A stretch of 36,226 nt of DNA from Acidimicrobiia bacterium (GTDB taxonomy: Bacteria > Actinomycetota > Acidimicrobiia > Acidimicrobiales > SZUA-35): NCBI GenBank assembly GCA_003231975.1, contig QIKW01000132.1:1-36226 (forward strand), written 5' to 3'. The notes under the pieces were generated by a model, which was given only the letters and a program-made list of their open reading frames with translations, was not told where the DNA came from and did no database searches. The position numbers and the translations under genes were made by a program. Positions within the stretch are counted from its first letter, which is position 1. Each line of letters opens with the position of its first letter. Shown one piece after another: positions 1 to 36,226 of the stretch.

Positions 1-103
1 ACCAAGGTTCTCGGTGAGGGGATTTGTTCCCTAATGGTTGCAGTCGGCTCTGAGCCAGTGTAGAGGAAAAGGTCCTATACCCCTACCCCCTATCCCGGTT
101 CGA
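1..103. promoter_or_regulatory. Non-coding left edge with a copA-promoter-like C-rich motif
   Basis: No convincing gene is visible here. Positions 76-93 read TATACCCCTACCCCCTAT, almost the same as 2276-2295 in the leader of the copper ATPase gene (TATACCCCTTACCCCTATAT). The flank at 69-75 (AAGGTCC) is the complement of the GGACCTT beside the element at 2176-2210. This suggests an operator of the same metal regulator, either for a gene off the left edge or left behind by a rearrangement that cut the permease gene ending at 104. A short palindrome, GGCTCTGAGCC, lies at 46-56. The operator role is inference. Confidence 0.4.
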
Positions 104-1393
104 TCACTGAGCCAACCCCACATCGACAAAGGGGAGGAGCAACAGAAGATAGAGGCCTCCCAAGCGGCCAAACAGCGGGCCAACCAGTACCCCAATCGTT
201 GCGTAGGTAAGCGCAACCAGGATGTTCGCGACAATGAACACAGGCCAGTTCACAGCGGTGAAGCTGACCGCAGTCACAGCTATCGACACCGCGGTGGCCA
301 ACAGCGCCGCCACTGCAATCACGATCATCCGCACGGTAAGAATCTCGCCCGACCGAAAACGGGTCAGCGACAGCCGTCGATCCGCCTCGGCGGAGTCCAG
401 AATCACGAACAACCCGGCGAGGGAAGCAAGGAAGCCGATCGTGATGGGAACCATCACCGCACCGTGCACATCCGCCATTGACAGAATGGTCAGCCCCCGT
501 TTGCCACCCTCAACCAACTCAACTGGTGTGGGGTCAGATGGGGTGATCGCTATTGACGCGCTGATGAAGAGCACCGGTAGGCCAACAATGAGAACCCACA
601 TCACCGGCATTCGCCGCAGCTGCCTGCTTGCCGCCAGCAGCGCAACCGACAACCGTCGAAACCTCGGGGCCGCCTGACGACTGGCCCGCTGAAACGGCCG
701 GGTGGTGGCGTTCAGAGCAAACGCAGCCACTGCAATCGTGCCGCCTGCCCACAACAGTGAGATGCCAATACTACCCAACGCACCACCATGCCCCGATGCA
801 ACGTCGGTCAGAACCAAGGTGGGAAAGTGCAGCGGGAAGAGGCGAATGAAGCCGGCAGTGCCACCCATTGCGGGGCCAAAGAAGACATCGAAGATCCAGG
901 CGAACACGACAATCAGGGAGCCGTTCATCTCAGATCGAACGGCGGCACCCACTAGAATGCCGATCCCGGCGTAAATGAAGGCGGAAGCGAGCGTGGCCCC
1001 GATCACCCGGGGCGAGCCGGCAAGATCGGTCCGAATCAGAAGCGCAAGCAGGGCCCCAACCGAGGCCAGGCCAGCCAGGGCCAGAGTTGAAACGAGCCGC
1101 GACACCACCAAGCGGATAGCTCCAGCTCCCGCAGCAGCCAGACGCCGATCTGCATCTCGAGAAGTGGAAACGTGAAAGAAGCCGGAGACCCCAGCCAGAA
1201 CCGCAGCGGCCCAACCAGCAGTAGCAGCCTCTACTTGGCCAAGGTCGTTCGCTCCCCCGAGGATGTTGGCGAAGTCAGCAAGAGCGGATCCCGTTAGGGT
1301 CACGAACACAACCGGCACAGCTACCAGCAACACCAAATTCAGTGGCCTGCGAGCGTACTCAACCAGCCATCGTGCAGACAGTGCCCCCATCAT
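104..1393 (-). CDS. ABC-2 type transporter permease, internally duplicated, C-terminal half truncated
   Basis: Membrane subunit of an ABC exporter; its ATPase is the gene directly upstream, with a 4-base ATGA overlap at 1390-1393. The 429 residues form two related halves. Residues 10-40, 79-85 (RDADRRL) and 130-170 of the first half match residues 258-285, 334-341 (AEADRRL) and 385-425 of the second. After the FDV motif near residue 170 the first half continues about 60 residues with another membrane helix (about 210-228). The second half stops six residues after its matching VDV, so one helix appears to be missing. The stop lies next to the copper-operator-like motif at 76-93. Shared control with the divergent copper ATPase suggests metal-linked export, but the substrate is unknown. 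The fold call is firm; truncation rests on the internal comparison. Confidence 0.75.
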   Translation of the reverse strand: MMGALSARWLVEYARRPLNLVLLVAVPVVFVTLTGSALADFANILGGANDLGQVEAATAGWAAAVLAGVSGFFHVSTSRDADRRLAAAGAGAIRLVVSRLVSTLALAGLASVGALLALLIRTDLAGSPRVIGATLASAFIYAGIGILVGAAVRSEMNGSLIVVFAWIFDVFFGPAMGGTAGFIRLFPLHFPTLVLTDVASGHGGALGSIGISLLWAGGTIAVAAFALNATTRPFQRASRQAAPRFRRLSVALLAASRQLRRMPVMWVLIVGLPVLFISASIAITPSDPTPVELVEGGKRGLTILSMADVHGAVMVPITIGFLASLAGLFVILDSAEADRRLSLTRFRSGEILTVRMIVIAVAALLATAVSIAVTAVSFTAVNWPVFIVANILVALTYATIGVLVGPLFGRLGGLYLLLLLPFVDVGLAQ

Positions 1394-2067
1394 CGCGGCA
1401 CCGTCTTGCCATCAACTAGGTCATAGATCCGGTCGAACCGCTCTTCGTCGGCGATGAAGTGGCTGATGATCAGGAGGCTGGCACCGCTCCCGCGGCGATC
1501 GCGGGTGAGATCCCAGAAGCGCTGGTAGGTATCCCAATCAAATCCGGCATAGGGCTCGTCCAGGCAGAGCAGGGCAGGGTCATGCAACATGGCCAGCGCC
1601 AGGTTGAGCTTTGATCGGGTACCGCCAGACAACTCTTCGACCCGGGTTGGGGCAAATCGAGCAAAGTCCAGCTCCTCATACAAGCGTTGCCGAGACTGCG
1701 CCAGCTGTCCAGGGCCCAGGCCATAAGCAGCGGCGAACAACTCGAGATGTTCGTCGCAGGTCAACCGTTCGTACAAGACGGGCACCTGGGGGCAATAGCC
1801 AAAGCTCTCGGTCCTGTCGATTGCCCCCGAGTCCGCCCCCAGATCGCCAACCAGCACTTTCATCAACGTGCTCTTGCCAGATCCGTTCTCTCCAACCAAA
1901 CCAACTACCTCACCTGGCATTAGCTCCAGGCTTGCTCCCAGCAGAACAGGCAATTCCTGGCGTTTGGGCCACCACCCCTTTCGGTAGGCCTTCCATACTT
2001 CGGTTGCTGTCAAAACAGCCTTCTCCGGTGCCTCCACAGGCGCCACCATCTCTACCCCGGTTCTCAT
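1390..2067 (-). CDS. ABC transporter ATP-binding protein
   Basis: Nucleotide-binding subunit that would power the permease that follows and overlaps it. The sequence shows Walker A GENGSGKST, the signature LSGGTRSKLNLA, Walker B ALLCLDEP and the switch histidine in LLIISH. The short single-domain form fits drug- or metal-export ABC-2 systems, including NosF-like ones, but nothing here fixes the substrate. I chose the ATG at 2067, which has GGGAG six bases upstream; a TTG at 2082 would add five residues. The promoter at 2089-2117 lies just ahead, with a palindrome in its spacer, and is divergent from the copper ATPase. That arrangement suggests repression by a CsoR-type or similar metal sensor. 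Confidence 0.85.
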   Translation of the reverse strand: MRTGVEMVAPVEAPEKAVLTATEVWKAYRKGWWPKRQELPVLLGASLELMPGEVVGLVGENGSGKSTLMKVLVGDLGADSGAIDRTESFGYCPQVPVLYERLTCDEHLELFAAAYGLGPGQLAQSRQRLYEELDFARFAPTRVEELSGGTRSKLNLALAMLHDPALLCLDEPYAGFDWDTYQRFWDLTRDRRGSGASLLIISHFIADEERFDRIYDLVDGKTVPR

Positions 2068-2088
2068 CAGCACTCCCTGCAACTATGA

Positions 2089-2117
2089 GTTATACCTACC
2101 GGGGGTATACAGTTCAG
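2089..2117 (-). promoter_or_regulatory. Promoter of the ABC operon with embedded CsoR-like palindrome
   Basis: On the minus strand, CTGAAC (2117-2112) and TATAAC (2094-2089) are separated by 17 bases, a good -35/-10 pair about 22 bases before the ATG at 2067. The spacer and -10 overlap the inverted repeat TATACCTACCGGGGGTATAC (2091-2110), with six-base arms TATACC/GGTATA. Such GC-centred TACC/GGTA repeats are typical operators of CsoR-family copper sensors. Binding here would block RNA polymerase. No CsoR gene is in the window. Confidence 0.5.
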
Positions 2118-2175
2118 AGGTGCCGGAGACCAGAGGCCAAGGTCACAGGCGACGAGAGTAGGCCCCAGCCGTAGA

Positions 2176-2210
2176 TACCCAATAGGGGTAAGGACCTTGT
2201 GCCCTATTGG
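2176..2210. promoter_or_regulatory. Nested inverted repeats, candidate operator
   Basis: Three symmetrical elements overlap. TACCC-AATAG-GGGTA is at 2176-2190. A perfect nine-base inverted repeat has CCAATAGGG at 2179-2187 and CCCTATTGG at 2202-2210. Between its arms lies AAGGACCTT (2190-2198). The block sits between the divergent ABC and copper ATPase genes. GGTAAGGACCT recurs at 2296-2306. Likely a regulator site; a structured leader is possible. Confidence 0.4.
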
Positions 2211-2247
2211 CGGTGCCCGGTGGAACGCATTCTTGAGGGGTTGCAGG

Positions 2248-2299
2248 AAGGTTCGGCCAAACCTTTCGGTTGCTATATACCCCTTACCCCTATATGGTA
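2248..2299 (+). promoter_or_regulatory. copA promoter/leader: MerR-type dyad plus C-rich motif
   Basis: AAGGTTCGGCCAAACCTT (2248-2265) is an 18-base dyad with one mismatch per arm, resembling the AAGG/CCTT dyads bound by CueR-like MerR proteins. A MerR gene follows copA. Downstream, TATACCCCTTACCCCTATAT (2276-2295) repeats the left-edge motif, followed by GGTAAGGACCTACC (2296-2309). A strong Shine-Dalgarno, AGGAGGT (2311-2317), precedes the ATG. I could not place a convincing -35/-10 pair with the 19-base spacing MerR promoters use. Confidence 0.4.
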
Positions 2300-2321
2300 A
2301 GGACCTACCCAGGAGGTAGCC

Positions 2322-5177
2322 ATGACTGTTACAGAGTTCGTAGTGATCGCCGCCAGCATTGTGTTGGCGGGTTTCTTATGGTGGTTCTTCTTCGGACCCA
2401 AGAAGGCCAGACAGGCCGATGTGGTCGCCGGGAAGCAGCAGGTGAAGGTCACCGTGAAGGGCGGGTACTCACCCGATGTGATTCGAGTGAAGCAGGGCGT
2501 GCCGCTTCGCATCGAGTTCGACCGTCAAGAGTCAGGAGATTGCACATCGAGAGTTGTGTTCTCCGATTTCGGTGTGTCGGCAACACTGCCCGCCTTCGGG
2601 ACCGCCAGTGTCGAGTTCACTCCAGACAAGGTCGGCGAGTTCAGCTTTGCCTGCGGCATGAACATGATTCACGGCACGCTTGTTGTCGAGCCCGCTTCCG
2701 TTGACTCAAGTGCCCCAGTGAACGGATCTGTTCCACTCAACGTAATGGCCGGCCTCGAGCAGGCCGTCAACACAGAATCAGAGCAAGTCGAGTTCCGGGT
2801 TTCGGGCATGTCGTGTGCGTCTTGTGTGGCAAACATCGAGTCGGCGCTGGACGGCATCGACGGTGTGGATCACGCCGAGGTGAGCTTTGGAACCGAAAGG
2901 GCTACGGTCGATTTCAACCCAGGTCTAGTCACAGCAGAACGGATTCAAAGTGTTGTGGGCGACGCCGGCTACCGGTTGGTGCCTCGTCAGGCCGCCAATG
3001 CGAGCGATGCCGGCGATGAGGAAGCAGCCGAGCGACAAGCCGAGATTGCGGACCTGTCGCGCCGGGTTCTCTTTGGGGCGATCCTCTCGGCCCCGGTCGT
3101 GTTCGCGGTAATGGCCGTAGACCTCTTCGGCGCCAACTGGATGCCAGAGCTCCTGCTGAACAACTGGTTCCAACTGGTTCTGATTGCGCCGGTGATGTTC
3201 TACACCGGTTGGCCCATCCACCGAACCGGCTGGCTGACAATGCGGCACCGCACAGCAGACATGAACAGCCTTATCACGATCGGAACAATCGCAGCTTTCA
3301 GTTACAGCCTGCTCGTCACGATCGCCCCATCCCTGGTGCCCGAAAATGTTCGCGAGGTCTACTACGAGGCCGTCGGTGTCATCATCACGTTGATTCTGGT
3401 TGGTCGCCTGCTTGAAGTTCGAGCCAAGGCGGGCACCGGCGAAGCGATTCGCAAACTGATCGGGATGCAGGCCAAAACTGCCACCGTCATTCAGGACGGC
3501 GTTGAGGTTGAGATCCCAGTTGAAGACGTAATACCCGGTGATGTGGTGCTGGTACGTCCTGGCGAAAAAGTTCCAGTGGACGGATTGATTGTGGACGGGC
3601 GCTCAACCCTGGACGAATCGATGGTAACTGGTGAATCAATTCCCGTCACCAAGACAGCAGGCGACACCGTTATTGGCGCAACCATCAACCAAACCGGAGC
3701 TTTCCGCTTCGAGGCCACCAAGGTTGGTTCGGACACGATGCTGTCACAGATCATCAAGTTGGTGGAGCAGGCCCAAGGGTCAAAGGCCCCGATTCAGCGG
3801 CTGGCCGACCTGGTTTCTTCATACTTCGTGCCTGCGGTGATGTTCATCGCAATCACAACCTTCTCGGTTTGGTTCGTTGCCGGGCCGGCCCCCGCATTCA
3901 CCCTGGCACTCGTTGCCGCAGTTGCGGTACTGATCATTGCCTGCCCATGTGCACTTGGCCTGGCCACACCTCTCTCCATCATGGTCTCAACCGGGAAGGG
4001 AGCCGAACAGGGAATCCTGATCCGGTCAGCTGAGTCCTTGGAGACCGCCCACAAGATTGACACCATCGTGCTTGACAAGACCGGCACCATCACCCGGGGA
4101 GAGCCCGCTCTTACCGACGTGTTGACAGCCGCTGGGATGGAAGAGAACGAACTGTTGCGGCTGGTTGCCTCAGCGGAGCAGTCATCTGAACACCCCCTGG
4201 CCGAGGCAATCGTCAGCGCCGCCCGAGAGCGAGGCCTGGAACTAGTCGACCCAGCAGATTTCGACTCGATCACCGGCAAAGGCGTGCGAGCCGTGGTGGA
4301 CGGGCGAGAGGTGCTTATTGGCAACCGGCGCCTTCTGGACGATGCCGGCATTGCAACATCGGAGCTGAACGCCGAGATGGATCGCCTGGCTGAAGCGGGT
4401 CGCACTCCAATGTTGGTTGCGGTGGACGGAAAACCAGGAGGGGTGATAGCCGTTGCCGACACAGTCAAGGAAGACTCAGCAGCTGCCATCGCAACCCTCC
4501 GAGCCTTGGGAATCAAGGTCGCCATGATCACCGGCGACAACGCCCGCACGGCCGCAGCCATCGCCCGCCAAGTTGGGGTGGAGCGGGTTCTGGCCGAAGT
4601 TCTTCCCGAACACAAAGCCATGGAGGTACAGCGTCTTCAGAGCGAGGGCGGCGTGGTGGCCATGGTTGGAGACGGCATCAACGATGCTCCTGCTTTGGCC
4701 CAGGCCGATGTTGGGTTCGCCATCGGAACAGGAACCGACGTGGCAATCGAGTCCTCCGACATCACTTTGATCTCGGGAGCGCTCGACGGTGTGGTCACCG
4801 CAATCACCCTCAGTCGGTCAACCATGCGAAACATACGCCAGAACCTATTCCTGGCCTTTGTTTATAACGGCGTTGGTATCCCGATTGCTGCCGGAGTTCT
4901 CTATCCCTTCGTTGGAATACAGCTGAGCCCAATGATTGCGGCCGCCGCGATGGCGGCATCCAGCCTGTCGGTTGTCACCAATGCCAGCCGACTCCGCCGG
5001 TGGAGCCCCCGAACAATCAGCACCGAGAAACTCCCGGCTGCTGGCGAACCAACGGTTGAGGTGGGAGCAGACGAAGCCCCAACTTCAGAACCACAAACGC
5101 AGGTGGCGCCGGTTGGCGGGTCAGCAGCTCAGCCGGCCAACGTGGCAATCACGCACGCCGACCAGAGCATCCGGTGA
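2322..5177 (+). CDS. copA: Cu(I)-exporting P1B-type ATPase with N-terminal cupredoxin and HMA domains
   Basis: Exports Cu(I) from the cytoplasm using ATP. In order: a membrane helix (about 5-24) followed by the positive stretch GPKKAR; a cupredoxin-like domain (about 40-122, possible ligands C74, C111, M113, H117); an HMA metal-binding domain (about 155-220) with GMSCASC (C165, C168); and the P-type core. The core has TGES (436-439), the CPC transport site (541-543), DKTGT with the phosphorylated D585, SEHPLAEA (622-629) and GDGIND (783-788). At 951 residues it is longer than usual for CopA because of the cupredoxin module. There is no helix between cupredoxin and HMA, and the positive-inside rule suggests both face the cytoplasm. 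Strong Shine-Dalgarno; merR follows 15 bases after the stop. Copper specificity follows from CPC and GMxCxxC; silver is possible. Confidence 0.95.
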
Positions 5178-5192
5178 GGTCTGGAGCCCCCG

Positions 5193-5546
5193 GTGCGCAT
5201 CGCCAAACTTGCCGCTCAGTCGGGCGAATCAGCTTGCACGATTCGTTACTACGAATCTGTTGGGCTGCTTCCGGAGCCGCCGCGGACCCCAACCGGCTAT
5301 CGAGAGTACGGCTGCGGGACCATCGAGCAGATCCGTTTGATCCGGGCTCTCCAGGAAGCAGGCCTTTCGCTGGCGGCCATCGCCCGCCTGAGAGAGATTC
5401 AGAACTCGCCGGTGGCGCCGGCTGCTGACGAAGCTCTGCTCGTTTCCTGGGCGCTGGCCCAGATCAACCAACAGTTGGAAACAGTCGGGCAGGTGCGAGC
5501 CCAGTTGGTCGAGCTGATCGACCAACTGGGCGACGAGGGCTGTTGA
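5193..5546 (+). CDS. MerR family transcriptional regulator, short metal-loop-less form
   Basis: DNA-binding regulator probably controlling copA and itself. The N-terminal winged helix-turn-helix shows the family hallmark TIRYYESVGLLP and GYREYG, followed by a long dimerisation helix (about 70-113). CueR-type sensors carry two cysteines in a C-terminal loop (C112 and C120 in E. coli CueR). This 117-residue protein ends at its first candidate cysteine (EGC, stop) and lacks the second. The only other cysteine, C15, lies in the DNA-binding domain. So either it senses copper by dimer-shared cysteines, senses something else, or is truncated. Start GTG at 5193, with GGAG upstream, 15 bases after copA, so the two form an operon. 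The dyad at 2248-2265 is its likely target. Confidence 0.85.
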   Translation: MRIAKLAAQSGESACTIRYYESVGLLPEPPRTPTGYREYGCGTIEQIRLIRALQEAGLSLAAIARLREIQNSPVAPAADEALLVSWALAQINQQLETVGQVRAQLVELIDQLGDEGC

Positions 5547-5592
5547 CCAGGCTCTGAGCCAAGGTTGCGCAGGGGTGCAATCCTGTTGGGGT

Positions 5593-6726
5593 ATGCCGAC
5601 GATTCCCCAGCCCAACCGAACGCTGTTCCGCAAACACGAAGCCGCGCTCCGAGAGCAGATGTTGGAACCACCAACCAGCAAGGTTGCGGTGGTGATTGAC
5701 ACCGACGCAGCGAACGAGATCGACGACCAGTTCGCCCTGGCACTGGCGTTGCTTTCACCAGACCAGATCGATCTGAAGGCTGTGATTGCCGAGCCGTTCT
5801 CGTTCGCTCATCACCAGGCCCCGCTTTTGGCGGCGCAGCGAACTCGTGACGGCGGGGCAGCTTCGTCCTGGGGCACACCGACCAGGGCGTCGGTTGCACC
5901 CGACGCCCTGCTTGAAGACTACGAAGCTTGGCTGGATCGGTTGGAGGCCGCAGGCACCCCCTTAGCCGACCTCGCCTTTACCACTCCCTCCGAGGGAGTC
6001 GATCTAAGCGTTGCCGAAATCAGGCGGGTCTTCGCCGCCGCCGGGATCGATTCGGCCGGAATGGTTTTCCGGGGGGCGGACCAATACATGGAAGAGGCCG
6101 CAGCTCCTGTCCAATCCGCTGGGGTTGAGCGTCTGGTAGAGCTGGCTCGAAACTCTGATGAGATCCTGTACGTGGCTGCCATCGGGTGTCTCACCAACGT
6201 GGCGTCGGCCCTTCTGCTTGCCCCGGACATCGCAGCCAAAATTGTGGTTGTCTGGACCGCCGGATACCCATCCGCCGACCAACGTTCCAATACCCCTGCC
6301 CTAAACCTGGTTCAGGACGTTCACGCCACGCGGGTGGTGTTGGAGAGCGAAGTTCCGCTGGTGTACATGCCGGGGTTCACGATTGGCGAACAACTCACGA
6401 TCTCCCAACCCGAAGTCCGGGCTTCGGTCGAGGGCAGAGGGCCGCTCGGTGACCTGTTGGCCGACCTGTACAACAACAACCCGCTTCATCAGATGCTCGG
6501 AATTGCCAGCTCCTCGGGCGGCTCGTGGGTGATATGGGACCTGATCTGTATTGCCTGGCTAATAGATCCGAACCTGGTGCCAACGGTGATCAGACCAGCC
6601 CCCGAACTTGCCACAGATCTTCGCTGGGACCTGACGAACAGCTTGACCCGCCATGTGATGCGTGAAGCTGTTTCGGTGGACCGTGACGGTGTTTTCAGGG
6701 ACCTGTTTGCCAAGCTTGCCGGTTAG
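5593..6726 (+). CDS. Nucleoside hydrolase family protein (IUNH-like)
   Basis: Likely a calcium-dependent N-glycosidase that splits nucleosides into ribose and base, or a relative acting on another N-riboside. The diagnostic aspartate cluster is present near the N-terminus: D36-T-D38 and E-I-D44-D45 followed by QFALALAL. In the classic family the motif is DTDxGxDDxxAL, so the AANEI spacing is a variant. Further matches are AAIGCLTNVASALLLAPDIAAK and the VVWTAGY region that follows the Asn-binding loop. The 377 residues exceed the usual roughly 310. Start ATG at 5593; a GTG at 5575 would add six residues. It lies 46 bases after merR and may be co-transcribed, but its function does not suggest copper. 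Purine salvage is a guess. Confidence 0.8.
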   Translation: MPTIPQPNRTLFRKHEAALREQMLEPPTSKVAVVIDTDAANEIDDQFALALALLSPDQIDLKAVIAEPFSFAHHQAPLLAAQRTRDGGAASSWGTPTRASVAPDALLEDYEAWLDRLEAAGTPLADLAFTTPSEGVDLSVAEIRRVFAAAGIDSAGMVFRGADQYMEEAAAPVQSAGVERLVELARNSDEILYVAAIGCLTNVASALLLAPDIAAKIVVVWTAGYPSADQRSNTPALNLVQDVHATRVVLESEVPLVYMPGFTIGEQLTISQPEVRASVEGRGPLGDLLADLYNNNPLHQMLGIASSSGGSWVIWDLICIAWLIDPNLVPTVIRPAPELATDLRWDLTNSLTRHVMREAVSVDRDGVFRDLFAKLAG

Positions 6727-6800
6727 CGCTCCAACCACAAAGTCCTAAAGGTGTTGGTTGCGGTTCCGCACTGGCCGGTAGATTTGCGATACTCACATGA

Positions 6801-7391
6801 GTGAGACACTTTCTGATTGTTCTGGCCTTGGTTGGTTCGGCATGTGGGGCAGGCGGCTCGGGCTCGGCCAGTGACCCATCGTCAGGCGGCGCCGCCCCCT
6901 CTGCGGCCAACGAACGGCTGGAACTGATAGCCGAAGCGGTTGACGCATGGGCCAAGTCAGAATCACTCGAAGAAGCAAGGGCCTTCGCCGAAACGGCCGC
7001 CAACCTAGTGGTTGGACCTGGCGGGCTGGGTTATGGCGACCGTGACGGCAACGGCGTTGTGGCCGGTGATACCGAAGCCGGATTCCTGCCCGGTCCGAAC
7101 GGCCAGCCTGCGGGCGTGGTGCTTGACACACTTGGAAGCGCCCCGTGCGTGGAGCGCGACGTGTTGGGTGGCAGCTGGGAAGACCCGACTAACCGCTGGT
7201 TGATACTGTCGCAGGCGATTGAAGAGTGGGCCCCGAGGAACAACACGTTCCCGTCACTGCCCTCTCATCCAATGCGCGTGGTCGGCTGGGCCACCCTCAC
7301 CCAATCGGGAACGTTCGAGGAGGCAATCGAGTACTCCGGCCATGCAGACCTGCATGTTGACATCAGCCGAAACGCAATGGCCGAATGCTGA
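6801..7391 (+). CDS. Small predicted lipoprotein of unknown function
   Basis: A 196-residue secreted protein. It starts at GTG 6801, and an in-frame stop just upstream leaves no earlier start. A short signal peptide (MRHFLIVLALVGSAC) ends in the lipobox VGSAC with C15 as the lipidated residue. A Gly/Ser-rich linker follows, then a globular part of about 160 residues with two more cysteines (one in SAPCVERDV, one at the last residue). I recognise no family. GYGDRDGNGVVAGD resembles a calcium-binding aspartate loop, but a single such loop is weak evidence. It converges on the XRE gene with six bases between them. Likely anchored to the outer face of the membrane. Confidence 0.6.
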   Translation: MRHFLIVLALVGSACGAGGSGSASDPSSGGAAPSAANERLELIAEAVDAWAKSESLEEARAFAETAANLVVGPGGLGYGDRDGNGVVAGDTEAGFLPGPNGQPAGVVLDTLGSAPCVERDVLGGSWEDPTNRWLILSQAIEEWAPRNNTFPSLPSHPMRVVGWATLTQSGTFEEAIEYSGHADLHVDISRNAMAEC

Positions 7392-7397
7392 CCGGCT

Positions 7398-8201
7398 CTA
7401 GCTCAACAACCTGTGGCAGGTGTCGGCCGTAGCGCTGTCTGCGGGATAGTACGCCTCGATCCTCAGCTCTTCCAGAGTCACGTTGGCTGGAGCGTTGAAC
7501 GTGATGAGGGTGGTGAAGAAACGGCCTTCGAACTTCGGGGTCGACAGCGCAAGGGTGATGACTCCAGGGCTTGGCAATCCCAGCTCGGGCAGACGCCAGT
7601 GTTTTGGAACTCCGGGAAGTTGTAGAATTTCGTCAAGCAAACCCTGAAGCCGCTGATGGTCCGGACGGTGAAGCGCTTCGCGATGCAGGTGGGCCAGAAG
7701 CCCTGCGGCGGTTTCATCCCAGCCGACCACGGCACCTCTTGCCAGGTCCGGATCGAACAGCACGTGGTAGAGATTCAGTTGCTCTGGTGGCGGCTCGGTC
7801 GCACAAACCAAACCCATCAGCTGTTCGCCTGAACGGTTGACCCGAAGGACGTCGTACCGATCGTTCATGATTATGAGAGGGAAAGGTTCGTGCTGGTTCA
7901 GCATCTGATCGATTGCTGCTGTTACCGAGGGATCCAATCCGTCATCAAGGGATGGCTCGGGATAGCGGGCCTCGAAGCCGGCGGACCGAAGCATGTCGTT
8001 CTGGCGACGCAGCGGCACATCCAGGCTGTACGCCAACAGCAAGACCATTTCGACGCTTGGCTGAGACCGGCCGGTTTCGAGAAAGCTCACATGTTTCGCC
8101 GACACTTCGGCAGCCAAGGCAAGATCAAGTTGGCTCATGCCGCGGCTGCGACGCCAGTACTTCAGCAAGGCCGGGAAGAGACCGGGGGATGTTTCGGACA
8201 T
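7398..8201 (-). CDS. XRE family regulator with MmyB-like ligand-binding domain
   Basis: Transcription regulator. Residues about 10-65 form a lambda-repressor-type helix-turn-helix (SRGMSQLDLALAAEVSAKHV, then SFLETGRSQPS). The remaining 200 residues match the MmyB-type PAS-like ligand domain common in actinobacteria, with PFPLIIMNDRYDVLRVN, GWDETAAGLLAHLHREA and a C-terminal stretch with FTTLITFNAPANVTLEELRI. The family often sits divergent to oxidoreductase or hydrolase genes it controls. Here the neighbour is the alpha/beta hydrolase at 8288, and the shared gap holds the palindrome at 8236-8251. Start ATG 8201 chosen; a TTG at 8213 would add four residues and neither has a clear Shine-Dalgarno. 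The ligand, classically a fatty acid in MmyB, is not known here. Confidence 0.88.
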   Translation of the reverse strand: MSETSPGLFPALLKYWRRSRGMSQLDLALAAEVSAKHVSFLETGRSQPSVEMVLLLAYSLDVPLRRQNDMLRSAGFEARYPEPSLDDGLDPSVTAAIDQMLNQHEPFPLIIMNDRYDVLRVNRSGEQLMGLVCATEPPPEQLNLYHVLFDPDLARGAVVGWDETAAGLLAHLHREALHRPDHQRLQGLLDEILQLPGVPKHWRLPELGLPSPGVITLALSTPKFEGRFFTTLITFNAPANVTLEELRIEAYYPADSATADTCHRLLS

Positions 8202-8235
8202 GACATCATTCAAGCGGCCGCTGCACCAGCTCCAA

Positions 8236-8251
8236 CTACCTCTTCAGGTAG
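8236..8251. promoter_or_regulatory. Palindrome between divergent XRE and hydrolase genes
   Basis: CTACCT-CTTC-AGGTAG is a perfect six-base inverted repeat midway between the two start codons. A further ACCTG at 8262-8266 pairs with CAGGT at 8245-8249, so three half-sites alternate. This is the expected place for an autoregulatory site of the MmyB-type repressor. No binding data support it; it rests on symmetry and position. Confidence 0.45.
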
Positions 8252-8287
8252 GTGCAAGAACCTGCAATAAGCGTCAGAGTTCGGGGC

Positions 8288-9157
8288 ATGACGAACCTCA
8301 TCGATCTTGAAGACGGCAAACGCAAGGTGGCCCACCAGGTGTTCGGCTCCGGCCCGCCAGTTGTGTTTGTGCACGGTTGGCTGCTGCACGGGGAAACATT
8401 CCGAGACGTTGTCTCCATAATGGCGAAAGACTTCACCTGCCATGTGATCGACCTGCCGGGGGCGGGTGACTCCGTCTGGTCTGCTGACGCTCCCATCAAC
8501 CTGGCGGCCCAGACCGAAGCTCTCGCCGAGGCAATCAACGCCCTTGAGCTGGATCGGTTTGCCATGGTTGCTCACGACAGCGGCGGGGTCTTCGCCAGGT
8601 ACGTGGCCGCCCAGATGCCAGACCGGGTCTGTGGCCTGGTGATGTCTGACACCGATATCCCAAAGCAGCGCCCGTTTCTTATCAAGCTCTTTCGCACAAC
8701 TCTGAAGAGCCCGGGCGGATTTCGAACCATGGAGTTCCTGCTGCGCAGACGGCTGGTTCGTAGCTCACCACTGTTCGCCCGGGCCCTGTTCCAGAAGGCG
8801 GGCTACGCGAAAGGCGAGTTCTTCGATCTGTTCATCGCTCCTCTGTTCGCGGACAGACGAAAGCTTCGGGGCCAGCTTCAGCTGATGGCGAACTGGGACT
8901 ACGGCTTTGTTGATGGCCTGGCCAGCGTACATAGCAAGATTGTTGCCCCTACTCAGCTGTTGTGGGGCACAAGCGATTCAGTGTTTCCCCTGAAGAAAGC
9001 GCGGCGCATGGTTGAGCAGTTTGGCGGACCCGTTGAGCTTCACACCATCGACGGAGCCAAACTCTTCTGGCACGAGGAACGACCCGCCGAGCTTGCCAAC
9101 TACGCCACCGAATTCCTTAACCGGTGTTTTGACCAAGAACCCCAGCGAACCCTGTGA
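8288..9157 (+). CDS. Alpha/beta hydrolase, Asp-nucleophile (haloalkane dehalogenase/epoxide hydrolase-like)
   Basis: Soluble alpha/beta-hydrolase-fold enzyme of 289 residues. The oxyanion motif HGW (29-31) and DLPGAG (55-60) are present. The nucleophile elbow reads VAHDSGG, which puts Asp97 where serine esterases have Ser. Asp at this place is the mark of haloalkane dehalogenases, fluoroacetate dehalogenases and epoxide hydrolases (HDWG, GHDRG). The halide-gripping Trp after the Asp is replaced by Ser98, so a dehalogenase role is not secure. The acid loop is in LWGTSDSVFP and the general-base His in FWHEERPAE. ATG 8288 is preceded by GGGG; a GTG at 8252 would overlap the operator. Divergent from the XRE regulator, so probably ligand-induced. 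Confidence 0.82.
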   Translation: MTNLIDLEDGKRKVAHQVFGSGPPVVFVHGWLLHGETFRDVVSIMAKDFTCHVIDLPGAGDSVWSADAPINLAAQTEALAEAINALELDRFAMVAHDSGGVFARYVAAQMPDRVCGLVMSDTDIPKQRPFLIKLFRTTLKSPGGFRTMEFLLRRRLVRSSPLFARALFQKAGYAKGEFFDLFIAPLFADRRKLRGQLQLMANWDYGFVDGLASVHSKIVAPTQLLWGTSDSVFPLKKARRMVEQFGGPVELHTIDGAKLFWHEERPAELANYATEFLNRCFDQEPQRTL

Positions 9158-9227
9158 ATCCGGCTGGCTACCCCTGGTCGAGCACATGCCGGAGTAGCCT
9201 CCAAAAGCACCCAACCGGAGTTGAAGA

Positions 9228-10049
9228 ATGACCAAAGAACACCTCGACCACCGGGGCCATGATCTGCTCGACGACTTCGAGGCCAGCGAGTTTCGCAACA
9301 GCAACCTCGCCTACACGGTCTACCGCTCCGGTGCAGGCCCGGCCGTGATCGTGATGCCCGAGATTCCAGGGATTACCCCGCCTGTGGCCGACTTCGCCCG
9401 CAGCGTCAGGGATCAGGGGCTAACAGTCTATATTCCCTCGCTGTTCGGCGTTCCGGGAAAGCCACGAAACCCGATGTACGTTGTGAATTCACTAACCAGA
9501 GCGTGCGTGGCAAAGGAGTTCGCGGCCTTCGCCACCGATCGAACTGCGCCCGTTACCCAGTGGCTTCGAGCGCTGGCCCGAGAGGCTCACTCCGCTTGCG
9601 GAGGGCCGGGGGTTGGGACCGTTGGAATGTGTTTGACTGGCGGATTTGCGTTGGCGATGGCAACCGATCCAACCGTAATTGCACCCGTCGCTTCCCAACC
9701 GAGCCTGCCACTTCCAGTTGGCTCCAAACGAGCCGTTAGCACCGGCCTTTCAAGCGCCGACGCCAAAACCGTTGCCCGCCGAGCCACTGATGACGGGCTC
9801 TGTGCAATTGGCCTTCGATTCACTGGCGACCCCCTTGTGCCAGCGAAGCGATTCGCCGCCCTTTCAGAATTGCTTGGCGACGCCTTCACCGCTGTCGAAC
9901 TGGATTCCAGCCGCGGAAATCCGGACAAGAACAGCCGCATCGCCCATTCGGTGCTGACCGAAGACCTCTCTCCGGAGGAGGGCCACGGCACCCGTCAGGC
10001 CTTCAACGATGTGATCGAGTTCCTAACCAGCAGGCTCTTGATCAGCTAG
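9228..10049 (+). CDS. Dienelactone hydrolase family protein
   Basis: Alpha/beta hydrolase resembling dienelactone hydrolase, which opens lactone rings such as dienelactone in aromatic degradation. The nucleophile is a cysteine, as in that family: TVGMCLTGG with C135. The conserved glutamate that activates it would be E45 in VMPEIPGI. The acid/base pair is probably D201 (FTGDPLVPAKR) and H253 (EEGHGTRQAF). The length of 273 residues is slightly longer than the usual roughly 235. It lies 70 bases after the Asp-nucleophile hydrolase on the same strand and may share its transcript. No ring-cleavage genes are nearby, so the substrate is probably a different lactone or ester. Confidence 0.85.
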   Translation: MTKEHLDHRGHDLLDDFEASEFRNSNLAYTVYRSGAGPAVIVMPEIPGITPPVADFARSVRDQGLTVYIPSLFGVPGKPRNPMYVVNSLTRACVAKEFAAFATDRTAPVTQWLRALAREAHSACGGPGVGTVGMCLTGGFALAMATDPTVIAPVASQPSLPLPVGSKRAVSTGLSSADAKTVARRATDDGLCAIGLRFTGDPLVPAKRFAALSELLGDAFTAVELDSSRGNPDKNSRIAHSVLTEDLSPEEGHGTRQAFNDVIEFLTSRLLIS

Positions 10050-10090
10050 CTCGCGACGGGACCTTCTAGGGCTATCCGGCGTCCGCATAG

Positions 10091-10114
10091 ATTGTGCACA
10101 ATATTGTTCACAGG
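10091..10114. promoter_or_regulatory. Tandem GntR-type operator candidates before the first hydrolase paralog
   Basis: ATTGTGCACAAT (10091-10102) is a perfect 12-base palindrome, and ATTGTTCACAGG (10103-10114) is a second, weaker copy immediately after it. They end 56 bases before the ATG at 10171. Close relatives occur at 12226-12237 and 13167-13178, ahead of the P450/GntR pair and the second hydrolase. FCD-type GntR proteins usually bind TTGT-NN-ACAA-like sites, so the GntR product of 12395-13153 is the natural candidate. Confidence 0.55.
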
Positions 10115-10170
10115 GTGGGGGAGGGTAGGCTTGGGCCGTTCCACTGCCAGCTCTCCAAAGGAAGCACCAG

Positions 10171-10887
10171 ATGACCACGTTCTTGTTGATACACAGTGGC
10201 TGGCAGGCTGGCTGGTCCTGGGACAAGGTGCAGCCGGTGTTGGAACAGGCGGGCCACACGGTCCTCGCACCCGATATGCCGGGGCACGGATCAGACACCA
10301 CGCCAGTGGAAGACATTACCCTTGAGTTGTACGCGCGGGCAACAGTTGGGTTTGCTTCAGAAGCCGCCGAGAAGGTGGTTCTTGTCGGGCATTCGATGTC
10401 TGGCATGGCCAATACCCAGGCCGTTGAGTACGCCCCAGAGAACTTCAAAGCAGTTGTGTACCTCGCGGCCTTCTTACCCTCCGACGGGCAAAGCCTCCTT
10501 GATCTCGCCGCCCCCGACGCCGACAACATGATCCAACCAAATCTGATCTTCTCCGAAGACGGGTTGACAATGACTGTCAACCCGGCGGTAGTAAGAGAAG
10601 CCGTGTACGGAGACTGCAGCGATGAAGACGTGGCCCGCGCCGGCTCACTGCACCAGCCAGAACCGGCCGCTCCCTTTGCCACACCCGTGCGCCTGACAAA
10701 GGAGAGAAGCGGATCGGTTCCCAGGTACTACATCGAGTGTTTACAGGACCGCGCCATCTCACCGAAGTTCCAGAAGAAGATGTACACCGACAATCCATGC
10801 GAGAAGGTGTTCACGATGAACACCAGCCATTCTCCTCATATCTCCCAGCCTGAAGCGGTGGCCATGCACCTGATCGCTATCTGTTAA
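10171..10887 (+). CDS. Alpha/beta hydrolase, methylesterase/hydroxynitrile-lyase-like (paralog 1)
   Basis: Small serine hydrolase of 238 residues, of the type that includes plant methylesterases, hydroxynitrile lyases and bacterial relatives. It shows FLLIHSGWQAGWSWDKV (oxyanion region), PDMPGHGSD and the nucleophile elbow VGHSMSG with Ser75. A C-terminal NTSHSPHISQP supplies the catalytic His. The acid is probably in the CLQDRAIS segment, shared with its paralog at 13247-13960. The two proteins share long near-identical blocks, including PRYYIECLQDRAI and CEKVFTM. Good Shine-Dalgarno (AAGGAAG). The upstream palindromes suggest control by the GntR gene 1.5 kb away. Likely an esterase; the substrate is unknown. 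Confidence 0.85.
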   Translation: MTTFLLIHSGWQAGWSWDKVQPVLEQAGHTVLAPDMPGHGSDTTPVEDITLELYARATVGFASEAAEKVVLVGHSMSGMANTQAVEYAPENFKAVVYLAAFLPSDGQSLLDLAAPDADNMIQPNLIFSEDGLTMTVNPAVVREAVYGDCSDEDVARAGSLHQPEPAAPFATPVRLTKERSGSVPRYYIECLQDRAISPKFQKKMYTDNPCEKVFTMNTSHSPHISQPEAVAMHLIAIC

Positions 10888-10957
10888 CTGATATGAGGAC
10901 ACGACTTCAAAGAACTGGCGTTGGGTCGGCCGGGCCTCTTGCTCACCGAGGGTTTAC

Positions 10958-12196
10958 CTAACCCCACAACACTTCGAGTTTCTTGGGCCCTCGAAAGCCG
11001 ATAATTGGGGCGAAGTCGAACTCTTGGTTTGCAACGATTTGCAAGTTGGGTGCTGCCGCGGTCAGCTCTTCCAGAACAACGCGTGCTTCCAGCCGAGCCA
11101 GTGAAGCACCGAGGCAAATATGTGGTCCGTGACCAAACGACAGGTGCTCAGCGGCATTTTCCCGACCGATGTCGAAGACCTCAGGTTTGGCGAACTTGGC
11201 CGGATCGTGGTTTGCTGCTCCGATAACAACCAGCACGTTCGCGTCGGCTGGGATCTCCACTCCGCTTAACACCACGTCTTGAGTTGTGCGACGGCGCCAA
11301 TGAACCACCGACGAGTCGAACCGTAGGACCTCTTCGATCGCGTTCGGAATCAGGGTGGGGTCGGCGCAGATGGCTTCCCAGCTTTGGTGATTCTCAAGCA
11401 AGCGACGCAGGCCGTTTGTCAGGAGGCTCGTGGTGGTTTCGTGACCGGCCAGCAGCAACCCGAACAAGATCGCCGAGACTTCTTGCTGGGTAAGCGGCTC
11501 TCCCTCGCCGTCGAGGCGGTGAACAAGGTCGGACGTGAAGTCGTCTCTCGGCGTGGCCCGCCGATCATTGGCCAGAGCTTCGCAGTATGACCAGAACTCG
11601 GCCATGCCCTTGGCTGTCTCCACCTGTTCGTCCTCGTCGGCCTTGCCGAACATGAAGGCCAACCGGCTTGAGGATCCTTCTTTGATGCTGGCCACCTCAT
11701 CAGGTGACAGACCCAGTATGGAAAAGATCACGTGGGCGGGTAGGGCCCAGGCCACGTCGGCCACAAAATCTGATTGCGTCCCCGCAACACGGGCGACGAG
11801 AAAGTCCTGAACGATGGATCGGACCACCCCTTCCATCTCGCGAACACGACGAGGGGTGAACGCCTGGTGGGCTATTCGCCGCGTCCTGGTGTGAGCGGGT
11901 GGATCAACGTTGGTCATTGTGGGAATCGACCGGAACCCACCGTCGGCCAAGGCCTTGGCCGCCGCGGGACAGGGCGGAAAAACCGGGCTCAGCGCGTTCG
12001 AAGCCGAGAACACTTCGTAGTCCTTCAGCACGCGCCGACAATCCTCGTAGCGAGACACCACCCAGTAGCCGATCTCATCGGCATAAAACACCGGAGCGCT
12101 TTCAAGCCACCGAGCAAAGAAGGGATACGGATTCTCCAGCAGGGGCCCTTCGAAGGCTTGAAACTCGGGACCCGTCGATCTCTGGGTGGTATTCAT
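10958..12196 (-). CDS. Cytochrome P450
   Basis: Haem-thiolate monooxygenase of the soluble bacterial class (412 residues), needing a separate ferredoxin and reductase that are not in this window. The I-helix oxygen-activation motif is AGHETT (250-255), the K-helix ExxR is EEVLR (288-292), and the haem loop FGHGPHICLG (354-363) has Cys361 as axial ligand. Start ATG 12196 is preceded by GAGG; the reading frame stays open 41 residues further upstream, but that part looks non-coding and would run over the operators at 12213-12237. It is divergent from the GntR gene and lies between two paralogous hydrolases. Oxidation of a hydrophobic ester, lactone or terpenoid is a reasonable guess, not shown. 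Confidence 0.95.
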   Translation of the reverse strand: MNTTQRSTGPEFQAFEGPLLENPYPFFARWLESAPVFYADEIGYWVVSRYEDCRRVLKDYEVFSASNALSPVFPPCPAAAKALADGGFRSIPTMTNVDPPAHTRTRRIAHQAFTPRRVREMEGVVRSIVQDFLVARVAGTQSDFVADVAWALPAHVIFSILGLSPDEVASIKEGSSSRLAFMFGKADEDEQVETAKGMAEFWSYCEALANDRRATPRDDFTSDLVHRLDGEGEPLTQQEVSAILFGLLLAGHETTTSLLTNGLRRLLENHQSWEAICADPTLIPNAIEEVLRFDSSVVHWRRRTTQDVVLSGVEIPADANVLVVIGAANHDPAKFAKPEVFDIGRENAAEHLSFGHGPHICLGASLARLEARVVLEELTAAAPNLQIVANQEFDFAPIIGFRGPKKLEVLWG

Positions 12197-12212
12197 TGCG
12201 GCCTCATGGCGG

Positions 12213-12237
12213 TTATGTATACAAAATTGTGCGCAAT
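12213..12237. promoter_or_regulatory. Double operator between P450 and GntR genes
   Basis: TGTATACA (12216-12223, extended TTATGTATACAAAA) and ATTGTGCGCAAT (12226-12237) lie side by side just upstream of the P450 start. The second matches the palindrome before the first hydrolase at 10 of 12 positions or better. TGTATACA is a classic core for FadR-subfamily GntR regulators. The pair sits where a repressor would block P450 transcription. Confidence 0.55.
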
Positions 12238-12394
12238 GTGTCCAGCCGAAGCTCAAACTCCGCTTGAAAGGGCCTGCTACCCGTCGAAACCGCCAGAATC
12301 GCGTGCCTGTTGCATACAACGATCCGACCTTCGCCCGGGCAGGAATCGTCGGCGAGGTGTCAAGGCGGCGCTAAGTGGTACAACTGAAGAGACC

Positions 12395-13153
12395 ATGAGC
12401 GCCGCCACCCAGACCGAACGCGCCGGCAAGGCAATCCGAGATCTCATCATCAGTGGTGTGGTACTGCCAGGCGAACGGCTGGCCGAAGTTCAACTTGCCG
12501 AACGGCTCCACATGAGCCGAACCCCGGTCCGGTCGGCCCTCAACACGCTGAGCCATGAGGGGTTGGTGCAGGCTCTTCCCGGACGCGGTGACGCAGTCGC
12601 CAGCTTCGCTGCTGCTGACCTTCGCCACGCGGTCGAGCTTCGAGGGTTGCTTGAGGGAGCAGCGGCACGGCACGCCGCAGAACGCGACCTCAGCGTATTC
12701 GAGCTTGATCAGCTCAATCGGGTGCTCAAGGACATCGACACCTTGTTTGAAGACTCGCCGTCTGAAGATTCAGCGCCCTGGAAGGATCACGTCCACGAAT
12801 ACATCGATCTCAACGAGGAGTTTCATCGATTGCTGGTGGAGACTGCGCAGAACCCCGTTCTGGCTCGGCTGTACGAGCAGCTAACGAAGCTTCCGTTTGC
12901 GTCACCCAGTGATTTGGTTGTTGGTTATTGGCACCTTCCTGGATCCCACAGCAAGTTCGTTGCTGCCCAGCAACAGCACTGGGCCATTGTCGAGTCAATC
13001 GCTACCAGAAGGGGCACTCGCGCCGAGTTCTTGGGCCGCGAACACGCCGAGATAACAACCAAGGCGCTCGACGAAATGCTCCACGGCGGCGCGCTAGCCC
13101 GAAACCTGATGGCGGCCGTCCCAAGAAGAACCGCTACCGCAGAAAGCAATTAG
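12395..13153 (+). CDS. GntR family regulator, FadR subfamily (FCD domain)
   Basis: One-component transcription regulator of 252 residues. The N-terminal winged helix runs to about residue 70 (LIISGVVLPGERLAEVQLAE, then RLHMSRTPVRSAL and LPGRGDAV, standard for GntR). The rest is an all-helical FCD ligand/metal domain; LNEEFHRLL and the later HWAIVESIATR and FLGREHAEITTKALDEML segments carry the histidines and acidic residues that hold a metal in this family. ATG 12395 was chosen because it starts just before the DNA-binding domain and follows GAAGAG; the frame is open far upstream through P450 antisense sequence, which is not coding. Divergent from the P450. It probably represses the P450 and both hydrolase promoters through ATTGTNNACAAT sites. 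Confidence 0.93.
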   Translation: MSAATQTERAGKAIRDLIISGVVLPGERLAEVQLAERLHMSRTPVRSALNTLSHEGLVQALPGRGDAVASFAAADLRHAVELRGLLEGAAARHAAERDLSVFELDQLNRVLKDIDTLFEDSPSEDSAPWKDHVHEYIDLNEEFHRLLVETAQNPVLARLYEQLTKLPFASPSDLVVGYWHLPGSHSKFVAAQQQHWAIVESIATRRGTRAEFLGREHAEITTKALDEMLHGGALARNLMAAVPRRTATAESN

Positions 13154-13166
13154 CGCCACTGCTCAT

Positions 13167-13190
13167 TTTGTTGACAATCATGGTTGCAAT
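13167..13190. promoter_or_regulatory. GntR-type operator candidates before the second hydrolase paralog
   Basis: TTTGTTGACAAT (13167-13178) and the looser ATGGTTGCAAT (13180-13190) are arranged in tandem like the pair at 10091-10114. They lie in the 93-base gap between the GntR stop and the hydrolase start at 13247. Weaker symmetry than the other two sites, but the same spacing and context. Confidence 0.45.
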
Positions 13191-13246
13191 CGCTTAGGTT
13201 CCGCGTCCATGGCTCGATCCGATGCCAGGGAACCGGAGGTAAGAGC

Positions 13247-13960
13247 GTGTCAACATTCCTACTAATTCACGGAGGGTGGCACGGAGGCTGGTGCTGGGAC
13301 AAGGTTGGCGGAGCTTTGGAAAGCCGAGGACACACCGTCTTGGCTCCCGACCTACCCGGTCACGGCAGCGACAAGACTCCGATGTCAGAGGTCTCGCTGG
13401 AGCGCTATGCCCGAGCCACTGTTGAGTTTGCTGCCTCGCAATCAGAACCCGTCATCGCAGTCGGCCACTCCATGACCGGGATCAGCAACTCCCAGGCAGC
13501 GGAATACGCCCCCGAGAAATTCAGAGGTCTGGTGTTTCTGGCTGCGTTCTTGTTGGCTGATGGGCAGTGTTTGCTTGACATGGCCAAGCTGGATCCGGAC
13601 AACCTCGTACTGCCGAATCTGATTCCCTCCGAAGATCAGCTCTCAACCACGTTCAAACCCGAAGCGCTGAAAGAAGCCCTCTACGCCGATTGCAGCGATG
13701 AAGACATCGAGCGCGCCAAGTCTCTGTTGGGCCCACAGGCCATGGGCGTGTTCGAAACGCCGCTTTCCATCACCGAAGCTCGCGGCCGCCAGGTGCCCAG
13801 GTACTACATTGAGTGTCTCCAGGACCGAGCGATTGCACCCCATATTCAGAAGAAGATGCACACCGAGAACGGCTGCGAGAAGGTCTTCACCATGGACAGC
13901 TCACACTCGCCGTTCTTCTCCAAACCAGAAGAGGTGGCAGAGCACCTGTCGTCGATCTAG
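13247..13960 (+). CDS. Alpha/beta hydrolase, methylesterase/hydroxynitrile-lyase-like (paralog 2)
   Basis: Serine hydrolase of 237 residues, paralogous to 10171-10887 along its whole length. Nucleophile elbow VGHSMTG (Ser75), PDLPGHGSDKTP, and catalytic His in DSSHSPFFSKPEE. Start GTG 13247 was preferred over an upstream start at 13184 because GGAGGT lies seven bases before it and the protein then lines up with its paralog from the first residue. It heads a likely operon with the MBL hydrolase (26-base gap) and the DUF3703-like gene. Residues that differ from paralog 1 cluster in the cap region (about 110-170), suggesting a related but distinct substrate, which is inference. Confidence 0.86.
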   Translation: MSTFLLIHGGWHGGWCWDKVGGALESRGHTVLAPDLPGHGSDKTPMSEVSLERYARATVEFAASQSEPVIAVGHSMTGISNSQAAEYAPEKFRGLVFLAAFLLADGQCLLDMAKLDPDNLVLPNLIPSEDQLSTTFKPEALKEALYADCSDEDIERAKSLLGPQAMGVFETPLSITEARGRQVPRYYIECLQDRAIAPHIQKKMHTENGCEKVFTMDSSHSPFFSKPEEVAEHLSSI

Positions 13961-13986
13961 CCGCCCAAAATCCAAGGAGGTTACAT

Positions 13987-14937
13987 ATGGTTGAGACCCT
14001 CGCCCCAACACCTGTAGACCAGGTAGACATTTCAATTATTGTTGACAACAACATCGACCTGTTGATGGAAAGTACCGAGGTGGCCAAGCGATATCCGCTT
14101 GACCCCAAACCGTTCGAGAAGATCTTCTCAATTGGTGAGCACGGATTTTCGGCGTTGATCGAAGTCAGGAGCGGCAACAAAAAGGCGCAGGTTCTGTTCG
14201 ACGCAGGCATCAGCCGCCAGGGCATTCTGCACAATTTGGATGCTCAGGAGATCGACCTCAAGGACGTGCAGGCAATCGTGCTGAGCCACGGCCACGCCGA
14301 TCACGCAATGGGACTAACCGGCGTGATCGATCGTCTGGGGTCACACAACATGCCTCTCATCCTGCATCCCGATGCGTTCCTCGAACGCAAACTGGTGCTA
14401 CCAACCGGGGATGAAATTCAGGTTCCGGCCCCAAATGTTGCGGACTTCGGGCGAGAGAACGTTCAGGTAATCGAAGAGGTTGGCCCTTCGATGCTGGTTG
14501 ACGACATGATCCTGGTGTCGGGCGAGGTGGACCGCACCACGGACTTTGAAACCGGGTTCCCTGTTCACTTTTCAAGACGTACTGACCACTGGGAACCCGA
14601 TCCCCTGATCATGGACGACCAGTTTGCCCTTATCAACGTGAAGGACAAGGGCCTGATCGTGATTACCGGCTGCGGGCATTCCGGCATCATCAACATCATT
14701 CGCTACGCCCAGAAGCTCACTGGAATTCAGAAAATCTACGCCGCGATCGGCGGGTTCCATCTGACCGGCGGAGTGTTTGACAAGATCATTCCTGAAACGG
14801 TAAGCGCGCTTGCCGAAATCAATCCAACTTACGTGATGCCCGGCCACTGCACGGGATGGACAGCCTTGCACGCAATAGCCGAGGGTCTCCCCGATGCATA
14901 CATTGCAAACAGCGTCGGCACCAAACTAATGCTCTAG
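13987..14937 (+). CDS. MBL-fold metallo-hydrolase (COG1237-like)
   Basis: Zinc-type metallo-beta-lactamase-fold hydrolase of 316 residues. The metal motif is LSHGHADH with H101, H103, D105 and H106. Downstream metal or active-site positions are GCGHSGIIN, GGFHLTGG and PGHCTG. This pattern fits the subgroup often labelled 7,8-dihydropterin-6-methyl-4-(beta-D-ribofuranosyl)-aminobenzene-5'-phosphate synthase or metal-dependent hydrolase; the methanopterin name is unlikely to apply in this organism. An AAGGAGG Shine-Dalgarno at 13973-13979 supports ATG 13987. It follows the second hydrolase closely and precedes the DUF3703-like gene by nine bases, so it is probably part of the same GntR-controlled operon. 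Confidence 0.87.
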   Translation: MVETLAPTPVDQVDISIIVDNNIDLLMESTEVAKRYPLDPKPFEKIFSIGEHGFSALIEVRSGNKKAQVLFDAGISRQGILHNLDAQEIDLKDVQAIVLSHGHADHAMGLTGVIDRLGSHNMPLILHPDAFLERKLVLPTGDEIQVPAPNVADFGRENVQVIEEVGPSMLVDDMILVSGEVDRTTDFETGFPVHFSRRTDHWEPDPLIMDDQFALINVKDKGLIVITGCGHSGIINIIRYAQKLTGIQKIYAAIGGFHLTGGVFDKIIPETVSALAEINPTYVMPGHCTGWTALHAIAEGLPDAYIANSVGTKLML

Positions 14938-14946
14938 GAGACAGAG

Positions 14947-15315
14947 ATGCCCTCAGATTCCAAGTCTCCAGATTCGATTCCCTCTGAAGTTGATGCCCAC
15001 ATCAGGTCTCTGCTTGATTCAGCCCGCCATCTGACGAAAGACGATACCGACCAGGCCTGGAGCCAGCTTGAAGATGCGCACGTGCTGGCTCAGGTTTGGG
15101 CCAGGCCACACATTCGAGTGCACGTGGCGATGCTCAGACTTGGGTTCATAACCCGTGATCCCAAGGAGGTCTTCGGTCAGCTAATCAGGGTCGTCGTTGC
15201 TGGGCCGGGGTCCAAATCTGGCAAGGTCCCAATAGGCAACACGGGCCGCGCCCGAGAGCCTCTCACCACAACCAGGCCGCTTCGTGAGGATCTGCGGGAG
15301 CTGCTAGAGCTCTAA
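14947..15315 (+). CDS. DUF3703-like small protein
   Basis: A 122-residue soluble protein matching the DUF3703 pattern: a helical LEDAHVLAQ stretch, PHIRVHVAMLRLG, then EVFGQLIRVVVAGPGSKSGK and VPIGNTGRA. The function of the family is unknown. Conserved histidines in AHVLAQ and RPHIRVH could bind a metal or cofactor, which is speculation. Good Shine-Dalgarno (AGGAGA) five bases or so before the ATG and a nine-base gap from the MBL gene indicate coupled expression. Its stop overlaps the stop of the convergent VOC gene by four bases. Confidence 0.75.
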   Translation: MPSDSKSPDSIPSEVDAHIRSLLDSARHLTKDDTDQAWSQLEDAHVLAQVWARPHIRVHVAMLRLGFITRDPKEVFGQLIRVVVAGPGSKSGKVPIGNTGRAREPLTTTRPLREDLRELLEL

Positions 15316-15722
15316 CTGAGCGGCAAAGGGACAGGGCCGAGCAGATCCCAGGAGTTACCGGCGATGTCAACAAATACCGTAACTCGTCCGTACTCCTCGT
15401 TGCGTGGCGGGCTCAGAATCTCGATTCCCGCGGCCAGAAGCCGATCGTAGGCGGCTTCGAAGTCTTCCACTCGCAAGAAAAATCCGACCCGGCCCGCTGT
15501 CTGCTTACCGACAACCTCTGACTGGGCTTTGCCGTCAGCCTGAGCCAGAAGAATCCCGGTTTGGCCACCTGGCGGCGTGACCACAACCCATCGCTTCGGT
15601 CTGCCGTCGTTGGTAAGCGAAGGCGAGTCTTCAGTCAACTCGAAACCAAGGGTTTTGACGAAGAACTCGATCGCAGAATCGTATTCGTCAACGACAATTG
15701 TGATGAGATGAAGAGAGGTCAT
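15312..15722 (-). CDS. VOC family (glyoxalase/bleomycin-resistance-like) protein
   Basis: A 136-residue vicinal-oxygen-chelate fold protein made of two beta-alpha-beta-beta-beta modules. The first has LHLITIVVDEYDSAIEFFVK followed by TLGFEL, the second GRVGFFLRVEDFEAAYDRL and VFVDIAGNSWDLL. The usual metal ligands would be H5 and, near the end, a Glu; here the C-terminal position is D in SWDLL, so metal binding is uncertain. The family covers dioxygenases, isomerases, epimerases and binding proteins, so no reaction can be assigned. Convergent with the DUF3703-like gene, divergent from the short fragment at 15739. Confidence 0.85.
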   Translation of the reverse strand: MTSLHLITIVVDEYDSAIEFFVKTLGFELTEDSPSLTNDGRPKRWVVVTPPGGQTGILLAQADGKAQSEVVGKQTAGRVGFFLRVEDFEAAYDRLLAAGIEILSPPRNEEYGRVTVFVDIAGNSWDLLGPVPLPLS

Positions 15723-15738
15723 CAGCTAGTTTGGCAGA

Positions 15739-16026
15739 GTGTCCAACCGCCGAGACCAGCCAACCGTCGAAACCTTGTATCGGTCGGGCGTTCAGGCAAT
15801 CCAAGAAATCACCGATTCCTTCAGCCTCACAGACTGGGACCGAACGGTTTGCGGGGAGTGGGACGCATCCGATACGGCGCGCCATCTACTGGGCGTGATC
15901 GACTGGTACCACGAATCAGCGCCAACAACCAACAGCGTCATCAGCCAGCCGAACCAGGTCAACTGCTCATCGCGGCGGGCCGAGCTGTGGCTGCAACGAA
16001 GGGTGGAGTTCGTGGAATTGCGCTAA
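15739..16026 (+). pseudogene. Fragment of a mycothiol-dependent maleylpyruvate-isomerase-like gene
   Basis: The first 55 residues resemble the N-terminal DinB-like domain of this actinobacterial family: VETLYRSGVQAIQEI, TDWDRTVCGEWDASDTARHL and LGVIDWYHE. After WYHE the similarity stops and the frame ends at residue 95, whereas full members have 200 or more residues. Neither other frame to 16213 clearly continues the family, so this looks like a deletion remnant, not a simple frameshift. Start GTG 15739, 16 bases from the divergent VOC start. Confidence 0.5.
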
Positions 16027-16182
16027 ATAGCCTGGTGCGACTTGGATCCAAACGCTCGCCGTGGCGAACTCTGCTGAAGAAGTCCGGCCGCTGAACACGC
16101 CGCTTTAGATCCAGAACACCCCGGCGAAGAAGCTCGATAAGACGCCGAGCGCAACGTTTGTCCATCCGGGGATAGTAGAGCT

Positions 16183-16200
16183 GCTGGTGCAAAGACCAGC
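16183..16200 (-). terminator. Weak hairpin after the antiporter operon
   Basis: GCTGGT-gcaaag-ACCAGC forms a perfect six-base stem with a six-base loop, 14 bases beyond the antiporter stop. No T-run follows on the minus strand, so a Rho-independent terminator is doubtful. The rest of 16027-16213 shows no gene I can support. Confidence 0.2.
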
Positions 16201-16213
16201 TGCACCGGAATGC

Positions 16214-17407
16214 TCAGGCTGGAAGCGAAGCGCTCCTTCGTTCATGAATTCTTCGGCCGATGGGATCAGCAGCCCTGGCCAACAACGGGCCACTGGTTGC
16301 CAGAATCAGAACGTAGGCAGCCGCCAGCGGGCCAAGGTCTTCTTCGATGCCGTCAGCTACCGCGATACCGGCGATCACTATTGAGAATTCGCCCCTGGCA
16401 ATCAGGGTGGTGCCGGCGCGAAGGCGACCACGCCACTCGATTCCCGCATCGCGAGCACTCCACCAGCCGGTGGCCAGCTTGGTGGCGGCAGTTATCAGGG
16501 CCAGGGCAAGGGCAAGGCCTAGAGCAGGCGGCAAATCTGAGGGGTCTATCTGAAGACCGAAGAAGGCGAAGAACATTGCCGCAAACAAGTCTCGGAGGGG
16601 GGCCAGCACGTTCCTGGCCGCGTGTTCGGCTGGTCCGTTCAGCGCAATTCCAACAAGAAAGGCCCCTACCGCCGCGGACGCCTGGAGCTGTTCGGCCACA
16701 CCTGCAACCAGCAGCGCCAGCCCCAGGAGGCTGAGCAGAAGGTTCTCGTCTGACTGGTTGAACACAATTGCGCTGATCTTGTTGCCGAACTTAATTGCCA
16801 GACCCAAAGCAACGATGACAGCAGAGATGGCGATCCCAATTTCAACCCCGATGTTGAGGGCCTCGCCACCAATCAGCAGGCCAGCCATTAGCGGTAGGTA
16901 GAGCGCCATGACCAAGTCTTCGGTGACCAGGATCGCCAGCACCACCGGTGTCTCGCGGTTACCGGTATTGCCAAGGTCTGCGAGCACCCTGGCAATAATC
17001 CCCGAAGAGGAGATGTAGGTGATGCCTCCCAGAAGCAGCGCAGCCCGGGGGTCCCACCCCAGAATCAAGCCGAGAACCAGCCCTGGGGTGAAGTTCAGCA
17101 CAAGATCTACCGCCCCAGCGGGGGCGTGATTTTTCAGGGCTGCTGTTAGTTCATCGCCTGTGTATTCAAGACCAAGCAAGAGCAGCAGGAGAATGACACC
17201 AATCTGAGCACCGGTCTCGATGAACTGTCGAGCAGTAACAAGTTCTACGACTCCGCCGTTACCAACAGCCAGGCCCGCTATCAAATACAACGGGATCGAC
17301 GGAATACCGAAGCGGGCAGCAACGCGACCCAGAAACGCGAGAGCCAGAAGGATGGCACCCAGTTCCATCAGCAGGGTTGCCGCACCTGGAATTGCGGCAA
17401 GAATCAT
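16214..17407 (-). CDS. khtU: Cation/proton antiporter, CPA2 family (Kef/KhtU-like)
   Basis: Membrane exchanger moving K+ (or Na+/NH4+) out in exchange for protons. The 397 residues are almost wholly hydrophobic, with about 12 to 13 helices. Family marks include GIPSIPLYLIAGLAVGNGG near the N-terminus, LLLLLGLEYTGDEL, the unwound-helix region GGITYISSSGIIARVL and the ion-binding-like TEDLVMALYLP segment. It lacks the C-terminal Rossmann RCK domain of KefB/C, which fits a KhtU-type protein gated by a separate subunit. That subunit is the gene directly upstream (ATGA overlap at 17404-17407). Expression follows the catabolic operon on the same strand, but a link in function is not evident. Confidence 0.88.
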   Translation of the reverse strand: MILAAIPGAATLLMELGAILLALAFLGRVAARFGIPSIPLYLIAGLAVGNGGVVELVTARQFIETGAQIGVILLLLLLGLEYTGDELTAALKNHAPAGAVDLVLNFTPGLVLGLILGWDPRAALLLGGITYISSSGIIARVLADLGNTGNRETPVVLAILVTEDLVMALYLPLMAGLLIGGEALNIGVEIGIAISAVIVALGLAIKFGNKISAIVFNQSDENLLLSLLGLALLVAGVAEQLQASAAVGAFLVGIALNGPAEHAARNVLAPLRDLFAAMFFAFFGLQIDPSDLPPALGLALALALITAATKLATGWWSARDAGIEWRGRLRAGTTLIARGEFSIVIAGIAVADGIEEDLGPLAAAYVLILATSGPLLARAADPIGRRIHERRSASLPA

Positions 17408-17901
17408 GAAGTAGAGCCAGCAAAAAGCCTGGCTGCCGAGTCGATTCCTTCAGCCGTGCCGACAACAACGGTGGTGTCGTCGACCTGCAGTTCTTCGTCT
17501 GGGCCAGGGGCCGGGATGGGCTGGTCGTTGCGAATGATTGCGACGATAGAAACACCCGTCCGCGTCCGAAGAGCAGTGTCGGCGATTGTCTTTCCCGCGT
17601 ATTTGCTGCCCGCAGGAATGCGAAGCCAGTCGATGGACAACCCTGCAATCTCGTGCCGGAGCACATCGAGGCGCGCCGTAACGCTTGTCCCACCGAGAAG
17701 GTCGGCCAGAGAGCGGGCCTCATCAGCAGTCATGGTGGCGCACTCGCCAACGCGGTCGGGGTCGTGTGGGTCATAGATGAGCACTTCCCGACGACCTGCG
17801 TGGTGCGAGATCACTCCTATTCGATCGCCGCTCTGGCATTCGAAGTCATGGAGAACCCCAACCCCTGGAAGCTTGGTTTCGTTGATGTCTGTCATGGTCA
17901 A
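17404..17901 (-). CDS. khtT: Antiporter regulatory subunit with RCK_C/TrkA-C domain (KhtT-like)
   Basis: Cytoplasmic gating subunit of 165 residues for the antiporter that overlaps it. The N-terminal half (about 10-75) has the small KhtT-type domain with GVGVLHDFECQSGDRIGVI. The C-terminal RCK_C domain (about 78-163) shows GKTIADTALRTRTGVSIVAI, IPAPGPDEELQVDD and TVVVGTAEGIDS. In Bacillus KhtTU this domain binds c-di-AMP and releases the transporter; whether that holds here is unknown. It lies 43 bases after the end of the 2-hydroxyacid dehydrogenase gene, so readthrough from that operon is possible. Confidence 0.87.
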   Translation of the reverse strand: MTMTDINETKLPGVGVLHDFECQSGDRIGVISHHAGRREVLIYDPHDPDRVGECATMTADEARSLADLLGGTSVTARLDVLRHEIAGLSIDWLRIPAGSKYAGKTIADTALRTRTGVSIVAIIRNDQPIPAPGPDEELQVDDTTVVVGTAEGIDSAARLFAGSTS

Positions 17902-17944
17902 AACCTCCCCGGAAGTGGCTCACAGCGTAGGCGACTGGCGGCGT

Positions 17945-18874
17945 CTAACCTCGATAGACGCATTGCCTGTCGGGTTCTTGCCCCGACAGCACCGCCACCA
18001 CAGCTGCTGCTGTGCGCATGCAGATCTCGCGGTAGGTCACATCGGTTAAGGCCGCCACATGTGGGGTTACCAGGATCCGATTGTGTGCAATCAGCTTCTC
18101 GGTTTGGAGGGGAGGCTCGGGCTCCCAGACGTCTGCGGCGTAACCGCCAATCTGGCCTTGGTCAAGTGCGTTCGCCAGCGCTTCAAGATTCACCAGCGCC
18201 CCACGAGCTGTGTTGATCAACAGAGCACCAGGCTTCATTGCGCCGAACTGTCGAGGACCTATCAGATCACGGGTCTCGTCGGTCAGTGGCACGCACAACT
18301 GGACCACATCGGAGGTTCGCAGCAGTTCTTCAAGCGACAGTCGGGCCATGTCTGACTTTGGACTGCCGCGGACCGTTCCGACAACGTCCATGCCCAGAGC
18401 GCTTCCGAACTCAGCGATCCGGGAACCAGTCGCTCCCAAACCCACCACTCCCAACCGCTTTCGGCGTAGTTCGACACCCTCAAAGCCATTGCGTACCTCC
18501 CAGTTGCCTGCTCTGACCGAGCGGTCGACCTCGGTGACCCGACGGGCCAGTGCCAGCATCAGCATCAGCGCATGTTCGGCCACTGCGTGGGAAGTAACAC
18601 CTGGTGCGTGCACCACCACAACCCCAGCATGGGCCGCCGCGTCGGTATCCACGTTGTCAAGGCCTGCACCGCACCGCCCTACAACCTCAAGGCAACCCAG
18701 GCGGCCAAATGCGGTGGCGGGAACCTGCCCAAGACCGCGGGTCACTATGGCGCGAACTTTCCCGCTGCAACGGTCGGCGTCCAATACATGAGTCTCACTC
18801 AGAACGACAGGGTCGCCAACGGTTTCAAGCAGACGGTGAGCGTCTGGGTGCACCGTCTCAAGCAGCAGAATCAC
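17945..18874 (-). CDS. D-2-hydroxyacid dehydrogenase (phosphoglycerate-dehydrogenase-like)
   Basis: NAD(P)-dependent oxidoreductase interconverting a 2-hydroxyacid and a 2-oxoacid, 309 residues. The Rossmann motif is GVVGLGATGSRIAEF, the catalytic Arg lies in INTARGALVN, and the His in VTPHVAAL. There is no ACT or other C-terminal regulatory domain, which argues against a biosynthetic serA role. Start GTG 18874 (GGAG upstream) follows the VOC stop by 13 bases; the frame is open further upstream but runs through VOC coding sequence. As the last enzyme of the catabolic operon it could reduce or oxidise a 2-keto acid produced by the enolase-superfamily dehydratase. Confidence 0.88.
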   Translation of the reverse strand: MILLLETVHPDAHRLLETVGDPVVLSETHVLDADRCSGKVRAIVTRGLGQVPATAFGRLGCLEVVGRCGAGLDNVDTDAAAHAGVVVVHAPGVTSHAVAEHALMLMLALARRVTEVDRSVRAGNWEVRNGFEGVELRRKRLGVVGLGATGSRIAEFGSALGMDVVGTVRGSPKSDMARLSLEELLRTSDVVQLCVPLTDETRDLIGPRQFGAMKPGALLINTARGALVNLEALANALDQGQIGGYAADVWEPEPPLQTEKLIAHNRILVTPHVAALTDVTYREICMRTAAAVVAVLSGQEPDRQCVYRG

Positions 18875-18887
18875 CAGTCTCCGTCCC

Positions 18888-19331
18888 TCAGGGCGACCGG
18901 TTGAAGAAACGCGTTTCTGAATCGACGACGTCCAACTCAAAGATTGCCGGGTCAACTGGCTGATCGGCTGGGCAAGCGATCTCGACCAGGTTCCCGGCCG
19001 GATCGCGAATGAACAGCTGCATCCCGCCGGTTGGGAGACGCCGCACCTTGCCCCAGGTTTCGTGCTCGATGATTCCCAGCTCGTGAACCCGAACAAAAAG
19101 CGAATCGAAGTGGCTGACCTGGAGACAGAAATGGGCCCGCTCGGGCGGCCGGTCGCGAAGCTCGTTGACGTGGATCTCCTGAGTGTCGTTCACCTTGAAG
19201 AACTGGGCGGGGAACCCCATCTCTGGAGCGGGAACCGCTTCAAGGCCGAGCACCTCGCCATAGAACACGCTGGCGGCCTCCAGATCGTCGACTATGACGT
19301 TCACATGCTGGATCCACATAGATTCTGTCAT
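18888..19331 (-). CDS. VOC family protein, glyoxalase-like
   Basis: A 147-residue two-module VOC protein. It shows IQHVNVIVDDLEAASVFYGE and LGLEAVP in the first module, and HFCLQVSHFDSLFVRV, GGMQLFIRDPAGNLVEI in the second. Candidate metal ligands H8, E (EIHVNEL), H (AHFCLQV) and E (NLVEI) are all present, so a metal-dependent isomerase, epimerase or lyase is plausible. ATG 19331 overlaps the stop of the upstream enolase-superfamily gene (TGATG), indicating translational coupling. Its place in the operon suggests a step on an intermediate of the same pathway. Confidence 0.87.
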   Translation of the reverse strand: MTESMWIQHVNVIVDDLEAASVFYGEVLGLEAVPAPEMGFPAQFFKVNDTQEIHVNELRDRPPERAHFCLQVSHFDSLFVRVHELGIIEHETWGKVRRLPTGGMQLFIRDPAGNLVEIACPADQPVDPAIFELDVVDSETRFFNRSP

Positions 19332-20494
19332 CACTTAACCTCGTATTCGTCAAGAAAGTCGAGCCTAGGAGTTACGCCAAAGCCGGGACCTGTGGGCGCG
19401 TGCACCACGCCGTCTCGCACCGTTGATTGCTCTTCTGGCATGTCATGAAGCAGCGGATTGGCTCCGAGAGAATATTCGACTATGCGCGAAGCCGAACTGG
19501 CGAACGCCAGGCTAACACCGGCGCTGAACGACAGAGCCGAACCCCAGCAATGGGGGGCAAGCTCTAGCTGATGGGTCTCTGCTAGCGCCGCGATCCGACG
19601 GCCTTCGCTGGGCCCCCCACAAATTGCAAGATCGGGCTGGAGAACATCGACGGCTTCGTTGGAGATTAGGTCTCGGAAATCGAACCGCGTGAACACGCTC
19701 TCGCCTGCCGCGATAGCGATAGGGCTTGCAGCCCGAACGCGGCGCGCCCCGACAAGATCATCTGCACTTACTGGCTCCTCAAACCATCGGAGCCCAAGAT
19801 GAGCAACCGCGGCCGCGAACCTCAGAGCCTCCGGCGGGCTGTAGGTGCCATGGGCATCCACCATGATCTCGACCTCGGGCCCCAACGCATGGCGCGCCGC
19901 CTCTACCCGAGCAACGCTTGTGGCCACATCTCCGTCCATAACGCCCACACGCATCTTTACGCTGGCGAAACCAGCCGCTACATAACCGCCAAGTTGCGCG
20001 CCAATTCCCTCAGCATCGGCCCAGCCGCCGCTGGCGTAGGCCGGCATCGTCGGCTGCCGAGGCCCGCCCCACAAGTCGAGCACCGAAACATCGAGCCGCC
20101 GCCCCAACAGATCCCACAACGCCATGTCGATGCCACTCATGGCACTAACAACCAGCCCGCGCCGACCAAGGATTGGGAACGCTCGCCCGCGTTCCGTCGC
20201 GTAGCCAGCCCTCGGGCCGTTGTACATGGCGTCCCAGGCTCCTGTGATCTGTGTGGCGTCGCGCCCAATCAGAGAAGGACCAAGTTCGTGGTTGACCGCT
20301 GCCACTACAGCCTGGCACCCACCCGCACTGCCGACTGCCGCCTTTGCCTCGCCCCATCCAACCAGGCCATCTTCGGTTTCCACGCTGATGATCGCAGTGT
20401 CAAAGCTGGTGATAAGACCGAAGTCAGACACGTGCTGTTGATCGGCGGGAATTCCACATTGCACCCACCGCGCTCGAATAGACCGAATCAGCAT
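19331..20494 (-). CDS. Mandelate racemase/muconate lactonizing enzyme family protein (enolase superfamily)
   Basis: Metal-dependent enzyme that abstracts the proton next to a carboxylate, giving dehydration, racemisation or cycloisomerisation. Of 387 residues, 1-135 form the capping domain and the rest the TIM barrel. Active-site positions: K180-M-R182 in place of the usual KxK, metal ligands D213 (MVDAHG), E239/E240 (WFEEP) and E265 (AAGES), and the acid/base H315 (PHCWG). The KxR/DxH/His set is typical of sugar-acid dehydratases in the mandelate racemase subgroup, but the sugar acid cannot be told from sequence. Translationally coupled to the VOC gene after it, and seven bases after the isomerase gene. 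Confidence 0.9.
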   Translation of the reverse strand: MLIRSIRARWVQCGIPADQQHVSDFGLITSFDTAIISVETEDGLVGWGEAKAAVGSAGGCQAVVAAVNHELGPSLIGRDATQITGAWDAMYNGPRAGYATERGRAFPILGRRGLVVSAMSGIDMALWDLLGRRLDVSVLDLWGGPRQPTMPAYASGGWADAEGIGAQLGGYVAAGFASVKMRVGVMDGDVATSVARVEAARHALGPEVEIMVDAHGTYSPPEALRFAAAVAHLGLRWFEEPVSADDLVGARRVRAASPIAIAAGESVFTRFDFRDLISNEAVDVLQPDLAICGGPSEGRRIAALAETHQLELAPHCWGSALSFSAGVSLAFASSASRIVEYSLGANPLLHDMPEEQSTVRDGVVHAPTGPGFGVTPRLDFLDEYEVK

Positions 20495-20501
20495 TGTGCG
20501 A

Positions 20502-21392
20502 TCAGATCAACGGGAGCAGGGTGGTGGCGCATTTCTCGACCAACATGTCATAGAAGCCTTCCGAGAGCAGGCTGCTTCCGTGGTCGATAATGAACTTCAA
20601 CTCCTCCGGCGAGATATCAACAGGGTCGGTCTCGACTGCATCGGGAAATTGGTTGGCGGGTGTGCGGTCAATCGGCGCCACAAACTCAACCGTGAGCGCA
20701 CCGTCATAACCAACCTCTTTGAGGGTGCCGACGATCTTGGGCCAATCGAGGGCGCCCATTCCGCAGGCCATTCTGTTGTTGTCAGCCACATGGAAATCAA
20801 CCAGGCGGTCGCCAACGTCACGAATGGCCTGCAGAAAGTCATCTTCTTCAATGTTCAGGTGGAACGCGTCGAGGCAGACGCCAACGTCGGGCGCAACGGC
20901 ATCGGCCAGAACCAACGCTTGGGCCGCCCGGTTGATGAAGTGGGTTTCGAAGCGATTCAGGGGTTCGATCGCCATCCGAACGCCGGCTTCACTGGCATGG
21001 GCGTGGATCTGTTTGAGACCATCGACGCACCACGCCCATTCCTCTTCAGGCGTGCCGTCGGGAACAACCTTGCCAACAGTGCTCGGCACGATTGTGATCT
21101 CATGACCATTGAGCTCCTTGACCATCGTGACGCAGTCGATCATGTACTGCACCGAATTGGCTCTTTGCTGTTCGTCTTTGGCGCAAAGATTGCGTTCGCC
21201 GAGGGTTAAGGTAACTGCGCCCCAACACTTGAGTCCGTACTTGTCGAGAAGGGATCGGACCTCGCTGGTGTTGTACTGGTCGGGCTCTCCCTTTATCTCG
21301 ATACTTCCATAACCGCATCGGGCCAATCTCGCCAGCGTGACGTCGAGGGGCTCCGAGCGCATCCAGTTATGCATTGACAGGTGCACGATCAC
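20502..21392 (-). CDS. Sugar phosphate isomerase/epimerase family protein (xylose-isomerase-like TIM barrel)
   Basis: A 296-residue TIM barrel of the AP endonuclease 2/xylose isomerase-like superfamily. The metal ligands expected in tagatose/psicose 3-epimerases and hydroxypyruvate isomerase are seen in order: E in MAIEPLNRFE, D and H in VCLDAFHLN, H in DFHVADNN and E in LTVEFV. An epimerase or isomerase of a keto-sugar, or a 2-keto-inositol type reaction, is likely. Start GTG 21392 with GGAAAGAGAA upstream; an ATG 18 bases in is possible. Part of the long minus-strand operon, 65 bases after the cupin gene. Confidence 0.88.
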   Translation of the reverse strand: MIVHLSMHNWMRSEPLDVTLARLARCGYGSIEIKGEPDQYNTSEVRSLLDKYGLKCWGAVTLTLGERNLCAKDEQQRANSVQYMIDCVTMVKELNGHEITIVPSTVGKVVPDGTPEEEWAWCVDGLKQIHAHASEAGVRMAIEPLNRFETHFINRAAQALVLADAVAPDVGVCLDAFHLNIEEDDFLQAIRDVGDRLVDFHVADNNRMACGMGALDWPKIVGTLKEVGYDGALTVEFVAPIDRTPANQFPDAVETDPVDISPEELKFIIDHGSSLLSEGFYDMLVEKCATTLLPLI

Positions 21393-21457
21393 TTCTCTTT
21401 CCGCTGGCGTACCAGCTGTGTTTTTGGGGTGGTCTGTCTATTCGGGCACTGAAGGAC

Positions 21458-21862
21458 TCAGGAGCGAAGCGATGCCCACGGTTCCTCGGTTGAGACATCA
21501 ACCGCTTCATAGCCCGCCGTTCCGTGGCTGGGGCCCAACACAACGAGAATCCGTGCTGGCTCAGAGGCGTCGGCGGCCACGAATGTGGCGTGCACGGCGC
21601 CCTTCGGGATGAAGGCAAGGTCGCCTGCGTTCAACTGCTTGCGCTCTTCTTTCACCCACTGCTCAACCGATCCGCTGCGCAGGAAGATCACTTCTTCCTG
21701 GTTGGGGTGGGTGTGAAAGTCGTGGCCCTTGCCGGGATCGATCTTTACGTCAAGCACACAAAGGCGGCTGCCTTCGGGCACGTTCGCTGGACGGACAACC
21801 CAACCAAGGTCGCCCCAGTCAAGCTCTTCCCATTCGACGTCATCTACACATACGAAGCACAT
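21458..21862 (-). CDS. Cupin domain protein
   Basis: Single-domain cupin of 134 residues. The first cupin motif is FHTHPNQEEVIFLRSGSVE, giving two His and one Glu as metal ligands, and the second is GDLAFIPKGAVHATF with the third His. Small cupins in sugar operons act as isomerases, lyases or substrate binders; which one applies here is open. Strong Shine-Dalgarno GAGGAGA seven bases before the ATG at 21862. It sits 15 bases after the PEP-hydrolase-like gene. A short hairpin in the gap after it (21403-21416) is followed by T residues only in the opposite direction. Confidence 0.87.
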   Translation of the reverse strand: MCFVCVDDVEWEELDWGDLGWVVRPANVPEGSRLCVLDVKIDPGKGHDFHTHPNQEEVIFLRSGSVEQWVKEERKQLNAGDLAFIPKGAVHATFVAADASEPARILVVLGPSHGTAGYEAVDVSTEEPWASLRS

Positions 21863-21877
21863 AAATATTCTCCTCTT

Positions 21878-22705
21878 TCAGAAGGTAATTGCTTTGAAGG
21901 TTTCGGTTTGGGCTTTGAGCGCTTGCTCAACAGGGAGCCGCTCCATGCTCGACGCCCCGTAGAACCCGTTTACACCGGCCGACCGTTTCAGGACATAGGC
22001 GGCATCGTCGGGCATCGCAATAGGTCCGCCGTGGCAGAGAACGATCACGTCAGATCGCACGGACCTGGCCGCGGCAGCCCATGCGTCGATTCGTTCAATA
22101 CAGGTATCTAGTGTGAGCGCTGTTTCGGCGCCGATGCTTCCCCCGGTGGTCAGCCCCATGTGACACACCACAATGTCGGCGCCAGCCTCGGTCATGGCAA
22201 CCGCGTCGTTCTCGCTGAAGACGTAGGGGGTAGTCAACATGTCAAGCGACGCGGCCACCCGGATCATGTCGACCTCGAGCCCATAGCCCATCCCCGTTTC
22301 CTCGAGATTCTCCCGGAATACGCCATCGATTAAGCCAACCGTCGGGAAGTTCTGAACCCCGGCGAACCCCAGCCCAATCAACGTGCGGAGAAAAATCTCG
22401 GGTTGGTAAAACGGGTCGGTTCCGTTAACTCCGGCCAGCACCGGTGTGTGTTTCACGACCGGAATCACCTCACTGGCCATGTCGAGCACTATGTCGTTCG
22501 CGTTCCCGTAGGCCAGCAAACCGGCAAGTGAGCCACGGCCTGCCATCCGGTAACGTCCTGAGTTGTAGATGACGATCAGGTCTATGCCCCCTGCTTCCTC
22601 CCACTTGGCTGATAGGCCAGTACCGGCGCCGCCGCCGATTATCGGCTCCCGCCGCTGGATCATGGCCTCGAATTTGGCGAGTGTTTCAGAACGTGTCGGC
22701 GTCAT
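21878..22705 (-). CDS. PEP-hydrolase family TIM-barrel protein (Tm-1 C-terminal-domain-like)
   Basis: TIM-barrel protein of 275 residues belonging to the family annotated as phosphoenolpyruvate hydrolase or TIM-barrel signal transduction protein. Marks are [40 protein letters not shown] and [10 protein letters not shown], plus [19 protein letters not shown]. In the plant protein Tm-1 this domain is joined to the N-terminal Tm-1-like domain; here the two are separate genes sharing an ATGA overlap (22702-22705), so the products probably form a complex. The reaction is not established. The operon context points to processing of a keto-acid or C-C bond of the imported substrate. Confidence 0.85.
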
Positions 22706-23928
22706 TTTCTTGATCCATTCGTGACGTCGGTCAGCGCTTCCAGTACTGCCTCAACGAATGCCTCATCGTTGATGTTGGCTAATACGCGCCTGACAGTACG
22801 ACGTGGGGTCTCCACGACGTTGCTCTCAATAGCTGCGAACAGCGCATCGTTGGCTTCGGGGTCATAGAAGGGTTGGCCGGGCGCATCGATCATCGAAACG
22901 CCACCTTCGGGCAACAGGAACCGCACCGGCCCATCGCATGCGTTCAGCTTGTCGGCAATGAACTCTCCAATGGCGGTGCTCTCGGCCGGGCTGGTTCTCA
23001 TCAGCGTGACTTCAGAGTTGTGCACATGCAGATTCCGGTCAGCGAACTTGGCTGGCACGGTTTCCAGAGCTCCGAAGTTCACCATGTCAAGAGCCCCAAC
23101 CGACCCAACGTAAGGCACTCCGGTGCGGGCGATGGCCCCAATGCGATCGGACCCAGCCGAGAACACACCCCCAACGACGAGATCAGCGATCTCGGTGGTG
23201 GTCATGTCGAGCACGGCGACGACCATGCCAGAGTCAACCAGTTTCTCCATTGACTGCCCCCCGGTTCCGGTGGCGTGAAATACAAGAGGCTCAAATCGAT
23301 CGGCCAATTCCTCGGCCAGCCGGGTGACGAGAGTGGTGGTAACGCCGAACATGGTCAGCGCAATCGGGGGCAAATCGCCCGAACTTGGGGGAATCGAATT
23401 CCCAACCATCCCCGCCATTGCGTTGGCTGCGTTCCCCAATACCTGTCTGGAGATCCGATTGATACCTGCAACATCAGTTACCGAGTACATCATTGCAATA
23501 TCGGACGGCCCAACGTAAGGAGCAACATTGGCCGAGGCAACGGTCGAAACCATCAATTTTGGCACGCCAACCGGCAGTGAGCGCATTGCTTGGGTAACCA
23601 ATGCAGTGCCACCCGAGCCGCCAGCGCCAATGATTCCCGCTATGCCGTCAGCGTTGGCTACCACATACGCCTCTAGCGCGGTCGCCATGGCGGCCACGGC
23701 TTCGCCCCTGTCGTCTGAGCGCACGGCGTCTGCGCCATCGGGGTGATAGGCAGCAACCTCCTCCGGCTTGACGTCGGCGGTAGATTCGTGGCCAGTGGTA
23801 CCGACATCAACGAACTTGGCAGACACTCCCGAGTTCTCGATGACCTGTTTGATGTAGCTCAACTCTTCGCTTTTTGTGTCGCCGGTTCCGACGACTAACA
23901 CTGTGCTCATTTGTAACTCTGTGCTCAT
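22702..23928 (-). CDS. Tm-1-like ATP-binding domain protein (UPF0261)
   Basis: A 408-residue protein of the UPF0261/Tm-1-like family, known for the tomato Tm-1 inhibitor domain that binds ATP. Typical sequence includes [75 protein letters not shown] and [19 protein letters not shown]. Biochemical function in bacteria is unknown. There are two candidate ATG starts, at 23928 and 23910, created by a tandem duplication; the first has GGAGAGG upstream and is preferred. It overlaps the TIM-barrel partner downstream. Confidence 0.88.
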
Positions 23929-23931
23929 TTG
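23901..23931. repeat. Tandem repeat duplicating the start of the Tm-1-like gene
   Basis: CTGTGCTCATTTG occurs at 23901-23913 and 23919-23931, an exact 13-base repeat with an 18-base period. On the coding strand it duplicates ATGAGCACA, giving two in-frame starts (MSTELQ then MSTVLV). Only the outer start keeps the Shine-Dalgarno. Confidence 0.7.
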
Positions 23932-23955
23932 GGCACCTCTCCTGATCTCATCCGA

Positions 23956-23991
23956 CTAACTTCTGTGGGCTTCCTAACTTCTGTACGCCTC
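23956..23991. repeat. Tandem 18-base duplication of the isomerase 3' end
   Basis: Two adjacent 18-base copies match at 15 positions. On the coding strand they read the codons EAYRS-stop and then EAHRS-stop, so the last five codons and the stop of the isomerase gene are repeated just after the true stop. This gives a back-up stop in the same frame. Confidence 0.7.
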
Positions 23992-25218
23992 GCGGCCAAC
24001 GCCCTGGACCGGAATGTCCTGAGCCGCCAGCACTGTGTTTTGAAGTGCAAACATGTCGGCGGCGGCCATGTCGATATGGCGAGTGAACGCTATGGAGCCT
24101 GCCAGGATTGGTTGCAGCAACTCCTTCTCCTGCACCCTTGCCGGGGGATACTCGTGCTCAACGATCAGCGGCATCTTTGAAAAATCGGCATCGAGTAACT
24201 CGCGAGCCGCGAGTTGATGATCCAGCCAGTCGACACTGCGGTTCTGCAGGTAAGCGAGCGGATCATGGCGAGCGGTACCGGGAAGTTCGTGTTCGCACAG
24301 CACCGTCTGCTTCTTCCAGGCGTTGGCCAGATCAGCTGGGTCGTCCGAAATCTGGTCACCTGACCAGTCGCCTCGGTTCATTGTCTGGCCGCCATAGCCC
24401 CAACCAGAAACGCCCTTTGAGTCCATGACCTGGCCCTTGACGTGCATGCCAGCGATCAGGAACGAGTAGCCCTCGTCGTTTAGGTACTGGAATATCGAGC
24501 GAGTGTCCTGACCCATCAGAATTGCATGCGACGGGTCGTAATGAATACGGAACTGATCTGCCACACCATGACGCTCGCAAATTTGGTGCAAGGCAATCCA
24601 GGTTGCTGGCGCATACGCAATGTTGTTGTAGAAGTTGTCACCTGGGGTCCACCCGGGCATGGGGCATTGTTCGACCCGGTACTGCAACCCACGATCCTTA
24701 GCGGCCTGTAAGAGCGGCACGAAGCTGGTTTCGAACTCCACCAAGTTCTGCGCCATCGACTTCGACTGATCCCGGCCAACGAATCCGCACACCGCGGTCA
24801 CGCCAAGCAGCACAGCCGCGTCCATCGTCGCCAGCATGAAAGCGTGCTTCTTGGCCCGAATCGTCTGATCCTCGTGCAACAGGTCATCGAAGTACGCCAC
24901 ATCAGCAATCTCAACCCCGGTGGCCTTCACCGCGGCCAGTACTCTCTCAGCGCGCGCTGGTGTGAAGGGATCGCGCAAATCGAGGGTGTTTGCGACCGGG
25001 TCCAGCATTGCCTCGGCTGGCACATCGGCCACACTGGGGTGCAGGGCAGCCGACAGTTCGATGTTGTCGGCGCCAAGTTGGGCTGCAAACTCCAGCCACT
25101 CCTCAACTGCCAGATCTGGATCGGGATCACGCCTTTCCCTTGGCGTTAGCTCCTGAAGGGCCCCAGTGAGAACACCCACCGGCATATACACGGGTTCGAA
25201 CGGCTTGAAGTTGGTCAT
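23974..25218 (-). CDS. Long sugar phosphate isomerase/epimerase family protein
   Basis: TIM-barrel protein of 414 residues, longer than usual for xylose-isomerase-like proteins. Metal-site segments are [11 protein letters not shown] (Glu), IHYDPSHAI (Asp, His), IAGMHVKGQ (His) and LIVEHEYP (Glu). Proteins of this kind commonly lie next to Gfo/Idh dehydrogenases and act on 3-keto-sugars or their glycosides as epimerases, hydratases or beta-eliminases; the last is known for levoglucosan degradation. ATG 25218 comes directly after the dehydrogenase stop (TGAGATG), so translation is coupled. The 3' end carries a tandem duplication that includes the stop codon. Confidence 0.87.
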
Positions 25219-25219
25219 C

Positions 25220-26434
25220 TCACGAAATGCTCCGGTTAGATGGGGGTTGAATCTCAGCTGGGGCCCGATTGCGGGCTGATTCGATGGCCGCGTGCAGCAC
25301 GCGTTGGGTTTGCAGCGCGTCGGCGAAGTCGGGCATGGGAACGACCGGTAAGCCTCCACCGATCAGTGTCAAGATGTCGGCTGCCAGATTGACAAAGCTG
25401 TGCTCGTAACCAAGCCCGTGGGAATCGGGCCACCAGGCTTCGGTATAAGGATGGCCGTCGCCTCCCCTGGTGACATCAATTGTGGTCCAGCCCGCCGTTC
25501 GCCCCTCGCCACTTGCGTCGTAGATCCCAAGTTCGTTCATGCGTTCAAAGTCAAAGCGCAACGCACCGCGCTCGCCGTGGATCTCGAAGCGGTTTGCGTT
25601 GTGGTAGCCGGTTGCCAGTCGGCTCGCCTCGAACGACGCTATGCCTCCGCCACTCAGCCTGGCCAGAAAGAGGACGGCGTCATCCACGGTGCTAGGGCCC
25701 TTGACGCTGCCGGTGACCGCTTCGGCTCCGGCAATGTCGCCCCCCGAACCCTCTTGGAGGACATCACGTTCATCAATGAACCGCTGCTCTATCGCTCCTT
25801 CAACAACTGTGATCTCTTCGCCGGTAACGAACCGGACGGCATCGATGATGTGCGCGTTGAGGTCGCCGTGAGCGCCCGACCCGGCAATGTCGCCCTGGAA
25901 CCGCCACAGTAGAGGCGTGTCGGGACCACCCCAGCTCTGGAGATAGCAAGCCCTCGCGTGATAAATTCGTCCCAACTTGCCTGCTCTCACCAACTGGTGG
26001 GCCAGGGCCACCGCTGGCACGCGCCGATAGTTGAACCAGACAAAGGTCTGACCTGGTGCCGAAGCCGCGGCGGCCGCCATGGCCTCAGCGTCGGCAAGTG
26101 TGCCCGCCAGCGGTTTCTCACAAGCAACGTGTTTTCCGGCCTCAAGTGCGCCAATGGCCTGCTCTGCGTGGAGGTTGTTAGGTGTGGCGATGTCAACCAA
26201 GCCAATGTCGGGGTGTGACGTGGCCTCCACCCAGTTTGTGGTGGACTTGGACCAACCCCAGGTGGCAGCGAAGGTTTTGAGTTCAGCGGCGTTGCGGCCA
26301 ACGACGGTGTGCATGATCGGGCGCGGATCAACATCAAAGAACTTGCCGACCGTTGTCCAGGCGTTCGAATGGGCCCGGCCCATGAACTTTGAGCCCAGTA
26401 AGGCGACGTTGATCTGATTCACCACCGGCAACAT
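25220..26434 (-). CDS. Gfo/Idh/MocA family oxidoreductase
   Basis: NAD(P)-dependent dehydrogenase of 404 residues, oxidising a hydroxyl on a sugar, cyclitol or glycoside. The N-terminal Rossmann domain starts [19 protein letters not shown]. The signature EKP is at 106-108 with catalytic Lys107, and the proton-relay pattern [11 protein letters not shown] has D191, H195 and D198. FNYRRVPAV and YEHSF recall, from memory, the subgroup of levoglucosan dehydrogenase, which makes a 3-keto product. First enzyme gene after the importer, separated from livF by 18 bases and coupled to the isomerase gene. The likely first oxidation step of the pathway. Confidence 0.92.
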
Positions 26435-26452
26435 TCCGTCATCCGAAGCACC

Positions 26453-27163
26453 TCATGCATCAACTCCTAGGTACTGCCGTTGCAGGTCGGCATCGTCGGA
26501 CAATTCATGGGATGTCGTCTCGATCTCGATTTGTCCGGAGACCATCACAAGTTGGCGGGTTGCCATCGAGGTGGCAGCCCGCAAGTTTTGCTCGACGACC
26601 AGAACGGCTGTGCCCTCTTCAACCAGCCGGTGCACTACCTCTATGAGCGTGTCGACGATCGTTGGGGCGAGGCCTTCTGATGGCTCGTCCATCAGGATCA
26701 ATTTACCGTTCAGCAACAACGCCCGTCCGACTGCGAGCATCTGCTGTTCGCCTCCGGACAGTTCAGCGCCACCGTTCTGGCGTCGCTCGGCAAGCCGGGG
26801 AAAGAGTTCATAAACAGCGGCGGGGGTCCAACGTTTGCCCCGCGTGCCCTTGGCCAGCATTTCCAGATGCTCATCAACAGTGAGCGACGGGAACAGTCTT
26901 CGACCTTGAGGAATGTAGGCGAGGCCGCGGCGAGCGATCCTGTCTGGGCTCAGGCCATCGATCCGGCTGCCTCCAAAGGTAATGGCTCCGGCCGACGGCT
27001 GAAGAAACCCCATCAACGTCTTGCACAACGTCGTCTTTCCCATGCCGTTTCTGCCAACAATGCACACCGCTTCCTGGCCCATCTCAAACGAAAGATTCTC
27101 AAGGACCTGCGATGCTCCGTAGCCGGCGCACAACCCATCAACCCGAAGCACGGAGTCGCTCAC
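26453..27163 (-). CDS. livF: Branched-chain-type ABC transporter ATP-binding protein LivF
   Basis: One of two ATPases of the importer, 236 residues. Walker A is GRNGMGKTT, the signature ELSGGEQQML, Walker B LILMDEPSEGL, and the switch His is replaced by Gln in VVEQN, as is normal in LivF. The start is GTG at 27163, overlapping the livG stop (GTGA). Products of livF and livG would drive the LivHM channel. Although the family is named for branched-chain amino acids, members carry many substrates such as amides, urea, aromatic acids and polyols; the surrounding sugar-type enzymes argue for a non-amino-acid substrate here. Confidence 0.93.
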   Translation of the reverse strand: MSDSVLRVDGLCAGYGASQVLENLSFEMGQEAVCIVGRNGMGKTTLCKTLMGFLQPSAGAITFGGSRIDGLSPDRIARRGLAYIPQGRRLFPSLTVDEHLEMLAKGTRGKRWTPAAVYELFPRLAERRQNGGAELSGGEQQMLAVGRALLLNGKLILMDEPSEGLAPTIVDTLIEVVHRLVEEGTAVLVVEQNLRAATSMATRQLVMVSGQIEIETTSHELSDDADLQRQYLGVDA

Positions 27164-27945
27164 GAAGCCGCCTCCTCACCAAGGTAAATCGCGTGCACAA
27201 GCGGGTTGCGCCGGATTTCGTCGGGCGTTCCGGTTGCCACCACCTCGCCATCAGACATTACGACCACGCGGTCGGCAACGCTTAGGGCCACCTCCATGTC
27301 GTGTTCGATAAGAATCAAAGTGCTGTCGACAGGTAGCGCCTCCAAGAGTTCTACCAACCTCTCGCGCTCACCCTTTGACAAGCCAGACGCCGGTTCGTCA
27401 AGCATGATCAGATCGGGTTCGGTCACCAGGGCGATGCCAATCTCAAGTTGACGCTGTTGACCATGGGCCAGGTCGGCGACCTGAGCGCTCAACTGGTCGG
27501 TCAACCAAACCATCCCTGCTGCCTCTCGCGCCTTGGCTCTGAGTTCGGCGTCCTTTGCGTTTCGCCACAACGACAGGTGTCGCCGCTGCTTGCCGGTCTG
27601 GGCCAAATAGAGGTTGTCCTCAACGGTCAGCCCAGGGAAAAGCCGCGTTTTCTGGTAGGTGCGTGCCACTCCCAGTTGTGGTCTTAGCCTCGATGGGAGC
27701 GCCGTGCAGTCGACCCCCTTAATGAGGACCTTGCCCTCAGACGGGGTGATGTCGCCTGCTATCGCGTTGAACAGCGTCGTCTTGCCAGCTCCGTTTGGCC
27801 CAAGTACGGCCAACCGGTCACCTTCAACAACCTCAAGGTCAACCGAACTCAAGGCCAGCAACCCTCCGAACGCCACGGTTACAGACTCAAGCCATAACAA
27901 AGATCTATGGCTCTCGATCTGTGTAACCGCAGCGTTGGAGGTCAT
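27160..27945 (-). CDS. livG: Branched-chain-type ABC transporter ATP-binding protein LivG
   Basis: Second ATPase of the importer, 261 residues. Walker A GPNGAGKTT, a degenerate signature DLAHGQQRQLEI (normally LSxGQQ), Walker B LIMLDEPASGLS and the His switch LILIEHDM. The family-typical VARTYQKTRLFPGLTVEDN is present. I chose ATG 27945, which begins just before the conserved region and clears the livK stop by 19 bases; the frame remains open further upstream into livK without similarity. The Ala-His in place of the usual Ser in the signature motif (LAHGQQ) also occurs in other LivG proteins, so it need not impair ATP hydrolysis. Confidence 0.92.
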   Translation of the reverse strand: MTSNAAVTQIESHRSLLWLESVTVAFGGLLALSSVDLEVVEGDRLAVLGPNGAGKTTLFNAIAGDITPSEGKVLIKGVDCTALPSRLRPQLGVARTYQKTRLFPGLTVEDNLYLAQTGKQRRHLSLWRNAKDAELRAKAREAAGMVWLTDQLSAQVADLAHGQQRQLEIGIALVTEPDLIMLDEPASGLSKGERERLVELLEALPVDSTLILIEHDMEVALSVADRVVVMSDGEVVATGTPDEIRRNPLVHAIYLGEEAAS

Positions 27946-27964
27946 GATTGACTGCTTGGGCCCG

Positions 27965-29521
27965 TTAGCGTTGGGGGACGCCGTCGATGACGGGAATGGA
28001 GTTGCCCTGCCACGGAAGATCGCGAGGTTCACACGCGGTGTTGTCACGCTCTGGTGGATCGGTTTCGGTTGAGTATGTGCCCCCAAATGTCTGATCAACC
28101 CCAGGGATGATGGCAACGGTCTGTTGCACGATCTCCCCTGAGGCCTCGTCAAGCACTAGCTGGGCAACGAAGGTGTCGACGATGGCCTGACGGTTCTCGT
28201 CGAGGGTGATTGGTCCGTATGGCGCCTGCAACTCGAGGTTCGACAGGGCCTCACGAAGCGCAGCCTGATTGTTGCTCATGTCGCCGCCAACCTGCTCGAG
28301 GGCCTGCACGAAGGCGAGGCCGGCCGTGTAGTAGCCGTAGGCGAAGCCGAAGCCCAACGCAGTTGACGGCGGGCCTGGTTCGTTTCCGGTCAAGCCGCCG
28401 GACAGCGTGTCCCACGCGGCGTCGGCGCTGGCGAGATAGGCCTCAATTTCAGGGGTTGTGATATCGCCAGGCAACGAGGCGAACCCGCCAACGTAAGCCC
28501 CTGCGATGTCGGTTCCCAAGGCATCGGCGAGCGCCGGGCTGAAGAACAAGTTGCCCGCATGTTGGTCACCGGTGAGGTCGCCCTTGGCGTTCAGGAAGGC
28601 TTCAAGCGATGCGTTGGTACCAGTACCGCCAATAACCCAGAAGTAGCCATCCACTTCATCTGGGTTCGGCAGTTGCTGCACAAACGACGAATAGTCGGTC
28701 GTCCCGAGCGGTGGGAACACCTGCGAAACAATCTGACCACCAGCCGCACAGAAATCTGCCACGAATCCACCAGCTGATGTCCAGCCGAATCCGTAGTCGT
28801 CGGCAATAACGGCTGCGGTCCTCCAGCCGCCCTCGTTGTAGAGGATGTCGCCGATGCCGGCGTTCCACTGCGCACCATCACCGTTGAACCTAAAGAAGTT
28901 AGGAGCCCGGACCGCCAGCGTGCTGTCCTGAGCACCAGAGATGCCGTTGATGAAGGTGACCTCTGGGTTATCAAGGGCGTAGTTGGCGATTGCAATCCCC
29001 TCGTCGCCCGAGAGTGGACCGATTACAACGTTGGCGCCATCTTGTTCAACCAAAGTGCGCACTTCCTGGATCGCTCGATCAGCGGTGTCATCACCACAGC
29101 CAATCCCAACCAACTCTATGGGAACACCAGCAACCGAGGCCCCGCTGAAGCCGTCAAGCGCGGTGTCAGCCGACGTCGAAGTTGCGCCGGCTCCGTTGAT
29201 CAAGGCAAGCGTGGCGCCAGCAACGACATCTTCGTGGAAACCGCCGAACGCCCCTTCACACTCGCCCATGATCCCGAGGCGAATAGTGTTGTCGTCATCA
29301 GCCGGTGGGTCATCAGCGGGCGGGTCATCAGCCGGTGGGTCATCGGCAGGCGGGTCATCAGCCGGTGGGTCGTCGGCAGGTGCCGTGCTTTCTGCGGGGG
29401 CTGTAGTTGGCGACGCGTCACCGTCGTCACCGTCGTCACCGCCACAGGCCGCTGCTATCAATACGATTGCGAAGAGGACACCGAGCAGGCTCGGCAACCT
29501 CCGATTCTTGTTCGGTTTCAT
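27965..29521 (-). CDS. livK: ABC transporter substrate-binding lipoprotein (LivK-like)
   Basis: Extracytoplasmic solute receptor of the importer, 518 residues. The signal peptide ends in the lipobox LIAAAC with C26 lipidated. An acidic linker rich in D, P and A (about 27-75) contains five PADDP repeats, which would tether the binding domain away from the membrane. The periplasmic-binding-protein type 1 fold follows, with TIRLGIMGECEGAFGGF, VGIGCGDDTADRAIQEVRTL, VVIGPLSGDEGIAIA and WRTAAVIADDYGFGW. The length beyond the usual roughly 400 comes from the linker and inserts. No clear amino-acid ligand signature, so substrate unknown. SD GGGAG before ATG 29521. Confidence 0.92.
   Translation of the reverse strand: MKPNKNRRLPSLLGVLFAIVLIAAACGGDDGDDGDASPTTAPAESTAPADDPPADDPPADDPPADDPPADDPPADDDNTIRLGIMGECEGAFGGFHEDVVAGATLALINGAGATSTSADTALDGFSGASVAGVPIELVGIGCGDDTADRAIQEVRTLVEQDGANVVIGPLSGDEGIAIANYALDNPEVTFINGISGAQDSTLAVRAPNFFRFNGDGAQWNAGIGDILYNEGGWRTAAVIADDYGFGWTSAGGFVADFCAAGGQIVSQVFPPLGTTDYSSFVQQLPNPDEVDGYFWVIGGTGTNASLEAFLNAKGDLTGDQHAGNLFFSPALADALGTDIAGAYVGGFASLPGDITTPEIEAYLASADAAWDTLSGGLTGNEPGPPSTALGFGFAYGYYTAGLAFVQALEQVGGDMSNNQAALREALSNLELQAPYGPITLDENRQAIVDTFVAQLVLDEASGEIVQQTVAIIPGVDQTFGGTYSTETDPPERDNTACEPRDLPWQGNSIPVIDGVPQR
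29294..29383. repeat. Six 15-base tandem repeats in livK
   Basis: Six consecutive 15-base units encode the DDPPA linker repeats. Units alternate between two variants, gtcatcagccggtgg and versions ending in gcgggcgg or ggcaggcgg, so a 30-base higher-order period is visible. Expected to be length-variable among relatives by slippage. Confidence 0.8.
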
Positions 29522-29581
29522 GGAAACGCTCCCTGGGTTGGATTGGTTATTGCCTCGGTGGTCACTTGACTTCGTGGGCCC

Positions 29582-30637
29582 TCACTGCCCATTTGTTCGC
29601 AATGAAGATCCGTCGCCCTCGGGGTTGGATCGCCTGAAGGCAAGGCGAATCCCGTGCTCAATGCGCGCAATGATCCCGGCTAGTCCGTCGGGTGATGCAA
29701 GCATGATCAGAAGCAGAAGAAGCCCGATTACGGTGTTGAAGCGCTCTTCTGCCAGAAGCCGTTCTTCCAAGAGTCCTTCGATGCTTCCTAGAAACGGGAT
29801 ATCTCGAAGATAGATATTGGCTCCAATGAAAACGAACGCCCCCAGCCAGGCCCCTTCAAGGTGAGATATTCCACCGATCACAGCGATGATCAATAGGTCC
29901 AGGGTTGGGCCGATGCTGATTGATGTGGGGTCGATCTGGCCGTTCCACCAGATGTTCAGTACCCCGGCGAGGCCGGCAACGAATCCAGCCAAGGTAAAGG
30001 CGAGCGTTCGATGGAGTTGCACGTTGAACCCAAGCGACGACATTCGCACCGGATCGTCTCGTACCCCTTGAAGGGCCAAGCCGAACGGCGTTCTTGCTAT
30101 GGCGCGAAACCCCACGTATGCAAGCATCGATAACACCAGAGCGGCGTAGTAGAGCCGCTTGGGGCGATCATCAAAGAATCCCGGCGGGTCAATACCGGTG
30201 ATCCCGCCAAACCCCGAAAAGGTTGTGACCTGACCGAAGAAAAAGAAGCCGACGACGGCATAGGTCAGGGTGAGCATCAAGAAGTAGATGCCAGTGGAGC
30301 GAGCCGACAGAATGCCCAGCAGCAAGGCCAGCAGGGTTGCCGCCACCAGCGCGATGAAGACCCCTGTCCATGGGCCCCACCCCAAGTTGAGGCCACGCCC
30401 ACTCTCAGCAACCACGTTGCCAACGGCAAAGCCCGCTACGCCAAAGATCAGCCATTGAGCGAGCGAAACCATGCCGCCGTAGGCCGACAAGAACACCATG
30501 GTTGATGCGGCCAAACCCAGCATCAGCGTGCGGGTTGCCACAAAGTCGACGAAGAAGTCAGACCCGAAGGCGGGCAGGAGGATCAGGGCTACGCAGGTCA
30601 GTGCTACCGCTACGTTTCTGGCCGACAGTGAGATCAT
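29582..30637 (-). CDS. livM: Branched-chain-type ABC transporter permease LivM
   Basis: Inner-membrane channel subunit, 351 residues, about eight to ten helices. It shows the family patterns LGLAASTMVFLSAYGGMVSLAQ, GIYFLMLTLTYAVVGFFFFG and GGITGIDPP. The loop that contacts the ATPases is GFRAIARTPFGLALQGVRDDPVRMSSLG, and a C-terminal GGISHLEGAWLGAFVF is typical. Start ATG 30637 follows GGAGGG and overlaps the livH stop by ATGA; the earlier frame reading is livH antisense to itself and not coding. It lies 60 bases before livK. Confidence 0.92.
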   Translation of the reverse strand: MISLSARNVAVALTCVALILLPAFGSDFFVDFVATRTLMLGLAASTMVFLSAYGGMVSLAQWLIFGVAGFAVGNVVAESGRGLNLGWGPWTGVFIALVAATLLALLLGILSARSTGIYFLMLTLTYAVVGFFFFGQVTTFSGFGGITGIDPPGFFDDRPKRLYYAALVLSMLAYVGFRAIARTPFGLALQGVRDDPVRMSSLGFNVQLHRTLAFTLAGFVAGLAGVLNIWWNGQIDPTSISIGPTLDLLIIAVIGGISHLEGAWLGAFVFIGANIYLRDIPFLGSIEGLLEERLLAEERFNTVIGLLLLLIMLASPDGLAGIIARIEHGIRLAFRRSNPEGDGSSLRTNGQ

Positions 30638-31743
30638 TCCGCCCTCCCGAACAAGCCGTTGGGCCGTACCGCCAGCACAATCGCCAGCGTGCCAAGGGTG
30701 AAGATGATCGAATAGAAGGTGTAGGCCGATGGTAAGTACGCGGGCGAGAACGCTGTGACCATCCCGAAGAGAACTGAGCCAGCCACTGCCCCTTTGATTG
30801 ACCCGAGCCCGCCGATGATCACAACTATCAGTGAGTTCAGAAGCCACTGTCCGTCCGTGCCGGGAGCCGCACCGGCAAACGACGCTCCCATGGCGCCGCC
30901 CATTCCGGCCAGGAACGAACCAACGAAGAACGTGATTCCAAACACAACCGCAACATTGATGCCCAGAGCCCGCACCATCTCCTCATCATCAACTCCGGCC
31001 CGAATCACCATGCCCATGCGCGTCTTGTTCAGCCACAACCACAACGCAATGCCAACCACAATTGCTATGCCAAGCATGAAGATGCGACTGAACGCGTAGC
31101 GCTGACCCAGAATCTCGAAGAAATGCACCACGCTTCCTGGCCACACCATCTTCTTCGCCAATCCCCCGAACTGAAGGAGCATCTGATCGGCCAGGACCAC
31201 AGACACAGCGATGGTGATGATGGCCTGGCGTAGATCTTGGCCTTGGTTCCAGCGTAGGAACAATTGCTGCATCACCACGCCGAGGACAGCCACAACCGTT
31301 GCTCCGACCAACAGCGGAACGACCCAGGCGAACATTGAGACCTCGGCCGATTCGATGTTGCGTGACTTGCCAACCATGGTCTGCTGGAGTTGAATCCCGA
31401 CATAGGCCGCCAGCAGAAACATTGCACCGTGGGCCATATTTACCGTGCGCATCAAGCCGAAGATCAGAGTGAACCCCGAAGCCACAACAAACAGCAAACC
31501 GGCAAAGGTGAGCCCATCGAGAAGGGTCACGAGGAACTCACCCGGCTCTTCGATTGCAGCACCGGCTGAGGTTTTGACTGTCCACGACCGATCTGCCAGG
31601 AACAGAATCCACAGCACCGCGAACGCGACTATGAGCCCAACCATGATGGTGGGAATGACCCTGAGCGCGCGAAGGCTTCTCGGTGTCAGATGTAACATGC
31701 CGAACTTGATGTCGGCGACGTCAGTCGAGGCTTCCCCGGACAC
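30634..31743 (-). CDS. livH: Branched-chain-type ABC transporter permease LivH
   Basis: First gene of the import operon and partner channel subunit to LivM, 369 residues with about eight helices. A long N-terminal extension (about 1-75, including one extra helix at 28-50) precedes the standard LivH start at LLDGLTFAGLLFVVASGFTL. Family marks are FGLMRTVNMAHGAMFLLAAY, the ATPase loop KTRMGMVIRAGVDDEEMVRA and LNSLIVVIIGGLGSIKGAVAG. GTG 31743 has the excellent Shine-Dalgarno GGGAGGAG five bases upstream. Its promoter should lie in the 189-base gap to the response regulator, which holds a LacI-type palindrome. Confidence 0.92.
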   Translation of the reverse strand: MSGEASTDVADIKFGMLHLTPRSLRALRVIPTIMVGLIVAFAVLWILFLADRSWTVKTSAGAAIEEPGEFLVTLLDGLTFAGLLFVVASGFTLIFGLMRTVNMAHGAMFLLAAYVGIQLQQTMVGKSRNIESAEVSMFAWVVPLLVGATVVAVLGVVMQQLFLRWNQGQDLRQAIITIAVSVVLADQMLLQFGGLAKKMVWPGSVVHFFEILGQRYAFSRIFMLGIAIVVGIALWLWLNKTRMGMVIRAGVDDEEMVRALGINVAVVFGITFFVGSFLAGMGGAMGASFAGAAPGTDGQWLLNSLIVVIIGGLGSIKGAVAGSVLFGMVTAFSPAYLPSAYTFYSIIFTLGTLAIVLAVRPNGLFGRAE

Positions 31744-31900
31744 GGTCTCCTCCCTGAATACGAACCTAACGATGGGACTCTGTGACGAACAGAGGCGAGA
31801 GAAGCATGCGATTGGCGCGTTAGAGGGGGCGCGAAAGAACTAGGCCCAACCAGAGCGATGCCCCTGGCGATGTGGATTGATCGCGTCTAGCCAAACGCCC

Positions 31901-31914
31901 TGAAAACGCTTTCA
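31901..31914. promoter_or_regulatory. LacI/cre-type operator upstream of livH operon
   Basis: TGAAAACGCTTTCA is a near-perfect palindrome that fits the TGWAANCGNTNWCA consensus of LacI-family and CcpA sites at every fixed position. It lies between the response-regulator stop and livH, 158 bases before the livH start. The rest of 31744-31932 holds no gene I can support. No LacI-family gene is in the window, so the regulator would be encoded elsewhere. Confidence 0.5.
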
Positions 31915-31932
31915 TCTAGTGCCGGAGCCCGG

Positions 31933-32553
31933 TCAGTGTCTGGAACGCAGAATCACCGACGCCGCCTCGGTACGGGTCTGCACCTGGAGCTTCATCAGAA
32001 TGCTGCTGACATGATTCTTGACCGTGAAGATGCTCAGCTCCAGATGGTCGGCCATCTCAGCGTTTGTTCTTCCCTCAGCCACGAGATTGGCCACTTCCCC
32101 TTCGCGCGCAGTAAGCGAGGAAATGCCAGCGGGGCCGGCTCGCCCCATCAGAGCGCGGGTGACCTCGGGCGAAAACGCGCTTTGCCCGGCGGCCGCGCTG
32201 CGCACCGCTCTAGCCAGCGATTCGGCCTCGACAGACTTCACTAGGTAGCAGTTGGCGCCAGCATCAATGGCCTCGCGGACGCGTCGAGCCTCGGAGAAAC
32301 TCGAAAGGGCCACTATGCCAAGGCCGGCGTCGTCCCTGCGAAGCTGTCGGATTGCCTCGGTGCCGCCGATGCCGGGCATCACTAGGTCCATCACAACCAC
32401 GTCGGGGCACAACCGGGAGACAGCGGTAATCGCCGACTCGCCGCTGGGAGCCTCGCCAACAACATCAAGATCACCAAACGACGCCAGACAGGCGCTGACC
32501 CCCTCGCGGAGGAGGTCGTGATCATCAACGACCAGAACAGAGATGGTGGTCAT
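31933..32553 (-). CDS. NarL/LuxR-family response regulator
   Basis: DNA-binding output of the two-component system, 206 residues. The receiver domain (about 4-120) has the acidic pair D10-D11, phosphoacceptor D56 in VVVMDLVMP and the conserved Lys in CYLVKSV. The LuxR-type helix-turn-helix (about 143-203) shows SLTAREGEVANLVAEGRTNA and FTVKNHVSSILMKL. It overlaps the kinase gene by ATGA at 32550-32553, so partners are made together. Lying just upstream of the livH operon on the same strand, it may control that operon, but distance and a separate palindrome leave this open. Confidence 0.93.
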   Translation of the reverse strand: MTTISVLVVDDHDLLREGVSACLASFGDLDVVGEAPSGESAITAVSRLCPDVVVMDLVMPGIGGTEAIRQLRRDDAGLGIVALSSFSEARRVREAIDAGANCYLVKSVEAESLARAVRSAAAGQSAFSPEVTRALMGRAGPAGISSLTAREGEVANLVAEGRTNAEMADHLELSIFTVKNHVSSILMKLQVQTRTEAASVILRSRH

Positions 32554-34250
32554 GTGGTCATCCGCAAGCGGAGCGTTGTGCCATCTCCTGGTGCGGTCTC
32601 GATCAGGAGATCAGCACCGACTGCGTCCGCCCGTTCCTGCATGATTGCTAGGCCAAAGTGGCCGCCGGGCACATTGTTACGATCGAATCCCGAGCCGTCG
32701 TCGGCGATTCTCAATTCGATTGGCGACCCATTCTTGAGGGTTACAGAAAGAGATTTTGCGTTGGCGTGTTGTGCCACATTCGCCAGCGCCTCCTGAGCAA
32801 TCCGGTAACACGCTATATGCGCGGCCGAACCGAGTTCAACCGGGTCTAGGTCAACAGCGATTTCGATCGCACGGCGACACTCGAGAGCATCAAGAAGGCG
32901 GCGGATAAGTTCATCCAGGCCTACTTCGGCCAGTTCAGACGGGCGCAGTTCCAGAAGCAAAGCTCTCATCTCGGCCAGCGCGCCCCGCGTAAGTTGACGG
33001 AGCCGATCGACACGGTGATGCAACTCTGAGTCGCTTCCCACATCCACGAGAAGCGATTCAGCGGTAAGCGCTGCTGTCCATAGAGTCTGGTTGACGGCAT
33101 CGTGAAGATCGCGGGCAAGTCGTTGTCGTTCCTCGGCTGTGGCCAGTTCGGACACTCGGCTTGTTAGCTGAGAATTCGAAAGCGCAGCGCCTGCCTGATC
33201 GGCAACAGCTACCAGACGATCTAGATGGCCGTCTGAGAAAAAGCCTGGGGTTGCGCTCTCTGCCACCAGGAATCCAACGAGTTGGTCTGCAACCTGAATT
33301 CGGGCGCCTATGACCGATCGAGCCGGGCCAAACGCCGCTACAGGGTCATCCACTATCACACGCCCAGCCGCATGCATCAGCTGTTCTATGACCGTTAGCG
33401 AGTCAACATCAATTTCGGCAACGTTCACCGAATCTGGGAGATACCCGAATCCGGTGTTGTGGCGGCTCAGTCGACGGCGGCCGTCGGCGTTGACCAGCAC
33501 CACACCGACGAAGTCATTCGAAACGAGCCGCTCGACCCCCGACAGGATCTCGGCGGTAATTCCGTCAATGTCGAAGGTTTGGGAAATTGCGGCAGCGGTG
33601 TCTCGGAGCGCCTCGGCGTATGCCCGCTGCTGGCGCTCTTCGGCCTGGAGTCGAATACGGTCCTCGACCTCGCGTCGCAGAGTCTTGTTGGCTCGGGTCA
33701 ATTCGGTTGTTCGAAGGTTTACTCGTTGATCAAGATCTTCCAGGGTGCGCTGAAGTTCGCTTTCGACGTGTCGGCGGTCGGTGACATCTTCGAATGTTCC
33801 AAGCACACCAATAACCTCACCGCTTGGGCCTCTCAACGGCAGCTTGTTGGTTTCGATCCAACGCATATCTCCATCGGCCCGCCGGAGCCGCTCGAGGATT
33901 CCGAAACAGGGCTCGCCGCTCTTGAGCACTGTTTGGTCCCAATCAATGAACCACTCGGCGCTGAACTCAGGGTCATCCACCCACGGCATATCGCGATCTG
34001 ACTTGCCGAGGATTAGGGCGGGCTCAAACCCTGCGAAGTTGGCAAACACCTGATTGCAGCCCAAGTAACAAGAGTCGGCGTCCTTCCAGAACACAGCACT
34101 GGTCATGGACTCCATGAGCGTTTGGAGCATCTGTTGACAGGCCGTTAGTTCATCGGTTCCCGAGACCTCGCCCCGCAACAGCGCCGCATACATGTCGCGA
34201 ACCTCCGCTGAACGAGTCGATACTTGGCCCATCTGTGAATCAATGCTCAT
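32550..34250 (-). CDS. Soluble PAS-GAF sensor histidine kinase (HisKA_3)
   Basis: Sensor kinase of 566 residues with no membrane helix, so it senses a cytoplasmic signal. A PAS domain (about 42-160, with FWKDADSCYLGCNQVFANFAG) ends in DVTDRR and passes through a coiled coil (160-215) to a GAF domain (about 215-360). The HisKA_3 dimerisation motif EERQRLARDLHDAVNQTL has the phosphoacceptor H383. The ATP-binding part has QEALANVAQHANA, DDGSGFD and GHFGLAIMQERA. Small molecule, redox or gas binding by PAS or GAF is possible; C61 and C65 in the PAS core might hold a cofactor, but this is speculation. Divergent from the DUF1971-like gene. Confidence 0.93.
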   Translation of the reverse strand: MSIDSQMGQVSTRSAEVRDMYAALLRGEVSGTDELTACQQMLQTLMESMTSAVFWKDADSCYLGCNQVFANFAGFEPALILGKSDRDMPWVDDPEFSAEWFIDWDQTVLKSGEPCFGILERLRRADGDMRWIETNKLPLRGPSGEVIGVLGTFEDVTDRRHVESELQRTLEDLDQRVNLRTTELTRANKTLRREVEDRIRLQAEERQQRAYAEALRDTAAAISQTFDIDGITAEILSGVERLVSNDFVGVVLVNADGRRRLSRHNTGFGYLPDSVNVAEIDVDSLTVIEQLMHAAGRVIVDDPVAAFGPARSVIGARIQVADQLVGFLVAESATPGFFSDGHLDRLVAVADQAGAALSNSQLTSRVSELATAEERQRLARDLHDAVNQTLWTAALTAESLLVDVGSDSELHHRVDRLRQLTRGALAEMRALLLELRPSELAEVGLDELIRRLLDALECRRAIEIAVDLDPVELGSAAHIACYRIAQEALANVAQHANAKSLSVTLKNGSPIELRIADDGSGFDRNNVPGGHFGLAIMQERADAVGADLLIETAPGDGTTLRLRMTT

Positions 34251-34285
34251 CGCGCGACCTTTCTGGAGCCATATCGTAAGCGTCG

Positions 34286-34570
34286 ATGACTAACCCTCGC
34301 CAACTCCCGCCCGGGGTTGAATTGATTCGCACCACACCGACGTTCACCGAAGCTGACGTTCCAGCTGGTCTGCTGAAAGCGCACCGGGTGGCCGAAGGCG
34401 TTTGGGGACGACTCGCCGTCAACACGGGCGCGTTGACTTTCGTGTTCGAAGATGCACCAGATACTCAAGCCTTGGTTGGTGCGGGCGAGCACCTGATCAT
34501 CCCGCCGAACCGGCCCCACCATCTCGAGATCGACGGCGCCGTTGAGTTCGTTGTTGAATTCTTTCGCTGA
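34286..34570 (+). CDS. DUF1971-like cupin protein
   Basis: Small cupin-fold protein of 94 residues resembling DUF1971, the domain found alone or beside TehB-type methyltransferases. The pattern LPPGVELIRTTPTFTEADVP, LLKAHRVAEGVWGRLAV and GEHLIIPPNRPHHLEIDG fits, including the HxxxxGxW motif and the final PPNxPHH. Metal binding through its histidines is likely; the biological role is unknown. Divergent from the histidine kinase with only 35 bases between the starts. Its last 74 bases overlap the antisense tail of the EamA gene. Confidence 0.78.
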   Translation: MTNPRQLPPGVELIRTTPTFTEADVPAGLLKAHRVAEGVWGRLAVNTGALTFVFEDAPDTQALVGAGEHLIIPPNRPHHLEIDGAVEFVVEFFR

Positions 34571-35321
34571 CCCCGCTCACTGATTCTCTAGTTGCGAAGT
34601 GCTTCATGTTTCTGTCACTCCGGCCCCGTGCTGGGCCAGGCTTGGAGGCCGCCAGACCCAACGCAATTCCGGCTCCAACCAGGGCGGCCCCGCCCAGGAC
34701 CGAAGCCGTGATGGTGGTTAGGTCGGGCACCAAGCCAGTGAGGGCCGCTGATACCGGGATCAGCCCCGCCAACAACCCGGCATTGGCCGGGCCGATCCTC
34801 TGCACCGCGGTGTACCAGAGCACAAAGGCAATAGCAGTGAGCACTATTGCGAGGTAGACGATGGCAAATACCTCATTAGCGGCCAGCGGGGGCAATGCGT
34901 TCGCGCCGTCGGCGATTAGCGCAAGAAACACGAGTTGCAGCGCCGCAATCCAGCAGGTGTGGGTGGAGACTCCGAATGGCCCCAGGCGGTCAAGAATCGG
35001 CACCGCCAGCAGGGTAAACGCGGCTTCGCAGGCCAACGCCAGAAATGACCACGCCACGCCGCTGGCGGAGGTGCGGCCGCCACCCTGCACCAGGGCCGCT
35101 CCGATAACCACAAGAACAACTCCAACGATCATGGCGGGCGCCGGTCGCCGCCTGGTCCGGATGGCCTCGGCGATGGTTAAGACAAGCGGCACTGATCCGA
35201 TCAGGACGGCCACGGCTGCAGGTTCGGCGCTGCTAACAGCTCTGACAACTGCAACGTTGTACAGCGCCTGGCCACTGGCGGCCAACAACAGCAGCCAAAC
35301 CCAGTCCCGACCTTTCGGCAT
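34497..35321 (-). CDS. EamA/DMT family transporter, 5'-truncated (probable pseudogene)
   Basis: Ten-helix-type drug/metabolite transporter related to EamA exporters. From the first in-frame start, ATG 35321, the protein has 274 residues and lacks the first one to two helices. EamA-like sequence (IAIRYGLAAIVLVAGLRV) continues upstream in frame to about 35395 but has no start codon, then meets antisense of the MocR-like gene and a stop. At the other end, the last roughly 45 residues (after LGLAASKPG) are polar, arginine-rich and antisense to the DUF1971 gene, as if the original stop were lost. The divergent MocR-type regulator is its usual kind of partner. Probably inactive. Confidence 0.7.
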   Translation of the reverse strand: MPKGRDWVWLLLLAASGQALYNVAVVRAVSSAEPAAVAVLIGSVPLVLTIAEAIRTRRRPAPAMIVGVVLVVIGAALVQGGGRTSASGVAWSFLALACEAAFTLLAVPILDRLGPFGVSTHTCWIAALQLVFLALIADGANALPPLAANEVFAIVYLAIVLTAIAFVLWYTAVQRIGPANAGLLAGLIPVSAALTGLVPDLTTITASVLGGAALVGAGIALGLAASKPGPARGRSDRNMKHFATRESVSGVSERIQQRTQRRRRSRDGGAGSAG

Positions 35322-35386
35322 CGGGATAGTGCGACCTGTAACTCGCAGACCTGCTACAAGAACGATGGCCGCAAGTCCGTAGCGGA

Positions 35387-36226
35387 TTGCTATATGACCA
35401 ACTGAAGGCCGAGGGCTACCTCACCGCACGCCAGGGCTCGGGAACGCTAGTGGCAGATCTAGTTGACCCGGGCGGGGCTCAAGCCAGCACCCAGCCTCGG
35501 GTGCAACTGAACGCGAACCAGCAGAGCCCAGGCCTACCAGACCCGAACATCTTCCCTCGGCGAGACTGGCTGAAGGCCTATCGCTCTGCTTTCGACCGGC
35601 TCCCCGATGCCGACTTTCACTACCCCAACCCGCAAGGCTACGAACCCCTGCGAACCGAACTGGCCGACTACCTCGGTCGGGTCAGGGGCCTTCGCTGCAG
35701 CCCTGGCCAGATTCTCATCGTCAACGGGTTCGCGCAGGGGCTCGCAATCCTCTCCCGGATCCTTCCCAAGCACGGCATCACCCGAATCGCCGTCGAAGAA
35801 CCGGGGTCGACTGGCACCAGGAATCAACTCCGTGATTGGGGCATCGCCACGCCGCCGGCCGACGTAGACGGCGAGGGGCTCAAGATCGACTCGCTGCGTC
35901 GCACCGGCGCTCCCGCGGTACTGCTGACTCCTGCCCATCACTACCCCACCGGAGTGGTGCTCTCACCGCAACGTCGCAGACAACTGCTCCGCTGGGTGCG
36001 CGAATCGACTGGCCGCTACATAATCGAGGATGACTACGACGCCGAGTTTCGCTACGACCACGCGCCCGTCGGCTCTCTCCAGCCACTCGACCCGCAGCGT
36101 GTCATTACTGGTTCCAGCGTCTCCAAAACTCTCTCGCCCGCGCTCCGGCTGGGCTGGTTGGTTTTGCCAAGCGATCTTGTCGCAGAAGCCACCGCCGCCA
36201 AAGCATCGTTCGACCTCGGAACCTCC
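35387..36226 (+). CDS. MocR/PdxR-like GntR-aminotransferase regulator, 5'-truncated and running off the window
   Basis: An open frame runs unbroken from 35342 to the window end. It encodes only the last part of the winged-helix domain (LYDQLKAEGYLTARQGSGTL) followed by a fold-type I PLP aminotransferase domain: NPQGYEPLRTELADYL, VNGFAQGL, EEPGSTG, TPAHHYPTG, the PLP-contacting IIEDDYDAEFRY and the Schiff-base lysine in TGSSVSKTLSPALRLGW. About 60 N-terminal residues normally present in MocR proteins, including the recognition helix, are missing. The only start near the break is TTG 35387. The domain itself is intact as far as seen. Its divergent neighbour is broken at the same place, pointing to one deletion. 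The 3' end lies outside the window. Confidence 0.72.
   Translation, partial: MLYDQLKAEGYLTARQGSGTLVADLVDPGGAQASTQPRVQLNANQQSPGLPDPNIFPRRDWLKAYRSAFDRLPDADFHYPNPQGYEPLRTELADYLGRVRGLRCSPGQILIVNGFAQGLAILSRILPKHGITRIAVEEPGSTGTRNQLRDWGIATPPADVDGEGLKIDSLRRTGAPAVLLTPAHHYPTGVVLSPQRRRQLLRWVRESTGRYIIEDDYDAEFRYDHAPVGSLQPLDPQRVITGSSVSKTLSPALRLGWLVLPSDLVAEATAAKASFDLGTS

Follow-up and report, generated by a model that had tools for sequence, protein, structure and literature searches.

A divergent MocR–EamA gene pair in a draft Acidimicrobiia genome that appears to have lost its shared start region in one deletion

Introduction

Transcription factors of the MocR subfamily are described in PMC5320631 as often being transcribed divergently from their targets, in so-called divergons, and as often repressing their own transcription; it also places transporters of the DMT superfamily in PdxQ and some other MocR regulons. 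Compared by gene arrangement alone, the locus reported here resembles the MocR-TF/target divergons of PMC5320631 in that a MocR-type regulator adjoins, and is divergent from, a DMT/EamA transporter, and differs from them in that the common start region is gone. The locus lies in a stretch of 36,226 bp (hereafter the window), which is the whole contig C12 of a draft Acidimicrobiia assembly (G000; 3.7 Mb in 275 contigs, computed completeness 95.48%). A first-pass annotation made from the sequence had proposed that a single deletion beheaded both genes. We compared the locus with intact pairs of the same two genes and weighed the deletion against an artefact of the assembly.

Results

Two genes without their starts

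On the minus strand, the EamA frame has its stop at 34497 and in the other direction stays open as far as 35420, where it is bounded by a TGA at 35423-35421. Two stretches within 34500-35396 match Pfam EamA (PF00892, E=4.8e-22), so that the EamA domains of EamA/DMT transporters are present, and a complete N-terminus with the first membrane helix and a start codon was not found in the window. As had been noted in the first-pass annotation, the transporter sequence, which runs to 35390, has no start codon at its upstream end; the earliest ATG, GTG or TTG in the frame is the ATG at 35321. With the ORF starts of the relatives described below as reference, the first 37 codons are missing, and these contain the hydrophobic segment at residues 6-24 of the L060 transporter. 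A start at ATG 35321 would cost the transporter 60 residues in total by alignment.

On the plus strand, the MocR frame has a TAA at 35339-35341 upstream and a TTG at 35387 as its first ATG, GTG or TTG, and is open to the end of the contig. At a cut-off of E<=0.001, only the aminotransferase part was found by Pfam (PF00155, E=6.5e-12) and the GntR winged helix gave no match, whereas the MocR proteins of the relatives L060 and L024 have GntR at 43-100 and 36-93, respectively, and the aminotransferase as well. Judged by this domain content, the frame is the remnant of a MocR subfamily member, with the aminotransferase fold present and the N-terminal GntR domain not found. It lacks 72 (L024) or 79 (L060) codons, counted from the relatives' ORF starts, and the GntR match, 58 residues long in either relative, has lost 37 of them, i.e. 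most of the winged helix. The proposal that the regulator begins inside its winged helix was thus borne out, its frame starting at 35391 against the intact pairs. Of the losses first estimated, 35-40 residues for the transporter agreed with the 37 found, and about 60 for the regulator was close to, if lower than, the 72-79 found.

The regulator gene extends beyond the window. The last 40 bases of C12 match exactly the first 40 of contig C215, reversed, and no third copy of this 40-mer was found in G000; since it is confined to the two contig ends, C12 and C215 are adjacent. The MocR frame continues through the overlap and stays open on C215. The part on C215 gave no Pfam match on its own and aligns with the C-terminus of the L061 MocR protein. 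Identity of the window's MocR sequence to that of L024 is 65%. The coordinates are collected in Table 1.

Table 1 Features of the locus. Positions are those of the window unless a contig is named.
Feature	Position	Strand	Basis
EamA (drug/metabolite transporter superfamily) gene remnant	34497..35390	-	Pfam EamA; 77% identity to L060, 65% to L024
Deletion junction (putative), 357 bp of both intact relatives absent	35390..35391	.	Base-by-base comparison with L060 and L024
MocR-type (GntR + aminotransferase) regulator remnant	35391..36226, on into contig C215 (L059) to base 3800	+	PF00155 without GntR; open frame on C215
Contig-end 40 bp identical to the C215 end	36187..36226	+	Exact overlap, the two contigs being neighbours

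Both genes also run into their neighbours at the 3' side. The EamA gene overlaps a convergent DUF1971 gene by 74 bp (34497-34570), and the MocR gene overlaps a convergent xylulokinase-like gene on C215 by 99 bp (L059:3800-3898) and ends about 31 residues past the end of the L061 protein. Lost stop codons would fit decay of the two headless genes, but these may be native overlaps. The L060 contig, too, ends inside its MocR gene (L060:1-12), about 14 residues before the end point of C12 by alignment, which is probably a coincidence.

One continuous stretch is missing relative to two intact pairs

Intact pairs were found in two relatives. L024, from a search of 395 genomes of the class, belongs to the same record as L061, the metagenome-assembled genome (MAG) of an uncultured Acidimicrobiia bacterium; L060, from a profile scan of genome contigs with an alignment of 14 transporters, is the MAG of Actinomycetota bacterium isolate M_MetaBat.222. 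Closer relatives were of little use: at E<=1e-10, only 2 of 61 near genomes matched the transporter, namely G000 itself and G042 (another family of the same order), and no match came from the single genome of this genus or the 35 of this family. Nor was an EamA relative present, at E<=1e-5 and within up to 1.5 kb of flanking DNA, at 19 other MocR loci (L002 to L020; the best, L002, at 52%).

In L024, the transporter starts with GTG (2376, minus strand) and the regulator with ATG (2406, plus strand), 29 bp apart; in L060, two ATGs (1042 and 1033) lie 8 bp apart. These are mechanical ORF starts and later ones are possible. Both pairs are divergent, as the first-pass annotation had expected of intact orthologues, and have the same two genes in the same orientation as the window; unlike the window, both keep the 357 bp missing here. 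Against L060, all of the last 13 bases to 35390 agree with the EamA side and none of the following 16 do, and agreement with the MocR side sets in at about 35391. The edge is the same in L024, so that both intact pairs place the break at 35390|35391. The junction was set by direct base-by-base comparison; in a MAFFT DNA alignment covering both sides, the MocR part was misplaced.

Against either relative, the missing stretch measures 357 bp and comprises 111 bp of EamA, an intergenic part of 8 or 29 bp and, correspondingly, 238 or 217 bp of MocR; the loss in the window's own lineage may differ slightly from this figure, which is measured on the two relatives. The window thus equals those pairs minus one continuous stretch, and this one loss accounts for both headless genes. 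The two readings had been said to overlap by some ten bases. As a property of the frames an overlap exists, at 35387-35420, but by comparison with the relatives only a few bases are ambiguous.

Divergent MocR–EamA pairs are common

In order to see how often the two genes occur together, we used 80 loci from an EamA-profile scan of genome contigs, in which, among the matches listed, 550 of 594 stretches were confirmed and which included L060 and L061. Among the matches listed, a MocR relative adjoins the transporter and is divergent from it at 73 of the 80 loci; in all of these, the matched part of the regulator starts no later than residue 34 of the L024 protein, and that of the transporter no later than residue 18 of the L060 protein. 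At the other seven loci among the matches listed, no MocR relative was found at E<=1e-8 in the flanking DNA that was searched. This agrees with the earlier statement that such pairs are typically divergent, and on these sequence matches the intact divergent MocR–EamA pair is common. The sample was chosen by the transporter, with an alignment whose rows often already had a MocR neighbour, which bounds what can be inferred for either gene in general. The first-pass annotation had also named what would speak against it, a conserved short MocR-like protein starting at TTG 35387. None starting near this point was seen in the 73 pairs among the matches listed; since all of these have the MocR N-terminus, the sample shows no conservation of a short form of the protein.

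Discussion

Deletion or artefact

Three observations together indicate one deletion: both frames break off at one point, orthologous pairs that are intact have a divergent arrangement, and two relatives give an equal missing length. On these sequence comparisons we consider it probable that a divergent MocR–EamA pair lost its shared start region through a single deletion of about 357 bp, and we infer that this took place in the organism and not as a chimera in the library or the assembly. Such a deletion is an ordinary gene-killing event and no new kind of system.

The main competitor, clearly less likely and still to be taken seriously, is that the organism keeps an intact pair and that the roughly 357 bp went missing through a chimeric read or a local misassembly. 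The assembly is a draft in 275 contigs, and C12 stops 836 bp beyond the junction, where its 40-bp overlap with C215 suggests that the assembly graph forks nearby. Neither remaining frame has a premature stop, as is expected of a very recent event and equally of an artefact. On the other hand, when the 60 bases flanking each end on both sides are compared, the longest word common to the two end regions has 6 bases, in L060 as in L024. Words this short, if the same holds in this species, make a collapse of repeats in the assembly unlikely and would not suffice to make a k-mer assembler join the ends falsely, for which a k of about 41 was inferred from the 40-bp overlap; a chimeric molecule may still be the source. 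A deletion in the organism would have needed no repeat, given that the ends share none in the relatives, and could have arisen by end joining or a similar route.

Also against an artefact, searches of G000 found no contig fragment of the intact allele. With up to 3 mismatches allowed, one word from each flank, 5-7 bases off the junction, has a single occurrence in G000. The MocR N-terminus of L024 gave only weaker matches, the best on contig C71 (E=1.1e-6), where it lies in an open frame of 467 aa to which the remainder of the regulator has a match as well. For the 37 residues of the L060 EamA protein that are lost here, G000 gave no match at E<=10, a weak result for so short a query and with no positive control.

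Age of the event

Both remnants still look constrained. By the method of Nei and Gojobori and against L060, dN/dS is 0.11 (0.20/1.91) for EamA and 0.14 (0.27/1.97) for the part of MocR in the window, with dS saturated in both cases. Amino-acid changes unique to the window and to L060 number 20 versus 17 in EamA and 17 versus 17 in MocR. At second codon positions, more changes fall on the window's lineage (45 versus 23, p=0.010, uncorrected and one of seven comparisons), and a relaxation of constraint may therefore go back further than the amino-acid counts indicate. As the remaining frames are open and constrained, the event would be recent relative to the split from L060; the sequences point to a recent event with at most mild relaxation, or else to an artefact.

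Consequences for the two genes

If the deletion is real, both promoters and the operator would have gone with the shared start region. Neither gene would now yield a working product, as the transporter has no usual start before residue 61 and most of the regulator's winged helix is lost. That regulator, operator and target were lost together would be the natural reading.

It is very unlikely that, instead, the MocR-like frame functions from TTG 35387 with an incomplete winged helix, for example as a stand-alone PLP enzyme, and the transporter from ATG 35321: the aminotransferase-like part is recognisable and constrained and the TTG is suitably placed with AGCGGA upstream, but this TTG sits in former EamA sequence, a short MocR was seen in 0 of the 73 divergent pairs among the matches listed, a transporter from ATG 35321 would be without 60 residues including the first hydrophobic segment, and no promoter-like site was found. 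For the latter, 35150-35600 was searched for a sigma-70-like promoter, a weak test in which shuffled sequences also gave about none. Likewise very unlikely is a switch-off of the whole divergon, fixed or segregating in this lineage, in which a single event would have taken away regulator, operator and transporter start and left the PLP-binding half of the regulator expressed in a new role.

The case is of little importance except for annotation: the two genes are to be labelled pseudogenes or the site a suspected misassembly, and neither a functional MocR regulator nor a functional EamA transporter should be annotated at this locus. It also exemplifies a double inactivation by one small deletion, placed where the two genes of a divergent pair share their start region.

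Neighbourhood

Elsewhere in the window, a frame of 95 aa at 15739-16026 gave no Pfam match at E<=0.001; its first 59 residues look like the start of a longer protein, the residues after them no longer do, and all three forward frames stop by 16094. The stretch 15739-16094 could be a second broken gene in the contig, which is an impression only. The pair adjoins a histidine kinase gene (32550-34250), for which 1 of 20 relatives matched at E<=1e-40, namely G042 with 60% identity. In G042, a xylulokinase relative lies about 15 kb from this histidine kinase (both within 18 kb), in an order other than here.
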